Assembly (NCBI RefSeq): GCF_900115125.1
Contig: NZ_FOVJ01000001.1
Coordinates: 1,025,852-1,089,851, forward strand
Direction of reading: 5' to 3'
Length of the DNA: 64,000 nucleotides
Source of the DNA: Nitrosospira briensis
Lineage (GTDB): Bacteria; Pseudomonadota; Gammaproteobacteria; Burkholderiales; Nitrosomonadaceae
Shown here: positions 1-64,000 of the stretch, piece by piece
Layout of the letters: each line of letters opens with the position of its first letter
Position numbering within the stretch: position 1 is the stretch's first letter
Made by a program: the position numbers and the translations under genes
Notes under the pieces: model-generated
The model's database searches: none
Told to the model about the DNA's origin: nothing
What the model saw: the letters and a program-made list of their open reading frames with translations, nothing else

Positions 1-679
1 GCAATCGATTGCGCGCCACGTAACCTTCAGAGGCCAAATCACGCATCCCGCCCAACTGCTCTTGTAAAAATTCCAGTTGTTGTTTTTTATTATCCCGTGA
101 TTTCTCCAGACCACTGGTTTGCAACTTCAGGCCAGAAATACTCTCATCCATTGCGGACAACTCGCTCTGTATTCCCGATAGTCTGGAGCTGAATAGATGC
201 TGCTGCATCGCGATATAGTTGAAAACAATCGGGTCGTTTTTCATCTTTTCCAACTCCGCGGGAAAAACAATGGTCTTTTTTCCCTCACGCTCGGCAATCA
301 AACGGGCCTCTGCTGCACGCGCGGCAAAATATTGGACCCGCGTTGTCTCGGCGTTGGCTTTGACTTGCACGCTATTCATGCGAACCAGTACGGCACCCGC
401 GTCAACCACATCTCCATCTTTCACGAAAATGTCTTCAATCGTTCCACCGGTTTGATGCTGAATGGCTTTCCTGCTGGTCGCCACCGTAACAGTTCCGCTA
501 AGCGGCACCCCTTTATCGAGCGGAGCCAATGAAGCCCACAATAAAAAACCTCCGATACCCGCGATGACGACTCCCCAACCGAGGCGGATGTACCGGACAG
601 CATCGCTGTCTACTCCTGAAAGCGGCGATTCCTGGGGGCAGCCATAGGTACTGCCGCTGCTCTGCAACTTCATCTCCAT
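1..679 (-). CDS. HlyD-family type I secretion periplasmic adaptor, C-terminus beyond left edge
   Basis: The reading frame is open to the left edge of the window, so only the N-terminal 226 residues are seen. A GGAGGG ribosome site lies six bases before the ATG chosen at 679; a second in-frame ATG lies two codons on. The protein has a short cytoplasmic N-tail, one membrane helix at about residues 31-50, then a biotinyl-lipoyl-like segment (GTVTVATSRKAIQHQTGG, then IEDIFVKDGDVVDAG), then a long alpha-helical hairpin. This is the layout of PrsE/LapC/HlyD membrane fusion proteins, which bridge the inner-membrane ABC exporter to a TolC-like channel. It lies 75 bp downstream of the ABC transporter gene on the same strand. 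A TolC-type partner would be off the window. Confidence 0.92.
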   Translation of the reverse strand, partial: MEMKLQSSGSTYGCPQESPLSGVDSDAVRYIRLGWGVVIAGIGGFLLWASLAPLDKGVPLSGTVTVATSRKAIQHQTGGTIEDIFVKDGDVVDAGAVLVRMNSVQVKANAETTRVQYFAARAAEARLIAEREGKKTIVFPAELEKMKNDPIVFNYIAMQQHLFSSRLSGIQSELSAMDESISGLKLQTSGLEKSRDNKKQQLEFLQEQLGGMRDLASEGYVARNRL

Positions 680-754
680 TTTGTCCCTCCATGGCCTCAA
701 ACTCGTAAAGCAGGACTTGGGTCCCCTGATAGACACTCCCTCTTTATTTCCGGC

Positions 755-2461
755 TTATCTTGACTGTACCGGCTGCACTGGCTGAGGGCGAGGTCTCCTC
801 AACCTGTCCAGGACTTGAGCAGTGGGGCCAAACAATTGTGCTTTTCCATCCACTAACACCAACAGCTTGGTGGTGGCAGCCAGTACACTGTTCTTGTGAC
901 TGATTATTACAATGGTTTTCCCCTGCTTGCGCAGTTCATCGATTGCCTCAATCAATGCCTGCTCGCCCACTTCGTCCAGGTTCGAGTTGGGTTCATCCAG
1001 CATGATGAACGATGGATCACCGTACATTGCGCGCGCCAGCCCGATGCGCTGCTTTTGACCACCCGATAATCCCGCTCCGCCGTCTCCAAGAGTCGTGTCG
1101 TAACCTTGGGGGAGGCGCAAGATCATTTCATGGATTCCTGCGCGTCGAGCTGTCATTACCACTTTTTCTGAATCGACCGCCCCAAACCGGGCGATATTGT
1201 CCCCAACCGTTCCTGCAAACAGTTCGATATCCTGAGGCAGATAGCCAATGTGCGGACCCAGTTCATCCTTGTTCCAGTAATAGACATCTGCCCCATCCAG
1301 GCTTACTTTACCCATTGCGGCTGGCCAGACGCCCACGAGCAATCGCGCTAGTGTCGATTTTCCCGAACCGCTGGGACCAATGACTCCCAACACATCACCG
1401 GGCGCAATCGTAAAACTCAAGTTTTTAAGAACGTTGACTGGAGAACGCGGGGGGGCCGCGGTCACAGCTTCCACCGACACTTCCCCAAGTGGTTTTGGCA
1501 GCGGCATTCCTGTTTCACGAACAGGGTTCGCCACCAAAAGTTCGTTCAGACGCTGGTAAGCACTCCGCGTGCTACTCCAGCTTCTCCATACACTTATCAA
1601 CTGCTCCACCGGGCTCAATGCCCTGCCCAGCAGAATCATGGCGACAATCATCATTCCAGGCGTAACTTTCCCTTCCAGGACAAGCAGGGCTCCCAGACCC
1701 AATATGAGCGACTGCATCGAAACCCGGACGAATTTTGTAATTGAGCTGATCGTTCCCGCTTTTTGGCTGGCTTCCGCTTGCAGTTGCAGAACGCGGTCAT
1801 TCAACTTTAGCCAGCGCGCCATCAGGTCAGCCAACATACCCATGGCGGCGATCACTTCCGCATTTCGCAAGTTGTTGGTTGCAAGGTTGCTTGATGTAAT
1901 CGCTACCACATTTGCTTCCTCGAGTGGTTTTTTGGACAAGTCCTGGTTGGCAAAGGCCAAAACGATGAGCGCCGTAGCTCCAGCCAAGGCAAATAAGCCT
2001 AGCAGCGGACTAAACAGGAAAATGACAGCCAGATATATGGGGAACCATGGGGCATCAAAAAAAGCGAACAGGCCCTGACCTGTTAAAAACTGACGGATGG
2101 TGGTGAAATCCTGCAACGCCTGTCCGGCAGCACCCCCTTCGCACTTCAGATTTTGTTCAAACGCAGCCGTATAAATGCGTTTGTTCATCTTCATGTCAAG
2201 CTGTGCTCCAATGCGGATCAGAACCAAGCTTCGTACAAGCTCCAGAGCGCCCATGAACATAAAGGCTCCAAGCGCCATCAAAGTCAGCATCAGCAAGGTC
2301 ATTTCGTTCCGGCTCGCTAGAACTCTGTCATACACTTGCAACATGTACAGGGCTGGAACCAGCATCAACAAGTTGATAATGGCGCTAAAGACCCCTACCG
2401 TTCTGAATGCCCCTTTGAAACTTAGAAGCACTTGCGCAATTTCTGTCTTGGGAAATTTCAA
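755..2461 (-). CDS. Type I secretion ABC transporter, PrtD family
   Basis: This 568-residue half-transporter fuses an N-terminal exporter membrane domain (about residues 15-310) to a nucleotide-binding domain. The ATPase part shows Walker A GPSGSGKST, the signature LSGGQKQR and Walker B FIMLDEP. It lacks an N-terminal C39 domain, so it belongs to the PrtD/HasD type that exports substrates with an uncleaved C-terminal signal. The best start is a TTG at 2461 (protein begins MKFPKTEIAQVLL); no ATG lies near it, so the start is less sure than the rest. It sits between the RTX protein and the HlyD adaptor on one strand, the standard order of a type I secretion operon. Confidence 0.93.
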   Translation of the reverse strand: MKFPKTEIAQVLLSFKGAFRTVGVFSAIINLLMLVPALYMLQVYDRVLASRNEMTLLMLTLMALGAFMFMGALELVRSLVLIRIGAQLDMKMNKRIYTAAFEQNLKCEGGAAGQALQDFTTIRQFLTGQGLFAFFDAPWFPIYLAVIFLFSPLLGLFALAGATALIVLAFANQDLSKKPLEEANVVAITSSNLATNNLRNAEVIAAMGMLADLMARWLKLNDRVLQLQAEASQKAGTISSITKFVRVSMQSLILGLGALLVLEGKVTPGMMIVAMILLGRALSPVEQLISVWRSWSSTRSAYQRLNELLVANPVRETGMPLPKPLGEVSVEAVTAAPPRSPVNVLKNLSFTIAPGDVLGVIGPSGSGKSTLARLLVGVWPAAMGKVSLDGADVYYWNKDELGPHIGYLPQDIELFAGTVGDNIARFGAVDSEKVVMTARRAGIHEMILRLPQGYDTTLGDGGAGLSGGQKQRIGLARAMYGDPSFIMLDEPNSNLDEVGEQALIEAIDELRKQGKTIVIISHKNSVLAATTKLLVLVDGKAQLFGPTAQVLDRLRRPRPQPVQPVQSR

Positions 2462-2648
2462 TTTGTAATTAACCTCAGAGCCAAATCCAGGCGCAACTGT
2501 ATGAGTGGGAACGTACCCTTTGCGAGACCTGTGAATGCTGGAATGATTACGGTCCGGAGAAGAAAATGGGTCAAGCGAGTAATCCGGTGTTTCTTTTCCA
2601 CCGGAAAGACATCCAAGCCACCGTACCGGGCTTTGCCGTTAATGATCG

Positions 2649-2664
2649 GTTCCTCTAGAGGAAC
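2649..2664. repeat. Perfect 16-bp palindrome in the RTX-ABC intergenic region
   Basis: GTTCCTCTAGAGGAAC reads the same on both strands. It lies about 190 bp upstream of the ABC gene and could be an operator or the core of an RNA hairpin. No further evidence is visible. Confidence 0.4.
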
Positions 2665-2683
2665 TCGCTTCCTGCTCCAAAAT

Positions 2684-2712
2684 CTACCAGGTCACGCTAC
2701 GTGACCCAGTAG
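2684..2712 (-). terminator. Hairpin after the RTX gene
   Basis: CTAC-ca-GGTCACG and CGTGACC-ca-GTAG form a stem with a 3-base loop and one internal mismatch pair. On the minus strand the stem is followed by ATTTTGG. It lies 19 bp after the RTX stop codon, and probably terminates or attenuates transcription so that the substrate is made in excess over the exporter. Confidence 0.5.
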
Positions 2713-2730
2713 AAGATGAGTTATCAACAG

Positions 2731-3561
2731 TTAAGCGATAACATCCAGGCTCGGATCAAATGCTGACGCGCCAATCAGAGCGACCTGAAAGTCCGCGCCT
2801 CCGTACACATCCGCAGTCAATATGCCTGAAGAGGGGTTATACGATAACTGGCCCGAACTGAAACTTTGATTGCCAGTCGCCCACCAGTTCACGTCTGCAT
2901 CGATTACGGAAAGATCAATCGCATCCCCTTCCCACCATTTGAAGTCGGAGATGGTATCGATTGCTCCCCAAGCTGGACTCTCGGTTACCGAGTTGAAGAC
3001 GAACGTGTCCGCTCCAGTGCCGCCTGTAAGAAAATCCTTTCCAGCTCCACCGATGAGTGTATCGTTGCCTGCTCCACCGTCGAGGCTATCGTTCCCACCC
3101 CAGCCGTACATTAGGTCGTTGCCGCCATATCCGTGGAGAGAATTCGCGTAACCATTGCCGTAGATGACATTGCTGAGATCGTTGCCGTCCCCAAAATAGG
3201 CAGTACCAGAAAGAGACAGGTTCTCGACATTGGCGGGCAGCCATTTATAATTGGTGCTGACCGAGCTGTAGACATGGTCGATGCCCTGGTTGTAGTATTC
3301 GATTACTTTGTCTGCCATCGTATCCACGTAGTACACGTCGTTGCCCGTACCGCCGTACATCGAATCCGCGCCTGTTCCACCGCTTAAAGTATCGTTACCA
3401 GAGTATGCATAGATGGTGTCATTTCCCCCGTAACCATTGATGTAGTCACTGCTGCTTGTGCCTTTTAACGACGGAAAGAATTTATATTCGGAAAACCATC
3501 CGTTCCATGCCCACTGCGACGTGTCGTTATCATGAAATTGGGTTCCATATATTGCTGCCAT
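2731..3561 (-). CDS. RTX calcium-binding protein, probable type I secretion substrate
   Basis: The 276-residue protein carries several nonapeptide RTX repeats of the GGxGNDxLx kind between about residues 40 and 185, such as GGAGNDTLIGGAGKDFLTGG, interrupted by a spacer near residues 85-125. The last 60 residues resemble the serralysin-type C-terminal domain and end in a hydrophobic tail (DPSLDVIA), the expected uncleaved type I secretion signal. There is no N-terminal signal peptide and no recognisable enzyme domain, so the repeats are essentially the whole protein. A GAGG site precedes the ATG. It is the first gene of the operon with the ABC exporter and the adaptor. Known family behaviour is folding outside the cell on binding calcium; the biological role is unknown. 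Confidence 0.88.
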   Translation of the reverse strand: MAAIYGTQFHDNDTSQWAWNGWFSEYKFFPSLKGTSSSDYINGYGGNDTIYAYSGNDTLSGGTGADSMYGGTGNDVYYVDTMADKVIEYYNQGIDHVYSSVSTNYKWLPANVENLSLSGTAYFGDGNDLSNVIYGNGYANSLHGYGGNDLMYGWGGNDSLDGGAGNDTLIGGAGKDFLTGGTGADTFVFNSVTESPAWGAIDTISDFKWWEGDAIDLSVIDADVNWWATGNQSFSSGQLSYNPSSGILTADVYGGADFQVALIGASAFDPSLDVIA

Positions 3562-3757
3562 GACATCTCCTCAATAGAAGTTAAAGACAAGCGTGTAGTT
3601 ACCACGCAAATAAATACTAATTGTGTCGAGTAGAATAATCTGTGATAAAAATCACATGACAGTCATGGCTTCAACGTGGATTCCCTTGCACCGCTCTTTG
3701 CACACGAATGCCCGCAATCTTTGAAAAATTTCAAAAGGTTCTAAATGCCTCTGCCTC

Positions 3758-4092
3758 TTGCCCCCCATCCGGATCATCGATAGGGGTGCAACGCGACTTT
3801 GCGCATTTCGCAAGCACTGCGCTGCATGCCACACGATTAATGGCGAAGGCGACGGGAAATCGCCGGAACTCAATTATCCGGCCAGCGTGGTCGAATACAT
3901 TAGTCCCCGGATACCTGAAGGGCTGGATCGAAAGGCCGCAGAGCATCTGCTACAACACGACAGCGCCGGGACTTGCGGACGGGATAACCGACAGGGAAAA
4001 AATACGGAAGAACTCATTGCTATCTCAAAGCGATGAGCACTACGAAGCGTAACCCTGAAAATATCAATCGGAAAACGCCGCAATCGCGTTAA
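3758..4092 (+). pseudogene. Decayed c-type cytochrome with several frameshifts
   Basis: The heme motif CAACH with its usual follow-on (TINGEGDGKSPELNYPASV) is in one frame from 3758. The next conserved stretch (PGYLKGWIERPQSICYNTT, then APGLADG) continues in the +1 frame from about 3905. The frame then returns for EELIA, and the end YLKAMS is in the third frame from 4021, closing at 4092. Read across the shifts, it gives a typical class I cytochrome c with a distal Met region. At least three frame changes over 330 bp argue for a dead gene rather than a single sequencing error. No start codon with a ribosome site is seen. Confidence 0.75.
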
Positions 4093-4237
4093 CTGAAAAG
4101 CAGGCGTATTGGGCGCATGGTTGCCTGCTGGCCCCCGAACTTATCATTTTGTGTTCTTTCGGCCACCGGCCACTCGGTGCATACTATGGTATCCACGGCA
4201 GCCGCTCGCCGTTCCCAAGCTTAATCAGGAGATCATC

Positions 4238-4627
4238 ATGCAGCTTTTGCTGATCCTAGGCATTATCGTCGCCATCGCCGCGGTGGCGTTCGCGCTTCAG
4301 AACAATATGCCTGTGGCGGTAACCTTCGGTATGTGGAGCTTTGAAAGTTCGCTTGCGATGATGCTGCTGCTGGCAATGGGCGTAGGTGCGGTTATTGCCG
4401 TATTGCTGTCCTGGCCTGCCATGATCAAGAGCCGCTGGGTTGGGTCGCGACTGCGCCGCCAGGTTAATAAACTGGAAGCTGACAAAGCTGTGCTGGAGCA
4501 GCGAGTGGCTCAACTCGAAGCAGAGCTGGTAAGGGTAAGTCCTGAACCGGTACCCGAAGAGCCTCAACGCTTTTTGGGCTTGAAGTCGATACTGTTAGGC
4601 AGCGAAACTGGTAAACACGAGGAATAA
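4238..4627 (+). CDS. LapA-family (DUF1049-like) inner-membrane protein
   Basis: This 129-residue protein starts at the ATG preceded by CAGGAG, rather than at an upstream in-frame codon. It has two membrane helices (about residues 2-20 and 35-60), the second after the characteristic QNNMPVAVTFGMWSF segment, then a cytoplasmic coiled coil (about 75-105) and a Pro/Glu-rich tail. This matches lipopolysaccharide assembly protein A-domain (LapA/YciS) proteins. In enterobacteria LapA works with LapB to control LpxC and LPS assembly. No lapB gene is next to it here, so the role is inferred only from the fold. Confidence 0.75.
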   Translation: MQLLLILGIIVAIAAVAFALQNNMPVAVTFGMWSFESSLAMMLLLAMGVGAVIAVLLSWPAMIKSRWVGSRLRRQVNKLEADKAVLEQRVAQLEAELVRVSPEPVPEEPQRFLGLKSILLGSETGKHEE

Positions 4628-4751
4628 TCGGATAGACGTCCTGTAATTACAACCCTGTGACTGATCGTTGCGTTGTGAAGTTTACCTCTGCTGTCGCTAT
4701 TCCCTATTGTTCCTGGCAGGAAACACTCGTGTTCAGTGCAGGCTTTCGGCC

Positions 4752-5219
4752 TCACTTTGCCGGAGTTCTTACCAGTTCCATCAACTGGTCGAGCAATACC
4801 TTCTTCTGCTCGCCTAATTCCGCATAGCGCGCATACAGGCGATTTAGATCCTCCGTGTATTGTTGAATGCGTTCCTGGCGTTCGCGCAGCAATCGAACGT
4901 TGTCGTCATAGCTTGGCGGCGGATTGTCTTTCAGGCCGCCTACAACGTAAGAGCCCTGTACTATAGTCGAGGGAGCCTGGATCGTCTGCGGGTAGCTCTC
5001 CTGTATTTCATTGCGACGCAGCTCCTGTGTCATCTCGAATTGCTGGTATACCGCTTGCTGTTCCTGGTTCACGTGATTCAATACAGTTTCGAGCCGGGTG
5101 ATCTCGGGATCGGGTGCGGGACTGGAAGCTTTTGAATGAGGGTTTAGCGCAGATTGCGCCAAGGCTGAGCCTGCCAGGTTTGAAGCCAGCAAAAAAAGAG
5201 CAATTATCAGGCGTTTCAT
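4752..5219 (-). CDS. Periplasmic coiled-coil protein of unknown function
   Basis: The start at 5219 is chosen because AGGAG lies six bases upstream and because it places a clean signal peptide (MKRLIIALFLLASNLAGSALAQ) at the N-terminus. The mature part, about 130 residues, is mostly helical with heptad-like stretches (ETVLNHVNQEQQAVYQQFEM and the C-terminal RERQERIQQYTEDLNRLYARY). A central proline-rich segment (VVGGLKDNPPPSYDD) separates the two helical blocks. I do not recognise the family. It may be a periplasmic scaffold or chaperone-like protein. It is a single-gene unit, convergent with the LapA-like gene. Confidence 0.6.
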   Translation of the reverse strand: MKRLIIALFLLASNLAGSALAQSALNPHSKASSPAPDPEITRLETVLNHVNQEQQAVYQQFEMTQELRRNEIQESYPQTIQAPSTIVQGSYVVGGLKDNPPPSYDDNVRLLRERQERIQQYTEDLNRLYARYAELGEQKKVLLDQLMELVRTPAK

Positions 5220-5453
5220 GGCTTCTCCTATGACCGCTACCGTCGTGACCAATGCTGAAAAATTCATCTGCGGCGAACGAAGCGCGATGTACGAGCTCCA
5301 AGAAAAACGTATACGGAATTACGCCAGGCGCGCCTTACCGACCTCCATCCCGTTATCGACATGACGCAGTGATAATATTTACTTCGCGATTTTAAAGTTA
5401 CACAATTGCATCGAGACACTATTTACGTTTTAGACAGTATACGCAAATACAAT

Positions 5454-6707
5454 ATGTCCGACGATGATCCCCAGGCCGGGCAGCCGGTATTCATACAGTC
5501 GCCCCTGAAAGCAAGAAAAGGGCGTGGAGCGGTTTCCAACTTGCAGGGCCGTTACGAAGTGCTGGCACGGGAAGAGATAGACGACGGCTGGTCATATGAT
5601 AGCGAGGCAGATCCCGAAGCAGATTCTCCGACTTATGCGGATGTAGCCGCGGCTACATCCGTCAATCACGTCCCTGCTTTCAGGACACAGGTTACTGAGG
5701 AACATGCCAGGACCATCTTGAGCCGAAATAAGTCGCCCGATGTACCGTTCAGCGTCTCGCTCAACCCTTATCGCGGCTGCGAGCACGGCTGTATTTACTG
5801 CTTCGCGCGCCCGACGCACAGCTATCTCGGCCTGTCACCAGGACTTGACTTCGAGAGCAAGATTTTTGCCAAAGTAAATGCGCCTGACCTGCTCAGGCGC
5901 GAACTGGCTAAAGCGTCCTACGTGCCCGAGCCTATCGCACTCGGCGTCAATACCGATGCCTACCAGCCCTGTGAACGGGAATTGCGGTTGACGCGACGTG
6001 TTCTGGAGGTGCTGCAAGAGTGTGAGCACCCTGTGGCCCTCATCACGAAATCGTCATTGATTGAACGCGACATCGATTTGCTCGCGGAGATGGCTGCCAA
6101 GGGTCAAGCAATGGCGGCGGTGACAATAACGACGCTCGACCCTGCCGTGTCCCGCACTTTGGAACCGCGTGCAGCCGCCCCTGCGCGTCGCCTGCGTATC
6201 ATTCGCACGCTGACTGATGCCGGAATTCCGGTCGGAGTTAGCGTCGCCCCCGTCATTCCCTTTGTCACCGAGCCTGATCTCGAGCGAATACTGGCTGCCG
6301 CGGCAGAAGCCGGCGCCATTAATGCCGGGTATGTAATGCTGCGTCTTCCGTGGGAAGTGAGCCCGCTATTTCGACAATGGCTGGAAGCGCATTTTCCAGA
6401 GCGGGCGGAACGTGTAATGAACCGGGTACGCGACATGCGCGGCGGGAAGGATTACGATTCCGGTTTCGGTACACGCATGCACGGAGAAGGCATCTGGGCC
6501 GACCTGATCCGGCAGCGTTTTGAAAAGACTGTAACGCGCCTGGGCATTGGCGTACGTTCCGGGCACTTCAAGGGATTGGATTGTTCGCGTTTTCGCGCTC
6601 CCCCAATTACCCCTCCAACATCATCAGCAGTTGCGCCTTCGGCACGTACAGCGAAAGTAAAAGACAAAGACAGGGAGAGATCAAGCGGACAATTCGAGCT
6701 TTTTTAA
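5454..6707 (+). CDS. PA0069-family radical SAM protein
   Basis: The 417-residue protein carries the radical SAM cluster motif in NPYRGCEHGCIYCFARPTH, the spacing CxxxCxxC, and the family hallmark KGRGAVSN near the N-terminus, with HSYLGLSPGLDFESKIF after the cluster motif. These mark the PA0069/SplB-like group, whose substrate is not established. I chose the ATG at 5454 since homologous proteins begin shortly before the RGA(V/L)SN motif; an in-frame ATG at 5406 would add 16 residues, and neither has a strong ribosome site. The C-terminal 35 residues are low-complexity and basic. No operon partner is seen. Confidence 0.85.
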   Translation: MSDDDPQAGQPVFIQSPLKARKGRGAVSNLQGRYEVLAREEIDDGWSYDSEADPEADSPTYADVAAATSVNHVPAFRTQVTEEHARTILSRNKSPDVPFSVSLNPYRGCEHGCIYCFARPTHSYLGLSPGLDFESKIFAKVNAPDLLRRELAKASYVPEPIALGVNTDAYQPCERELRLTRRVLEVLQECEHPVALITKSSLIERDIDLLAEMAAKGQAMAAVTITTLDPAVSRTLEPRAAAPARRLRIIRTLTDAGIPVGVSVAPVIPFVTEPDLERILAAAAEAGAINAGYVMLRLPWEVSPLFRQWLEAHFPERAERVMNRVRDMRGGKDYDSGFGTRMHGEGIWADLIRQRFEKTVTRLGIGVRSGHFKGLDCSRFRAPPITPPTSSAVAPSARTAKVKDKDRERSSGQFELF

Positions 6708-6773
6708 TTGACGAGCCAAGCAAGCACCTGAAGCCGAGCGATTTTACCGGGATCGCGGGAATTGATGGGTAGT

Positions 6774-7529
6774 TTATGCTTCGTTTATGCTCAAAATATC
6801 GCTGCTCTCGCCTTGCCGTATTTCTACAGTCTCCATGGATTCCAGCCTCATCCACAAACACTTGCCCTTGCTTTCCCGTTCAATACTTTCCAACTGCTCC
6901 GCATGGGCTTTCAGTTCTTCCTCGCTTGCAGCCAGCACCACCAGGTGCAGATCTTGCATATTAATCGCAAGCTCCAGCGCGGATGGCGCTTCAAGTTCCA
7001 TCAGCAGGCTTTCCTGCCCGCGTGTCATGGCAAGATAGACTTCCGCCAGCAACTCGGCGTCCAGCAAAGCGCCGTGCAACGCGCGCCTTGAGTTATCGAC
7101 CACGTAGCGTTCGCATAGTGCGTCCAGGTTGTTTCTTTTGCCGGGGTGCAGGTCCTTCGCTATTTTCAGCGTATCGGTAACAGAATGGCAGCACTCGCCC
7201 AAAGGCGGTAATTTCGCCAGCCCCAGCTCATGATCCAGGAAGGCCACGTCAAAAGATGCATTATGCATGATGAGCTCGGCACCGTTGATGAACTCAAGCA
7301 ACTCGTGCACAACATCGCAAAACTTTTGCTTATCCTGTAGAAATTCGGTATTCAACCCATGCACCTGCAACGCGCCCTCCTCGATCTCGCGTTCAGGATT
7401 CAGATAATAGTGAAAGCGGCGTCCGGTCAGCCTCCGGCTCATCATTTCCACGGCGGCGATTTCGATAATACGGTGGCCGAGCTTGGGCTCAAGGCCGGTA
7501 GTCTCCGTGTCGATAAAAATCTGGCGCAT
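6774..7529 (-). CDS. dnaQ: DNA polymerase III epsilon subunit (3'-5' proofreading exonuclease)
   Basis: All three DEDDh exonuclease motifs are present: ExoI FIDTETTGLEP at residues 5-15, ExoII HNASFDVAFLDHE near 100, and ExoIII HGALLDAELLAEVY near 155. The C-terminal tail (about 180-251) matches the region that binds the alpha subunit. Length (251 residues) is normal. It lies at the end of a minus-strand run with a methyltransferase and rnhA, a conserved proteobacterial neighbourhood. The start MRQIFIDTETTG is typical. Confidence 0.96.
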   Translation of the reverse strand: MRQIFIDTETTGLEPKLGHRIIEIAAVEMMSRRLTGRRFHYYLNPEREIEEGALQVHGLNTEFLQDKQKFCDVVHELLEFINGAELIMHNASFDVAFLDHELGLAKLPPLGECCHSVTDTLKIAKDLHPGKRNNLDALCERYVVDNSRRALHGALLDAELLAEVYLAMTRGQESLLMELEAPSALELAINMQDLHLVVLAASEEELKAHAEQLESIERESKGKCLWMRLESMETVEIRQGESSDILSINEA

Positions 7530-7597
7530 GTTTCGTGATTCCTTGTCTCGCTTGCAGTCAGTCAGGTTTGCTTTCGCCTTTCATTTCCATGTAATGC

Positions 7598-8089
7598 TTA
7601 TTCCCCGGCGGATGTCGAATTCGTATCTATCGACTGCACCCGAACCATTTCCACAGACGAATTCGACAGTACCGATTGCACTCCCCGATTGGCCAGCACA
7701 TCCGCCTGCTCGTTGCCCTCATGTCCCGCATGACCGCGTACCCACAGCCATTCTATGCGGTGGCGTTGAGCCAGCAGGTCAAGCTCTTTCCATAGATCGT
7801 CATTTTTTACCGGTTTTTTGTCCGCGGTGCGCCAGTTGCGCTTTTTCCAGGCGTGTATCCACTCGCTGATACCTTTTTGCACATATAGGGAGTCGGTATG
7901 GAGGCGCACTTCGCATGGCTTTGTCAGCGCTTCCAGCGCGCGAATCACAGCAAGCAACTCCATGCGATTATTGGTTGTGTGTTTTTCTCCCCCGAATAAT
8001 TCGCGCCTTTGCCCATTGTATTGCAGGAGAGCACCCCAACCGCCAACGCCCGGATTGCCCTTGCATGCGCCATCCGTAAATATTTCCAC
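7598..8089 (-). CDS. rnhA: Ribonuclease HI
   Basis: The catalytic carboxylates are visible in order: D in [13 protein letters not shown] in [14 protein letters not shown] in LHTDSLYV and D in [10 protein letters not shown]. The protein cuts the RNA strand of RNA-DNA hybrids. I place the start at the GTG at 8089, preceded by CAGGGA and giving [12 protein letters not shown], the usual RNase HI N-terminus. The frame stays open further upstream, but that stretch overlaps the methyltransferase gene and has no RNase H sequence. The C-terminal 20 residues after VLANRGV are an unconserved extension. Confidence 0.94.
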
Positions 8090-8109
8090 TATCCCTGCCT
8101 GCTTCGTCT

Positions 8110-8883
8110 TCAATTCTTGCCTTCTTCTGCCTTGGTGCGCGCCGCCCTGCGGGGTTCGTTCTGTTGCGCCGCGTCCTTGATCTTCTGCGCAACCGGAGCC
8201 ATGCTTCTTCTTCTGGCCCGTACTTCTTTCCACTCCGGCTTGATGACGCGCATCCCATGCACGCGTTTGACGGCGGTTACGAAATATACGCCGCCTGAAA
8301 ACCGCCACCAGCGGTCACCCGCCGCCTCCATGAAGGTAAATCGCTTCAACCATTTTTCCTGACTGAATGGTGGCGCGTAGCAGCATAGTCTATCCCTGGT
8401 GATCTCGAAATCCAGCAAGGTCAGCCAGTCCTTGAGCCGTGGCAGTGCGATGAAATTGCCGCGCCATGGGAAAGTGTCTTCCGGCAAGCCAAAAAGTCCC
8501 CGCACGCCCCACAGGCTGCGTGGATTGAAACCAGAGACAATGACGTGGCCTTCGGGCATCAAAACCCGTTGGACCTCACGCAGAATCTGGTGCGGGTTGG
8601 AGCTGAATTCCAGTATGTGCGGTAATAGCACAAGGTCGATGCTATTCGTTTCGATTGGCAGAAAATCCGGGGCCGCAAGCACCGCAGCCCCATCTTCAGT
8701 TCCCGCGCAAAACTGTAGCGGCATGCGATTGGCGCGCAGAAAGTCATATTGCGGAAATCCGATCTGCATGGCATTGTAACCAAAGACATCCGCCACTGCC
8801 TTGTCGAAATAGTTCTGCTCCCGTTCCAGCAGATACTGGCCCAGGCAAGTTTCAAACCATTCCCGTTTATTTTTCGTTGGCAT
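8110..8883 (-). CDS. Class I SAM-dependent methyltransferase upstream of rnhA
   Basis: The protein (257 residues from the ATG at 8883) has the Methyltransf_11 core: [14 protein letters not shown] followed by [20 protein letters not shown], typical of the family member that lies between gloB and rnhA in beta- and gammaproteobacteria. The SAM-binding glycine motif is weak, as usual for this group. The C-terminus is Lys/Arg-rich. It reads toward rnhA with a 20-bp gap and is divergent from gloB with 112 bp between the starts. Substrate unknown. Confidence 0.85.
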
Positions 8884-8995
8884 ATATAATATCAAGGACA
8901 GCCAGATTTCAATTAAGGTCCCGATAGCCAACCGCAACAGTTGACGGATATCGGATTTCCATTTGAAATTTCACTCGCAAGAGCCGCCTGCTATC

Positions 8996-9784
8996 ATGAC
9001 TACTCCGCACATCGTCCCGGTTCGCGCCTTTAGCGACAATTACATCTGGGTCATCCGCGATCACTGTCATGCGGCTGTGGTCGATCCTGGAGATGCCTCG
9101 CCTGTATTGGACTACTTGAGGCAGGAAAAACTTCAACTCGTCGCGATTCTCAACACTCACCATCACAACGACCACGTGGGTGGGAATGGCGGGTTGCTGC
9201 GGGAATTCAAGGTGCCGGTTTACGGCCCCAAGCGCGAATCGATTCCCACCGTTACACATCCCCTTGGTGAATGCGGCAAAGAGAGCGAAGAGGGCTGCGC
9301 CTATCTTCCGGAGTTTTCGCTCAGCCTCAGGGTGATTGATATCCCTGGCCACACCGCCGGGCACATCGCATATTATGGATCAAACTTGCTATTTTGTGGC
9401 GACACCCTTTTCGCCTGCGGCTGCGGGCGATTATTTGAAGGTACTGCCCCGCAAATGGTCAACTCGTTGGAGAAACTCGCAGATTTGCCTCCTGAAACGC
9501 TGGTCTACTGCGGCCACGAATATACCCTCAACAATATTCGCTTCGCAAGAGCGGTCGAACCCGGCAACAAGGCATTGGCCGAACGCGAACGGACCGTCGA
9601 AAAATTGCGCAAGCAGAATACGCCTACCCTTCCTTCCAATATTGCAATCGAGAAAGCGACCAATCCGTTCCTGCGGTGCGACGAGCCCGAGGTCATCCAG
9701 AATGCCAGCAGTTATGCCGGCAAACCATTAACCGATCGTGTCAGTGTATTTTCAGCACTCCGCGACTGGAAGAATCATTTTTAG
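8996..9784 (+). CDS. gloB: Hydroxyacylglutathione hydrolase (glyoxalase II)
   Basis: The metallo-beta-lactamase metal-binding motif NTHHHNDHVGGN is present, with GHTAGHIAYYG, the metal-bridging GDTLFACGCGRLFEG and the substrate-binding YCGHEYTLNNIRFA typical of glyoxalase II. It hydrolyses S-D-lactoylglutathione to lactate and glutathione in methylglyoxal detoxification. The start MTTPHIVPVRAFSDNY at 8996 matches the family; the frame runs a further 11 codons upstream without support. Length is 262 residues, normal. Confidence 0.95.
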   Translation: MTTPHIVPVRAFSDNYIWVIRDHCHAAVVDPGDASPVLDYLRQEKLQLVAILNTHHHNDHVGGNGGLLREFKVPVYGPKRESIPTVTHPLGECGKESEEGCAYLPEFSLSLRVIDIPGHTAGHIAYYGSNLLFCGDTLFACGCGRLFEGTAPQMVNSLEKLADLPPETLVYCGHEYTLNNIRFARAVEPGNKALAERERTVEKLRKQNTPTLPSNIAIEKATNPFLRCDEPEVIQNASSYAGKPLTDRVSVFSALRDWKNHF

Positions 9785-10110
9785 CGGATTATTTTACCGC
9801 TTTCGTATTCTGCGGATACCGCCGTTGCCGGCTGAGGTTCATTCGGTCCCGATACGCAGTTCTTGCACTCCAAGCCCTTTCGTCTGGGTGGACGAAGCGT
9901 TTGATGGATTGAATGATCTGGCGCTTGCATTGTCCCACTATTAGTTTTACCTGAAGGGATGCAATGAACAAACTGTCAACTGCAAAATAAGACATCCGTT
10001 CAATCGCGTGGCCTGTTGTGAAACACTGAAACAGTGGGATGGTGCTGTCCACTGGGTAGATTATTCAGTGATGGCCATTTCAACAGCGCTATCGTAGAGG
10101 AGAATAATTA
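9785..10110. other. Intergenic stretch, no gene seen
   Basis: Frames on both strands give no recognisable protein. A ribosome site (GAGGAG) for the transaldolase is at the right end. Confidence 0.6.
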
Positions 10111-11241
10111 ATGAACCCCTTGGAACAGTTATTGCAACGCGGGCAATCCGTCTGGCTCGACTCGATCAGCCGGGACCTCATCAACAGCGGAGAATTACAA
10201 CGTCTGGTAAATGACAAACTACGAGGCGTCACCAGTAATCCCACCATTTTCGAACAAGCCATCAACCAGGGGCACAGCTATGACGATGCGCTGCGGCAAC
10301 TGTTGCGGGTGAATGACAAACAGACAGACAAGGCGCTGTTTGAAGCGATCGCTGTCGAAGATATTCGTATGGCGGCCGACGTGCTTCGGCCTGTGTATGA
10401 TGAAACCGATGGCGCCGACGGCTATGTCAGCCTTGAAGTCTCTCCACATCTCGCCCACGACACCGCTGGCAGCATCACGGAAGCGAGACGCCTGTGGCAA
10501 GCTGTGCAACGCCCCAACCTGATGATCAAGATCCCTGCTACGCCGGAGGGCATTCCGGCTATCGAGCAATTGACCAGCGATGGCGTCAATGTCAACGTTA
10601 CGTTGATGTTCTCGCTACGGCATTACGAGGTCGTGGCGCGGGCCTACATTGCGGGCCTCAACCGTCAGGCAACCTCGGCGCCGCGCGGAATGAGTGCCTG
10701 GCCGGTTTCGGTGGCATCTTTCTTCGTCAGCCGCGTCGATACCATGATCGACCCCTTGCTGGAGAAAATCGGCACGCCCGAGGCACTCGGCCTGCGCGGC
10801 AAGATTGCCATCGCCAATGCAAAGCTCGCTTATCAGCGCTTCCGCGAAATATTTCATGGCGAACCTTTCGCCGCTTTGCACGAAAAAGGCGCTCCCGTAC
10901 AGCGTCCGCTGTGGGGGAGCACGGGCACCAAGAACGCGGCATATTCCGACGTGCTGTATGTGGAAGAATTGATCGGCCCGGATACTGTTAATACCCTCCC
11001 GCCCAAAACCCTCGCCGCCTTCCGCGATCACGGCCGCGTGCGTGAAACGTTGCAGGAGGATATAGCACAAGCGAAAGCGGACATCGCCCAGTTGAAGAAC
11101 CTTGGGATCGATCTCGACGCTGCCACCGAGAAGCTTCAGGATGACGGCGTGGCTGCGTTCAGCGCCTCGTATGACAAGCTGATTGCTGCGCTGAAGGACA
11201 AGCGGCAGGATATCCTGGCTACAAGCAATCACCCGGCCTGA
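10111..11241 (+). CDS. tal: Transaldolase
   Basis: The 376-residue protein is of the longer TalA-like bacterial type. The Schiff-base lysine lies in NLMIKIPATPEGIPAI; the N-terminal LRGVTSNPTIFEQAI and the NVNVTLMFSLRHYE strand are typical. It interconverts sedoheptulose-7-phosphate plus glyceraldehyde-3-phosphate and erythrose-4-phosphate plus fructose-6-phosphate. GAGGAG precedes the ATG. With gnd just downstream on the same strand and pgl 3.4 kb on, it forms a pentose-phosphate group. Confidence 0.96.
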   Translation: MNPLEQLLQRGQSVWLDSISRDLINSGELQRLVNDKLRGVTSNPTIFEQAINQGHSYDDALRQLLRVNDKQTDKALFEAIAVEDIRMAADVLRPVYDETDGADGYVSLEVSPHLAHDTAGSITEARRLWQAVQRPNLMIKIPATPEGIPAIEQLTSDGVNVNVTLMFSLRHYEVVARAYIAGLNRQATSAPRGMSAWPVSVASFFVSRVDTMIDPLLEKIGTPEALGLRGKIAIANAKLAYQRFREIFHGEPFAALHEKGAPVQRPLWGSTGTKNAAYSDVLYVEELIGPDTVNTLPPKTLAAFRDHGRVRETLQEDIAQAKADIAQLKNLGIDLDAATEKLQDDGVAAFSASYDKLIAALKDKRQDILATSNHPA

Positions 11242-11441
11242 ATTGCGACCGCAGCCTCTCTGCCATAATCCTGAATCCGGCAGTTGACCGCTTATTTTTC
11301 AGTTTGGCTTTATGATGCATAAAGACTTTTGCATCACTTGGCCTTCTTTTTGGTGAGTTCGCTACGGGGCGAAATGAACAGCACGCTCCACCCCGTCCGA
11401 CTACCGGATTTGGGATAACTAAAAATACCTGAGGAGGAATA

Positions 11442-12347
11442 ATGGATCTCGGAATGATCGGCATGGGCCGCATGGGCGGCCCTATGGCCCAACGACTGTT
11501 GCGCGACGGACATCGTGTAACTGCCCTGGCACGCAGCAGGGATGCGTTCAAGCAATTGGAAGAAAAAGGTGTTGTACCGGTTGAATCGCTTGAAGATCTT
11601 GTCAATAAGCTGAAACCGCCGCGCATCGTGTGGCTGATGATTCCCGCCGGCGCCGCGGTAGATGATACGGTGGATATGTTGTCGCCGCTGCTAACCGCCG
11701 GTGATGTAATCGTCGATGGCGGAAACTCGAATTACAAGGATACGCAACGCCGTTCGCAATCGCTGGCAGCAAAGGGGATTCACTTTGTAGATTCGGGCAC
11801 GAGCGGCGGCGTATGGGGCCTCGAAAATGGCTACAGCATAATGGTTGGCGGCGAAGAAGGGGTGGTGGAACGATTGCGTCCCATCTTTGAGTCTCTTGCA
11901 CCCGCGCCAGATAAAGGATGGGGTCACGTCGGCCCAAGCGGCGCCGGACATTTCACTAAAATGGTTCACAACGGTATCGAGTACGGAATGATGCAAGCGT
12001 ATGGCGAAGGGTTCGCAATCATGCGCCACAAAAAGGAATTCAATCTGGATTTGCATCAGGTTGCCGAGATCTGGCGCGACGGCAGCGTGGTGCAATCGTG
12101 GCTGCTCGACCTCACCGCGGCCGCCCTGTCGGAAAATCCGGACCTGGTAGGAATCGCACCCTACGTTGCCGACTCCGGGGAGGGACGCTGGACCGTCGCG
12201 GAAGCGATCGATCTCAATGTCGCCGCCCCGGTCATTACGCTGGCGTTATTGCAGCGGTTGCAGTCGCGCGATTCCGAATCATTCTCGAACAAAATGCTAT
12301 CCGCGTTGCGTAACCAGTTTGGCGGGCATGAGATGAAGAAGCAATAA
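11442..12347 (+). CDS. gnd: 6-phosphogluconate dehydrogenase, decarboxylating, short type
   Basis: The dinucleotide-binding motif LGMIGMGRMGGPMAQRL opens the protein. DSGTSGGVWGLENGY and HFTKMVHNGIEYGMMQAYGE carry the substrate-binding and catalytic Lys and Asn. At 301 residues this is the short GndA-type enzyme, about 170 residues shorter than the enterobacterial form. It oxidises 6-phosphogluconate to ribulose-5-phosphate and CO2. A strong GAGGAGG precedes the ATG. It is 200 bp after tal on the same strand. Confidence 0.95.
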   Translation: MDLGMIGMGRMGGPMAQRLLRDGHRVTALARSRDAFKQLEEKGVVPVESLEDLVNKLKPPRIVWLMIPAGAAVDDTVDMLSPLLTAGDVIVDGGNSNYKDTQRRSQSLAAKGIHFVDSGTSGGVWGLENGYSIMVGGEEGVVERLRPIFESLAPAPDKGWGHVGPSGAGHFTKMVHNGIEYGMMQAYGEGFAIMRHKKEFNLDLHQVAEIWRDGSVVQSWLLDLTAAALSENPDLVGIAPYVADSGEGRWTVAEAIDLNVAAPVITLALLQRLQSRDSESFSNKMLSALRNQFGGHEMKKQ

Positions 12348-12565
12348 AGCTCGCATCTGACTGAGCTTGCTTGCAATTCTGTAAGATAAGGCCCGTATAA
12401 ACTCATTGCGGGTCCGGCAAAACCGGACCTGCTGTGCCCTCATCAACTATAAGCACTTTAAACATACATAAGTTGACAAAGACTCGTTGGTCACGTATTA
12501 TTCACACTAAGGACGCTCGAAATATTAACGCAGGAAATCCTGCGGGTTTTAACAGTAGAGGTGTG

Positions 12566-12964
12566 ATGATGAAAATGAAACAATTCCTTGCTGCTCTGTC
12601 CCTGCTTGGCTTCTTTGCCGCCTTGAGTCCCTCGGCATTGGCAGCAGATGAGGATTTCGATATCAACGCCGCTACTGGACACGCCGCGACACCAAGCGAC
12701 CATGAAGCCGTAGCAAAATACTACGAAGATGTGGCAGCCGCGACCAAGGCAAAAATGCAGGAACAGGAACAGCTGCTTGAGCACTACCAGGATAAAAGCT
12801 ATCTTTACGGCAGGCGTGCCCAAGACCTGCAATCGCATACCGAGGCGTTGTTGCACAAATATGAGAAAGAGGCTGATGCAAGCACCAAGGAAGCCGCGCT
12901 GCACCGTGAAATGGCGGCCAGACTCAAGGGGAACAGCTATTCCGCAGCCAGGCTCGGCCATTAA
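12566..12964 (+). CDS. Small exported helical protein, three-paralog family (member 1)
   Basis: The start is one of two adjacent ATGs after AGAGG. A signal peptide (MMKMKQFLAALSLLGFFAAL through SALAA) is followed by a helical domain with the family signature EQLLEHYQDKSYLYGRRAQD and then LQSHTEALLHKYEKEA, ending in an EAALHREMAARL block. The core recurs in the proteins at 13317 and 21124. The mature protein is about 105 residues, highly charged, and likely a periplasmic coiled coil. I do not recognise a named family. The gene follows gnd by about 220 bp. Confidence 0.7.
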   Translation: MMKMKQFLAALSLLGFFAALSPSALAADEDFDINAATGHAATPSDHEAVAKYYEDVAAATKAKMQEQEQLLEHYQDKSYLYGRRAQDLQSHTEALLHKYEKEADASTKEAALHREMAARLKGNSYSAARLGH

Positions 12965-13316
12965 GAGTTTCATCTCGATAAGCGGTTAGTACACACGTGA
13001 CGGACGAGGGTTGATACTTCATCCGCGTCCTTGAGCCACCTTCCTGATTTTGAAATCATGAGTTGTCTTCGCGAGTAAGCGAAGATAGCAGCTCGCTTTC
13101 ACCGCATTCCATTCCGCTTTATTCTACGCTCCGACGATTCCCCTTCTCCTTCCTGCTTCTTCACCTGGCCGCGCGGCGGCTAAATTCTTCGAATAGGCGC
13201 TGCCCTTGATACGCACGATATGCTCGGCCTGGCGTTTTTTCCTACTCCATGATAACTCTCGCACGGTATAGCTCAAAGAGTTGACGAAGTGAGCGGCCAT
13301 CAGTTATTCTTACAGC
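12965..13316. other. Intergenic stretch with one hairpin
   Basis: A 7-bp stem TCTTCGC/GCGAAGA with a 6-base loop lies at 13066-13085, about 100 bp after the preceding gene. No T-run follows. No gene is seen. Confidence 0.5.
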
Positions 13317-13883
13317 ATGGATATACCTTGGCGAAAACTTCGGAAGTTGCGACGCTTCAAACCTGTCGGTATTGAAAACCGGGTGTCCCGGTATTGCAAG
13401 CCGAGAACGAGAGATATCGTTGCTGCTTTATCGATATTTGGTTTATTGGGTTTGCCGGCTTCCTCTGCCTTTGCCGTTGAGGCCAATGTTTATCCAAACC
13501 GGCAAAATGCTGCAGCCTCCACCGAGCATGAAGCTATTGAAAAATACTATGAAGAAGAAGCCAGGAAAAGGCACGAGATCGTAGCCAAATACTACGAGGA
13601 TGAGGCAGGAAAGATGCAGGCAAAAGCAAAAGAACTGAAACTATTGCTTGAGCATTATGAGGATAAGAGCTATCTCTACGGCAAGAAGGCCCAGGATCTG
13701 CAAGCACATACCGAGGCATTGGTGCGAAAGTATGAGAGCGCTGCCAGGACAGATGTAGCCGAAGCTGCATCTCACCGCCAGATAGCCGCGAAGCTTAGAG
13801 AAAAAGAAAAACGTTATGCAGAAACCAGATCGCAAAGGCTCAGTGCAATTGACGGATCTCATCGAGGTAACGTCTCCCGGTAA
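13317..13883 (+). CDS. Small exported helical protein, three-paralog family (member 2)
   Basis: The core LLLEHYEDKSYLYGKKAQD followed by LQAHTEALVRKYESAA matches members 1 and 3. A hydrophobic segment ending SSAFA (about residues 33-52) looks like a signal peptide with an unusually long basic N-region, so the true start may lie inside the stated frame; the ATG at 13317 has no clear ribosome site. Before the core the protein holds a short internal duplication (EAIEKYYEEEARKRHE and EIVAKYYEDEAGKMQ), which members 1 and 3 show only once. Function unknown. Confidence 0.65.
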   Translation: MDIPWRKLRKLRRFKPVGIENRVSRYCKPRTRDIVAALSIFGLLGLPASSAFAVEANVYPNRQNAAASTEHEAIEKYYEEEARKRHEIVAKYYEDEAGKMQAKAKELKLLLEHYEDKSYLYGKKAQDLQAHTEALVRKYESAARTDVAEAASHRQIAAKLREKEKRYAETRSQRLSAIDGSHRGNVSR

Positions 13884-14096
13884 TAGCATCCGAGTATGAT
13901 TCGTGGAAGTGAGCAGACAGAAAGCGCTTTTCCTTCGCTTGTCTACTTCTTATTCATCCGCAGGTCCATTCCAACAACGGCCCCGTTTGAAGCTCTAATC
14001 CTGGTCCAATAGAGCTGTAATCTCTCCTGCCTTTTCGCGCAAATTGAATTCCCATCCGTGCTATTGTGAACTGAGGACAGGACCAGGAGAGTTTTG

Positions 14097-14501
14097 ATGG
14101 GTAAGCTGTTCCGTAACGATAATCTCGGAAAATTGATACTCCGCGTCACAGTAGGAGTACTGATACTGTTCCATGGGGTGCATAAAATACTCAATCCGGG
14201 ATCTCTCGATTTCATCAGCAAACAACTCAGCGGCATCAACCTACCCCATGCTCTGGCTTACGGCGTTTATGTAGGTGAAGTTATCGCGCCTTTAATGATT
14301 ATTTTCGGCATATTTTCGCGCTTGGGCGGTTTGCTCATTTTCGGCAACATGGTGTTTGCGCTTGTGCTGGCGCACCGTAGTGAGTTATTTACATTAACAG
14401 GGACCGGAGGTTGGGCGCTTGAATTACAGGGGTTCTATCTGTTTTCAGGCCTGGCTGTATTATTCCTCGGTAGCGGCCGGATAGCGATTAAACCGGATTA
14501 G
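14097..14501 (+). CDS. DoxX-family membrane protein
   Basis: The 134-residue protein has four predicted membrane helices and the family pattern GVLILFHGVHKILNPGSLDF at the first helix, then GVYVGEVIAPLMIIFGIFSR. The ATG at 14097 follows AGGAGAG. DoxX-like proteins are quinone- or thiosulfate-related membrane subunits in some organisms, but most members have no known function. It is a single gene between member 2 of the paralog family and pgl. Confidence 0.82.
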   Translation: MGKLFRNDNLGKLILRVTVGVLILFHGVHKILNPGSLDFISKQLSGINLPHALAYGVYVGEVIAPLMIIFGIFSRLGGLLIFGNMVFALVLAHRSELFTLTGTGGWALELQGFYLFSGLAVLFLGSGRIAIKPD

Positions 14502-14601
14502 CGTTTTACGAAGCATCGGACTGGGTTGAAAGAACCCGATTCCCGTAGATTTGCCGTTTGCTCCAGATTGATTTCCATAACAAAAACAGGTAACCACAGC
14601 C

Positions 14602-15318
14602 ATGATTTCCATCAATACCGGTCAATACCGTTGGCATGAATTCCCGGATCTTTCCGCTCTGCAGGAAGCCGCGCTAGGCGCCATCCTCGATAGCGCTGCC
14701 CTGGCAATACAGGAACGCGGACGGTTTAACCTGGTGCTCGCAGGCGGCGAAACGCCTCGCGGAGTTTATAACCGCTTGAAATCGGTACCCACGGATTGGT
14801 CTGCCTGGCACATCTATTTTGGCGACGAACGTTGCATGCCCCCGACCGAATTCGAATGGAATTTTCGAATGGCCGGCGAAGCATGGCTCGACCATGTCGC
14901 GATTCCACCAAATCAGATATATGCGATACCTGGTGGAATCCGCGCCGATAAGGCCGCTGATGTATATGCGCAGACCCTGCGTGGAGTCGGCATGTTCGAT
15001 CTGACTTTGCTTGGAATTGGAGAGGATGGCCACACGGCCAGCCTGTTCCCCGGTAACGACTGGGGAATCGCGCCTGATTCGCCCGACACGCTGGCCGTAT
15101 TTAATTCCCCCAAACGCCCGCCGCAGCGAGTCTCACTCAGCGCCGCGCGGCTCAACCGTTCCCGCCAGATTATATTTCTCGTGGCAGGTGCTTCAAAACA
15201 TAAAGCGGTTGCAAAATGGCGGGCTGGCGAGAATATTCCTGCGAGAGCCATAATGTGTGAAACGGGTGTCGATGTTCTAACGGAATCCGCGTTACTGCTG
15301 CCCAAGCATAGCGAATAA
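14602..15318 (+). CDS. pgl: 6-phosphogluconolactonase
   Basis: The DevB/Pgl signatures are present: FNLVLAGGETPRGVYNRL, WHIYFGDERCMPP and DLTLLGIGEDGHTASLFPG. The enzyme hydrolyses 6-phosphogluconolactone, the step between glucose-6-phosphate dehydrogenase and the gnd product encoded 2.3 kb upstream. Length (238 residues) is normal. No zwf gene is in the window. Confidence 0.95.
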   Translation: MISINTGQYRWHEFPDLSALQEAALGAILDSAALAIQERGRFNLVLAGGETPRGVYNRLKSVPTDWSAWHIYFGDERCMPPTEFEWNFRMAGEAWLDHVAIPPNQIYAIPGGIRADKAADVYAQTLRGVGMFDLTLLGIGEDGHTASLFPGNDWGIAPDSPDTLAVFNSPKRPPQRVSLSAARLNRSRQIIFLVAGASKHKAVAKWRAGENIPARAIMCETGVDVLTESALLLPKHSE

Positions 15319-15420
15319 ATATTGGCGCCAGTGATTGCGGCGAGACAATCAGGAGATCATCGGCCTGATGCCCATTTTTGGTGATCGCTGATTTTTGCGC
15401 TGTGGAATGTATCCCAGGAT

Positions 15421-15456
15421 AAATTAACGGGAATGGAGAACCATTCCCGTTAATTT
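15421..15456. terminator. Bidirectional terminator between pgl and the PEP-CTERM gene
   Basis: AAATTAACGGGAATGG, a four-base AGAA loop, and CCATTCCCGTTAATTT form a perfect 16-bp stem between two converging genes. The AT flanks provide a U-rich tail on both strands. Confidence 0.85.
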
Positions 15457-15470
15457 ATTATGTCAGCGGT

Positions 15471-16298
15471 TTATGCGCTTTTAATACGCCGGCGGCTAAT
15501 GAAACCCATTCCCATTATCCCAAGACCCAGTAGAGCCAGTGTTCCTGGTTCGGGCACCTGGGTTTGAAACAGTTCAATACCGCCACCGTCAGCCGTGGCA
15601 ATAAAGCTTTCCGTCAGGCTTCCGCCAGTAAACGTTTCTGTGTTTCCCCCAAAATTTTCGAGTGGAAAGAAAGGAACGGGATCGATGAAATAAGCCTGGC
15701 CCGCAGCAGTCAGCGATACGTTCAAGAGCGTGTCGAAGTCGCCATTCGCCAGCCCGCCAAAGATATGGGCTTCACCAGCGCTCAGCGTAAAATTGATAAT
15801 GGCGAAATCATCAGCGGTCACGCCTCCCGGCACTACCGGACCTGCCGCGGGAAGTGCAAGTACAGTATCCTGGCCCGGGTCGATGAACAACGTCATAACC
15901 GCGGTGTCAAAATTTGCTTGAATGCCCCCGGCACCGAGTGGATCGGCTTCCCCTGTAATGGTGAATATGCCATACATCCCGTAGCCCTCAGGACCAAGTG
16001 AGTTGAGCTGTGACGGAATACTCCCCCCCGTGGGGCTGCCAAAGGCTGCTTTAGTCAAAAAGCCTTCTTCGATAAAATTATCATCATTGCCGGCCAGAGA
16101 ACCGCCGGTAATGGTTTGATCAATTCGCGCGTGATACTCGAAGCTGATTCTGTCCGCTGTGACAACGTTCGCTGCGCCTCCTGCAACACTTTCCTGCACT
16201 TGGAAAAGAGGCGCTGCAAACACGGAACTAGTGGCCAACAAGGTGCCAAGAGTACCAGCCGTGAGTAAAGATCCTACGTTTTGCCTGAAACTTTTCAT
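15471..16298 (-). CDS. PEP-CTERM sorting-domain protein
   Basis: The C-terminus carries VPEPGTLALLGLGIMGMGF followed by ISRRRIKSA: the Pro-Glu-Pro motif, one hydrophobic helix and a basic tail, recognised by exosortase. A signal peptide starts at the ATG at 16298, after GGGGAAC. The 275-residue protein is thus exported and probably cut and anchored or released at the surface. The middle is beta-rich with no recognised domain. No exosortase gene is in the window. Confidence 0.88.
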   Translation of the reverse strand: MKSFRQNVGSLLTAGTLGTLLATSSVFAAPLFQVQESVAGGAANVVTADRISFEYHARIDQTITGGSLAGNDDNFIEEGFLTKAAFGSPTGGSIPSQLNSLGPEGYGMYGIFTITGEADPLGAGGIQANFDTAVMTLFIDPGQDTVLALPAAGPVVPGGVTADDFAIINFTLSAGEAHIFGGLANGDFDTLLNVSLTAAGQAYFIDPVPFFPLENFGGNTETFTGGSLTESFIATADGGGIELFQTQVPEPGTLALLGLGIMGMGFISRRRIKSA

Positions 16299-16654
16299 GA
16301 TGAGTTCCCCTTCGGTAATTTGCTCGTTTAAAATTTCCGGGAGTGCTTTCGTGAGTTTTAGTTGCCACTTGTAGTTAAGCAAGATTCGTGCACATAATTA
16401 ATTCATTTCATTATCAAATACTTAATAGAACAAATCAAAAAGTCCCGTTCAAATATGTAAAATATTTCGACATTTTTTAGGATAAGGAGTGTTCGCAGGC
16501 CTTACTGGAAAACCATCGAAGCCGAAGCTGCACGAACCCTCGGGGCTCGTACTATCGAAAACAACTCAATGTGCTTAATCAGAACAGTAATGTATTCGGA
16601 ACCTTAATGTTTTTTCCGCACACGTTATCGGAACCGAGGAGCTTGACAAGCTCA
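16299..16654. other. AT-rich intergenic stretch
   Basis: No gene or clear structure is seen. It holds the promoter side of the PEP-CTERM gene and lies past the 3' end of the nitroreductase gene. Confidence 0.5.
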
Positions 16655-17854
16655 TCAGCATTTGGAGGAATGATATTCTCTGACAAGCATCAACGCTTTT
16701 AGGGGAAGCCGCTCTGATCTGACTGTTGGAGATGGCCCTGCACCGATCCTGCCCATGAACACGGCATGGCTGGAATCGGCTCCAATAAGTTGATTTACCG
16801 AGGTTTCAATTTTATCCGCTTCTGCTTTCTTCTGTTTCGATTTTGTGAAAGGAACACGATTCCGGGCGTAAGTTGCAAATATCAGGGGCGTCAATTCCGG
16901 CTGCATGAAGAGTCCGAGCTTGGTCAGTGTCAGCCAAAACCGTTGCACTGCACGTCCAGCATCAATGTAGTCATCGATGCTTTCCGGCTCGCGTTCGGCG
17001 AGAATAACAAAATGTGCCGAGCACGCGATTCCTGGAATCAGATCCATCTGGATGCGAGGCGCAAGCGTACCTGCCAAATAGGTGTTAAAAAACTCGACAC
17101 GCTGCCAACTTTCCATCACCCATTGCATAAGACGCAAAGTCAGCGGGTCCAAGCCCAGCGTTTTCGCCGGCACCCCCTCTTCTCCCGTGTTGTTACCCCA
17201 TTTTATAATCTCGCGATGTACCTTGTAGGCCTCCGGCATGGTGAGCCGTAATTTTGCATTGCTGAACATCAGCAATGCAGTCTGCCACCGCTTAGCAAAA
17301 CCTTCCAGCCATATGATCCGGAACCTTTCGCCGATCGAGGAAGCCAGTGCTGCCTTCTCGATTGGTGACAGCCTGCGTGAACTCATGGGACGGCGCTGAA
17401 CCATTCGCGTTTTGATATAAGGAACAAGCGGATCAGCATGGATCTTCGGGCAGGGAATGAAATGAACATCAAAAATCAGGCTGGTTTCGGGGTTTTGGGG
17501 TGGATGAGCACGACGCTGGGCATTCATTTGAAAACCGTAAGAACTGGATGCTATAGCTATTGTTTCCAGCAATGCGCCCAAGGAGATTTGGCTCCCGTGT
17601 CCATCAAGGTCATAAACGCAGCCTTCGCGAGTGTCATAACCGTGTATGACGAGGTGTCTTTCGTCAATAATCTCGAACCACCATGGCTGCGTGTTATCAC
17701 CGCTTGGCGCCCAACGGGCAAGGTCAAGAATTTGTTCGATCACAGTCGAGGGGGAAGTTTTTGAGTGCTTTGCCGAAGAAAATGAAGAAGCCTTGTCCCC
17801 TGATAATCTTTCCGGCAGGGCGGCTGAATTTCCCGTGTCCTTTTCCAGTTTCAT
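16655..17854 (-). CDS. Nitroreductase-fold protein coupled to a ThiF-like partner
   Basis: The 399-residue protein has a nitroreductase-like fold: ILDLARWAPSGDNTQPWWFE near residues 44-63 is the FMN-binding N-terminal motif, and the end region IDDYIDAGRAVQRFWLTLTK is the usual second motif. Its ATG overlaps the stop codon of the ThiF-like gene (ATGA), so translation is coupled. Pairing of a ThiF/E1-like domain with a nitroreductase domain is known as a single fused protein in actinobacteria (for example Rv1355c); here the two are separate genes. Reaction unknown. It is likely the last gene of an FeeM-ThiF-nitroreductase group. Confidence 0.75.
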   Translation of the reverse strand: MKLEKDTGNSAALPERLSGDKASSFSSAKHSKTSPSTVIEQILDLARWAPSGDNTQPWWFEIIDERHLVIHGYDTREGCVYDLDGHGSQISLGALLETIAIASSSYGFQMNAQRRAHPPQNPETSLIFDVHFIPCPKIHADPLVPYIKTRMVQRRPMSSRRLSPIEKAALASSIGERFRIIWLEGFAKRWQTALLMFSNAKLRLTMPEAYKVHREIIKWGNNTGEEGVPAKTLGLDPLTLRLMQWVMESWQRVEFFNTYLAGTLAPRIQMDLIPGIACSAHFVILAEREPESIDDYIDAGRAVQRFWLTLTKLGLFMQPELTPLIFATYARNRVPFTKSKQKKAEADKIETSVNQLIGADSSHAVFMGRIGAGPSPTVRSERLPLKALMLVREYHSSKC

Positions 17855-18723
17855 GTTGATGGTGACCCCCCATCCTGAAGAGAGCTGGATATCCCGTGAC
17901 CGTCTGTATGCGCGAGTTTATTGCTGTAAGCATCGAAGTGAACACCATGAGGAGCAGAAAGTACTTTTCCCCGGTTAAGCAGTATTTTGAGGGCCTCGGT
18001 AGCGGCGATGCCTGCACAAAGCTGACCTCCTATAATTGTTGACGGTCCGCGTTTTTCCTCGAGGCTTAAAGTACTGGAATCCACCAGGGAATCTTTATGA
18101 AGGCCGCTGGGCGTCAATCCATGTAGAAAGCGTTGCGCTTTTTCCTCTTCTGGCAACTCGCCAAATTGAAAGTACTCTTCAAAAGTCATTTTGCCCGGTA
18201 GAAAATTTAGAAGCGCAGCACCCATCCCAAGAGGCGCGACTGTAATCGCTGGTATTTTGAGATTACTGCAGGCAAGGAAGGTTGCTTGACGAATTGAAAG
18301 GGCGAAAAAATCGAGTCCGTCGACATATAAATCGACGTCTTTAAAGAATTCGGACAAGTTATCTTCAGTAACACCGGCGGGAAAAATATCAATGTGCAAT
18401 TCTGGATTGATATCTCTGGCCATGGCTGCCAGCACATCGGTTTTGGGCTGCCCCAGGCTTGACATTGTGGCCCCGATCTGGCGATTGAAATTCGCCAGTT
18501 CAAACACATCAAAATCGGCAATATGGAAAGCTCCTATGCCTAGCCGAGCTAGCGTCAACAGATGAACGCCCCCTACACCACCCATGCCAGCAATGGCTAC
18601 CTTTTTTTGACGAAGGATATTCTGCTCTTGATGAGTTACCCAGCCAATATTGCGGGAAAAGGCTTGCTGATAGGAAAAATGGCTGGTCACTTTATGCCTG
18701 AGCGGAGGGGCATGATGAAACAA
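17851..18723 (-). CDS. ThiF/E1-like adenylyltransferase
   Basis: The ATP-binding loop VAIAGMGGVGGVHLLTLARL and the following FHIADFDVFELANFNRQIG are the E1/ThiF/MoeB signatures, with the Arg and Asp needed to adenylate a C-terminal carboxylate. The 290-residue protein lacks paired CxxC zinc ligands. The frame opens at a TTG at 18723; a GTG 11 codons later (VTSHFSYQQAF) is an alternative start. It overlaps the nitroreductase gene by 4 bp. No small ubiquitin-like or peptide partner is obvious nearby, so the substrate is open. Confidence 0.82.
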   Translation of the reverse strand: MFHHAPPLRHKVTSHFSYQQAFSRNIGWVTHQEQNILRQKKVAIAGMGGVGGVHLLTLARLGIGAFHIADFDVFELANFNRQIGATMSSLGQPKTDVLAAMARDINPELHIDIFPAGVTEDNLSEFFKDVDLYVDGLDFFALSIRQATFLACSNLKIPAITVAPLGMGAALLNFLPGKMTFEEYFQFGELPEEEKAQRFLHGLTPSGLHKDSLVDSSTLSLEEKRGPSTIIGGQLCAGIAATEALKILLNRGKVLSAPHGVHFDAYSNKLAHTDGHGISSSLQDGGSPST

Positions 18724-18848
18724 AATAAACAGTTGAAAGCATTAGGACCCGTTCCCAGTTTAGATTACGGTATCTCTCGTATTTCGTACAACGCTGATCA
18801 GTAAGAATGCGAAGCTATCCGGATCAGAAGAAAAAAGTGCGATGCTTA

Positions 18849-19643
18849 TCAGGTCCTTCCGGTTTTAAGTCTGCCAGCAATACCTAGTTCGTCCTTCTGG
18901 GGAAAAAAGAATGGATATAACGACCGCTCCCCGCCATGTTTTTCCATCAATCCCCCGAATTTTTCTATTTTTGTCGCCATATAGCCCAGCTCTAGTCTGA
19001 GAAGAACAGCAGGAGCGTTGACCCGGGTACAAGTCCTTTCTTTTCCAAAGGTCTTAAAACCAAGCATTCTCTTGTAAAACATGACATGTCTTGGATTAAC
19101 TTCTACCAAGAAATCTGTGAGACCAAAGATATGCTGCGCATAAATATAGGAAATATGAATCAATGAAGCAAATACTCGCTGAGGCACGTTATCATCCAGA
19201 GCCAGGCGGGAGGGCTCCAACAATCTGCGCCCCTGTGCGCGCAACTCATCCAGCTTGTCTTTAAAGTTCTCATCCGCCGGCAAACCCATGTGTCCATCCA
19301 GACAAAGCGTTATCGTTCCGACGGTCCGCCCCCCGGTATCCGCGGCGAGGGTTATTCTGTTTGGCTCTTTCTCAGAGGGAGGAGTAACTGAATACCCCCG
19401 CCAGCTATACCTTTTTTTGACTAACAGACTGGCTGCTTCACGCCGACCTTCCGAATTGACCATCCGAATATGGAAAACCTGGCTGTCAATCGGGTGCTCA
19501 TAAACTGTGTCCGCATTTGACTCTGCTATAGATAAATTCTTCAATCGTTGAGGAGTTTTAACGGAGACTATCGCAAGATCGTCTTGTGGCATATAAATCG
19601 GCCGAGTGATTAGGCTAAGGTGGTTTTCGTGAAATGCGTTCAT
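18849..19643 (-). CDS. FeeM-like N-acyl amino acid synthase (acyltransferase)
   Basis: The 264-residue protein starts at the ATG at 19643 after GGGGA. It resembles the N-acyl amino acid synthase FeeM and PEP-CTERM-associated acyltransferases of the GNAT/LuxI superfamily: an N-terminal Arg-rich strand region, EPSRLALDDNVPQRVFASL, and the C-terminal VEVNPRHVMFYKRMLGFKTF typical of FeeM. FeeM transfers an acyl group from acyl carrier protein to an amino acid such as tyrosine. The gene is 126 bp upstream of the ThiF gene on the same strand, suggesting a small biosynthetic unit. Confidence 0.72.
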   Translation of the reverse strand: MNAFHENHLSLITRPIYMPQDDLAIVSVKTPQRLKNLSIAESNADTVYEHPIDSQVFHIRMVNSEGRREAASLLVKKRYSWRGYSVTPPSEKEPNRITLAADTGGRTVGTITLCLDGHMGLPADENFKDKLDELRAQGRRLLEPSRLALDDNVPQRVFASLIHISYIYAQHIFGLTDFLVEVNPRHVMFYKRMLGFKTFGKERTCTRVNAPAVLLRLELGYMATKIEKFGGLMEKHGGERSLYPFFFPQKDELGIAGRLKTGRT

Positions 19644-20186
19644 CTGTCTATCCCCTCTGAAAATAGTTTTCTCAGGGGTAAGAGCAAGAACCATGCCACG
19701 CTTTATATCACCGTGAATCAACAAGTTGATAATCAGAATCATTCAAATGTGTCTCTCCAGGGCGACAATTAAAAGCATATTCGCTGCTACTAATTTGATT
19801 TCACTCATCAAACCCATGTTGCCGATATGCGACAAAGCTTGTAAGGGAGCTGGAAAAGCCAAGACGTAATGTTTGAAATAGAGCCCGACCACCATCGGTA
19901 TTTTCGAGAATGCACAGGGACTGCCCGAATACCGATACTTCCGCCTGTCCTGATGCATGGGCCGATAAGCTCTTTAAAAGACCTAACGGCAATGGAACGT
20001 GCGAGTTTAGCGGCTAGAGAAGAAAATTTATCAGAACAACAATAAATTGGATAAAGCATATCACCGCCGAACCGGAGTCTTGCTTTTTGCGATGAGCAAG
20101 GGGAATGTGCATGGCGCAATAAACGTACAGTCAAAATCGGGAGTGGGACAAAACGGGAAAAAAAGGCAAAAAAAAAGGAGTAGAAG
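19644..20186 (-). other. Gene-poor stretch, possible remnant of a coding region
   Basis: Minus-strand frames join to give a protein-like run: YCCSDKFSSLAAKLARSI in one frame (about 20050-19990), continuing in another as LGLLKSLSAHASGQAEVSVF and ENTDGGRALFQTLRLGFSSS down to a stop at 19801. No start or family is recognised. It may be a frameshifted gene between the regulator and the acyltransferase. Confidence 0.3.
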
Positions 20187-20828
20187 CTACTCCTTTTTAG
20201 GCAGGAACCTGAATCGACATAATTGCCCGCCGCGGGCCATACATTCATGTTGCTCAACCTTGCTGTCGGTAAAGGTTTCCATGAGGCCCTTGTCAAGATG
20301 GCAGATGTCGAGATCTTTAACCGCCATCTGATGAAACACGCAATTATCCGCCTCGATCACCACCTCACCCCCAGGCAACGTTGCATTTTTCGCGCTATAA
20401 CCCAGCTGATCCATTACTTCGGCTAGCTTCTCGACCTTTTCCTGCTGGGTTTGCAACTCCGGATATTGGCTACGTATCTGGCGGGCCATGCCTGCCCCGA
20501 TGTCTGACAAGCGCTTGCCCATGTTTTCTGCTCCCTCTTCACGCTGTACGGATGCAAGAACCAACTGGGCAAGCCAGGAGTATTTTCTCGGAAAGCTTTC
20601 TTGACCGAGCTCGGTAAGGACATAAAGTTGTTGCGGACGCCCACCCCCCGAAGGCCGTGTCATACCGGCAGTTACCAACCCCGCCCCTTCAAGCGACGAG
20701 AGGTGCTGTCGAACTGCGTTTCGCGTAATCTCGAGCCCTTTCGAAAGCTCATCCACGCTCATACCGGGCCTGGTTCCGCGCAGCAATTTAAGTAACTGCT
20801 TCTGACGTTCACCAATTGTATTAAGCAT
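20187..20828 (-). CDS. HTH transcriptional regulator, SufR-like with C-terminal cysteines
   Basis: Starting at the ATG at 20828, preceded by GGAGG, the 213-residue protein has an N-terminal winged helix (LSKGLEITRNAVRQHLSSLE) and PSGGGRPQQLYVLTELG. Its C-terminal domain holds Cys residues in DNCVFHQ, DICHLDKG, QHECMARGG and LCRF. This is the pattern of SufR-type regulators, where the cysteines bind an iron-sulfur cluster. It is upstream of the FeeM/ThiF genes on the same strand and could regulate them or the divergent lipoprotein gene. Cluster binding is inferred, not shown. Confidence 0.78.
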   Translation of the reverse strand: MLNTIGERQKQLLKLLRGTRPGMSVDELSKGLEITRNAVRQHLSSLEGAGLVTAGMTRPSGGGRPQQLYVLTELGQESFPRKYSWLAQLVLASVQREEGAENMGKRLSDIGAGMARQIRSQYPELQTQQEKVEKLAEVMDQLGYSAKNATLPGGEVVIEADNCVFHQMAVKDLDICHLDKGLMETFTDSKVEQHECMARGGQLCRFRFLPKKE

Positions 20829-20931
20829 TTGGTTATACCTCCGTTTCCCCTGATCTATTAGAAATGGCAAGCATTATCAATTATAGAACATTTATAGCTT
20901 ACCACCTCGCGTTAAGACACTTTTCACATAA

Positions 20932-20958
20932 AAAAGTTGACAAATTATGTCAACTTTT
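20932..20958. promoter_or_regulatory. Perfect inverted repeat, candidate operator
   Basis: AAAAGTTGAC, a 7-base AT-rich spacer, and GTCAACTTTT form a perfect 10-bp dyad in the divergent region between the SufR-like regulator and the lipoprotein gene. The TTGAC half could also be a -35 element. Spacing and symmetry suit a winged-helix dimer. Confidence 0.5.
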
Positions 20959-21123
20959 ATAGAATTCCTCTACGATCGGTTGATGTTTCAATGTGGTTTT
21001 CCCTTCGTTGAAAAGCCCGATTTCGCTTCAATCCGCTTGTTCTCCCTCCTACTTCACTGATTTCAATATATTTTTCCGTTCTTTTTGCTATTGCTTCATC
21101 CCGAATTTTAAGGAAAGCGCTGC

Positions 21124-21576
21124 ATGAAAACAAGGAAATTTTTTGCCGTTTTATCCCTCGGATTGTTGGGCGCCTGCGCTCAGATGAGTCCGCACGAAGC
21201 AGTTCAGAACACGAATATTCGCAAGGCTGCCCAAAATGCCAGGACACGCATCGACCATAATGCCTTGACCAAATATTTTGAAGGTGCAGCAAGGGAAATG
21301 CAGGCAAAAGCGAAAGAGCAAAAACACTTGCTTGAACACTACGAGAAAAAGGGCTACCTCTATGGGCGGCAGGCCCAGGATTTGAAGTCACATACTGCGG
21401 CTTTGCTTCGTAAGTATAAAGCAAACGCAGAGGAAAATATAAAAGAAGCTGCCGCTCACCGGCAAATGGCGCTGGAGCAGGCAAACCGTGAGCGTGATTT
21501 CGCTGCCCGGGAGGACCAGATGGTGGGCGCAGAAAAGCGACGATCAAACCCCAAACAGGATTTCAGCGGGCTATAA
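21124..21576 (+). CDS. Small lipoprotein, three-paralog family (member 3)
   Basis: The N-terminus MKTRKFFAVLSLGLLGACAQ contains the lipobox LGAC, so this paralog is a lipoprotein, unlike members 1 and 2. The core KHLLEHYEKKGYLYGRQAQD followed by LKSHTAALLRKYKANA and EAAAHRQMALEQ matches the other two. The 150-residue protein is mostly charged helix. It is divergent from the SufR-like regulator across the dyad at 20932. Function unknown. Confidence 0.72.
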   Translation: MKTRKFFAVLSLGLLGACAQMSPHEAVQNTNIRKAAQNARTRIDHNALTKYFEGAAREMQAKAKEQKHLLEHYEKKGYLYGRQAQDLKSHTAALLRKYKANAEENIKEAAAHRQMALEQANRERDFAAREDQMVGAEKRRSNPKQDFSGL

Positions 21577-21636
21577 CACGACTGACAGCAAGTACGCTGA
21601 TTCAACGCACCTCATCCTCGGCCTGCGTCCGGCTTT

Positions 21637-22419
21637 TCAACCCACCCACGCAGGAAATTGCGGCAGGTTCAGGAAAAAATTCATATCGTGGTTGGGCCAA
21701 AGCTGAGCCCTTTCCTTCCGCGCCAGAGTCTTCAGCTTGCGAAGACTTGCCAGTGCCAGTGCTTCGTTCTCCTGCCAGCAATAGCCTGGAGCGATTTCCT
21801 CCATTAGATTCTCGCTAAGGTCGGCCGCATCTCCACACAGAATGACGGGCTGCCCTTTGCTCAATTCGAGAAACAGCGACATGTGCCCGGCCGTATGTCC
21901 GGGGCTGGCAATAGCGCGGACTCCCGGGGTCACAAGGTATTCTCCAGTTTGTATCGTCCATTGATCCGCATTCCTCAGCTCATCGGCGAAAACACCACTA
22001 TCCGATCCGGTACAAGCAGCGGCCAGTTCATCGGCCTGGATATGTACCTCGCATCCCGGCAAATCGCAAAGCCCACCGGCGTGATCGAAATGCAAATGAC
22101 CGATAAACACGACGTCTATGTCGGATGGACCTAAACCGAGTTGGGCTAGGTAGTGGGGGATGCGCTGCTCTTCCCTGGCATCCGGCGGTTCGACTTGAGG
22201 ACGCATGGGGTCATAATACTTCCTGCGCAAGCGCGGATCAGCCAGCTTGCGGTAGTCGCAACCCACGTCATACAGAATCCGGCCGTTTGTCGTCTCAATC
22301 AGATACGCGAGAATCGGCGCATCAATAAATTTGCCGTGGCCACGGTTGCGCGTCGAAATTGTCTTTTCGTAACGAATCGTCGCGGTGAGCAGCGGCCAAA
22401 TCTTCAGACCGCGAGACAT
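21637..22419 (-). CDS. Metallo-beta-lactamase-fold hydrolase, N-acyl-homoserine-lactonase-like
   Basis: The 260-residue protein (ATG at 22419 after AGGAA) shows the dinuclear metal motif FIGHLHFDHAGGL, SPGHTAGHMSLFLEL, the bridging Asp in ILCGDAADLSENL and a final His in WPNHDMNFF, as in AiiA/AttM lactonases. The N-terminal ILAYLIETTNGRILYDVGCD is also typical. AHL hydrolysis is only one possible activity. No signal peptide. It is 1.2 kb from the regulator of the acyltransferase cluster, convergent with the member 3 lipoprotein. Confidence 0.78.
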   Translation of the reverse strand: MSRGLKIWPLLTATIRYEKTISTRNRGHGKFIDAPILAYLIETTNGRILYDVGCDYRKLADPRLRRKYYDPMRPQVEPPDAREEQRIPHYLAQLGLGPSDIDVVFIGHLHFDHAGGLCDLPGCEVHIQADELAAACTGSDSGVFADELRNADQWTIQTGEYLVTPGVRAIASPGHTAGHMSLFLELSKGQPVILCGDAADLSENLMEEIAPGYCWQENEALALASLRKLKTLARKERAQLWPNHDMNFFLNLPQFPAWVG

Positions 22420-22509
22420 GGTAAGTTCCTTTGTTGTAATCAAAACTTGCGGATCCGCAAGCAAGCTTATTAAAACACCCCCGCCTAAAACACCCCTGCC
22501 ATTAAATCG

Positions 22510-22758
22510 CTAGTGATGGCCGGACTCGGAGTCTGACGTTACAGTTGCGCCTGGGCTGTGCATCATGCCGGATATCAGGTGAGCCGAAAAATTCATCGCA
22601 AAGGGTATCAGCAGAATAGCCGCCAACGTCATCAACAAGGCAGCATTAACACTGATTCCAATTTCTCCACGCGCAACTTTTTTGAATATCGATACAATCA
22701 GCCAAATCAGTCCTAACAGGACTGCGGAACTGATGATTAGAAAGCTACTATCGGTCAT
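22510..22758 (-). CDS. Small inner-membrane protein, unknown
   Basis: The 82 residues contain two membrane helices (about 5-25 and 38-60) joined by a short basic loop (KKVARGEIG), and a Ser/His-rich end (SDSESGHH). The ATG at 22758 has no strong ribosome site. It lies 90 bp downstream of the lactonase-like gene on the same strand. No family recognised. Confidence 0.5.
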   Translation of the reverse strand: MTDSSFLIISSAVLLGLIWLIVSIFKKVARGEIGISVNAALLMTLAAILLIPFAMNFSAHLISGMMHSPGATVTSDSESGHH

Positions 22759-23215
22759 GACTTACTCATTGGCTTGGCTTATATAGTATCGCAACCAGCC
22801 TGGCTCAGGAAGTCTGCGGCTCAAACCGAGCCGGAGCAAACGGTGGGGGAACTGCCTGGGACGGTCCGTTGCCCCGCGCCTGTGTCGCTTTTCGCAATAC
22901 TATGGCCATCGGAGCGTTTATGAAACCTGTTTACGAACTCCCCCGGCTGCGCGGGGCGCCCCATTATCTGCGACAGCGTTCTGAACTTCATTGGTTGCGA
23001 TCCTGTACTCCTCCATCAGCCCCAGCATCCGGCAGTTGCCGCGCCCCGGCCGATATGCTGGAACCTGCCGTCCTGGCTCTGGCCTACAGTGCGAAAGCAG
23101 GTAAAGACTGCCGGCGGAAAGCAATTTGCAGCGCTCCGTCAACTTGGAGATGGTGAACGAGTGGAGGAGAATGGCAGTCCTGGTATGGTGCGCCGTTTAT
23201 AGGGGATTCGCGACT
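22759..23215. other. Intergenic stretch, no gene seen
   Basis: GC-rich sequence with short frames on both strands, none protein-like. Confidence 0.5.
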
Positions 23216-24577
23216 TTAACTCCCCCACTTTCTAAACGGTACGGCAAATCTGAGTGGGATCGCCACATTGATAAAATAATCAGGAGAATGTTTTGTTAAG
23301 CCAATACCGGCTGTCGCCGAGAAAAATAACGACTTGCCAATAATGGACGAAGCACCGAATGTAAATATACTGCTGATCGTATCGGTCCCAGGGATTGAGC
23401 TGTTAAATACTCTTGTATTACCTATATAACTTTGCTGAATACCCAGGCTTAATGAAGTTTGTGGGCTTGCAGCAAGCGTGGCGCCCAATGTTAATCCATA
23501 CACATCCCCTGGCTCGATCCCGTCTTTTTTAAAAGTTTTCCTGTAACTCACTGTGCTCGTAAAAGCTAATGGGTCCTGACGCTTGAGTGCGGTTGCTGAA
23601 AAAATCAACTCGTTGAAACTGGGTAGCGTAGCCAGGCCACTGGTAGGCGCAGCCAAGCCAGCTGCTGAAGTAGTATTAAACGTTTGTTGTTTGCCGGTAT
23701 CTGTATCCCAGGTTATCCTGCCAACGATATCCGGCAGCCAGGCGCTTTCTCGCAGCAAAGTCTTTGCAAGGCCGACACGAATATCGCCAAACATAACAGT
23801 GGTATTTTCCGTTTCCCGATTAATAATTCCTATAACATTCGATGCATTGATCACCCCGGCTGGTATGCTGAGTTCTGCCTGAGTTCCGAAAGGCAGGCCG
23901 AACCTGGAAAAAATACCAACCTCGAAATGGTTACGGCGATTTTGAGTTTCGGCAACAGCACCTATGTTGCCCTCTGCATCCCTGAGCAAGACTGACCCTT
24001 CATTATTAATACGGGCATAACTTACATAGGGTTGAATTTCTGCCAATCCAAATGGCAACAGCAATGCGCCTGTCTGGACCAATGTGCGTTCGAGCGCTCT
24101 TTCTGCCGCCTCCTCATCTACTTCAAAAGTCCCGGGGCCGGTTGTGCTTTGCGCTACCGCAGCGGGAGGTGTTTGTGTGGTGGCGCCATTTCCGGCAGGT
24201 TGCTGGAAAGGTGGATCGGCAGCCGTTTTGGTCGGCGACACAGCCGGGGGTTGGTCGGCAACGGTTTTGGCTGGTGGCAAAGCTGGGGATTGGTCTGTAC
24301 CGGCGCTGGCCGGTGGCGCTGCGGGAGGTTGAGCAGCCCTTGTAGACTCAGAAACCTTCGGCATGCCGCCTACACGGTGTTCGAGTTGCTGCACCCGGCG
24401 TTGAAGATCTGAAATTACCTGATCGCGCTCCTGGAGTTTTGTCATCAGTTGATCGACCAGGGCGGCTTCCGTTACCTGCTGCGCCCGGATACTGGAGGGA
24501 ATGACAAGAAAAAGACTGGCACTTATTAATAAAATTTCTTTAATCCGATTCCTTTTCGATCCATCTATTCTTCTCAT
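23216..24577 (-). CDS. FapF-like outer-membrane beta-barrel with N-terminal coiled coil
   Basis: The 453-residue protein has a signal peptide (to about residue 32), a heptad coiled coil (DQLMTKLQERDQVISDLQRR, residues 41-70), a Pro/Ala-rich linker of about 80 residues with near-repeats of PPAKTVADQPPA, a helix (VDEEAAERALERTLVQTG) leading into ALLLPFGLAEIQPYVSY, and a C-terminal beta-rich domain ending with an aromatic-containing strand. This is the domain order of FapF, the channel that secretes functional amyloid in Pseudomonas, including the helical plug before the barrel. It is followed upstream by an exported C39 peptidase, as FapF is accompanied by FapD. Assignment is by architecture. 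Confidence 0.7.
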   Translation of the reverse strand: MRRIDGSKRNRIKEILLISASLFLVIPSSIRAQQVTEAALVDQLMTKLQERDQVISDLQRRVQQLEHRVGGMPKVSESTRAAQPPAAPPASAGTDQSPALPPAKTVADQPPAVSPTKTAADPPFQQPAGNGATTQTPPAAVAQSTTGPGTFEVDEEAAERALERTLVQTGALLLPFGLAEIQPYVSYARINNEGSVLLRDAEGNIGAVAETQNRRNHFEVGIFSRFGLPFGTQAELSIPAGVINASNVIGIINRETENTTVMFGDIRVGLAKTLLRESAWLPDIVGRITWDTDTGKQQTFNTTSAAGLAAPTSGLATLPSFNELIFSATALKRQDPLAFTSTVSYRKTFKKDGIEPGDVYGLTLGATLAASPQTSLSLGIQQSYIGNTRVFNSSIPGTDTISSIFTFGASSIIGKSLFFSATAGIGLTKHSPDYFINVAIPLRFAVPFRKWGS

Positions 24578-25002
24578 TTCCCGTCTTCCAGAGCACCGCA
24601 GGCGCAGAAGCTTGGGCCAGAAATTAAAAGCTGTCGAGGTGTCACGTCAGCGTCATATGACCGTGACGTAGAAATATCGTGCTCTACGCTTATTATTTCA
24701 CTGGAGAAACTCATTGCGGAGGCCGGAAAAGAAGCGAAGCGGTGCGCAGCGACGCGGCAGTGGCTCCGGTGGCATGACGTAAACATTCGTCGAAACCTTC
24801 AGACGGGATTATGTTTATGTACACGATCGTCCTATGCAATAGGTATGACAGCTTGACCAATGGTTCGAGGATTACAATAACCGTACTCATGCGGAGCTCA
24901 AGATGAAGCCACAGAGAAAACCCATTGGCAGAACTGCGATGACGTAAGCTCTCACTGTCAATTCAATTTCTCCAGCCAATTTGAAATCGGGATTCTCACA
25001 AT
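24578..25002. other. Intergenic stretch holding a transposase relic
   Basis: No complete gene. See the relic at 24855-24947. The stretch separates the C39 peptidase gene from the barrel gene. Confidence 0.5.
24855..24947 (+). pseudogene. Relic of an IS3-type transposase C-terminus
   Basis: DQWFEDYNNRTHAELKMKP in frame, ending at a TAA, resembles the end of the integrase-core domain of IS3-group OrfB proteins (WFEDYN..HPHSxL). Only about 30 codons remain. It shows past insertion activity inside the Fap-like locus. Confidence 0.45.
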
Positions 25003-25638
25003 TTACCGAAACATAACAAATTCATGTGCTTTTGGTTCAAGCTGATTAGGAGTTGAAACACCATCCGTCCGGGCGACCACAAATCCAACTCTCCCGATTT
25101 GCGGAAAATCTATCCACGCATTTTCGAATTGCTCGATCAGCAATGTACGGTTACCCCATGCTGGATCGGCGAGTAATACACGGTTACCTTTTATTCCGCG
25201 AAAAATGACAAAATGGTTATATCCCAACAGATTGACAGGGATAATAATAGGTGCTTTCTTTATCAAGCTATCAAGCGTGAGCTTGCCATAGCCGATTCCT
25301 TCGTAGCCGCGTCCATCTGCATAGCGTTTTAAATCAAGTAAGGAAAACCCCTGGCGAATATTAACCAGTACAGGATTCTTTATGTATTCTTCCCTTCCCA
25401 TGAGGGACGTGGCTACCTGTTTCTCGGTGACCATATCCTGATGCTGGAAGTTTAACAAAGTCGTTAACGCAGCGGCCCCGCAGCTGAGATCCCACTGCTG
25501 TATCACCACATTTTCCCGTCGCATTTCAAGAAGAGATTTAACTATTCTCGCATGTGCCAGGTTCGCAACACCTATGGCCAGAGTAGCAATACAGATTAAT
25601 TTCAGGACTCCAGGATAAATGGCCCGGCACCGTTGCAT
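25003..25638 (-). CDS. Exported C39-family cysteine peptidase, FapD-like
   Basis: The 211-residue protein has a signal peptide (about residues 1-30, ending LAHA) then a C39 fold: oxyanion Gln48 and catalytic Cys53 in QQWDLSCGAAALTTLL, His142 in LGYNHFVIF and Asp158 in VLLADPAWG. Classical C39 domains sit on ABC exporters and cut double-glycine leaders in the cytoplasm; here the domain is alone and exported, as in FapD of the Fap amyloid system. It lies 77 bp downstream of the small secreted protein gene A1 on the same strand and is read toward the FapF-like gene. Likely targets are the TAG leaders of the adjacent small proteins. Confidence 0.8.
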   Translation of the reverse strand: MQRCRAIYPGVLKLICIATLAIGVANLAHARIVKSLLEMRRENVVIQQWDLSCGAAALTTLLNFQHQDMVTEKQVATSLMGREEYIKNPVLVNIRQGFSLLDLKRYADGRGYEGIGYGKLTLDSLIKKAPIIIPVNLLGYNHFVIFRGIKGNRVLLADPAWGNRTLLIEQFENAWIDFPQIGRVGFVVARTDGVSTPNQLEPKAHEFVMFR

Positions 25639-25715
25639 ACGGCCCCTCCCCTTCTTCTGGTTAACCTTTGGTATTTCTGGAAAGACTATATGGATCTTTG
25701 CAGTTCTACTACTCG

Positions 25716-26144
25716 CTACCTCAAGGGAATGTCAACCGCGATAATCGTTGTAACTCCATGCGACGAAGAAAACCACAGGCGATCATTATCCTTAATTATG
25801 CTATTTGCAATCACTATGTCCCCCTCGGCATAATACGCAGTCTCAACACTGGTATCGCTGCCTGAGCCGCAACAGGCGTACGCATCGGCAAAACCTAATC
25901 CTATATCGACAATGTCTTTAGGTGTGCCGATGACGTTCGTTGAGGTGCTCGTATGAGTGTGTGTGTTGGAGCCCTCTGCAGTAGCGAAAGCGCCCATCCC
26001 AACGGCGACGGTGCCCGCCGTGACAGTATCCATTTGCATTCCTGTCAGTCTCATCGGCTCCGCAGCCCATAAGACTGCTGATTTCATCAGGACGGCGAAG
26101 ACTACGGCGCAAGGCGCCAGAGGTGAAAGTAAAATTGTTTTCAT
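25716..26144 (-). CDS. Small secreted protein with TAG leader (family A, copy 1)
   Basis: The 142-residue protein has a Sec signal peptide (about 1-28), then a short leader RLTGMQMDTVTAG whose TAG ends at residue 44, then a Thr/Ser/Gly/Val-rich, beta-prone body with an ACCGSGSDT cysteine pair. The leader resembles the bacteriocin-type double-glycine leader but lies after the signal peptide, so cleavage would be periplasmic. It is homologous along its length to the protein at 28133. Gene order on the minus strand is B1, A1, C39 peptidase, FapF-like barrel. No named family recognised. Confidence 0.72.
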   Translation of the reverse strand: MKTILLSPLAPCAVVFAVLMKSAVLWAAEPMRLTGMQMDTVTAGTVAVGMGAFATAEGSNTHTHTSTSTNVIGTPKDIVDIGLGFADAYACCGSGSDTSVETAYYAEGDIVIANSIIKDNDRLWFSSSHGVTTIIAVDIPLR

Positions 26145-26361
26145 AATCCCGCTCTTGCCCCTGGTCAGTTGATGTTATGTAAGTGCGTAGCCACGTAATG
26201 CAAGTAATTAGTGAGTGCCTCCGCAAAAAGGGCTTGACGATTCCTTTAGCGCTACTGCAGTTCTTCACGTCGCGTTTAATTACGCTAGACCACGCCGCTG
26301 TCGGCCTTTCCTAGCAGCCCCAAGCACAACAACGTCTGATTACTGTCCGTAATTAACTTGA

Positions 26362-26703
26362 TTAATCCAATAAATGTCTCAATAAGTCTGTCGGGTCAAA
26401 TCTTGTGTTATTAAGAAAGGGAAAGACCCCGACAGCGGCAAAAACACTGCCCGGGTTACAACAGGCGGCTGCCATCACAGTTTCCGGATTGGGGGTTATC
26501 GAAAAATCGATGCTTCTCGAATAGCTGGATCCGGTGCCAAACGCGTAGGCGACAAGCGTCAGATTGCCCGCGGTAATATTATCCATTTGCGGTGCTGTCA
26601 ATTTCGTTGGCTCCGACTGCTTCATGGCTGTGGGTTCTGCCTTAGCGACGGAAGTGATCGCAGCAAAGGCAAGAACTGAATATACGAGAGAGATCATTCT
26701 CAT
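26362..26703 (-). CDS. Small secreted protein with TAG leader (family B, copy 1)
   Basis: Starting at the ATG at 26703 behind GGAG, the 113-residue protein has a signal peptide ending SVAKA, then KLTAPQMDNITAG (TAG ends at residue 46), then a short beta-prone body containing a CC pair (AACCNPGS). It is paralogous to the protein at 28619 up to about residue 85; the C-terminal end differs (here VFPFLNNTRFDPTDLLRHLL), suggesting recent divergence or a shifted end. It is first in the minus-strand group leading to the C39 peptidase. Confidence 0.7.
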   Translation of the reverse strand: MRMISLVYSVLAFAAITSVAKAEPTAMKQSEPTKLTAPQMDNITAGNLTLVAYAFGTGSSYSRSIDFSITPNPETVMAAACCNPGSVFAAVGVFPFLNNTRFDPTDLLRHLLD

Positions 26704-27153
26704 CACGTTTTTCTCCTGGAATCGTAGAGTTAAAGTAGGTAACACCGCTCTTTCTTCCCAATGCGCTGGAATTTCCCGTATTTTGCTGTTGCCATTGTTT
26801 CACGCAAAATAGAGTAGCGAATCGATACTAATGCATGGTCTTCCCTTTGAAGATACCCTTTTAGTTGTATATGACCTACTACTTTCAGATGAGAAAAGGT
26901 CGATTCACGACGCGACACTTCAAAAGACCTGCATGAAAGAGCCGTGTATTGAATCGCCTGAATTTTGGGCAGGCTCAACGTCCAGGAAATTGAAGCCTAA
27001 AAAATCAAACAAGTTTCGCCGGGGTAGACGAGCACCCGGGCGTATTTGTGCTCAAACACCGGTCACGCCTCTGTAAGCAACAAGCAACGACAGGAAGCAA
27101 TGTTCGCGGGTACAGTCAAGTGATGTCGGAGGACCCTGATAGGAGGCTCGGAC
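26704..27153. other. Upstream block duplicated at 28940-29316
   Basis: Long stretches match the block right of 28940: TTTTAGTTGTATATGA, then ATCGCCTGAATTT, GGCTCAA, CGTCC, and AAAAAATCAAACAA in the same order and spacing. It separates the divergent B and C genes, so it holds both promoters. No gene seen. Confidence 0.55.
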
Positions 27154-27267
27154 ATGAAAGTTCAGTGCTGCCCGGTTGCCGGCAACGAAAGTTGGCTCGT
27201 CAAGTGCCCCGCCAAGTGGGGCTTGGGCGATCAATCCTTCACTAAAGGAGTAGCAAGGAAGCGTTAG
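27154..27267 (+). CDS. Possible 37-residue peptide, uncertain
   Basis: An ATG behind AGGAGG (8-base spacing) opens MKVQCCPVAGNESWLVKCPA and ends at a TAG after VARKR. Three cysteines in 37 residues are unusual. The 3' part falls within the duplicated upstream region of gene C, but the start is not conserved at the second copy, which weakens the case. Confidence 0.25.
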   Translation: MKVQCCPVAGNESWLVKCPAKWGLGDQSFTKGVARKR

Positions 27268-27469
27268 GGTATCCCCCAATACTCTTTTTGGCGTATTGAT
27301 AATAACCTGAAGTTGAATGAACGATTTGCGGATTGCCGGTATTGCGCGATACGGACATAGTTTGCCTCAACCGGCCAAACCAAATCCATGGGCACGTACT
27401 CTCGAGCATTGGCCGGCCTCTCGAGGCAAGTGTGCCCTTTAGTACTACCTTACTTCAGGAGAAAACATC

Positions 27470-27811
27470 ATGAACGCAAAAATGACCTCTTTCTTTGCTG
27501 GTATTGCTTTACTCTCCAGTATGGGCATTGCCAATGCTGAAGAACGGCTAACCACGGCTGCCATGGATGGTGTCACGGCCGGCTGGTACGACGTTTCTTT
27601 CACCAAATATATTAATACCAACGTAAACGCCTACCTTGACGTGTACAAGGATGTTAATTCGGACGTATACGTCGATGGAAAGCTCGCGGACGCAGAGGCT
27701 GCTGCTTCCTGCTCGGCGTACGACTGCTTGACCGAAACTCTCACCGTTACCAACACAAGCTCTTACGGACCGACGACTTCCTATAGCCAAAGCCTCTCCG
27801 CTACCAACTAG
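27470..27811 (+). CDS. Small secreted protein with TAG leader (family C, copy 1)
   Basis: The 113-residue protein follows AGGAG. It has a signal peptide (to about residue 23, ending GIANA), then ERLTTAAMDGVTAG (TAG ends at residue 38) and a beta-prone body with repeated Tyr/Asn/Val/Asp (YINTNVNAYLDVYKDVNSDV) and two cysteines in SCSAYDC. The body is of the alternating polar/hydrophobic kind seen in amyloid or beta-solenoid subunits. It is divergent from gene B1. The copy at 29767 differs by only three residues (SSYGPTT here, GYYGPST there). Confidence 0.75.
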   Translation: MNAKMTSFFAGIALLSSMGIANAEERLTTAAMDGVTAGWYDVSFTKYINTNVNAYLDVYKDVNSDVYVDGKLADAEAAASCSAYDCLTETLTVTNTSSYGPTTSYSQSLSATN

Positions 27812-27855
27812 AATTGTTGAAGCAGTAGTGACTCAAGGCGGGTTGGCGAAGATTC

Positions 27856-27887
27856 AGTAAGCCCCATGCCTCGCCATGGGGCTTACT
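27856..27887 (+). terminator. Hairpin after gene C1
   Basis: AGTAAGCCCCATG and CATGGGGCTTACT pair as a 13-bp stem with a six-base loop, 44 bp after the stop codon. No strong T-run follows. Confidence 0.6.
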
Positions 27888-28005
27888 TCACGCCAGTCAG
27901 TATAAGGATGAAAGCTGGATTGGCGAATCCGAACCCGCCTTTTGCGGATGGCCAGAACCATACTGCCGCGATGCGCGATTGCGCGCCGCATCATTCACGC
28001 AACTG

Positions 28006-28130
28006 TGAGATCCAAGGAAAGCTGCCAGGTACGATGACCTTACGCTTCATCATAGTTTTTCTGATATGAACCTTTATAATGCTCTCCTGCATTCAGCATT
28101 CATAAGCAGTTATCTTGTTTGATTTACTCC
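28006..28130 (-). pseudogene. Remnant of the 3' end of a LuxR-type gene
   Basis: This stretch matches 30644-30770, the last part of the intact LuxR-family gene, with shared runs such as GAGATCCAAGGAAAGC and TGCTCTCCTGCATTC. About 125 bp remain, with substitutions and a 2-bp length change. It lies at the junction of the duplicated modules and shows that the duplicated unit once included part of the regulator. Confidence 0.8.
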
Positions 28131-28132
28131 AC

Positions 28133-28561
28133 CTACTGGGAAGGAACGTCCACCGCGATGACTGTTGTAACTCCATAGGAGAAAGAAAACAGCGGAGTGC
28201 TGGCATCATTAACAGTGCTATGTGCAATGACTTTGTCCCCCTCAGCATAATATGCAGTCTGAACGTCGGTGTAAGTGCCAGAGCCGCAACAGGCGACCGC
28301 CTCCCCGAAACCTAGCCCTATATCAACAGTGCCTGTAGGCGTGCTGAAAGCGCTTGTTGAGGTGCTGCTATAAGTGTATGCACTGGAGCCGTCGGCAGTG
28401 GCCAAAGCGCTAACTCCTACGGCGACGGTGCCAGCTGTCACGGCATCCATCTGCGCGCCCGTCAGTCTCGCCGGTTCCCCAGCCCATGCGACTACCGACT
28501 CCATCAGAACCACGAAGACCACGGCCCCAAGCGCTAGAGGTGAAAGTAAAGTGATTCTCAT
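28133..28561 (-). CDS. Small secreted protein with TAG leader (family A, copy 2)
   Basis: The ATG at 28561 follows AGGAG. The protein has a signal peptide (about 1-28), RLTGAQMDAVTAG (TAG ends at residue 44), and a Thr/Ser/Gly/Tyr-rich body with an ACCGSGTYT pair. It matches A1 over its whole 142 residues, including the end (TTVIAVDVPSQ against TTIIAVDIPLR). It is downstream of B2 with a 57-bp gap. Confidence 0.72.
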   Translation of the reverse strand: MRITLLSPLALGAVVFVVLMESVVAWAGEPARLTGAQMDAVTAGTVAVGVSALATADGSSAYTYSSTSTSAFSTPTGTVDIGLGFGEAVACCGSGTYTDVQTAYYAEGDKVIAHSTVNDASTPLFSFSYGVTTVIAVDVPSQ

Positions 28562-28618
28562 AATTTTGCTCCTACTCTCTCGATTAGCGTACAGAGTCGG
28601 CTTACGCCCGCAATTAAC

Positions 28619-28939
28619 TTAATTAATTTGATATATGATGGGATCTCTGGGGATGACTACCACATTGGTATAAGTGGTGTCGGCACCACAACAGTCTACC
28701 GTTATCGAAGTCTCGTCACTGGGGGTTATCGAAAAATCAGCGGCTCTGGAATAGATTGATTCAGTACCGGTACCGGACGCGTAAGTAGTAACCGTTACGC
28801 TGCCCGCAGTGATGTTATCCATCTCTGGTGCTGCCAATCTCATTGGCTCTGGCTGCTTCATGGTTGTCGGTTCTGCCTGAGCGACCGAAGCCATCGCAGC
28901 AAAGGCGAAGGCTGAACATGCGAGAGAGATTATTTTCAT
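28619..28939 (-). CDS. Small secreted protein with TAG leader (family B, copy 2)
   Basis: The 106-residue protein has a signal peptide ending SVAQA, MRLAAPEMDNITAG (TAG ends at residue 46) and a short beta-prone body with a CC pair (VDCCGADTTY). Homologous to B1 in the first two thirds. GGAG lies ten bases upstream of the ATG. It starts the minus-strand B2-A2 pair; this pair has no C39 gene of its own. Confidence 0.7.
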   Translation of the reverse strand: MKIISLACSAFAFAAMASVAQAEPTTMKQPEPMRLAAPEMDNITAGSVTVTTYASGTGTESIYSRAADFSITPSDETSITVDCCGADTTYTNVVVIPRDPIIYQIN

Positions 28940-29540
28940 CTCGGTTTGTCTCCTAAAAATGTAGAGTTAAAATAAAGTTGACTGCCTCTTGCTTCTCGAT
29001 GCGCCAGGAATTTCTCTCATTTTGCTGTTTCCCCGTTTCGCGCAAGCTTGCACAGAGCAGCAAACCGATATTAGCGCGCCATCTTCATTTTGTAGATTCT
29101 CTTTTAGTTGTATATGAGCTACTGCTTTTAGATTGAGAAGGGGGCCAATTGACGATGGATCGCCATTTAAGAGCAAATATCTCGAAATCGCCTGAATTTA
29201 GAGAAGGCTCAAACGTCCCGGAATTAAAACATAAAAAATCAAACAATTTTCTCCGAGATAGACAAGTGCCCGTGCACACCCGCGCTCAACACTGGATCAC
29301 GCGTTGTAAGCGGCTAGCAACAACGCGGTTGTGTAAGTCTGCTTATCCTTGAGATTGCCTGCCCGTAAAAGTGGAAGGCACATTGCAAAGCGAGGTCACA
29401 GTTTTACTATGCAGCGACACGCTCTCGTGCGCGGGGAATGCAGGGATCTCATCAACCAGCTTTACGTGGACATCAGAGTTTATCTGGGGCGAAGACAACT
29501 GTGCCCCGCTCGGCGCGATTGAAGGAATCCATCATCCACC
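28940..29540. other. Upstream block of module 2
   Basis: Left part (to about 29316) is paralogous to 26704-27060. The rest, to 29540, is unlike module 1 and has no recognisable gene. Confidence 0.5.
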
Positions 29541-29766
29541 AAAGGAGTAGCAAGGAAGCGTTAGGGTATCCCCCAATACTCTTTTTGGCGTATTGATAAT
29601 AACCTGAAGTTGAATGAACGATTTGCGGATTGCCGGTATTGCGCGATACGGACATAGTTTGCCTCAACCGGCCAAACCAAATCCATGGGCACGTACTCTC
29701 GAGCATTGGCCGGCCTCTCGAGGCAAGTGTGCCCTTTAGTACTACCTTACTTCAGGAGAAAACATC

Positions 29767-30108
29767 ATGAACGCAAAAATGACCTCTTTCTTTGCTGGTA
29801 TTGCTTTACTCTCCAGTATGGGCATTGCCAATGCTGAAGAACGGCTAACCACGGCTGCCATGGATGGTGTCACGGCCGGCTGGTACGACGTTTCTTTCAC
29901 CAAATATATTAATACCAACGTAAACGCCTACCTTGACGTGTACAAGGATGTTAATTCGGACGTATACGTCGATGGAAAGCTCGCGGACGCAGAGGCTGCT
30001 GCTTCCTGCTCGGCGTACGACTGCTTGACCGAAACTCTCACCGTTACCAACACAGGATATTACGGACCCTCGACTTCCTATAGCCAAAGCCTCTCCGCTA
30101 CCAACTAG
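29767..30108 (+). CDS. Small secreted protein with TAG leader (family C, copy 2)
   Basis: Same length, signal peptide, leader and cysteine pattern as C1 (27470), with substitutions only near the end (NTGYYGPST in place of NTSSYGPTT). Both copies have an intact ribosome site and frame, so both are likely expressed. Function is inferred from the locus: a substrate of the exported C39 peptidase and the FapF-like barrel. Confidence 0.75.
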   Translation: MNAKMTSFFAGIALLSSMGIANAEERLTTAAMDGVTAGWYDVSFTKYINTNVNAYLDVYKDVNSDVYVDGKLADAEAAASCSAYDCLTETLTVTNTGYYGPSTSYSQSLSATN

Positions 30109-30194
30109 AAAGTCGTGAAAAAATCGACGCGCCTTTTGCCGTAGAACGATTATTGTTGAAGCAGTAGTGACTCAAGGCGGGTTGGCGAAGATTC

Positions 30195-30226
30195 AGTAAG
30201 CCCCATGCCTAGGCATGGGGCTTACT
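30195..30226 (+). terminator. Hairpin after gene C2
   Basis: A perfect 32-bp palindrome: AGTAAGCCCCATGCC, TA, GGCATGGGGCTTACT. It is the counterpart of 27856-27887 with a changed loop that extends the pairing. Confidence 0.65.
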
Positions 30227-30614
30227 TCACGCCAGTCAGTATAAGGATGAAAGCTGGATTGGCGAATCTGAACCCGCCTTCTCCGGATGGCCAGAACCAT
30301 ACTGCCGCGATGCGCGATGCGTGCCGCATCATTCGCGCAGCTGTGCAAATTGCCGGTGAAAGGTTGCCGCCTTAAGAAAAAGTACAGAGCAAACGAACAC
30401 CGAGCAAAATGAGGTAAAGCAAAGTGCCGACGGGATCAGAATTGCTTCGACGATTCCCTCACCCGCGGCACCGAATTAAAGCTAAAGCCGGCGTTGATAT
30501 TTAATGTTCCAGATAAGGAAGCGCAAGGCACTGGCAGGCAGCAGCGACATATGCGCTTCCATATCTCCTCCTCGTTGCTTTTCTAATCCCAGCCCGTACG
30601 CAAACCAAGTGTAA
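30227..30614. other. Intergenic stretch
   Basis: The left third is the tail of the long repeat. No gene seen in the rest. Confidence 0.5.
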
Positions 30615-31508
30615 TCAATATTCGGCTTTCCCGTCCGCTATTTGAGATCCAAGGAAAGCAGCGTGAGTGCGATTGATGGCCTTAAGCTTTGTCATTATTT
30701 TTCTGGTATGAACCTTTACAGTGCTCTCCTGCATTCCGAGCTCATAAGCAATAATTTTATTTGATTTACCCCGGCGCACAAGCTGGAACACCTCCAGTTC
30801 TCTCGACGTAAGGGTCTGCAAGACAGGTGGGTCAACCTTGGCGCCGTTCGGGCGCCCCTCCTCTCTAAGCCGTGAGGTTTTTTCAGTGATCTCGAGAAGA
30901 GCGTTATGCGGAATAAATGCACCGCCCTCCATGACGAGCCGAAGTGACTGGATCACCGTGGACGGATTGAAATCCGATGAGATGTAGCCGCGAGCCCCGA
31001 TCAGAATGGCATCCAGAATTTCGCCAAGCTCATCGTGGTCGGAAAGGAATACAAAGGGCAGGTCCGGAAGCTCAAGCTTTAGCCGTAGAATTCCGTTAGA
31101 AATATGATTCTCGCTGATGTGCTCTGAACCAAGGTTAAAGACGACCATTTCCACGTTGCATGGACGCTCCAGATACCCGGCCACGAACTCATCAATGCTC
31201 GAATAGGGCATGATAACGAAATCATCGGAAAGTGTTGTTAACAGATGTGAGATGGATAGCCGTGTAAGGGGCCGTGAATCAATCAGTGCAAGTCTTGTCT
31301 TAGTAACTTCTTCTTCCATTGCGCTTCCGTGAACAGGATGAGCGCTTTTTGGTGCCACCAACTGCTTATCAGCCGGGTGTCCCTCGGCGCTATCTTTCCA
31401 ATTACCATCGCTGATCTCCTGGCTATACAGTGCCAGCCCGATTCCTTTGTCAATCCCACCTATCTCACACTCAAGCTCTGCTATGCGGCCAGTTAGTGCG
31501 TTTATCAT
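30615..31508 (-). CDS. LuxR-family response-regulator-like protein with degenerate receiver
   Basis: From the ATG at 31508, behind GGGGAGG, the 297-residue protein has an N-terminal 60-residue extension, a receiver-like domain (about 70-185) beginning TRLALIDSRPLTRLSISHLL, and a C-terminal LuxR HTH (LTSRELEVFQLVRRGKSNKI, ESTVKVHTRKIMTKL). The usual phospho-acceptor Asp at the end of strand 3 is Asn125 (MVVFNLGSE), so phosphorylation at that site is not expected. It lies beside the TAG-leader genes and a piece of it was duplicated with them, so it is the likely regulator of the locus. Confidence 0.82.
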   Translation of the reverse strand: MINALTGRIAELECEIGGIDKGIGLALYSQEISDGNWKDSAEGHPADKQLVAPKSAHPVHGSAMEEEVTKTRLALIDSRPLTRLSISHLLTTLSDDFVIMPYSSIDEFVAGYLERPCNVEMVVFNLGSEHISENHISNGILRLKLELPDLPFVFLSDHDELGEILDAILIGARGYISSDFNPSTVIQSLRLVMEGGAFIPHNALLEITEKTSRLREEGRPNGAKVDPPVLQTLTSRELEVFQLVRRGKSNKIIAYELGMQESTVKVHTRKIMTKLKAINRTHAAFLGSQIADGKAEY

Positions 31509-32222
31509 TTCCTTACCTCCCCTAGGCATAGTAGTACTGTATATTGCTGCATCAGCCATTCCTCGTTTGTGTGGAATCGAACAGAACTTCATTTACTACC
31601 TTGCATGTAAAGCGAATTACCCTGTACATGCCAATCCTAATGTTTAAAATAAGCAAGCTTTATGCCAATCTCTCAATATATAAAAAACGCAAGAAATTTA
31701 GTGGCTTGTAAAAAATGAGCTTAGGCACACATGGGTCGTTTTACGCACGTGAGCAGCGACTAACAGAACGACTTTGTGGCGTATCCATAGCTATCGTTTC
31801 CAAGCAAATCAGGAAGCTAGTGGCATGGGTAAGAAATGACCCGGATACCGGGTGGAAATTGACCCATTCCAAATCAATTCGATGGGCGAAGTGCCCTGAC
31901 AACTTGTCGGGTTCAAAGGGAAAAGATGCCCGAACACGGGTAACCTCACTGAACGCCTGCGTGAACTGAAACAGCAGCGGAACAGTCATGGTCTTCAGCT
32001 TGTCGCCCTCGCGGATGGAGAGTTCCCCATGCTCCCCATTACTGACAGACAGGAGGTGCTGCGAGATATAGTGGAAACCAGACGACCCGGAAAAGACCGA
32101 GAGATTGTTCGTCTCGTCATTCATCGGTCAGATTGCCGTGAATGACAGGGTCGTAAGGATCAAGTCCGCACGGAAAAACTGACAAACCAGTATGAATGGA
32201 TACGGTTCGTAGCAAGGCCTGG
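31509..32222. other. Intergenic stretch with a coding relic
   Basis: A plus-strand frame from 31933 to a TGA at 32143 reads NTGNLTERLRELKQQRNSHG, then LQLVALADGEFPMLPI and TDRQEVLRDIVETRRPGKDR. It is protein-like but lacks a start and is closed upstream by stops. It probably is the end of a gene cut by past insertion at the adjacent att site. The opposite strand has an open frame of 127 codons over part of it with no support. Confidence 0.35.
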
Positions 32223-32269
32223 TGGCTCCCCGACCAGGGCTCGAACCTGGGGACCCGCGGATTAACAGT
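32223..32269 (-). repeat. Left attachment repeat: 3' half of tRNA-Asn(GTT)
   Basis: Read on the minus strand this is the tRNA-Asn 3' half from the anticodon GTT loop through the T-arm to the CCA end. The 5' half is absent: sequence beyond ACTGTTAAT is unrelated. It matches 41955-42000 except for one extra G and one C/T difference. It marks one boundary of the island. Confidence 0.8.
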
Positions 32270-32427
32270 TCTGATCTTTTTGTTTTAATGCCTTTTACCA
32301 AACGCCACTGTTCTTTTAATATTTATACCTTACAATAACTTATTGTTTGATACCGTTTGATGCTTCTTGACGCCATTTTATAAATGCGGTCTACTATGCG
32401 GCTACTAAATCTCATCATTAGCCCGGC

Positions 32428-33712
32428 ATGCCCAAGCTCACTAAATCCGTTGTCGATGCAATTCCCCATCCCGAAACCGGTCAGACCTTTCACCGCGATT
32501 CAGACATTAAAGGCTTTGGCCTTCGTGTAGGTACCGGCAGCAAAGTCTATATTGCCGAAGGCAAGGTCAACAGTAAGACCGTGCGAGTCAGTATTGGTCA
32601 TCACGGTATCTTTACCGCCGAGCAAGCCCGACAGGAAGCCAAAAACATCCTTGGCATGATTGCACGCGGCATTAATCCCAATGATGTCACCAAAACCAAA
32701 CGTGCGTTAAGCGTAACTATGTGGGAGGCATTCGATGCCTACCTTAAGGCACGCGGCAGTTTGAAGCCGCGCACGGTGTACGACTATAAGCGTTTGATGA
32801 AAACCTATCTTGCCGACTGGCAAAATAAACCTTGTGGAAATCACCAAGGATCAGATCGAGTGCAAGCATAGGGAAATTGGGGAGCGCAGCCCTGCGCAAG
32901 CAAACCTCACCATGCGCTTCGTGCGAGCCCTTTTAAACTTCGCCATAGGCAAGTACGAAGATTCAACAGGCAATCCCATCATTGCCAACAACCCCACCAA
33001 GCGACTTTCGCAAACACGCTCCTGGTATCGGGTAGATAGGCGTAATACCGTCATTAAAGCCCATGACCTACCCCAATGGTTCAAAGCGGTAAACAACCTC
33101 AGGGATGACGTTCTAGGCCGCAACAGAGTCAGGGATTATCTGCTACTACTACTCTTTACCGGTTTACGACGTGAAGAGGGGCTCAGCCTCACTTGGGAAC
33201 AAGTCGATTTGAAGGCAAAGACACTTACAATTCCAGACCCCAAGAACCGGCTGCCGCATGTATTGCCCTTGAGCGATTTTCTGCATGATTTGCTCATGCA
33301 GCGACACAAGGAAAGAACGGATAGCCCTTTCGTGTTTCCGGGTAGTGGTGTGAAAGGTTATCTCAACGAGCCGAAAAAGCAGATGCAAAAGGTTATCGAG
33401 GAATCGAATGTAGCGTTCACGCTGCACGATCTGCGCCGCACCTTCATCACGGTAGCAGAAAGCCTCGATATCTCAGCTTATGCCCTCAAGCGCTTGGCAA
33501 ACCACAAAATGACAAACGATGTGACAGCAGGCTACATCATTAGCGATGTGGAGCGGCTAAGGGAGCCCATGCAAAGGATCACTAATTTCCTGCTTGAGAG
33601 TATGCATTCCGGTTCAAATCCCCTTACCGTTACAGATACCGTTACTGTTACCGATACCGTAACAGATACGGTTACTGATGCCGATACAGTACGGGTAGGG
33701 AAACACGCATGA
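32428..33712 (+). pseudogene. Tyrosine integrase, frameshifted
   Basis: The N-terminal part (DUF4102-like: LTKSVVDAIPHPETGQTF, GFGLRVGTGSKVYIAEGK) runs in one frame to a stop at 32871. The rest (LVEITKDQIECKHREIGE onward) is in the +1 frame from about 32835. One missing base at CAAAATAAACCTTG would restore YLADWQNKP-LVEITKDQ. Catalytic-domain pieces are present: LLLLFTGLRREEGLSLTWEQ, HDLRRTFITVAE and the end Tyr in AGYI. The C-terminus carries an odd TVTD repeat tail. It adjoins the tRNA-Asn att repeat. Either inactive or rescued by frameshifting. Confidence 0.82.
33626..33691 (+). repeat. Tandem hexamer repeat (ACNGNT) at the integrase 3' end
   Basis: Eleven consecutive six-base units follow the pattern ACCGTT/ACAGAT/ACTGTT/ACCGAT. 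In the integrase frame they encode alternating Thr-Val and Thr-Asp. Related motifs recur within the replication gene at 36583-36793. Confidence 0.75.
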
Positions 33713-34539
33713 CTCTCAGCTTTAAATCGTTTCACCCCTTAAGCGGCGTCTTGCCCGATACCTTTCCCGAGTTTGGGGGAGATATCGTGTTCAGGGCACG
33801 GGCAATTCTCCAAAGCCGAACGGATGAGGAACTTTTCGCGGCACTAGAAATTATCGATTGGATAATCGACCAGTCGCCAGCACAGGATGAGGTAGCCGCG
33901 GAGCTGGAAAGGATGGCTGCTGAAGAGAACAATGACTCCAGCGCTTCAGGAGAAGAGCCTTATTCTGACTCCCCTATCAAGCGCGATAAACACAGCTCTA
34001 CCTATGCTTTAAAGGCTCTCCAACCGAAGTTCGATATTTCGGCAGACGAGAAATTTCCCAACGCAACCTGGGGCGAGATGTTTTCTGTGCTGGCGTTGAG
34101 CCTTGTAGCGCAAGCATGCGAGGATGAACGTCTGGTTAATAACAAACCACAGTCAGAAAACTCCGAGCGCAACGACTGGCTCAATGAGTATCAGGCTGTT
34201 TCCCGTGCCTCCTACTGGCTCATTGAAGCGATGGACGCCGTTGCTACTGCCGAAGGAATAAACCTCTTCCAGTCGGAAATCGCCAATGAAAAACAAAAGA
34301 TCAGCGTTCGCAATCGTTTTTCGGGCCAGAAGAAGCACAAGCCGACCAACGATGCCCTACTTGCATTAAGAGATTTTTATATCCCTGAGAAGCACAAATC
34401 GATGCGCAACGCGGCCAAGCTCTTCTGTGAAGCTTACCCTGAAAAGGTAGCCCATTTAACCTATTACAACCGCATACGAACCTTAAGTGAGGGTCTTTCT
34501 GCCCTGCTCAAGGAACGACGCCTGTCGCTACAAAAATAG
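33709..34539 (+). CDS. Island protein of unknown function
   Basis: The ATG overlaps the integrase stop codon (ATGA), so it is likely co-translated. The 276-residue protein has an acidic middle (ERMAAEENNDSSASGEEPYS) and a helical C-terminal half including NRFSGQKKHKPTNDALLALR and a basic end (LSALLKERRLSLQK). No family recognised. Position after the integrase is common for accessory genes of integrative elements. Confidence 0.55.
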   Translation: MTLSFKSFHPLSGVLPDTFPEFGGDIVFRARAILQSRTDEELFAALEIIDWIIDQSPAQDEVAAELERMAAEENNDSSASGEEPYSDSPIKRDKHSSTYALKALQPKFDISADEKFPNATWGEMFSVLALSLVAQACEDERLVNNKPQSENSERNDWLNEYQAVSRASYWLIEAMDAVATAEGINLFQSEIANEKQKISVRNRFSGQKKHKPTNDALLALRDFYIPEKHKSMRNAAKLFCEAYPEKVAHLTYYNRIRTLSEGLSALLKERRLSLQK

Positions 34540-34750
34540 TCCCTTTTATTTAATTAGGGAATTATATACTTGACTCCCTAATCTTCGAAAAGCGCCTCCA
34601 CGCTATGTTGACGAATTTGCTTACTGGCTCAACGAGGGCAATATCCGGGGACATATGATGACCCGCCTCGACTCCCTTTTGCATAAAGCAATTAGCATCA
34701 GAATTACGTAATGTCGACTTGATTAACAAGTAACCTAGACATAGATAAAT

Positions 34751-35509
34751 ATGCGGAAAGCTTTTCACCCTGACAGGGATGAGAAAATAACGGTTCCTCA
34801 ATACATAGATGACTTTGGGAATGATCCTGTTCATTCCCGGGAACGAGCAAGATGCCCCGTTTGTGATCAGCGCCTGAATATAGTAGCTGCGTCATCTGTA
34901 GACTCGATAGGTCATTTTGCACACCAAAAGAACTCAGGTTTTTGCCCGACAAAATCTAAAGCAGCTGCACCATATGCTGACCTTCCTCCAAAGAATCCTG
35001 ACCCAGAAGCCGCAAAGAGAATAAAGGCAGTTTTCTTAGCGAATTGGGAGACGCATTTCTCGATGCTAAATCGGCTCGTTAAAGGATTGGCGAATAATGA
35101 GTTCACTGACGTAATTCGAACAGCAAACCAAGAAAGAATATGGGAATACGCTCAACTCGAAGAATTCCACCTGCCCTATGTTTTTGCCACGCTAATGGAT
35201 TTCCCCCCAGGTAGAAGCTACAGGAGAAAAGAGGACGGGCTTCCAGCAAGAGAGAAGTGGTTCCGTTGTTGGTTTGACGCGACCGTGCGGCGATACGATG
35301 ACCTTTGGATTAACCGAGAAACACCGCTGATGTTCTGGCGTGCATGGTATGAACCACCCGAAGGAAAGAAGAAACCAAAAGCCGAAGACCTAATAGATTC
35401 ATACGGGAGCGAGTTGAACCCCGCCTTTTTGAATTATGAAAACAATCTGCCGCCGTATGTGAAAACACAAATCACGCAATGGCTTGCACGATACTTTCAA
35501 GTCGATTGA
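34751..35509 (+). CDS. Protein with CoiA-like zinc-binding N-terminus, unknown function
   Basis: The first 70 residues hold RARCPVCDQRLNIVAAS and GHFAHQKNSGFCP, a Cys-x2-Cys...His-x2-His...Cys pattern like the treble-clef start of CoiA-type nucleases, though the nuclease core is not evident. The remaining 180 residues are rich in Trp and Arg with no recognised domain. The gene is on the plus strand with about 210 bp before it. The ATG lacks a clear ribosome site. Confidence 0.5.
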   Translation: MRKAFHPDRDEKITVPQYIDDFGNDPVHSRERARCPVCDQRLNIVAASSVDSIGHFAHQKNSGFCPTKSKAAAPYADLPPKNPDPEAAKRIKAVFLANWETHFSMLNRLVKGLANNEFTDVIRTANQERIWEYAQLEEFHLPYVFATLMDFPPGRSYRRKEDGLPAREKWFRCWFDATVRRYDDLWINRETPLMFWRAWYEPPEGKKKPKAEDLIDSYGSELNPAFLNYENNLPPYVKTQITQWLARYFQVD

Positions 35510-35944
35510 GAAGTAGATTTTTCGAAATCTGTGATCGCTTTTTCGTCCTCGACTGGGTTATTAATCCAACCTTTCCCGATCTAAATTAAGCGTTTCGCCC
35601 CAAACCCTACGAGACATTTCGACCTTAACCATATTAATAATTACGTCTTTGAACGCATCCCTTTCCCGAGGAATTGGAAGAAGGTCATAACGGTTTCTCT
35701 GTTCCAATATCCGACAAGGATCAAAAGGCCCTGCTAGCACCAATACCCCTTCAATTGATTCGTCGATATTCATCCCCAACCCCTAAACAAGGGAATTAAG
35801 TAAGCAATTCCCTTTTATTACACGCCTGCGCCGCATACGTATACGCATGCTTTGCTAACGTACTACGTTTGCATTGCACAGGTATAACGCCCCACCTTGA
35901 AAATTTGAAACCATAGGCCCTTCTTTGAGCAATTATGAGGGCTT
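35510..35944. other. Intergenic stretch with a short minus-strand frame
   Basis: AT-rich sequence with the small frame at 35561-35773. Near 35825-35850 there is an alternating CGCATACGTATACGCATG stretch. It precedes the HTH/replication pair, so it may hold their promoter or an origin. Confidence 0.4.
35561..35773 (-). CDS. Small hypothetical protein, uncertain
   Basis: A 70-residue frame from the ATG at 35773, behind AGGGG (MNIDESIEGVLVLAGPFDPC onward). The composition is protein-like, but no family is recognised. Confidence 0.35.
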   Translation of the reverse strand: MNIDESIEGVLVLAGPFDPCRILEQRNRYDLLPIPRERDAFKDVIINMVKVEMSRRVWGETLNLDRERLD

Positions 35945-36151
35945 ATGCAAAACACTACACTACTCAACACCACTCAGGCAGCTCGTTATCTGGGCCTAAG
36001 CAAGGCGTTTCTGGAACGCGACCGCTGGGCCGGGGCCAAGGTGCCTTTCATCAAGATCGGCTCCCGCGCGGTGCGCTACCGCCTGCAAGACCTGGAGCGC
36101 TACATCGAGTCCTGTATCCGCAAGTCAACCAGCGATACGGGGCGCAAGTGA
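35945..36151 (+). CDS. AlpA-like helix-turn-helix protein
   Basis: The 68-residue protein (ATG after GAGG) holds [40 protein letters not shown] and RYIESC, the HTH_17 excisionase/AlpA pattern. Such proteins regulate excision or replication of mobile elements. Its TGA overlaps the GTG of the replication gene (GTGA), so the two are translationally coupled. Confidence 0.8.
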
Positions 36152-38052
36152 ATTCCGCAACATCGCCCCAGCCGATCTTGAAAGGTGCATCCATCGTAAA
36201 CGGCATTGTCTTCTACAGTGAAGAAGAGGAAGAGCCATTTACTTCCGACCTGCTTAGCCGTCATCCTGATTGCCTAGCAGAACCGATGGCGAAAGAATAT
36301 GCCCGCTTATATGTCGCTCAGGGGGAAGAGCAAGCCGAGGCTTATCTGAGCCGAGTTTCAAGCCAGCTCAGCGACGCACCCTTAAGTCTTTCTGCCAGCG
36401 ATGAAGAAATCATCACCTTCGCCAGGAAGCAAGCCGAACAATTTATCCGGCTGCAACGCTGGTTCAATAATCCCGCCATTGCAGCCCGTTTTCTATGTCA
36501 TCTCGCACAGAATAAATACGGCGTTACTCCTCCAGGTGGTAAGGGTCAGGCTAAGCTTCAATCTGCAAGATCAGTATCTCTACCTGTAACGGAACTGACA
36601 GAAAAGCCGCTACCGTCTGTAACGGTAACGGAAAATAAAAACGCCGGGCAAAGCCCTGTAACGGTAACGGACAGGGAGAACAAGATAACTTCTCCAATTC
36701 CTGTAAGGGTATCTGTTACAGGAAGTCAGACTCTTGTAACGGTAACGGGAAAATCCGAACCTTGCCTTCCTGTATCAGTTACCGATACAGGCGTGACCCA
36801 TACTGGAATTCTAGCCCGCCTTTCCGATGAGTATTGGTGGCGCAGGGCATTACGCAAGAATCATGTGCGGCAGTTCGAGCATGGCGCTATTCGTCTGGGA
36901 CTGGTACATAACCGAAAGGGTATATATGTCAGTGACGAGACTTTGCGCAAGCGGCAGAAACAAAACCGCCGTAACCGGGCCATTCTCGAACACTGCATCG
37001 CAGCGAATGAGCTTGGGGAGGAATATACCTTACAGCAATTGGCTGATCTTTCCGTATCCAATCCCAAGATTCGCCGTGCTGAATTGATGACCCGCATTGC
37101 CGGGTTTGATGCCGTTGCGCAATCGCTGGGGCATGTTGGCGTGTTCTATACCATTACCTGCCCTTCGCGCATGCATGCCCGGTTATCCGCAACGGGAGGG
37201 AAAAACCCCAAATACGATGAAACGATTACCCCACGCTATGCCCAAGCTTACCTAGCAAAGCTATGGACCCAAATACGGGCTAAGCTCGCCCGTAAGGGAA
37301 TACACCTTTATGGTTTTAGGGTTGCGGAACCCCAGCACGACGGCACCCCGCACTGGCATCTGTTGTTCTTCATGCCCAAAAAACACGTCGAGCAAGTTGG
37401 CAGCATCATTCGAGATTACGCTATGCGCGAGGATGGCGATGAACCCGGCGCGGCAGAGCATCGTTACAAGGAGGAACGCATAGATCGATCGAAAGGCACA
37501 GCCGCAAGCTACATTGCCAAGTACATTTCCAAAAATATCGATGGCTTCGGTCTGGATAGCGATATCGATGGGAAAGACCCCAAGAGCAAGGCCGAACGGG
37601 TGAGGACATGGGCCAGCACTTGGGGCATACATCAGTTTCAACAGATTGGTGGGCCGTCTGTGACGCTATGGCGCGAGCTACGACGCATGGGAGAAATGGG
37701 CGTAACCGGCGAGCTGAAAGAGCTCAGGGAAGCGGCAGATAAGGGCGAATGGGATCGCTTTGTGATGCTAATGGGGGGTCCCGAAGCGAAACGAAAAGAC
37801 TCTCCTATATCACTGGCTAAGCAGTGGAGTGACGAGCCTAATCGTTACAAGGAACCTAAAGGAGAAAAGGTCATTGGGATAACTTGGAAGAAAGCGGTAT
37901 TCCCTACCCGGATTCATCAATGGACCGTTCGGCATAAATGCGAATCGAATAAGTTAAAAAAGCCGGTTGAGGTTAAAGTCAGCTCAAGCGGCAGCTCAGC
38001 TATAATTACGTTACATCAGACTGGTCCTTCATCCTTGGAGTTCTGTCAATAA
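36148..38052 (+). CDS. Replication endonuclease, phage GPA family
   Basis: From the GTG at 36148 the 634-residue protein contains the HUH motif in [15 protein letters not shown] (about residues 395-408) and, about 50 residues on, the catalytic Tyr motif [12 protein letters not shown]. Upstream is [20 protein letters not shown], typical of GPA (P2 gene A-like) rolling-circle initiators. It nicks the element's origin and stays covalently bound to DNA. The frame is open further upstream but overlaps the HTH gene. Residues about 140-215 are a low-complexity stretch with repeated VTVT, encoded by repeated GTAACGGTAACGG. Confidence 0.85.
36583..36793 (+). repeat. Repeated TGTAACGGTAACGG motif inside the replication gene
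   Basis: The motif occurs at 36617-36630, 36658-36671 and 36735-36748, with partial forms at 36584, 36713 (inverted) and 36771 (TGTATCAGTTACCGATACAG, a dyad). It resembles iterons and shares its core with the hexamer array at 33626. Confidence 0.65.
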
Positions 38053-38249
38053 CTGTACGCTTCCCTGATATGAAGAAGACTTCCAGAAACTTGCTCATCC
38101 ATGTATATAGACAATTTAACGTTTTAAATCGCAATATGTTGTGCTTGGTAAATAAAATATGATATATTAATCCTAGATTGTCGCGCCCATCATGCATCTA
38201 TGCTGGTTGCGCGGCTGCTTAGCCCTCTACTTTTAAGAGCGATTACAAC

Positions 38250-38960
38250 ATGGCTAGATGCACAGCACCCAGATATGGCCATCGCACAACGGGCGGTCGA
38301 GAGGCCTGCCCTGCATGCGGTGGCGGCTACAGCGGCTACAGGTCCTACTCGCCCCCGTCCTACTCTCCGTCGGAGAGAAGCGGGGGCGGCGGGAGCAGCG
38401 GGAGCAGCGGGAGCAGCTGGGGCGGGGCGTCAGGCAGCCGCGCAAGGCCGCGCTGGTCGCCAGTTGGTTCGTCCGTGGTATACACGTCTGCCCAAGTGCA
38501 GTCACTCACGCCAATCCGAAAAACCGTTGAGACGCGAGCAGCGGAGCAACCTGACCTTCGTGACGTCTTCCTGTGCCACGCGTGGGACGACCGGCAGGGG
38601 CCAGCCAAAGAGCTGCACGATTTGCTCGTGGCGGCTGGTGTCAAAGTTTGGTTCAGCGAGAAGGACCTTGCCCTCGGCGTGCCGATGATGCGCGCCCTCG
38701 ACAAGGGCTTAGCGAATTCGCGAATCGGGCTTGTGCTGGTGACCCCCGCGCTGCTGGCCCGCCTCCCAAAAGAGAGCGTCGCCGACAAAGAGCTTTCGGC
38801 ACTCCTGGCGGGCAACCAGCTCGTTCCCATCGTGCACAACACGACGTATGAAGCTCTCCGCAATGTCAGCCCTTTGCTCGCCTCTCGAAGCGGCCTGGAC
38901 TCTGCAGAAGATTCAATGGCGGTGGTCGCGGTAAAAATCGCCGAGCTGGTCGCTGTCTAG
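38250..38960 (+). CDS. TIR-domain protein
   Basis: The 236-residue protein has a short Cys motif (ACPACGGGY), a Gly/Ser-rich linker (about 44-62) and a C-terminal TIR domain starting DVFLCHAWDDR near residue 105. VWFSEKDLALG holds the Glu (137) that is catalytic in NAD-hydrolysing TIR domains. Bacterial TIR proteins often act as NAD-depleting effectors in phage defence, sometimes activated by small molecules. The location in a mobile island supports that. No partner sensor such as ThsB or an STING/CBASS gene is visible. Confidence 0.82.
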   Translation: MARCTAPRYGHRTTGGREACPACGGGYSGYRSYSPPSYSPSERSGGGGSSGSSGSSWGGASGSRARPRWSPVGSSVVYTSAQVQSLTPIRKTVETRAAEQPDLRDVFLCHAWDDRQGPAKELHDLLVAAGVKVWFSEKDLALGVPMMRALDKGLANSRIGLVLVTPALLARLPKESVADKELSALLAGNQLVPIVHNTTYEALRNVSPLLASRSGLDSAEDSMAVVAVKIAELVAV

Positions 38961-39496
38961 CTTTATTGCCCACACAGTCGCTTTGTCTGTTGCTCCGTCA
39001 TGGTCAGCTTTCGAGGGAATGTTAAGTAACGCGCTCTAACCTTTCGGTCAAGCGGGACCGTCTTCCGGCGTGCCGCCTCCAGACGGGCCCTTACCTCTAA
39101 CGTGAAAGGCCGCTTTGGAGAAATTTCACCGGCAGCAACGCGTCATTATCGGCCACTCATTTCATTTTCAATTAATTTGAGCACACGAAAATGGAATGCA
39201 AGCTAGAATCGATGAATGCAAGCACGTTTGCAGTTAATCTGAGCATGAGCCGTTTTTTATTTGCAGATATTCTGAGCCGGAAAATGCGCTGATTGCGAGC
39301 ACAACCAGTTTCAAATGCGAGCCGCAACATTTAGGGCTTGCGATAAGATAAAGAATTATGCAAACGCTTTTCGTTTTAATACTTCAGAGCGTTTTCCCAC
39401 ACTGCAGTAGCCGTGGCCGAACCCCCCTCCCGCGTTAATTCAAGCAAATGGCGTAGATATTGGTGGTCTGCCTCAATATTCCTCGTCAGGTCTTAT
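38961..39496. other. Non-coding stretch with attC-like site and degenerate repeats
   Basis: The attC-like site is at 39031-39110. To its right, three related phrases (TTAATTTGAGCAC, TTAATCTGAGCATGAG, ATATTCTGAGCC) lie at about 39172-39280, probably a decayed repeat. No gene seen. Confidence 0.5.
39031..39110 (+). repeat. attC-like site 1 (integron recombination site)
   Basis: GGGACCGTCT at 39054 pairs with AGACGGGCCC at 39081 (nine of ten), flanked by CTCTAAC and the L-box-like TCAAGCGGG on the left and CTTACCTCTAACGT on the right, as in 59-base elements. The core GTTRRRY is altered (CGTGAAA). Confidence 0.4.
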
Positions 39497-39961
39497 ATGA
39501 CCACCGAGCACGTCTCACCGAAGCAAATCAAGAGTTTCAGAAGGTTCTTCGAAAAGCTTCTTCACGGCAAAGACTTCACGCTAATCATTCTGAGATGTCA
39601 CCTATTGTTAGAGGAGCAGATCCGTGCGATCGTGGACGAACGGCTCGTCAATCCCACATCGTTGAGCGAAGCTTGCCTTGAATGCCATCAGTGGATTTGC
39701 TTGGCGGAGGCGTTATGCCCGGCAGATGTAGAGCCGATCCTTTGGAAGTCGGCAAAGAAGCTCAACAAGCTCAGAAACGACATAGCCCACAAACTTGATC
39801 CTCAAGGGCTTAATGAGCGCGTCGCCGATTTCGTCAACGGGTTTCCGTCTGGTATTGAAGACCCGAATGACTCATTGCAGGAGAGGTTCGAAAAGAGTCT
39901 CTTGTCGCTCTTTATCTTAATGACGGCCCTCACAGAGAAAGACATCATTGAGCTACTCTGA
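39497..39961 (+). CDS. HEPN-like small protein, cassette gene 1
   Basis: The chosen ATG at 39497 gives 154 residues. It is all helical and carries LNKLRNDIAHKL with Arg93 and His98, the R-x4-H catalytic motif of HEPN ribonucleases, after a long helix (TLIILRCHLLLEEQIRAIV). An upstream GTG in frame at 39413 is an alternative start. It belongs to a group of three HEPN-like genes in the same direction. HEPN proteins usually act as toxins or defence RNases; the activity here is inferred only from the motif. Confidence 0.62.
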   Translation: MTTEHVSPKQIKSFRRFFEKLLHGKDFTLIILRCHLLLEEQIRAIVDERLVNPTSLSEACLECHQWICLAEALCPADVEPILWKSAKKLNKLRNDIAHKLDPQGLNERVADFVNGFPSGIEDPNDSLQERFEKSLLSLFILMTALTEKDIIELL

Positions 39962-40067
39962 TCGGCCTAAGCCCTCCATCGAGCAGACGCACAACAGCTG
40001 GACGTATTTGAACGCTTCGTCAAGTTCCGCGGCGCGGTTGTGTGCCGCTAATGTAAAACGTTAGGCA
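39962..40067 (+). repeat. attC-like site 2
   Basis: The right end GTTAGGC at 40060 fits the GTTRRRY core. Before it come CCGCTAATGTAAAAC and a GC-rich TTCCGCGGCGCGG; CGCACAAC and GTTGTGTG pair at 39988 and 40037. The left end GGCCTAAG is a partial complement of the core. The next gene starts ten bases after the core. Confidence 0.5.
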
Positions 40068-40076
40068 CCTTCTCAA

Positions 40077-40871
40077 ATGCCTCAAGCCACAGTCACTTTG
40101 CTCGAGAACGCGTATGTGTTCATTAACGAGGCAATTCGAAACTCGCGACGCGCAAAGCGAGCGGAGCGTTACTGGTCGTTTTCGATCCTGCATCTAATCC
40201 AAGGCCTAGAGCTTCTTATGAAGCACGTACTCCAGCAGCAGCATCCGATCTTCATCTTTGAGAATATTGACAATCCCAAGAACACCGTCGGCCTCACACT
40301 TTGCTTAGAACGCCTGAAAAGCATCGCGAACGTACAGATCGATGAAAAAGAAGAACGCGTCATCAAGCGCGCGACCGGTCAACGCAACAAGATCGTTCAT
40401 CAGGAGTATGAGATCAACCCTGACTACTATCGATCAGTGTTCGTTGAACTCTTCGAATTCGTTCATTACTTCCACGCCAAGCACCTCGACGCCGAGCTTC
40501 ACGATCGGATTGATCCCCTCCTATGGCGAACCGAGGCAGCGTTGCTTGCACAATTCAATGCCGAGTGGGTTACATATCGCGGCAGGAAACTACCCAGAGA
40601 TCTCCCGTTCGACATCGTCGTCGCTCAACGCTACACCGCGCTAAGGCAGCCATCCGGTAGCGGATACAGGTACCTAGATCGCGAGAGGTACCTTGGCGAG
40701 CTTGGCTCATGGTGCCCAGATTGTGCGGTCAACGAAGGCGAGTATCACACCGGATTTTGCGACATTGAGCAATGTCCCAGCTGTGGTGGGCAGTTGCTGA
40801 TGTGTCTTGTATCTTCTGACCGATGCAACATTGAGTACTGGATACCGACAAAGGGCAAAGGCATTTCGTGA
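40077..40871 (+). CDS. HEPN-like protein with C-terminal zinc ribbon, cassette gene 2
   Basis: The 264-residue protein has an N-terminal helical domain with ATGQRNKIVHQEYE (Arg103, His108: the HEPN R-x4-H motif) and a C-terminal zinc-ribbon-like part (WCPDCAVNEGEYHTGFC, CPSCGGQLLMC). The ATG follows the attC-like core at once, as in integron gene cassettes. Together with the neighbours it suggests a block of HEPN toxins or defence proteins. No antitoxin gene is seen. Confidence 0.62.
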   Translation: MPQATVTLLENAYVFINEAIRNSRRAKRAERYWSFSILHLIQGLELLMKHVLQQQHPIFIFENIDNPKNTVGLTLCLERLKSIANVQIDEKEERVIKRATGQRNKIVHQEYEINPDYYRSVFVELFEFVHYFHAKHLDAELHDRIDPLLWRTEAALLAQFNAEWVTYRGRKLPRDLPFDIVVAQRYTALRQPSGSGYRYLDRERYLGELGSWCPDCAVNEGEYHTGFCDIEQCPSCGGQLLMCLVSSDRCNIEYWIPTKGKGIS

Positions 40872-40904
40872 GTCCGCAGACGCCTCTCATGTCGAACGTT
40901 AGCC
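40872..40904 (+). repeat. attC-like site 3, partial
   Basis: The end CTCATGTCGAACGTTAGCC resembles a cassette right end; GTTAGCC (40898-40904) differs from GTTRRRY by one base. The left half is unclear. The next gene starts 20 bases on. Confidence 0.35.
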
Positions 40905-40923
40905 AAATCTAGGGAATGCCTCT

Positions 40924-41671
40924 GTGCCAGTAAAGAGAGAGCTTTGGAAAGAGCCGCTAACAAAGAGTTATGTGCCTAATTGGCATTGCCCTGCTTGTGA
41001 TGGCGGTTACTTAAAGCACAAGCAAGAGTCACTCCATTTTTCAGAAAGTAGGGCCTCACGAGAGGCTCAGGAACATGAGGCATGGGATGCGGAGTGGATT
41101 AAATATCGATTTTCTGCGTTGCTCATATGCAATAACGAACGGTGCAAAGAAACAGTATCAGTTGCTGGCCTTGGGCAAGTTGAAATGATTCAAACATCAT
41201 TCGACGGTGACTATGACTATGTAGAGTTTTTTTACCCGCAGCACGTCAGTCCCTCCCCACCACTCATTACACTTTCAAAGGAATATCCTGAGACAGTGGT
41301 CGCAGAACTTAAAAAAGCATTCATCTCCTCATGGAATGATTTTCCATCAGCTGGGAATCACATTCGATCTGCGGTTGAGCGCCTCCTGGATTTTCTTAAA
41401 GAGCCAAAAACAAAGCTTGGAAAATTAGGAAAGCGTGAGCGACTTTCTCTCCATACGCGAATTGGCAGTTTGGCGTCTCGTGACAAGGAGCTTAGCGACG
41501 CACTCCTTCGGAAACGCTGGCAGTCATTCCGATGAACTATCAAGGGAAGATATTTTTGACGCCCTGGATATTATCGATCTAAATCTCGATGATCTGTTTG
41601 TCCGTCATCGGGCTCGCGTAAAAAAGCTTGTCACTAAAATCAACAGGAAGAAAGGCCCAGCTAAAAAATGA
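40924..41671 (+). pseudogene. DUF4145 (HEPN-like) protein, frameshifted, cassette gene 3
   Basis: A GTG behind AGGGA opens a protein with N-terminal zinc ligands (WHCPACDGGYLKHK, ICNNERCKE) and the DUF4145-type helical region (AGNHIRSAVERLLDFL). The frame ends at 41535 after KRWQSFR, but the adjacent frame continues with FGNAGSHSDELSREDIFDAL and LDIIDLNLDDLFVRHRARVK to 41671, which is the expected end, with GNAGSH as the family motif. One base was lost or gained near 41505-41515. Confidence 0.7.
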
Positions 41672-41683
41672 AGAAATGCGGGT

Positions 41684-41748
41684 CAACAATCCGTTCCAGT
41701 GGATCGTCAAAGCTAAGCTTTTGTCGTTCACCGAACTCTTAATTGTTG
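41684..41748 (+). repeat. Inverted-repeat element after cassette gene 3
   Basis: CAACAAT at 41684 pairs with ATTGTTG at 41742, with CGTTC and GAAC pairs further in. Position and form suggest a fourth attC-like site, but there is no GTTRRRY core. Confidence 0.25.
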
Positions 41749-41954
41749 TGGATACCAAGAGTTGAACTCGGGATCTTCTGATTACCAACTATATGCTAGC
41801 CATTTTATGGTGGTTTCTATTCAATGTTTTACCAACCGGCAGATAAAGCGTATCAATAGCCCATAGTCGTAGTTTTGCCTTGCATTATTTGTCTACTATA
41901 GGGCTACTAAGAAAGGACAAAGACTTCCAATACAAACGTAAGTCATTGTTTTAT

Positions 41955-42000
41955 TGGCTCCCCGACCAGGGCTCGAACCTGGGACCTGCGGATTAACAGT
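41955..42000 (-). repeat. Right attachment repeat: 3' half of tRNA-Asn(GTT)
   Basis: Second copy of the repeat at 32223-32269, closer to the tRNA consensus (GGGACCTGCGG). The 5' half of the tRNA is again absent, so the intact gene lies elsewhere. The second integrase starts 160 bp to the right. Confidence 0.82.
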
Positions 42001-42160
42001 CCCCTTACTCAAAGTCCATGATTGTTCAATAACGTATAGTATTCTATATAATCTCCTTTATTTTCATTGACAAACCTCAGTCCTACGTCCAGTATTGTCT
42101 TATAACGTTCAGCTGATTCTAGTGCGATAACGGATAACGAACGGATAAGGAGTAAATGTG

Positions 42161-43546
42161 ATGACGAAGGCTGTTCACCTAACGGTTGAGGGAATAGCGC
42201 GGACGAAGCTGCCGGCCAAAGGAATGAGATGGCTGTCGGATACGGACGGAGGTAGAGGAACAGGACGTTTGTATGCCCGTATTTCAGCCACTGGAGCACG
42301 GGATTTTTATTTTCGTTATACAACTTCCACGGGGGAACGAGTCGCCCGCCCGTTAGGTCAGTTTGCTCGCACACCTGAGCCGGGAAAACTAACACTTACC
42401 CAAGCAAGAGAGGAAGTGAGTCTTCTGCGAGCAAAACTCAAAAACGAACCGGATCGTGACTTGCGGGCGGGGGAGAAGCGTGACGCGCTGGTGCGTCAAG
42501 AAGCTGAGGCAGCGCGGGTTGCTACCGAAATTGAACTCGCGGAAACGGTTAAAGCAAAAGAGCGTTACACCGTCGCCGCGCTGGCCGATACATATTTGCA
42601 GCACCTGCGAAGGCTGGGCAAACCATCGGCACGCGACGTTGAAAGTATTTTCCGGAATCATTTGCACGGCACCGAAGGGGCAACACGGATGGCTGCCGAT
42701 CTAAGCGCGAAGGAGGTGGCGGCATTGTTGCGTCGTGTCGTTGACGCGGGACATGGTCGTACAGCGGCGAAGTTCAGAAGCTACCTGCGTGCCGCCTATG
42801 CGCTTGCGTTGAATGCAGAACTTGATGCAAGTGTGTCCAGTGAATTTCTACCGTTTAGAGTTCAATCCAATCCCGTGGCGTCAACAGGGAGCCTATCCCA
42901 CTACAACAATGCACGCGAGCAGACGTTGACAGAAGAAGAGTTGCGCGCCTACTGGCGGCGGCTTGATAAACTCAAGTCAGAACCGATTCGGGCGGCTATA
43001 AAGCTCGCGCTGCTCCTCGGCGGACAGCGTGGGACGCAATTACTGAGACTGCAAAGAGCCGATGTGGATCTCCAGGGCGGGACGATGCGACTATATGACG
43101 GCAAAGGTCGGCGTAAAAGACCACGTGTTCATGAACTGCCATTGACAGAGGAAGCTGTGGCCATCCTCCGACCGATGGTCCAACGGGCTGAAGCGCTAGG
43201 CTGTAACTGGATCTTCACCTCTAACGGAACAGTACCAATCGTTCCCGATACGCTTGCGGCAACCGTGAGCAAAATAGCTGAGGAAATGGTAAAAGGCCAG
43301 GAGACCCGATTTTCGTTTATACCCTCGGACATTCGCCGTACAGTTGAAACAGTATTGGCCAGTAAGGGTATTTCGCGGGATATTCGCGCCCAGATTCAGT
43401 CTCACGGGCTATCAGGAGTACAGGTCCGCCACTATGACAGGCACGACTACCGCGATGAAAAACGCCGCGTATTAGAGTTCTTGGCGGCTCTACTTCATGG
43501 CAGGCATGAGGCAAAAGTAGTGCCGCTACATAGTCAAGTCGCTTGA
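42161..43546 (+). CDS. Tyrosine recombinase/integrase of a second element
   Basis: The ATG at 42161 lies behind AAGGAG. The 461-residue protein has an N-terminal arm-binding domain (RLYARISATGARDFYFRYT), a core-binding domain (about 130-210) and a catalytic domain with Arg in LLLGGQRGTQLLRLQRADVD, the box II DIRRTVETVLASKG, and a probable nucleophile Tyr in HYDRHDYRDEKRR. It is unlike the integrase at 32428. Since it adjoins the same att, it likely uses tRNA-Asn too. Confidence 0.88.
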   Translation: MTKAVHLTVEGIARTKLPAKGMRWLSDTDGGRGTGRLYARISATGARDFYFRYTTSTGERVARPLGQFARTPEPGKLTLTQAREEVSLLRAKLKNEPDRDLRAGEKRDALVRQEAEAARVATEIELAETVKAKERYTVAALADTYLQHLRRLGKPSARDVESIFRNHLHGTEGATRMAADLSAKEVAALLRRVVDAGHGRTAAKFRSYLRAAYALALNAELDASVSSEFLPFRVQSNPVASTGSLSHYNNAREQTLTEEELRAYWRRLDKLKSEPIRAAIKLALLLGGQRGTQLLRLQRADVDLQGGTMRLYDGKGRRKRPRVHELPLTEEAVAILRPMVQRAEALGCNWIFTSNGTVPIVPDTLAATVSKIAEEMVKGQETRFSFIPSDIRRTVETVLASKGISRDIRAQIQSHGLSGVQVRHYDRHDYRDEKRRVLEFLAALLHGRHEAKVVPLHSQVA

Positions 43547-44134
43547 CCACTAGCGGGGTCTCTACCGAACAATCCATTTAAACTATTGTTTGTATATTAG
43601 AAAAAGGATCTTTATCAGCTCTTGTTACCCCAAGAGTTACCCCTGTCAACGACCTTCTGCCTCTAACATTCGTCATGCTCCGGTGCGCTTGAAAATCCAA
43701 ACATTTTTCCTGCTCTTACGTTTTTTCTTGTGCTTGTTTCACATTCAAATCCTTGCTTTTTTTTCGATTCGCGGAAACCAACACTATTGTGATACTGAAG
43801 AAAAACGATAGACCCAAGATCAACGCCAACAAAAGAAGAAATTTCTGAACTTGTAATAGTCTTCGATGCCGACTTCGCAGATGTTTACGCCTACTCTATA
43901 AGGGAACGGCGGCGGCGACTGGCGGCAATGGTGGAAGATGACTACGATGCGGCAGCTGCGAGACCATAATCGCGATCGAGTAAACGAAGGGGGACGCCAC
44001 ATGTTTTTACTTCACACCGTTCTGATTGCGGGGGGGCGGCATTTTAGGAGGAGTCATACGTTATACACGGGTTAAGACCATAATCACATGTCGTTAACTT
44101 ACTTTAATTATTTTCCTCTATGAGGTTTGTAAAT
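43547..44134. other. Intergenic stretch, possible short coding relic
   Basis: A frame ending at about 43968 reads EEISELVIVFDADFADVYAY and SIRERRRRLAAMVEDDYDAA with no start codon. It could be the end of a lost small protein. Nothing else seen. Confidence 0.3.
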
Positions 44135-45373
44135 ATGCAAAATGAAAATAAAGATTTTAAGCGCCTCTTAGTGCTAATGCATTCTGAGGGACTGAAGAAG
44201 GGTATCACATCGCTTAAACAATACGCAGGCATGATGGTAAGTCACAGTTATGACTTTAAAGCTGAAGCTTCTCAATCGCTTGTTCGCGGCTCTAATGCTG
44301 CTTTAGTATTAGACCAAATAGGAGTAGCAGTGGTGGACGCTGATGCTGATCAAATCAAGTCGCTCACCAAGAAAATAAAGCTAAGGGAGACAGGTATAAT
44401 AGCTGTTGAGCCCGAGGGTGCAGTCTACGCACTTGAGGAGCGCCCTCTCTCTTCTTATGACCTTGGTGCGGCTTCATCTCCTAACGTAATCAGCGCTGCT
44501 GACATGACGTTTGATGAAACTCTCAATACATGGGGGTTACAGGTCACAAAGGTAACCGAATCGCAATTTTTAGGTCAGGGAGTGAAGATTGCAGTATTAG
44601 ATTCAGGCTTTGACCTCACCCATCCTGATTTTTTAGATCGAAAAATAATCACTGAGTGCTTTCTTGAAAACAATGTGATTCAGGATGAATTCGGGCACGG
44701 TACCCACTGTGCAGGAACAGTTTTTGGACCAAAAAAACCAACCGCAAGTCCGCGCTATGGGGTTGCTTGCGAGGCGGAAATGTATGTTGGCAAGGTGTTG
44801 TCAAATTACGGCTCTGGGGAAGACGGGGCGCTCCTTGCGGGAATTAACTGGGCAATCCAGCACAAATGTAAGATTGTATCAATGTCACTAGGAAGGACAG
44901 TTGCTCGGGGCGAGGGTTATTCTTACGTTTTTGAGTCCGTCGCGCATCGTGCACTTTCGGTAGGAACCCTTCTTGTTGCCGCTGCTGGTAATCAAAGCCG
45001 CAGACCGGTTACCGTTGAGCTGGTGGCTCATCCCGCCAATTGCCCTTCGATAATCGCGGTTGGTGCATTGGATCAATCTTTAAAAATCGCTTATTTCTCA
45101 TCCACTAGTGGCGACGAACGAGCAGGGGCGGTAGATATTTCAGGTCCGGGAGTAGATATTCTTTCCGCACATCCTATGCCTAGTCGCCATAAAATTATGA
45201 ATGGTACTAGTATGGCAACACCGCATGTGGCAGGAATTGCAGCTTTATATGCGCAATCTAACTCCACAGCGGTTGGGCTCGCCCTATGGAACTTGATTAA
45301 ACAGAATATTCAGCCTCTGCCAATTAAACCAGAGGATAGTGGAATTGGCTTGGTTCAAGCTGTTTTTAGTTGA
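44135..45373 (+). CDS. S8-family subtilisin-like serine peptidase
   Basis: The catalytic triad is clear: Asp in VKIAVLDSGFDLTHPDF, His in DEFGHGTHCAGTVFG and Ser in NGTSMATPHVAGIAALYA. The first 130 residues form an inhibitor-like N-domain. There is no signal peptide, so it is cytoplasmic or leaves by another route. The 412-residue start at 44135 (MQNENKDFKRLL) is chosen over an ATG five codons upstream. The next gene encodes an I9-like protein, and both face the borosin precursor/methyltransferase pair, so a role in maturing that peptide is plausible but unproven. Confidence 0.88.
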   Translation: MQNENKDFKRLLVLMHSEGLKKGITSLKQYAGMMVSHSYDFKAEASQSLVRGSNAALVLDQIGVAVVDADADQIKSLTKKIKLRETGIIAVEPEGAVYALEERPLSSYDLGAASSPNVISAADMTFDETLNTWGLQVTKVTESQFLGQGVKIAVLDSGFDLTHPDFLDRKIITECFLENNVIQDEFGHGTHCAGTVFGPKKPTASPRYGVACEAEMYVGKVLSNYGSGEDGALLAGINWAIQHKCKIVSMSLGRTVARGEGYSYVFESVAHRALSVGTLLVAAAGNQSRRPVTVELVAHPANCPSIIAVGALDQSLKIAYFSSTSGDERAGAVDISGPGVDILSAHPMPSRHKIMNGTSMATPHVAGIAALYAQSNSTAVGLALWNLIKQNIQPLPIKPEDSGIGLVQAVFS

Positions 45374-45465
45374 TCTGGATAAGGGTTATCAAGCCTTAAA
45401 AAAAAGAAAATTGGTTCAAATCATTCTACAATCACTGCTTTAAGTAAACTAGTGAGTGTCGCTCG

Positions 45466-45690
45466 ATGAAACAGGTGATGATTACAGTACTTATTGACGA
45501 AGCATATCGAAACTCAATTGCAAAGTTGGCTGATCGAATGATAGAGGCAGGAATGACTATTGATCAAAGACTAGATGCCATTGGCGTCATCACGGGAAAA
45601 ACAGAAAATTCTGCTATTTCTAGCATCGCTAAATTAGAAGGCGTAGCGAGAGTCGAAAAACAGAGCTCTCTCAAGGCCATTAAATATTAG
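45466..45690 (+). CDS. Small I9/propeptide-inhibitor-like protein
   Basis: The 74 residues have a propeptide-like pattern: DAIGVITGKTENSAISSIAK followed by LEGVARVEKQSSLKAI resembles the end of subtilase propeptides (VITG...I..L.GV..VE). A free-standing propeptide next to an S8 peptidase would act as chaperone or inhibitor. It is 92 bp after the peptidase gene. Its end overlaps the 3' end of the methyltransferase gene by 11 bp on the opposite strand. Confidence 0.6.
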   Translation: MKQVMITVLIDEAYRNSIAKLADRMIEAGMTIDQRLDAIGVITGKTENSAISSIAKLEGVARVEKQSSLKAIKY

Positions 45691-46480
45691 GAGATCCGTC
45701 CCGACTTTCCATACCAAGCTGTTTTAGAACTGTCCTACTTGCAACTGCTCGCCCTGTAGGGCGGATATAGAGGGTGGAAATTGCGGTGAGCTTGTGAGAT
45801 ATTAGCCCGTCCAGTTGTGCATGTTCGATTCGTGGGTCACATATGGGATATTGTGCAGCTTCATATATTATTACTGGATGATCAAGAGGATAGTGTAGTT
45901 TCAATCGAGTTATTAGCGCCGCTATATTGGTAGAGTTATTATAGCCCCCGCCTTTAAAGGTCAAATCTCCAATAACACCAACTTGCCATAAAATCAGTGC
46001 AGACCTCGAATCAAAAATACGTTCGTGAATCAAAAAATCTGTCGCTTCAAAACTTGCACAGCCATAACGGGCCGGATCTAACCCTAAATCGGCGAAGAGG
46101 CATGCGTCAGCTGAAATACCAGCAAGCATTTGGGCGGCGATACCATCTTCTTTAGCACGCCGAATTATTTCATGCGATGGATAAACAAATATGCCCGGGT
46201 GACCATAAAATGCTACACACACCTTTGCACCCGAAGTAGCTGCTTGCATTACCTCATCAACCATCGCTTGATAACTCGCCAAGCGAGGCCTTCCCTCTTT
46301 ATAGTGTTTCTGAAGGGAAGCTGCATTTGAATTGGTCTGACATATCCATTCAGCCGAGAGAGGATCCGCCACCAAATAAAGGACCAAATCAGCTTGCTCG
46401 ATATAACGTGCAGCCTCTAAAGTGATTTGGCTTACTGCTTTTATGCCTGTTCCAACAATGGTGACGGACCCTTTACTCAT
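45680..46480 (-). CDS. Split borosin alpha-N-methyltransferase
   Basis: The 266-residue protein has the tetrapyrrole-methylase fold (VTIVGTGIKAVSQITLEAAR) and the borosin-specific segments NAASLQKHYKEGRPRLASYQ, VAFYGHPGIFVYPSHEIIRR, GISADACLFADLGLDP, GCASFEATDFLI and ILWQVGVIGDL. Tyr60, Arg66, Tyr70 and Tyr92 have the same spacing as the catalytic Tyr66, Arg72, Tyr76 and Tyr98 of fungal OphMA. Such enzymes methylate backbone amide nitrogens of a peptide. It lacks a fused substrate tail; the precursor is the separate gene just upstream, overlapping by 4 bp (ATGA). This is the split type exemplified by SonM/SonA of Shewanella. Confidence 0.88.
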   Translation of the reverse strand: MSKGSVTIVGTGIKAVSQITLEAARYIEQADLVLYLVADPLSAEWICQTNSNAASLQKHYKEGRPRLASYQAMVDEVMQAATSGAKVCVAFYGHPGIFVYPSHEIIRRAKEDGIAAQMLAGISADACLFADLGLDPARYGCASFEATDFLIHERIFDSRSALILWQVGVIGDLTFKGGGYNNSTNIAALITRLKLHYPLDHPVIIYEAAQYPICDPRIEHAQLDGLISHKLTAISTLYIRPTGRAVASRTVLKQLGMESRDGSPNI

Positions 46481-46692
46481 AGCACGGCAATCACAATTAC
46501 AACAGTCACGTTATCGGCCGCTCCCAAACCCCCTAGCGCCGCCCTTATTTTGCCAGGATCCGCGCTCGTAACTATGTTCTGGTCAGCCTCAGAAAGACCG
46601 GAGGCAGCTAGAGCTGCTTTTGGGTCGGCGCGCAGGGCTGCAACTTTATCCGGCTTCTGAGCAAGTTCTAATAAATAATCTCTTAAAATCAT
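46477..46692 (-). CDS. Borosin precursor peptide (SonA-like)
   Basis: The 71-residue peptide (ATG after GGAG) has a helical N-domain LRDYLLELAQKPDKVAAL, DPKAALAASGLSEADQNIV and SADPGKIRAAL, the pattern of borosin-binding precursor domains, then a short Gly-rich linker (GGLGAAD) and a hydrophobic C-terminal core NVTVVIVIAVL (61-71). A core rich in Val and Ile at the very C-terminus is the expected target of alpha-N-methylation. It is translationally coupled to the methyltransferase. Confidence 0.85.
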   Translation of the reverse strand: MILRDYLLELAQKPDKVAALRADPKAALAASGLSEADQNIVTSADPGKIRAALGGLGAADNVTVVIVIAVL

Positions 46693-47520
46693 GTTGTTCT
46701 CCGATGATGATTTATTTAAATAATGCTGAATTTCTAAAAAGAACGCAAATCGCGATTGAAAAGGGAAACTCGTGGTCTACCAAACCGAAAATAGTATCGA
46801 ATTCCTCCTTACTAAGCTAATCTAATTTATATAGCAAACTTGAAATCTTCAGTTGAAAAGATGGTGCTTGTAACCATATGAAATAAATTATTCTGAAATC
46901 CTTAAGCAACGCGTTGGAAATTAATTTGTCTAATAACTCGAACTAGTAGTGATCATCGATCTTTGGAACAATGTTAAGGCCGCTGGCCATACGGTGTACA
47001 GATGTTCATGTTCAAGGGGACATTTTAGATAAATTCTTTTTGCTTCAGGCTGTATCGCGGCATCACGAAATCAAACAGTATTTCATGCACGTATGTTACT
47101 TTTTCCGTACCACCATCTTGTTTACATCGGCATTGCAGCTTTTCAGCCATCTACAAACCTTTTTTAGCTAAAATCAAGCCTAATTTTTGCTTCTGCATCC
47201 TAGATATCTGCTTAAGCTATACCCGCGGACTAAAGGTGTTGGCGTATTTAAAGGAACCACATAAAGAACAAACTGCGAATATTCTAAGACATAACACGGC
47301 ACCATAGCGTGCTTTTGCTTAGGCAAATGAGGTGAAATTGGAAGAGGACTTCCTAATTGTAACTTCGAAACAGGGCAAACTATGACGAAAGCCCTTAAAG
47401 CTCCGCTTAGGGCTCGCCATAGTAATCGACATGTTCAGCGGTAGGCAGAAGCCCACAAAGGATCAACGTGGCTTTCGTCGCTGGTTATGTTCATCGTCTT
47501 TTCGACTATCAAGGGGGCGT
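46693..47520. other. Long AT-rich intergenic stretch
   Basis: About 830 bp without a recognisable gene. Short frames have no ribosome sites and look random. It includes the promoter side of the borosin pair. Confidence 0.5.
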
Positions 47521-48114
47521 TCAAAATCCCACCCTGTTTTTGATCTCGATGTCGCACTGACCGAATAGCTTGAGAAGCGCGATACTACGGTGCTTGAAGT
47601 CGTACACCTTGTTTGTACCAACCATGACTTGGTAAGCCGGGTAGCCGTCGTGGCAGCCGGAAAGCGCTCCCTTACCGGTTGGCGTGACAACAAACTGAAA
47701 CATGTAGTTAATGTTCGGCATGAACAGTACGCCCGAGGCGGTCTGACCGCGTGCTGTGAAGCCGGCACGCCCAGGCGAGGAGAAGTCCGGATTCTCGATG
47801 ACAAATTTGTCGCGAACACTGCCGAGTTGGATAGGACCGAGCCCGGTGACGCCAGTAGAGAACGATTGAGTAATTTGCTTCTTCTCGAAATCTACGAGCA
47901 GCACTTGCGTGGACTTCATCCCCTCCTGTGGGTCGGAGGGAAGAATTCGCGTAACGATCTCCACGCGTAGTGGTTCGGAGTAAGCCGCGGCACAGGTCGT
48001 AAATGCAACAACGACAGCGATCACTTTCGTTACCCGCCCAAGATGATTTCTTCCGAAATTGTAAAGTCCCTGCTTCTTAACTAGCCCTTGCGACGCTTTC
48101 TTACTCGTACTCAT
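47521..48114 (-). CDS. Exported protein of unknown function
   Basis: From the ATG at 48114 the 197-residue protein has a basic N-region then a hydrophobic segment (VTKVIAVVVAFTTCAAAYS) that can act as signal peptide or anchor. The body is beta-rich (EIVTRILPSDPQEG, FTARGQTASGVLFMPNINYM) with a conserved-looking CHDGYPAYQVMV and QCDIEIKN; its two Cys in the mature part may pair. No family named. It may be cargo of the second element. Confidence 0.5.
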   Translation of the reverse strand: MSTSKKASQGLVKKQGLYNFGRNHLGRVTKVIAVVVAFTTCAAAYSEPLRVEIVTRILPSDPQEGMKSTQVLLVDFEKKQITQSFSTGVTGLGPIQLGSVRDKFVIENPDFSSPGRAGFTARGQTASGVLFMPNINYMFQFVVTPTGKGALSGCHDGYPAYQVMVGTNKVYDFKHRSIALLKLFGQCDIEIKNRVGF

Positions 48115-48191
48115 GGATGGCAAGCCTCTAAACATCCGAGTACCTCCGACCAGTCTTGCGATCCCAGTTGTGATGATTGTAAATGTTCATC

Positions 48192-48443
48192 TTATGCATA
48201 GGAATAACCAAGTGCAGCGATATCACGCGTTTCCGGTTCAGTCTCTGGCCACCGGTCCATCACTGCATCTCCCCCTGCAGGGTTTGGATTCTCACCGGGA
48301 TTAGTGGTTTGCCATCCGGCCCATATCCGGTCGATTTCCGCATGATGCCTCCAGAACACCGTGTCAGCAGGTGCCGTTGGGTAATCCCCTTCGATCCTCC
48401 AACCCATACAGCGCGCGATCGCGGACAGGGCTTCACGATGCAC
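48192..48443 (-). pseudogene. Tyrosinase C-terminal remnant
   Basis: FWRHHAEIDRIWAGWQ matches the CuB region of tyrosinases (HH...ID.LW), followed by the family's usual NPNPAGGDAVMDRW and DIAALGYSYA. The CuA half and most of the CuB helix are missing, so only about a quarter of the enzyme remains. No functional start. It reads on the minus strand upstream of the unknown exported protein. Confidence 0.65.
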
Positions 48444-48516
48444 ATAGGCTTACCGAGGATGGATCAATAAAGAAACGTTGCGATCGGTAGAACACGAGCA
48501 GCAAAGCAAGAAATTA

Positions 48517-51195
48517 TCAATCCATAAAGCGAATAAGTTTCAATATAAGCGTGCATTTAAGTGGTTCATTTACTAGGATTACGACTTCCACTGCCAACTC
48601 CGTCAGGAAGCGATAGTCTGTTGCAAACATAGTATTTTGTAATGACCTTTTGGGTATTAAACCAGTGATACCTGCTTCTAGTTCAACAAATAAGCCATGA
48701 CTCACATGAGGATTCACAATAATTCCCTTATGCGAAGAGCCTACCTGATATTTACTTCCTACCTTTTCCCATTGAGGACCCAATACTAATTCTCGGCTCT
48801 CCTTTAAAGCTCTTTCTGAATCCGTTAAGTCAGTTAAGCTTTCAAAACCAATGTTGGCAGAAATAATACCAACAAGATTATTTCTGCGTTCTCTCTCGCG
48901 AAGGAGGAACTCGACAAGTATTGACGCGTTATAGAGCACGTCCTTGCGCTTCAATTGACGGTCACTCTTCCGCAAAGTATCGGCGATTTTTCGGGCAGTA
49001 GCTTCGTTGTCAAAATATGTGTCTTCCGCAATTGCAGCGAGATAATCAATATTTGTAAGCAGATCCAGATGAACCATGCCAGCAGATGCAAGACGGATTA
49101 GCTCGCAATCATCCAAATTCTCAGTTTTATAGGTCTCGCTTACAATGCAGTGTCCAATTAGTAGGTAAGTTATTTCCCGAGTCAGAACCTCCTCCACAAT
49201 GCCGAAAGGAACCGCCATTCGCTTAATCTCGCTAATTGGGAAATATCCTTTTTGGCCGGATGGACCAGCTTCACTTATGTTCTTTAAAAGCCAGGTGAGT
49301 ATTATCTTTCGGACAAAGTGATTTGGATCTTCATCATTCCAGTTTGCGCCAAACACATTAAGAACATAGGAATGATCGCTGTCATAGAGGCGGCGATTTG
49401 TTCGCAACAGTACTCGAGTTACCACTTCAAGGGGGATTGAATGTGCACCCTCAGCGCGTTTTATTTTTAGAATCTGATCCTCGGTGATGTGACCACTTGT
49501 GCAGAATTCAATAAATATTTCTAGTGCGCGGCGAATATTCCGTCCCGCCAGTCCAGTAATCAATCGTCGTATGTATTTGTCATGTTCAAATATAGATTTA
49601 ACAATTGACGTTAAGTAATAACTGATTTCGTTAGAGCCATACTCGACTCTAAAACCATTGGGTAGCTCATAAGTAAGTTGCCGGTTTCCTTCTAACGCTA
49701 GGTGTTTTAATGCAAGCTGAATCCTCTTATGAAGAACGTTTTGAAAAAGTGGTGGCTCTATGCGAAAAACCAGGTCTTTTAATGCAGTATCAAGAGGTGG
49801 TCGGTCACGATAGTTATCATATGTTTCTTCTCGTAATGGCAGCATAATAAGGCAGCGATATTCCTTTTGAAGCCACTGGGCAGCCTCAAACATGAGTAAC
49901 TGCTCATCAAGCGTTCTCTTGTCACTATTGTCGAGCGCAATGATAAGAAGTTTTCCGCGCTCTGCAACGCAGAATCGTGTAAATGCTAGTGCCGTTACCT
50001 TTTCATCTGCTTGGAGTTTTTGAATCTCCTCTGCCAACTTTACTGAGTAAGTAATAGGATCCGCCTCAAAGAGTTTACCCGGCCCTTTTTTGAATCGCTT
50101 TAACTCTACAGAATAAAGTTTCTGAAGTTGGTCAAGGTCCTCGAAATCTAGACTTGGTTGCGACGCTTGGCATTGATTTCTAATTTCGCGTCTAAGCCAT
50201 GAGTAAATTTCGTTTGGAGAAACTGGTGCAGTATTCATATTAATTCGCACCCAAACCGTTCTTTCAGTGACTTCTCGCGGCAAAGCTACTATTTGCAAGT
50301 AATCTAAGAATGTCGTTTTACCAGCCCCGACCATTCCTATTAACAAAAGAATTTTATTCTCGAGTGGTTTAAGTTGCACAAGTCGCCTTGTTATCTCTTT
50401 TGGATTGGCGGTATCCTCTAATAGCTGCGAATCTGTGTGGGAGGGAGGGGAAGCGGCGCGAATTACCCTATCAATTGGCTCTACGAATCGTTCCCTCCGC
50501 CTTGATCCAATGTAAGCATTTTTAACGATCATTGCCCTATCTTCGGTCGTCGTTGGGTTAAAAATATGAAGGAGCTCTCCTTGAATGCGAGCGCCAAATG
50601 AGTTGAGGCCGACTTCCTCATTCTGAATACCCTGACCACCAATCATTCTGCGAGGTTTAAAATATTTTGGCTTTATTAAGGCTTTTATTCGATCCGAATC
50701 CTTTGTCAGCTTATCAAATCGAATTGATTCAATAATTGCGGAGATCTGCCCACTTGCAATGCCATTGTTTTCAAGTTCTGCACAAATAGTTGGGGTAGCT
50801 TGATCCCAAGATCCAAAGTGTAGCTGCTGCCCATTGCATGCTACGACATAAGTCAAAGGGTTTTGACCACTAGGGTACTGAGCATTGATTTCTGCAGCAT
50901 ATAACCTTGCTTCACGATAGGCTTCATTGAGGTTCTCAGACGGGGCCTTCGCCTCAATAACTACGCGCGGCAGCGTTCCTGCTGTTAGAACGTAATCGGG
51001 AAAATATGATTTTCGTGAACTTCCTTTTCCTATCTCACATCCACGAACCGTTTTTTTTGTCAATACAGAAGAGAGAGGATAACCGAGTCCGAACGGAAAG
51101 ATGGTGGTTACAAAAGGGTAAATTAACTTCTGTTCAACATCGCTTTCGTTGGACATATCTCTAATCGGTGGAAATGAAAATGCTGTATCCGACAT
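48517..51195 (-). CDS. Large protein with HsdR-N-type nuclease, P-loop NTPase and S1-like domains
   Basis: Order in the 892 residues: an HsdR N-terminal nuclease-like domain (SYFPDYVL with Asp67, RVVIEAKAP with Glu81 and Lys83), a P-loop NTPase (LIGMVGAGKTTFLDYLQ at about 284-300; Walker B-like LLIIALDNSDKR), a long helical region, and near the C-terminus an S1-like RNA-binding fold (HKGIIVNPHVSHGLFVELEA, GITGLIPKRSL). It lies in the same direction as the type I restriction genes upstream, after a 263-bp gap containing a hairpin. Probably a defence protein, not a standard HsdR, since it lacks helicase motifs. Confidence 0.72.
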   Translation of the reverse strand: MSDTAFSFPPIRDMSNESDVEQKLIYPFVTTIFPFGLGYPLSSVLTKKTVRGCEIGKGSSRKSYFPDYVLTAGTLPRVVIEAKAPSENLNEAYREARLYAAEINAQYPSGQNPLTYVVACNGQQLHFGSWDQATPTICAELENNGIASGQISAIIESIRFDKLTKDSDRIKALIKPKYFKPRRMIGGQGIQNEEVGLNSFGARIQGELLHIFNPTTTEDRAMIVKNAYIGSRRRERFVEPIDRVIRAASPPSHTDSQLLEDTANPKEITRRLVQLKPLENKILLLIGMVGAGKTTFLDYLQIVALPREVTERTVWVRINMNTAPVSPNEIYSWLRREIRNQCQASQPSLDFEDLDQLQKLYSVELKRFKKGPGKLFEADPITYSVKLAEEIQKLQADEKVTALAFTRFCVAERGKLLIIALDNSDKRTLDEQLLMFEAAQWLQKEYRCLIMLPLREETYDNYRDRPPLDTALKDLVFRIEPPLFQNVLHKRIQLALKHLALEGNRQLTYELPNGFRVEYGSNEISYYLTSIVKSIFEHDKYIRRLITGLAGRNIRRALEIFIEFCTSGHITEDQILKIKRAEGAHSIPLEVVTRVLLRTNRRLYDSDHSYVLNVFGANWNDEDPNHFVRKIILTWLLKNISEAGPSGQKGYFPISEIKRMAVPFGIVEEVLTREITYLLIGHCIVSETYKTENLDDCELIRLASAGMVHLDLLTNIDYLAAIAEDTYFDNEATARKIADTLRKSDRQLKRKDVLYNASILVEFLLRERERRNNLVGIISANIGFESLTDLTDSERALKESRELVLGPQWEKVGSKYQVGSSHKGIIVNPHVSHGLFVELEAGITGLIPKRSLQNTMFATDYRFLTELAVEVVILVNEPLKCTLILKLIRFMD

Positions 51196-51324
51196 CTATA
51201 TAATCTCCATATTGAACTGCTTCTTATGCAGAACAATTTTTAAAGGTAAGTTTTCACTAAAAACTGCTGGCTACTTTTGTGGATGAAGGTTATCGCCTAG
51301 CGGATCAAAAGAAGCCGAGAAACT

Positions 51325-51368
51325 GGCTGTCTTCCCCACAACATATTATGTTTTGGGGGAAGGCAGCC
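51325..51368 (-). terminator. Hairpin between hsdM-S and the NTPase gene
   Basis: GGCTGTCTTCCCC and GGGGAAGGCAGCC pair with one mismatch over 13 bp around an 18-base loop. It lies downstream of the fused M-S gene. Confidence 0.55.
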
Positions 51369-51458
51369 TAGGCAAACATGGAAGGCAAGCAGACACTACT
51401 GACTGGCTGGAAGACCACGATACCGCCAGTTTCCGATGATAAAGTGACCGAATCGGAG

Positions 51459-53429
51459 TCATTTTGGGGCCAGGGACTCCCCGTCTTCACCCCACACACG
51501 AGCGAGAGTGGATTGAATTTTTTTCTCAAAGCCCTCAATGGCTTGCCGGTTCACGGCAATGACTTTCTGGTAGCCTTCGATTTCTGCCACGATCTTTTTT
51601 TGCATCTCCAGAGGCGGCAGGGGGATTTGAATGCTCTTCAGGATAGAAATATTCAGCCCGCTTCGCTCAGTGTCTCCTGTTAAGGCACGGATATCGGAAT
51701 ACATCGAGCGCAACGTCCAAAAGATAAATTCTGAAATGACCTTTGGCGGCTTCGTCGGCGTGATGGCAACCAGCGATTGATTGCAAGTGGCCCCCTCCAT
51801 TCTGAGTAACGCAACTGTCCCACGAGTCTTCCCTTGTCCGTTCAGGGCAATCAAGACGCTATCTTTCGGCAGGACTCTGGCATTTGAGTTCTCAACCGCC
51901 TTTGGTGTAATTCGTTTCTTGCAGCTCCATATTTCAAATCCATGAATGTCACCTGACACGAGCCAAGGTATCGTTCCGCCCTCGTAATACTCCACTATGG
52001 TTGAGGTTGGTGTTCCGCCAGTCATGAAAGTGCAAATTTCAGCAAGCGAGACAATTGGCCACAGTGCTTGAAGCATGCGCGTCTGCTCGCCATACCGCTC
52101 CCCGCTGAGGTTGTAGTCGCCATTCGAAGCGATCTTTGCCTTCGACACGATCAACCCTAGCGTGGGCTGAAGATCGGCGGTGGATTGCCGATCGCAGAGA
52201 ACTTGTAGGTAATCCCTCAGTTCGCGTTTCACTTGCGTGAACTGCTCTCCTTCAATTGGACGACGTTGAGCCCCGAGCCCAAACCCATCATTTTCAACTT
52301 TAAAGAAAGCGATAGTTTTACTTTGCCTTGCAAGGGATTTATCGAGGATGAGAATTGATGTCTTTACCCCGGAATAAGGATTGAAAACACCTGCGGGAAG
52401 AGAAACGACCGCGACAAGCGAGTTTTCGACCAGCATTTTTCGCAAGTCTTTGTAGGCAGTCTGCGACTGAAAGATGATGCCCTCAGGAACAATGATGCCG
52501 GCGCGGCCAGTGGGCTTAAGGTGCTCTGCAATGTAATCCACGAACAGCACTTCACTACGCTTCGCTTGTATGGAAAACCGCTTATGTGGCTTTATACCGC
52601 CCTTTGGAGACATGAAGGGTGGATTGGCGAGAATGACGTCCGCAAATTCGTTCCATCGTTCCTCCGACGTAAGCGTGTCATATTCGACAACATGTGGATC
52701 TGTGAAACCGTGAAGGTAAAGATTTACCAGCGACAGACGCACCATGTCGGGCGAGATATCGTAGCCCTTGAAGTTAATGGCTAGGCGTCCCTTCTCATCG
52801 GGCGTTAAGGTGTTATAGCCTTCGCCGTCAATACTGGACTTGAGAATGTGCTTATATGACGAGATCAAAAATCCAGCGGTTCCACAGGCGGGATCAAGTA
52901 CGGTCTCATTTTTCCTGGGATCAATGACCCCGACAATAAAGTCAATGATATGGCGCGGCGTGCGAAACTGCCCAGCATCACCCTGGGAACCGAGTACTGA
53001 AAGCAGATACTCGAAAGCATCCCCGAGCCGTTCACTATGGTCGTAGGTGAACTCATCAATGATCTTGAGAAAGCTCTTGAGCGTCTCGGGATCACGATAG
53101 GGCAGATATGCGTTTTTGAAAATATCGCGAAACAGCGGCGGAATGCCGGGGTTCTGCGGCATAGTGGTAATCCCTTCACCGTAGAGGCCGATCAATTCGT
53201 GACCGCCAACGTCGGGACTCATCAGCTTGGCCCACCCATAGCGGGCGAAGTCGCCGGTAAAGAATTTTCGCTTGCCTCCCAACTCTTCGGCTTGGGCGTC
53301 CATGTCGTCCATGAACTTGTAGATGAGTGCTATGGTGATCTGTTCTACCTGAGACTTGGGATCAGGAACCTTGCCCACGAGAATATCGCGAGCTGTATCG
53401 ATACGGCGCTTAGTAACGTTATCCAGCAT
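51459..53429 (-). CDS. Fused type I methyltransferase-specificity subunit
   Basis: The 656-residue protein joins an HsdM part (GQFRTPRHIIDFIVGVIDPR, VLDPACGTAGFLISSY for SAM binding, VILANPPFMSP for adenine methylation) to a C-terminal HsdS-like part of about 200 residues with one target-recognition domain (MTGGTPTSTIVEYYEGGTIP onward) and a coiled coil (PLPPLEMQKKIVAEIEGYQK). Having one recognition domain only, it probably dimerises to see a symmetric site. It is 8 bp after hsdR. AGGA precedes the ATG. Confidence 0.9.
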   Translation of the reverse strand: MLDNVTKRRIDTARDILVGKVPDPKSQVEQITIALIYKFMDDMDAQAEELGGKRKFFTGDFARYGWAKLMSPDVGGHELIGLYGEGITTMPQNPGIPPLFRDIFKNAYLPYRDPETLKSFLKIIDEFTYDHSERLGDAFEYLLSVLGSQGDAGQFRTPRHIIDFIVGVIDPRKNETVLDPACGTAGFLISSYKHILKSSIDGEGYNTLTPDEKGRLAINFKGYDISPDMVRLSLVNLYLHGFTDPHVVEYDTLTSEERWNEFADVILANPPFMSPKGGIKPHKRFSIQAKRSEVLFVDYIAEHLKPTGRAGIIVPEGIIFQSQTAYKDLRKMLVENSLVAVVSLPAGVFNPYSGVKTSILILDKSLARQSKTIAFFKVENDGFGLGAQRRPIEGEQFTQVKRELRDYLQVLCDRQSTADLQPTLGLIVSKAKIASNGDYNLSGERYGEQTRMLQALWPIVSLAEICTFMTGGTPTSTIVEYYEGGTIPWLVSGDIHGFEIWSCKKRITPKAVENSNARVLPKDSVLIALNGQGKTRGTVALLRMEGATCNQSLVAITPTKPPKVISEFIFWTLRSMYSDIRALTGDTERSGLNISILKSIQIPLPPLEMQKKIVAEIEGYQKVIAVNRQAIEGFEKKIQSTLARVWGEDGESLAPK

Positions 53430-53437
53430 GCAATCCT

Positions 53438-55978
53438 TTATGCGGCAAACTGATTCAAGGGTACATAGTCCTTGATATAATTGGGTATGAGCGTGCGGTA
53501 TTGGTCTGGCACCGCTCTGAAATCGCGCGTCGAGAAGACGGCATTGGTGGCGAGATCGGTATAGTGCTTCGTCTCAATGATGTGGCGAACCTGGTTGCTG
53601 GTGATGTAGGCTTTGAAGTAGTTCTTCAGAGCGGGAATTGCCTCAACTTCCTCGGGCTTGTAGTCTGCCACGAATTTTGAGAACTCTTCTTCAAGCAACT
53701 CATCCTTAGATTTGAAGCGTGGTATCAGACCGAAGATTTTTTCTAAAATTTCGCGAAGGCCAAGACGTCGGTCCACCGCGGCAACTTTACGGAGCTTATC
53801 AAGCGTAAAGAACTCGCTGGGCTTGTCGAAAACTTCACGGTTAACGTAATCAATTACTCGGTCCCACTGCCCCGCCTCCACGGCTTCAACAATGGTTGCG
53901 TTCTCACGCAGGGTGTCCTCAAATTTCTCGTAAAACATGCGATCAATTTTCATGCCCTCGCAACCGATCGTTTCTTCCCGAATGGTGGAGATAATGTCTG
54001 CGCCTAAATGTTCGTATGCTTCACTCTGACTTGCGCCCTCCCCGCCCTCGGTATCACCGCTGATTCGTCCTTTTGGTTTAGGCAGCTTCAGAACCTCATC
54101 GTAGTTGAATTCTTCTTCGAAATATTCACAGTTAGCAAAAAAATCAAAAAGTTTGTATGAAACTTTCTGCGATTCCTTGATGACTTCCTCGATGTCTTTA
54201 TCGAACAGCTGTTCGATAAAGTTGTGTTTGCGGGTGCCTCTCCCTTTGATCTGAATGAAATCAGTGGGCGAAAAGATCGGACGAAAGAGGCCCAGATTGA
54301 GCAAGTCTGGGCAATCGTAGCCGGTGGTCATCATGCCGACGGTAACGCAAACGCGCGCTTTGCTGGTTTTGTAGGTCGGAAGAAAATTGGCACAACCAAG
54401 CAGGTTGTTATTCGTGAAGTTGATCGTGAATTGCTGAGCATCCGGAATTTGTGAGGTCACCTGTACGGCAAAATCGGACCGGTATTTGCCGGGGAACATG
54501 ACGTCCGCCATCAGATTTAGAATCTGCGCCAATCGGGCAGCGTGATTTTGACTCACAGCAAAAATGATGGATTTCCCAATCTCGCCACTAACCGGGTCGC
54601 GGTATGCATGCTCCAGAAAGGTCTTACAAAAAAGCTGGTTGGTAGCATCAGAGAAAAAGCGTTTCTCAAATTCCCGCTGCTTAAAGGTTCCTTTCTGATC
54701 GTCGCCCTGCTCATCTTTGAATTCAACGATAAACCCATCTTCGGACAGAAGCTGTGTCGTAATCTCACTGCGGGCATCCACGACTGTTGGATTAATAAGA
54801 AAGCCATCTTTCACTCCATCGAGCAAGGAATAGCGGAATGTAGGCTGGCCATCATCGCAACCGAAAGTGCGATACGTATCAAGCAGTAGGCGGCACTCTA
54901 AGTCGCGCTGATCTTTGGTAGAGGGCTTTGCTTTGTCAAACTTCTTGAGATAGTCGCGAGGTGTAGCAGTGAGTCCAAGTTTGTAGCCAATAAAGTAATC
55001 GAAGACTGCACGGGCATTGCCACCGATCGAACGGTGCGCTTCATCGGAGATAACCAGATCAAAATCGGTCGGCGAGAATAACTGCCGGTACTTGTTGTTG
55101 AAGAGGAGCGACTGGACGGTAGTGACAACGATTTCCGCGCGCCTCCAATCATCGCGATTTTCTTTGTAGATAACAGTTCGGTAATCGTTGGCGAGCACCT
55201 TACGGAAAGCTTTCTTGGCTTGGTCTTCAAGCTCTAAACGATCCACGAGGAAGAGCACGCGGCAAGCGTTACCTGTACCCAGAAAGAGTTTGATGACAGC
55301 CGCGGAAGTGAGCGTCTTGCCTGTACCGGTGGCCATCTCAAACAGAAAACGGTCCTTGCCGTCCTTGACTCCACTTTGTAAGGCGTATATGGCTTTTCGC
55401 TGATAGGATCGAAGAAAGCGCAATCCGTTGACGTCTATGAATCCTTGGCGCTCGGCCTCATTCTTCCATGCTGCCTCGGTGACATAGCTGGGACGCTGAG
55501 TGAGAACAATGTAGTCGTCTAAGACTGTCTCGCTGATGAGGCGCACGGGATCGGGAACGGTTTTTTGGTAACCAATTACCGAAGTAGGTGTGGGGAACGC
55601 CGTAATGATATAAGGATTTCCGCGCTCCAGATCCCAGAAGTAATGCAGGTTGCCGTTGGAAAGAATAATGAATCGGCAGTTCTGGGAACGTGAATACTTG
55701 CGCGCTTGTTCTTTGCCAACGAGCGGATTTTTGTCTTCAGCCTTTGCTTCGAGGACGATAAAGGGAAAGCCTTTCTCGTTGAGAAGAAGAAAATCAATAA
55801 ACCCTTTTGATGATTTTTCGAAGTTTTCACCTAACTCATCAAGATCTGCAGTCTTGATGGTAACGCCAGGCTCAAGCTGGATGTTTGCAGGTGAGTTGCC
55901 ATCGGCGAAGAAATGCCAACTTGCAGCTTCGAGCAATCTATTAATCTTAATTCGGGCTGTAGCTTCTTTGTTGGACAC
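53438..55978 (-). CDS. hsdR: Type I restriction enzyme R subunit
   Basis: The 846-residue protein begins with a GTG. It has a PD-(D/E)xK nuclease-like domain (Asp62; Glu77 and Lys79 in IVLEAKAED), then SF2 translocase motifs: Walker A EMATGTGKTLTSAAV, DEAH in LVISDEAHRS, a TAT motif GLTATPRDYLKK, and motif VI IKGRGTRKHNF. The end is the usual C-terminal helical domain of EcoEI-type R subunits. It is the first gene of the operon with the fused M-S gene. It cleaves DNA lacking the methylation set by its partner. Confidence 0.93.
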   Translation of the reverse strand: MSNKEATARIKINRLLEAASWHFFADGNSPANIQLEPGVTIKTADLDELGENFEKSSKGFIDFLLLNEKGFPFIVLEAKAEDKNPLVGKEQARKYSRSQNCRFIILSNGNLHYFWDLERGNPYIITAFPTPTSVIGYQKTVPDPVRLISETVLDDYIVLTQRPSYVTEAAWKNEAERQGFIDVNGLRFLRSYQRKAIYALQSGVKDGKDRFLFEMATGTGKTLTSAAVIKLFLGTGNACRVLFLVDRLELEDQAKKAFRKVLANDYRTVIYKENRDDWRRAEIVVTTVQSLLFNNKYRQLFSPTDFDLVISDEAHRSIGGNARAVFDYFIGYKLGLTATPRDYLKKFDKAKPSTKDQRDLECRLLLDTYRTFGCDDGQPTFRYSLLDGVKDGFLINPTVVDARSEITTQLLSEDGFIVEFKDEQGDDQKGTFKQREFEKRFFSDATNQLFCKTFLEHAYRDPVSGEIGKSIIFAVSQNHAARLAQILNLMADVMFPGKYRSDFAVQVTSQIPDAQQFTINFTNNNLLGCANFLPTYKTSKARVCVTVGMMTTGYDCPDLLNLGLFRPIFSPTDFIQIKGRGTRKHNFIEQLFDKDIEEVIKESQKVSYKLFDFFANCEYFEEEFNYDEVLKLPKPKGRISGDTEGGEGASQSEAYEHLGADIISTIREETIGCEGMKIDRMFYEKFEDTLRENATIVEAVEAGQWDRVIDYVNREVFDKPSEFFTLDKLRKVAAVDRRLGLREILEKIFGLIPRFKSKDELLEEEFSKFVADYKPEEVEAIPALKNYFKAYITSNQVRHIIETKHYTDLATNAVFSTRDFRAVPDQYRTLIPNYIKDYVPLNQFAA

Positions 55979-56160
55979 GCGGTATTTCTATCTAATGTGA
56001 AAAGGGTTGCTGTCATGGGAATCTATGGCTGATTTAGCCTCGCCCACGGCCCACACGCGACCATTCGCTGATATTTACCCTAGAGCTCGAGCATAATACT
56101 TACAGGATCCATTTTGTTCAAATCGAGCAACATACATGTTCCTGAGGTCGACAGCCGTTT

Positions 56161-56676
56161 TCATTTCACACGTTCGGATAATGCGGTGGCAATTGCGGAC
56201 TCGGAAAGGCCCTTGCGCATGATACGGTCAGCCGGAGAGCCTGCCATGCCACCGTAACCGTTTTGCCAAGTTATACCTGCAAGTAACTTACCATTGTGAG
56301 TGCTATTCATCCGGACACTGGCGCTCTGCGGCTGCTGGTCGTAGCCTCCAGCAGCCCGTACAATGAGAAATGCATCGATACCCTGATCTTTGAGCTTAGC
56401 CAATCCTTCCGGTCTAGATATTTCAATTTCATCTAAATTGAGCCGTACCATCATGCTACTGGTAGACGACGGGTCAATTATCGTAAAACCACGATTTGCA
56501 AGTTCGATCCCTACCGCATCAGTAAGCAGGCCACCACCAGGCGCAAGCGCAATAACCGAAACGCTGTGTTTCACCTGCGAGGCCATTGGCGCGGATGACA
56601 TCTTAGATGTAGCGCAACCAGTCGTAACAATAACTGCGGCAGACAGCAAGGCAACCAACATTCTCTTGTTCTTCAC
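56161..56676 (-). CDS. Lipoprotein of unknown function
   Basis: The N-terminus MKNKRMLVALLSAAVIVTTG-C has a lipobox (VTTGC). The 171-residue body includes a CsgG-like pattern (VIALAPGGGLLTDAVGIELA, NRGFTIIDPSSTSSMMVRLN) and ends in ESAIATALSERV. It may belong to an outer-membrane lipoprotein group related to the fold of CsgG/TolB N-domains, but I am not sure. Single gene between hsdR and broken ligD. Confidence 0.6.
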   Translation of the reverse strand: MKNKRMLVALLSAAVIVTTGCATSKMSSAPMASQVKHSVSVIALAPGGGLLTDAVGIELANRGFTIIDPSSTSSMMVRLNLDEIEISRPEGLAKLKDQGIDAFLIVRAAGGYDQQPQSASVRMNSTHNGKLLAGITWQNGYGGMAGSPADRIMRKGLSESAIATALSERVK

Positions 56677-57013
56677 TTCATTCCCTCTTGTCTCTTTTTA
56701 TGGAAATTGTAGGAGGCAAAATTTTGATGCCCCCGGTCCCCGTATTCTAGGGGCTTTCTTGGTTAAGGGTATTGGACTTAGGTACACCAGACACAGAGAA
56801 GGGGTATTGCAAAGTTGAACCGTCATGACTCTGCTGGGCAAATATCCTCGATTCTGCAAATATGTATCCTGGATGATTGCCTCATCACTAATCAGTCGGA
56901 TAAAGTTCAGGATAGTCATGACCTGGGGGAGTTACCGACAGACTTCTCCGCAGGAATTGCGGAATTCCCAATTAAAGGGCTTTATCTTTCCATTACCGGA
57001 TTACCCTTGAAAT
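56677..57013. other. Intergenic stretch
   Basis: No gene seen. Short frames on both strands lack protein features. Confidence 0.5.
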
Positions 57014-59536
57014 ATGGCAAAGCCGGATTTACTCAAACCCTACCGGGCTAAACGCAATTTCTCGGTAACATCAGAACCGAGCGGGATAGATCAGCGCCCC
57101 AGCTCCCAGGCGGCGTTATCCTTTGTCGTCCAGAAACATTGGGCCAGCCGCCTGCATTATGATTTCCGGCTTGAACTGGACGGAGCCATGAAAAGTTGGG
57201 CGGTCCCCAAAAGTGCCGAGCTTCGATCCCAGCGATAAAAGGATGGCAGTTCATGTCGAGGACCACCCCATCTCCTATAACCGCTTTGAAGGCCAGATCG
57301 CGGCTGGGGAGTATGGCGCCGGAAAAGTCATCATCTGGGACAAGGGGACCTGGACTCCGCTGGAAGATCCCAAAAAAGGCTATGGCGCGGGCAAGCTTAA
57401 ATTCGCACTGCACGGCCATAAGCTGAAAGGCATCTGGGCGCTGGTTCGGATCCACAATAAGGAAGAAACCAAGCAGGAGCCCTGGCTGCTCATCAAGGAA
57501 AAAGATGAATATGTTCGCCCCGCCAGTGAATACAGCGTAGTGGATGAAATGCCTGATAGCGTAGCCGGACTGGAAATGCCGGGTTCGCTAAGCGGTGTAA
57601 AGGCTGCCAGTGCCAAAGCGTCGCCAAAAAAGAAAAAAGCGTCCGGTTTGCCGGATTTGCCTGGAAACGCACTCAAGGCCGACCTTCCTCATGCGCTCAA
57701 GCCGCAGCTCGCCACGCTGGTCGATGGCCCCCCAATGACCCGGTTGAGTGGACCTACGAAATCAAATTCCACGGCTACCGGATACTCGCTCGCATAGACG
57801 GCGAGAAAGTCCAGCTTTTCACCCGTAACGGCAATGACTGGTCCCATAAAATGCCGCATATCGTAAAAGCAATCGGCGAAATGGGCTTCAAAAGCGGATG
57901 GTTCGATGGGGAAGTCGTCGTACCCGACGAGCAGGGAATTCCGGACTTCCAGGCATTGCAAAACGCTTTTGACAGTTCACGCACGCAACACATCATCTAT
58001 TTCGTTTTTGATGTCCCCTTTTATGCTGGTTTTGACTTAAGAGCGGCACCGCTCACCGAACGCAGGGAACTCCTCAAAGGGCTATTCGAGACTCGCTCCT
58101 CAGAAACGGTACATTTCGGCGAGACTTTTGACGTGCCTGCAAACGACATCATTGCTTCTGCCTGCCGCATGGGCCTGGAAGGTGTCATTGGCAAACGCAA
58201 GTCCTCGACCTATGTCTCTCGCCGCTCCCCTGATTGGATAAAACTGAAATGCAGTCAGCGACAGGAATTCGTCATCGGCGGCTACACCGACCCGCAGGGT
58301 TCACGGGTAGGGATCGGCTCGCTTTTGCTGGGCTTCTACGATGCAGAAAAAAAACTGCGCTACGCCGGCAATGTCGGTACTGGATTTAGCGCTAAAACCC
58401 TGCATGATCTGAAGGCGAAGCTGAGCAAGATCGAAGCTGCCACCAATCCCTTTGCCGAAGCCACCGGCATCGGCCGCAATGTCCATTGGGTGAAACCGAC
58501 ACTGGTTGCCGAGGTCGCCTTTGCCGAATGGACCTGGGACGGCCATATCCGCCACTCGGTGTTTCATGGCTTAAGATCGGATAAGAAGGCCGAGGTAATC
58601 GTGCGCGAAACACCGGTTCATTCTACCGCCATGAAACCTGACTCGGCGACCCTGCCGGCATCCCTGCGCGTAACCAACCCGGAACGGGTAATCGATCCCG
58701 CCAGCGGCTTCACCAAAATAGACCTAGTACGCTACTATGGCCTGGTCGCTCCCCTGATGCTCGAGCACCTCAAGGGCAGGCTGGTATCGCTGGTGCTCGC
58801 ACCGGACCGGATCACGGGGCAACTGTTTTTTCAGAAGCACCTGGAAAAAGCCAATATGCCCGGCGTCAATCAGCTCGACCCGGCGCTGGATCCTGATCAT
58901 CCGTCCTTTCTGGAAATCCCCATCGCTGAGGGCATCCTGTCAGCGGCGCAAATGAATGGGATCGAATTTCACACCTGGAACGCCACAAAGAACGCTATCG
59001 GCAAACCCGACCGAATGACATTTGACCTCGACCCTGGAGAGGGGCTTGAGTGGAGCCATATGCAGGAAGCGGCGGAGCTCGTGCGCGTGTTTCTCAATGA
59101 GCTAGAGTTGAAATCCTTCCTCAAGGCCAGCGGAGGAAAGGGCTTGCATGTTGTGGTTCCGCTCAAAAGGCTGCGTGACTGGGATACGGTAAAGGATTTT
59201 TCCGAGGCTATCGTCGTGCATCTGGCGAAGACGATACCCCAGCGTTTTGTGGCGAAGAGCGGCCCGAGCAACCGGAGGGGAAAAATCTTTATCGATTACC
59301 TGCGCAATGGCTTTGGCGCCACGACCGTATGCGCCTGGTCAGTTCGTGCCCGCTCAGGCATGGGAGTGTCGGTGCCGCTGGCCTGGGAAGAACTGGCGGG
59401 GCTGACGAGTGCAGACCGCTGGACTGCCTCCAACATTCATGACCGGTTGGATAGAGGAAATGAGCCGTGGTCCGACTATGAAGCGGCAAGGCAATCCATA
59501 TTACCGGCAATGAAAATATTGGGGTTCAAACGGTAG
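57014..59536 (+). pseudogene. ligD: DNA ligase D, two frameshifts
   Basis: The gene encodes in order a phosphoesterase domain ([20 protein letters not shown]), the ATP-dependent ligase (from about 57740) and the primase-polymerase (DLVRYYGLVAPLMLEHLKGR, FDLDPGEGLEWSHM). An extra base near 57220 shifts KSAELRSQR to [18 protein letters not shown], and a lost base near 57735 shifts VDGPPMTRL to DPVEWTYEIKFHGYR. The ligase motif I is KFHG where the family has K-x-D-G, so even the repaired frame has an altered active site (codon at 57770). The last piece, 57851-59536, stays open for 561 codons. LigD normally works with Ku in end joining; no ku gene is in the window. Confidence 0.85.
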
Positions 59537-59557
59537 GAGGCATGGCCCCGCATAAAG

Positions 59558-60726
59558 TGTACTAATCATGACTTAATCTGACATTTCTGTTGTAATTGAT
59601 GAAAACAGGAGAGTCAAGATGAACGTGATGACGGAACGGAAGATCATTCGGAACAAGGTAGGCCTGCTCAAACTGGCTGAGCAGTTGGAGAGCGTATCGA
59701 AGGCCTGCAAGGTGATGGGATTTAGCCGCGATAGTTTTTATCGCTTCAAGGAATTGTACGAGCAAGGTGGAGAAGCTGCGCTGCAGGAGATCAGCCGGCG
59801 CAAGCCGATCCTGAAGAACCGGGTGGATCCAGCGCGAGGAGGCGGTGGTGAGCTTCGCGCTGGAGCAGCCAGCCTACGGGCAACTGCGAGTATCGAACGA
59901 ACTGAAGAAGCGCGGTGTGTTCATCTCGTCAGGCGGGGTACGCTCGATCTGGCAGCGCCATGACCTGGAGACGTTCAAGAAGCGCCTGGCGGCGCTGTCG
60001 GCCAAGGTGGCGCAGGATGGGTTGATCCTGACCGAAGACCAACTGCGTGCGCTGGAGAAAGCACGGGAAGAGAAGGAAGCGCACGGGGAGATCGAGACCG
60101 AGCACCCCGGATACCTGGGCAGCCAGGATACCTACTACGTAGGCAATATCAAGGGCGTTGGGAGAATCTACCAGCAAACCTTCATCGATACCTACTGCAA
60201 GGTGGCAATGGTCAAGCTGTACGATCACAAGCATGCCATCACGGCCGCCGACATGCTCAACGATCGGGTACTTCCGTGGTACGAGGAACACGGTGTACCT
60301 TTGCTGCGCATCCTGACCGACCGCGGCAGCGAGTATTGCGGCAACCGCGAGCAGCACGAATACGCGCTGTATCTTGACCTGGAAGGCATTGACCACACCA
60401 GGACAAAAACGAAGAGTCCGCAGACCAACGGCATCTGCGAGCGCTTCCATCAAACGATCCAGAACGAATTCTACGCCACCGCTTTCCGCCGTAAGCTATA
60501 TCATTCGCTGGAAGAGTTGCAAGCCGATGTAGACATCTGGATGAAGGACTACAATGAACAGCGTACGCACTCTGGCAAGCACTGCTTTGGCAAGACGCCG
60601 ATGCAGACCTTCATTGATAGTCGGCATCTGGCGTTGGAAAAACAATTGGATCGGGCAATGCAGGATCCCGTGTCCGTGGCCCCTACGGCCTAACACTGTC
60701 TGTCAGATTAAGTTTAGGTTAGGACA
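59558..60726 (+). mobile_element. IS481-type insertion sequence
   Basis: The 1169-bp element has 26-bp terminal inverted repeats: left at 59558-59583 and right at 60701-60726, matching at TGT-CTAA-C and then ACTTAATCTGACA. The 7-bp CATAAAG directly repeated at 59551-59557 and 60727-60733 is the target-site duplication. It inserted 21 bp after the ligD stop codon. It carries one transposase gene, broken by a frameshift. Confidence 0.92.
59619..60693 (+). pseudogene. IS481-family transposase, frameshifted
   Basis: The N-terminal HTH part ([20 protein letters not shown]) runs in one frame to KPILKNRV, after which the adjacent frame continues as [20 protein letters not shown] to the end at 60693. 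The DDE residues are in place: DTYYVG and FIDTY, LLRILTDRGSEYCG, and TNGICERFHQT. A single-base change near 59830 accounts for the shift. It could be a programmed frameshift, but relatives are usually one frame, so inactivation is likelier. Confidence 0.85.
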
Positions 60727-60742
60727 CATAAAGACCTTCTCA

Positions 60743-61444
60743 TTACCGCGTTAATTCGTTTATCGGTGTTATCAACTCTCTCCTATTGTTATTCGGATCG
60801 ACTCGGTTCACTGCTCTATCTACTCTCCACCAGGTAAAGGCTTCGGTAGGCAAAGAGCGCGTGTGCGCGATGTGCACCGCTTCCTCAACCGGCGTATCAG
60901 GGTCCATCCAGCGCCACGCGTCCTCCGGTTCCAGCACAACAGGCCGACGGTCATGTATATCCACCATGCCGCCTTCACAGTCCTCGGTGACGATGACGAA
61001 TCCGACTTCAACGTCTTGCTCGGTGTAGGGGCGGAAGTTAGTTAGCCCAGCCATGAAAATCGGCGCCTCGACCTTACGGGTGATATACCAAGGCTGCTTC
61101 TTGCTGCCCTCTACCGTCCACTCGAACCAACCCCCCCCAGGAATGATTACCCTTCCCTCCCGGAACATGTGCCGGAAATAGCGCCCTGTCAGGGCTTTTT
61201 CTACACGCGCATTGATCCATGGGCGTCTCTTGGCGGCCCCCTCAGCTGGCGTGCGATAGCCCCAGGTTGCGTAGTCAGACTGCAGCTTACCGTTTAGGGT
61301 GTGCAGCATCAGCGGTGCGCTGCCAGGGCTGACGTTGTATTGAGGAACGGTATCTCCCCCCTGCCATTCATGGCCGTGCGTATCCGCGCCCAACACTCGA
61401 GCGTAATGCCTGCGCGTTCCGGATTGCTCGAATCGTCCACACAT
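60743..61444 (-). CDS. SOS response-associated peptidase (SRAP/YedK family)
   Basis: The 233-residue protein begins MCGRFEQ, with Cys2 that becomes the N-terminal nucleophile after Met removal, and has RVIIPGGGWFEWTVEG and HIAHTRSLPTEAF, the SRAP active-site segments. The family forms thiazolidine crosslinks to abasic sites in single-stranded DNA to protect them. It is divergent from umuDC across the candidate operator at 61493, so it is probably induced by DNA damage. Confidence 0.92.
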   Translation of the reverse strand: MCGRFEQSGTRRHYARVLGADTHGHEWQGGDTVPQYNVSPGSAPLMLHTLNGKLQSDYATWGYRTPAEGAAKRRPWINARVEKALTGRYFRHMFREGRVIIPGGGWFEWTVEGSKKQPWYITRKVEAPIFMAGLTNFRPYTEQDVEVGFVIVTEDCEGGMVDIHDRRPVVLEPEDAWRWMDPDTPVEEAVHIAHTRSLPTEAFTWWRVDRAVNRVDPNNNRRELITPINELTR

Positions 61445-61492
61445 GTCTCGATTGTAATCCCCTAGGCCGACGCTTTATACTAGCATCCTTCC

Positions 61493-61506
61493 AGAACGAT
61501 TGTTCT
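61493..61506. promoter_or_regulatory. Candidate LexA operator
   Basis: AGAAC, GATT, GTTCT: a perfect dyad GAAC-N4-GTTC two bases upstream of the umuD ATG and 49 bp from the SRAP start. The form is like the Gram-positive LexA box and unlike the CTG-N10-CAG box of enterobacteria. Confidence 0.5.
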
Positions 61507-61508
61507 CT

Positions 61509-61979
61509 ATGAACCCGATAATTCGGCTCGCGTCACGCACCCCTGTATCGTTACCTGACTTGCCGCCGGCCGCCACCGACCCCGAACTCTGTCTGTTGCC
61601 CCTGCTGCAGCACCGCATTCCAGCAGGCTTCCCCTCCCCTGCTGACGAATACTTGGAATCCGCGCTCGATCTAAATAACTACCTGGTGCGTAACAAGACC
61701 GCGACCTTTTTTTTTCGCGTGATTGGGGACTCCATGACCGGGGCCAACATCCACGATGGCGACCTGCTGGTGGTGGACCGCTCGATTGAGCCCAGGCATG
61801 GCCATATTGTGCTTGCAGTCATCAATAACGAATACACGGTCAAACGCCTTTATCGCCATCATGGAGTGATCGAGCTCCATGCAGAGAATCCGGCTTACCC
61901 GCCGATTCGTTTCAGCGAGCACGAGGAACTGCAGGTGTGGGGTGTGGGGACCGGAGCGGTAGCGCGTTTCGCCGTGTAG
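61509..61979 (+). CDS. umuD: Pol V autoproteolytic subunit
   Basis: From the ATG at 61509 the 156-residue protein has the self-cleavage site [12 protein letters not shown] (Ala39-Gly40), Ser75 in VIGDSMTGA and Lys112 in YTVKRLY, the Ser-Lys pair of the LexA/UmuD peptidases. Its N-terminal arm is a little longer than in E. coli. It is one base upstream of umuC. RecA-stimulated self-cleavage makes the active form that joins UmuC. Confidence 0.94.
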
Positions 61980-61980
61980 C

Positions 61981-63291
61981 ATGGCGACAGATGCAAGCCC
62001 CAGCCGGCAGCTCTTTGCGCTGGTGGACGTCAATAACTTCTATGTGAGTTGCGAACGGGCATTCAACCCGTCCCTTGAAAACCGGCCGGTGGTTGTCCTC
62101 TCCAACAACGACGGCTGCGCTATTGCGCGATCCAATGAAGTAAAGGCGCTCGGCATCAGGATGGGCGCGCCCTGCTTCCAGTTGAAGGAACTGGCGGACA
62201 AATACGATATCGTCGCCCTCTCCTCCAACTATGCGCTCTACGGCGACATGTCCAACCGCGTCGCGGCGATGCTGCGGGACTATAGCCCCCATATGGAAGT
62301 GTATTCCATCGATGAAAGCTTTCTGACCTTGAATGGGCTGGGCAGTCTGTGGCCAACCTCAGCCTACATGGGGCAATCCATCCGCCATCGCATACGCCAG
62401 TGGACGGAACTACCGGTATGCGTGGGCATAGGCGCGTCCAAGACGCTGGCGAAGCTTGCGAATCATATAGCCAAGAAGCAGCCCCGGTTCAATGGCGTCT
62501 GTGATCTAGCGACCATGCCGCTGGCAGAGACCGATGCATTGCTCTCCGGCATAGAGGTCGGGGAAGTATGGGGTGTAGGCCCGCGCATAGGGTCGCAGTT
62601 GCACGCGGCTGGGATCAGCACGGTCAAGGCCTTGCGTGACACGCCCCTATCCTGGCTGCGCGCAAGGTTTGGGGTAGTGATGGAGCGCACCGGCAACGAG
62701 TTGCGCGGACTGTCATGCCTGACGCTGGAAGAAGTCGCCCCGCCCCGAAAACAGATCATTTCCTCCCGCTCATTCGGCCAGCCGGTCCGGGCCTTGCCAC
62801 ACTTGAGCGAGTCCGTCGCCGGCCACGCGAGCAGCGCTGCGGAAAAACTGCGCCGCCAAAACGGGGTGTGCGGCGCCATCCAGGTATTCATCCAGACCAA
62901 TCGCTTCCGGGAGCAAGATCCCCAGTACAGCAACAGCATGGTTGTTCCTCTGCCAAACGAGAGCTCCGATACCCGCCTGCTGGTGCGCGCCGCCCTGTTC
63001 GGACTCAAGCAAATCTACCGGGCGGGCTATACCTATAATAAAGCCGGGGTGATGCTCATAGATATCGGTGAAGCACGGACAATACAGGGCTCGTTGCTTG
63101 CCCAACATGGAACCGGCAATCGTTCCGATGGATTGATGAAAGCAATCGATGCCTTGAACCTGCGCTATGGGCGCAATACCGTATCGGTATTTTCTTCAGT
63201 CGCTCCCAAGCCCTGGGCCATGCGCCGGGAAAACACCTCGCCCTGCTACACGACAAGATGGAGCGATGTGCCGGTTGCTTATGCGCATTAG
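61981..63291 (+). CDS. umuC: Pol V catalytic subunit, Y-family polymerase
   Basis: The 436-residue protein opens with [20 protein letters not shown] and contains [33 protein letters not shown] (catalytic Asp-Glu) and [20 protein letters not shown]. The C-terminal part includes the UmuC-specific domain ([20 protein letters not shown]). It carries out error-prone bypass of lesions as UmuD'2C. It is slightly longer than the E. coli protein. Confidence 0.95.
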
Positions 63292-63311
63292 TGCCCCTGT
63301 TCCTGTCCGTT

Positions 63312-63524
63312 CTACTCCATCATGTGCTGCCGCGCCCGTTCCTGACCCCTCAAAATGCTCCGTATTTCCCGCATTTGCTTCCGCCATCCGCCTTTATATC
63401 CACGCTTGGCAGACTCGGCCTTACCTTCAGGAGTTTTCGGTCCTGTGGATTTTTCCCATGGTTTCCACTTTCTGATTAACTCGGCCCGTAAGCGCCGGTA
63501 TTCCTGTGTCCGTTCGTAGCTCAT
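63312..63524 (-). CDS. Small basic protein, downstream of the phage-type hypothetical
   Basis: From the ATG at 63524 the 70-residue protein reads EYRRLRAELIRKWKPWEKST and GPKTPEGKAESAKRGYKGG. The GPKTPEGKA pattern is a recurring feature of small proteins in proteobacterial genomes, without known role. Its start overlaps the end of the gene at 63427 by 98 bp in another frame, so the two may be translationally linked. Confidence 0.55.
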   Translation of the reverse strand: MSYERTQEYRRLRAELIRKWKPWEKSTGPKTPEGKAESAKRGYKGGWRKQMREIRSILRGQERARQHMME

Positions 63525-64000
63525 TGTCTTCCACTGATAGTTGGATTTGCCCGTTTTCGATTTCACGCGTGTGCGAAGTTGAACCAACCCCATTATTGAT
63601 CTGTTGTGGCCCAGTTGTTACGTTCGCTTGCTTGGCATAAACGATCGGAGGATTCTTGATCGTTGACAACGTTTCCAGTGTTGCCCGGCACTGATTCTGT
63701 GCTCGGAGCGCCATTCGCATGAAACCTTCAAAGTGCGGAAGCTGTGTGGCTAAAAAAGCTTTTTCTGTCAGCCGCGCAAACAGACTTTGAAGCGCCGTTG
63801 CCTGATTCATCAGCATCGCCTCGGCTTCCGACAAGTCTCCACGATTCACCGCCTTTGCCTGATCCCGCAGGGTTTTCATCAAGGTTGGCACATCAAGATG
63901 TTTGTCGATACCCGAGTTTTGCTCAACACCATTGATTACACGATAAGCCGCAAGCTCTGGAGAGGTCATAAGCCGTGCATACTTGCGCCCTCTTTCCTCC
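63427..64000 (-). CDS. Hypothetical protein, N-terminus beyond the right edge
   Basis: An ATG at 63969 (MTSPELAAYRVINGVEQNSG) is a possible start, but the frame is open to the window edge with protein-like sequence (EERGRKYARL) before it, so the gene probably begins outside. Segments like GDLSEAEAMLMNQATALQSL and MRMALRAQNQCRATLETLST followed by KNPPIVYAKQANVTTGPQQ recur in a widespread proteobacterial family of mobile-element-linked proteins of unknown function. It is followed by the small basic protein at 63312. Confidence 0.6.
   Translation of the reverse strand, partial: EERGRKYARLMTSPELAAYRVINGVEQNSGIDKHLDVPTLMKTLRDQAKAVNRGDLSEAEAMLMNQATALQSLFARLTEKAFLATQLPHFEGFMRMALRAQNQCRATLETLSTIKNPPIVYAKQANVTTGPQQINNGVGSTSHTREIENGQIQLSVEDNELRTDTGIPALTGRVNQKVETMGKIHRTENS

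Follow-up and report, generated by a model that had tools for sequence, protein, structure and literature searches.

C39 peptidases that stand beside a FapF-type channel have been described in Pseudomonas and Neisseria. For the Pseudomonas Fap system, cleavage of FapE by FapD has previously been suggested (PMC5557850), and the target of FapD was called unclear or yet to be determined in papers of 2017 and 2018 (PMC5557850, PMC6173800); the titles and abstract openings of the later papers surveyed gave no answer on this target. In 2025, a gonococcal locus was described that combines a C39 peptidase with a FapF-like channel and with small GG peptides (PMC11798529). Double-glycine leaders have the published register L(-12)xxxE(-8)L(-7)xxxxG(-2)G(-1) (PMC6959990). 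In LahT150, the groove contacts Val-4, Leu-7 and Leu-12 of the leader, and 13 leader residues sufficed (PMC6363468).

Here, we report that small proteins with a leader ending in TAG are encoded beside a C39 peptidase and a FapF-like barrel, and that this arrangement is real and general. It is described first for the window, i.e., the whole 64-kb stretch of DNA analysed (Table 1), whose source is probably an ammonia oxidiser of soil, and then for related loci.

Table 1. Genes of the TAG-leader locus (positions in the window).
Feature	Position	Strand	Remarks
FapF-like outer-membrane barrel	23216-24577	-	N-terminal signal, coiled-coil-like stretch; profile match to solved FapF
Exported (Sec-signal) C39 cysteine peptidase	25003-25638	-	PF03412 and catalytic residues
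TAG-leader protein, family 1	25716-26144	-	leader LTGMQMDTVTAG; CC
TAG-leader protein, family 2	26362-26703	-	ATG at 26703; leader LTAPQMDNITAG; CC
TAG-leader protein, family 3	27470-27811	+	leader LTTAAMDGVTAG; C-x4-C
TAG-leader protein, family 1 paralogue	28133-28561	-	leader LTGAQMDAVTAG
TAG-leader protein, family 2 paralogue	28619-28939	-	leader LAAPEMDNITAG
TAG-leader protein, family 3 paralogue	29767-30108	+	leader LTTAAMDGVTAG
NarL/LuxR-type regulator	30615-31508	-	PF00196 E 2.8e-17; longer start to 31592 possible

Gene content of the locus

The original prediction had placed a FapF-like barrel and an exported C39 peptidase beside six small ORFs of three families, and all of these are present according to ORFs and profiles. 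The six small genes are three duplicate pairs that arose by internal duplication: the segments 27230-28007 and 29527-30345 are 92.7% identical, and the remaining two pairs 73-75%. The NarL/LuxR-type gene is possibly a regulator of the locus; a regulator-like gene (E<1e-3) occurs in 22 of the 80 related loci kept as the best of 117 (see below). A scan of the window between 20 and 40 kb gave no tRNA genes.

All six small proteins have an N-terminal hydrophobic stretch followed by the TAG leader. The form expected for them, LT-x3-MD-x-(V/I)TAG after a signal, holds in all six ORFs except that “LT” is not strict, one protein having LA. These six leaders are the sole such matches among the six-frame ORFs of the window. 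Furthermore, the DNA pattern MTGGANNNNRTNACNGCNGG has six matches in the whole genome, which are precisely the six small genes, and its reversed control has none.

Assignment of the peptidase and the barrel

The window peptidase belongs to Peptidase C39, as it matches PF03412 with E 1.2e-12 (48.3 bits against a cut-off of 22) and has the residues Q47, C53, H142 and D158, which we take to be the catalytic set of the family and which all 65 aligned proteins share (64 of 68 C39 references plus the window protein). The C39 profile also matches the double-glycine protease 6mpz (E 3.4e-9). Among NCBIfam models, the best is FilB (E 5.2e-29), followed by FapD (E 6.2e-23), each below its cut-off: 101.5 vs 475 bits for FilB and 81.2 vs 330 bits for the FapD equivalog (NF058616). 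For the barrel, a profile of 66 proteins (65 of 67 barrel references plus the window protein) matches the solved FapF structures 5o65, 5o67 and 5o68 with E ~2e-28 over the barrel. The window barrel is thus a homologue of the solved FapF pore that stays below the NCBIfam FapF equivalog cut-off (NF058560; E 2.1e-6, 26.8 bits vs 700), and FilC matches it weakly (E 0.0047).

In a tree of 148 C39 proteins, all 67 rows labelled TAG fall into one supported clade, and this clade has no row labelled with a FapE-type RGG neighbour. The 116 labelled proteins require 4 label changes on the tree, where the minimum is 3; when the 32 unlabelled rows are treated as an extra state, 26 changes are required vs a shuffled mean of 69.7. 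The EG label clusters no better on this tree than shuffled labels. Three sequences were left out as too short (L077, L118, L145) and others as copies of other rows or fragments (L108, L112, L120, L071-L076, L283). Labels were set by hand for L260 and L263 (RGG) and L110 (none). The script labels were kept for two rows, RGG for L114, which lies in the Nap-like group, and EG for L143, which has a TAG match as well. L181, L186, L194, L201 and L204 were counted as unlabelled despite variant leaders. Three genomes (G053, G131, G561) each have two exported C39 peptidases that adjoin different leader types. The residues that separate TAG from RGG peptidases have been listed (67 TAG and 38 RGG rows), and none of the conclusions depends on them.

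Related loci and genome samples

Related loci were collected by a scan with C39 proteins as seeds, mostly peptidases already seen beside such small proteins, and the best 80 of 117 loci were kept. The search motif and the leader labels were written after earlier loci had been seen, and signal peptides and gene starts were assigned by simple in-house rules. The motif [ML][DEN]x[VIML][TS]A(A)G follows a signal-like start in 61 of these best 80 loci; without the 7 loci that copy scan seeds, the count is 55 of 73. In the kept loci it gives 170 matches in 169 ORFs, and 40 permuted motifs give a mean of 0.4 and a maximum of 3. Nine of the other 19 loci have close variants (VAAG, VAGG, TGG, VVAG), and in six of the 19 a contig ends within 0.6 kb of the C39 gene. 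A leader protein was not found in four loci of the TAG clade (L130, L180, L182, L190). The FapF-like barrel occurs in 74 of the best 80, as judged by a profile built on 8 proteins; 7 of these come up again in the 80 loci.

A strict leader pattern was found in 6 of 571 distinct genomes from two samples (4 in a sample of 300 from the order and 3 in a sample of 274 from the class; the window genome is in both), each time within ~6.5 kb of an exported-type C39, and its reversed control gave none in either sample. The small proteins are therefore not found mainly away from C39/FapF neighbours, the outcome that would have told against the original prediction. With a looser pattern, 28 of 100 family genomes had matches, 39 in all, and the reversed control had 13. 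Of the 39, 11 lie beside C39 (6 in the window, 2 in G018, 2 in G082 and 1 in G075) and 28 elsewhere, and a signal-like start was present at none of the 25 places fetched from these 28. One of the other three is a leader fragment in G064 that has a signal and sits where a contig ends; the C39 gene of this genome lies at the end of another contig. Because the looser pattern also matched away from C39 genes, the stricter one was adopted, which errs on the conservative side and passes over TAG loci such as L271 as well as VAAG loci. Chance was rejected as the origin of the TAG motif, permuted motifs and reversed strict patterns giving about zero. The inheritance of whole operons could account for the co-occurrence and for the agreement with the tree.

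The leader and the double-glycine register

Across loci, the leader is constant at L(-12), Q/E(-8), M/L(-7), V/I(-4), A(-2) and G(-1). In 175 proteins, counted after a false repeat match in L146 had been taken out, position -12 is Leu in 99%, -8 is Gln in 65% and Glu in 21% (86% together), -7 is Met in 77% and Leu in 23%, -4 is Val in 82% and Ile in 16%, and -1 is Gly in all. The search motif itself specified positions -7, -4 and -1, and Ala at -2 was present by selection (12 of the 175 are read with an extra Ala), whereas -12 and -8 lay outside the motif. The leaders thus have the Leu at -12, Glu or Gln at -8, Leu or Met at -7, hydrophobic residue at -4 and Gly at -1 of double-glycine leaders; at -2, Ala is usual instead of Gly. 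True GG ends are found in two loci of the TAG clade, L186 (SVAGG) and L194 (TATGG). At least 15 leader residues are kept after the predicted AxA site in 172 of 173 proteins. These comparisons support assigning the TAG leader to the double-glycine type, in the published register with Ala usual at -2. Likewise, the unselected L-12 and Q/E-8 support the proposal that, in a FapF-type locus with an exported C39, such a leader follows a Sec signal.

The small protein bodies

Behind the constant leader, the bodies form about 53 clusters; this number is rough, and a 63-member Ala-rich cluster may be inflated, because clustering was done without correction for low complexity and composition. The window bodies have 60-98 residues and are acidic, with net charges of -2 to -7; over 173 bodies the median is -2, and 32 have +3 or more. 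The CC or C-x4-C pairs predicted for the bodies are borne out in the window (two Cys in each of the six) and fail for the class, in which 42 of 175 bodies have Cys; the pair was accordingly dropped as a class hallmark. None of 16 small proteins (6 from the window, the second with two residues preceding its ATG, and 10 hand-picked relatives) reached a curated Pfam or NCBIfam cut-off.

A proposed export pathway and its alternatives

We consider it probable, at roughly 75%, that the small proteins pass through a Sec-dependent pathway with a second, periplasmic cleavage, in which both cleavages, the docking and the transit are inferred from sequence. The protein would cross the inner membrane via Sec, and signal peptidase I would cut at the AxA site, typically leaving 15-17 leader residues of the form x-P-x-x-L(-12)-[TS]-x-x-[QE](-8)-[ML](-7)-D-x-[VI](-4)-[TS]-A(-2)-G(-1). 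The exported C39 peptidase would dock this leader through L-12, M/L-7 and V/I-4 and cut after TAG in the periplasm, and the body would exit via the FapF-like pore. The leader would then be a portable tag used by many unrelated small bodies. The direct basis is gene content, leader conservation, co-occurrence and the correspondence between protease clade and leader type, together with intact catalytic residues and homology to the solved FapF and a double-glycine protease.

Two readings of what the bodies do are compatible with this pathway. The small proteins may be short fibre subunits of an amyloid system, like FapB/FapC, to which the FapF homology of the barrel and N/Q-rich stretches in some bodies (e.g., in L286 and L146) point. 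We regard this as rather unlikely: the TAG clade lacks RGG-labelled rows, no repeat protein is among the genes called between 20 and 36 kb of the window, and an operon with FapB/FapC repeat subunits and FapE was not found. Four Fap-like group profiles gave no convincing match to the bodies either, the best (E 4.5e-4) coming from a four-sequence low-complexity profile, while the best value for shuffled bodies across all four was 0.08; an assignment as Fap subunits by homology was dropped. Less likely still, the bodies act on membranes or cells as peptides of a Nap-like system. The gonococcal nap island does encode small GG peptides together with a C39 and a FapF-like channel (PMC11798529), and TAG loci similarly hold several paralogues (mean 2.8, up to 6, in 62 loci); Nap peptides are, however, cationic, and the charges given above are mostly of the opposite sign.

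Improbable is an alternative to cleavage itself, in which the TAG leader would stay on the protein as an address label and, bound by the C39 or by the coiled coil of the FapF-like barrel, would gather substrates at the pore. In some secretion systems a catalytically inactive C39-like domain is thought to be a substrate chaperone (PMC5557850), and conservation alone does not distinguish binding from cutting. Nevertheless, the catalytic Q, C, H and D are invariant in the 65 aligned proteins as well as in 67 TAG and 38 RGG rows, and FapC secretion needs the active-site Cys of FapD (PMC5557850). Finally, a coincidence, in which an unrelated, recently duplicated secreted family lies beside a Fap-like pair whose target is elsewhere, e.g., the barrel, is very improbable: the six window genes do stem from internal duplication and FapF cleavage by FapD has been considered (PMC5557850), but unrelated bodies share the same leader in 61 of the best 80 loci, from many taxa.

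Wider reading

The double-glycine leader may be a general code for periplasmic maturation in diderms, in which every exported C39 clade reads leaders delivered by Sec, all in one register; we give this even odds. It would cover the FapD, FilB-like, Nap-like and TAG-type clades, with signatures at -3/-2/-1 of RG[GRK] (FapE-like), TGQ (FilA-like), [EQT]G-x (Nap-like) and [TS]AG (TAG-type). Under such a code, the target of FapD would therefore be the ELxxxRG site of FapE, along with ELxxISGKG of a FapA-like protein. The TAG loci provide many natural candidate substrates that share a constant short leader and come with a matching exported C39, so that the question of what FapD cuts can be put to a simple test of peptide cleavage. 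If the proposed pathway is right, the fields of Sec secretion and bacteriocin-type leaders would be linked, mature ends could be predicted for many unannotated secreted proteins of methane and ammonia oxidisers, and small-protein export would gain a short portable tag.

Comparison with known systems

The evidence suggests that TAG loci are a new variant of Fap/Nap-type secretion and hints at what exported C39 peptidases, a poorly understood class, may cut. The idea behind the original prediction is less isolated than supposed, given the gonococcal locus (PMC11798529) and the suggested FapE cleavage (PMC5557850). Like Pseudomonas Fap (FapA-F), the locus has an exported C39 adjoining a FapF barrel and Sec-delivered substrates (PMC5557850); unlike Fap with its FapB/FapC repeat proteins, it has small, diverse TAG-leader bodies, and its peptidase lies in a separate clade without an RGG (FapE-like) neighbour label. 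FilB is the best NCBIfam model for the peptidase and FilC a weak one for the barrel, but the scores are far under the cut-offs of these putative pilus proteins (FilA/FilB/FilC; 101.5 vs 475 and 16.3 vs 630 bits). PCAT exporters (PCAT1, LahT) share the C39 protease and the register L-12, E/Q-8, L/M-7, V/I-4 and G-1; those exporters carry the protease as a cytosolic fusion to an ABC transporter and have Gly at -2, whereas in the TAG system protease and substrates each have a Sec signal, with Ala at -2 in most cases. The Neisseria nap island (NapP C39, NapF, NapABC) is alike in its C39, FapF-like channel and several small peptides, whose leader ends in a double-glycine site and for which periplasmic cleavage was proposed (PMC11798529); the term “signal peptide” has no occurrence in the main text of that paper. 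By their published description, mature Nap peptides are cationic, of 16-36 residues, with a GG site (PMC11798529), whereas the window bodies are acidic, of 60-98 residues, with a TAG site.

The locus and its small proteins

The gene set described for the Fap-like locus is present among the ORFs of the window, and a Sec-like signal followed by the leader occurs in each of the six small ORFs and in nothing else within the 64 kb. A DNA pattern for [ML][DE]x[VIM]TAG, with M/L coded as ATG or CTG, has six matches in the 3.23-Mb genome, all at this locus, and none when reversed. The three families of the original prediction correspond to three gene pairs that arose by duplication within the locus. 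While the two minus-strand gene pairs of the duplicated cassette are 73–75% identical, the repeat compared in the Table reaches 92.7%, indicating that one family 3 copy is recent. The six bodies (the parts after TAG) are acidic, and none of 16 small proteins tested falls within a curated Pfam or NCBIfam family.

The window C39 scores above the Pfam cut-off in the family search, and its closest named relative, among the best 80 of 117, is from Nitrosospira sp. Nsp14 (87%), making Nitrosospira the probable host genus. A profile of 65 C39 proteins, in all of which Q47, C53, H142, and D158 are unchanged, matches solved double-glycine proteases (best, 6mpz, E 3.4e-9), and a profile of 66 barrels matches solved FapF (E about 2e-28). 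Since the two window proteins fall short of the equivalog cut-offs for FapD and FapF, they are regarded as relatives, not named members. The locus is patchily distributed in the genus: FilB-model C39 is found in 2 of 23 sampled genomes, its own counted, and in 19 of 100 of the family. This patchiness may reflect mobility.

Table. Window features, leaders and paired loci (L, C39 locus in another genome; G, sampled genome; neighbour and integrase names are our own readings, not database calls)
Feature	Position or locus	Leader or remark
Substrate cassette, duplicated	25716-30345	
Repeat within cassette	27230-28007; 29527-30345	self-comparison
Integrase-like gene adjoining locus	32428-33712	two overlapping frames
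FapE-like neighbour of exported C39		LSDEELGGLRGRY
FapA-like neighbour of exported C39		DSELHEISGKG
FilA-like neighbour of exported C39		AMTDTAMSNATGQDG
Nap-like neighbour of exported C39		LSDQEMKNTEGA
Variant leader	L181, L183, L191, L192, L195, L201	VAAG
Variant leader	L186	VAGG
Variant leader	L194	TGG
Variant leader	L204	VVAG
Two C39s, G053	L068; L072	RGG; TAG
Two C39s, G131	L090; L108	RGG; TAG
Two C39s, G561	L257; L286	RGG; TAG

Leaders near related C39 proteases

Eight aligned C39 proteins, without leader sequence, were used as the query, and the best 80 of 117 relatives were taken; the seeds were already known to neighbour leader proteins or barrels, and seven of the 80 loci duplicate seed loci. 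The loci include those of Nitrosospira, Nitrosomonas, Nitrococcus, Methylobacter, Crenothrix, Thiocapsa, Noviherbaspirillum, Rhodospirillales, Geminicoccaceae, Desulfobacterales, and others, and 74 have a FapF-like barrel. As predicted, the leader recurs near these proteases: [ML][DEN]x[VIML][TS]A(A)G has 189 matches in their six-frame ORFs, 170 (169 ORFs, 61 loci) with a signal-like start, against means of 2.4 and 0.4 for 40 permuted motifs. Without the seed copies, 55 of 73 loci retain the motif. Among the other 19 loci, nine carry a close variant (Table), six have a contig end within 0.6 kb of the C39, and L130, L180, L182, and L190 have no such variant. In L181, L183, L186, L191, L192, and L195, the C39 active site is SCAA instead of SCGA, and the VAAG or VAGG leader sits on one conserved small protein.

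Together with the window, these loci give 175 distinct leader proteins (median body, 76 residues; about 53 BLAST clusters of bodies), at least two of them in 49 of 62 loci. Across 213 paralogue pairs within loci, median identity is 60% at leader positions -12 to -3, part of which had served for selection; the signal and the body reach 35% and 34%, respectively.

A stricter DNA pattern, close to L[ST]xx[QE][ML]Dx[VIM][TS]AG, is found in 4 of 300 order genomes (eight places) and 3 of 274 class genomes (five places, three of them the window's); its reverse has no match in either sample. As three genomes are common to the two samples, this amounts to 6 of 571 distinct genomes. Every place has an exported-type C39 within about 6.5 kb, so the small proteins do not lie mainly away from C39/FapF neighbours. 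With a looser pattern, 28 of 39 matches in the family sample lie away from C39; 25 of these 28 were available as loci, and all 25 lack a signal-like start.

Register of the leader

With M/L anchored at -7, the 175 leaders show P at -15 (70%), L at -12 (99%), T/S at -11 (76%), Q/E at -8 (86%), D at -6 (99%), and V/I at -4 (98%), followed by [TS]-A-G, while body positions +1 to +10 hold at most 0.35 bits each. In work on PCAT1, a bacteriocin exporter with a fused C39 protease, the leader is L(-12)xxxE(-8)L(-7)xxxxG(-2)G(-1); positions -7 and -12 contribute a hydrophobic knot, and -4 is a likely determinant of specificity (PMC6959990). The TAG leader fits this register at -12, -8, -7, and -4, as proposed for a double-glycine type, and departs from it by Ala at -2; the matches at -12 and -8 are independent because both positions lie outside the search motif. 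By a simple AxA rule, which finds no site in 2 of the 175, the predicted signal peptidase cut leaves at least 15 residues in 172 of 173 proteins and 15–17 in 111.

Correspondence of protease and leader type

A tree of 148 C39 rows (family, order, and class samples plus the scan; quick search, one support measure) was labelled by the leader type of adjoining signal-bearing ORFs, using patterns drawn up after reading the loci: TAG 67, RGG (FapE-like) 39, EG (Nap-like) 8, TGQ (FilA-like) 2, and none 32. The 116 labelled rows require four label changes (minimum, three); with "none" as a state, there are 26 (shuffled mean, 69.7). One 83-row clade (SH-aLRT 97) takes in all TAG rows, 15 "none" and one EG, with none of the 39 RGG rows; GG endings also occur within it (L186, L194). 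As operons are inherited whole, the tree speaks for correspondence of protease and leader, not for cutting. Firmer support, though from few cases, comes from three genomes with two exported C39s each, every one beside its own leader type (Table). The TAG-clade profile, by which L090 and L286, outside the tree, were also scored, gives E 1e-104 to 8e-74 for L072, L108, and L286 and 4e-43 to 5e-35 for L257, L068, and L090.

Comparison with other exported C39 systems

Same-register leaders are found on signal-bearing neighbours of other exported C39s (Table). We propose, as a new point drawn from sequence, that these sites in FapE-, FapA-, FilA-, and Nap-like proteins would be C39 cut sites. Fap-type loci (L244–L263, L058–L070) encode Sec proteins with RG[GRK][FY] in the double-glycine register, which in FapE-like proteins is a candidate site for FapD. 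In PMC5557850 and PMC6173800, FapE is the Fap protein whose N-terminal part, about 70 residues, yielded no peptides, and it is called unclear what FapD targets. One genome (G436, L264–L269) has seven Nap-like C39 matches on several contigs, some adjoining Sec proteins with EMxxTxG-type leaders. At L282 (G543), a distant C39 lies beside Sec proteins with LTDWTLDKLTAG, and LSDNQLDQMTAG is on a 601-residue Sec protein, so the leader is not confined to small bodies.

The bodies are possibly amyloid, as Fap subunits are, but Fap subunit profiles give no convincing match to them. In the literature searched, mostly outside subscription papers, there is no mention of MDQVTAG, MDNVTAG, MDAVTAG, MDKVTAG, LDQVTAG, or LDAVTAG, and only PMC5557850 was found on periplasmic, stand-alone, exported, or secreted C39. 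Among published systems, the gonococcal nap island comes nearest: it comprises a C39, a FapF-like channel, and three small GG peptides, for which cleavage in the periplasm has been proposed (PMC11798529). Acidic window bodies argue against a Nap-like cationic peptide, and the two loci differ in peptide size, charge, and site.
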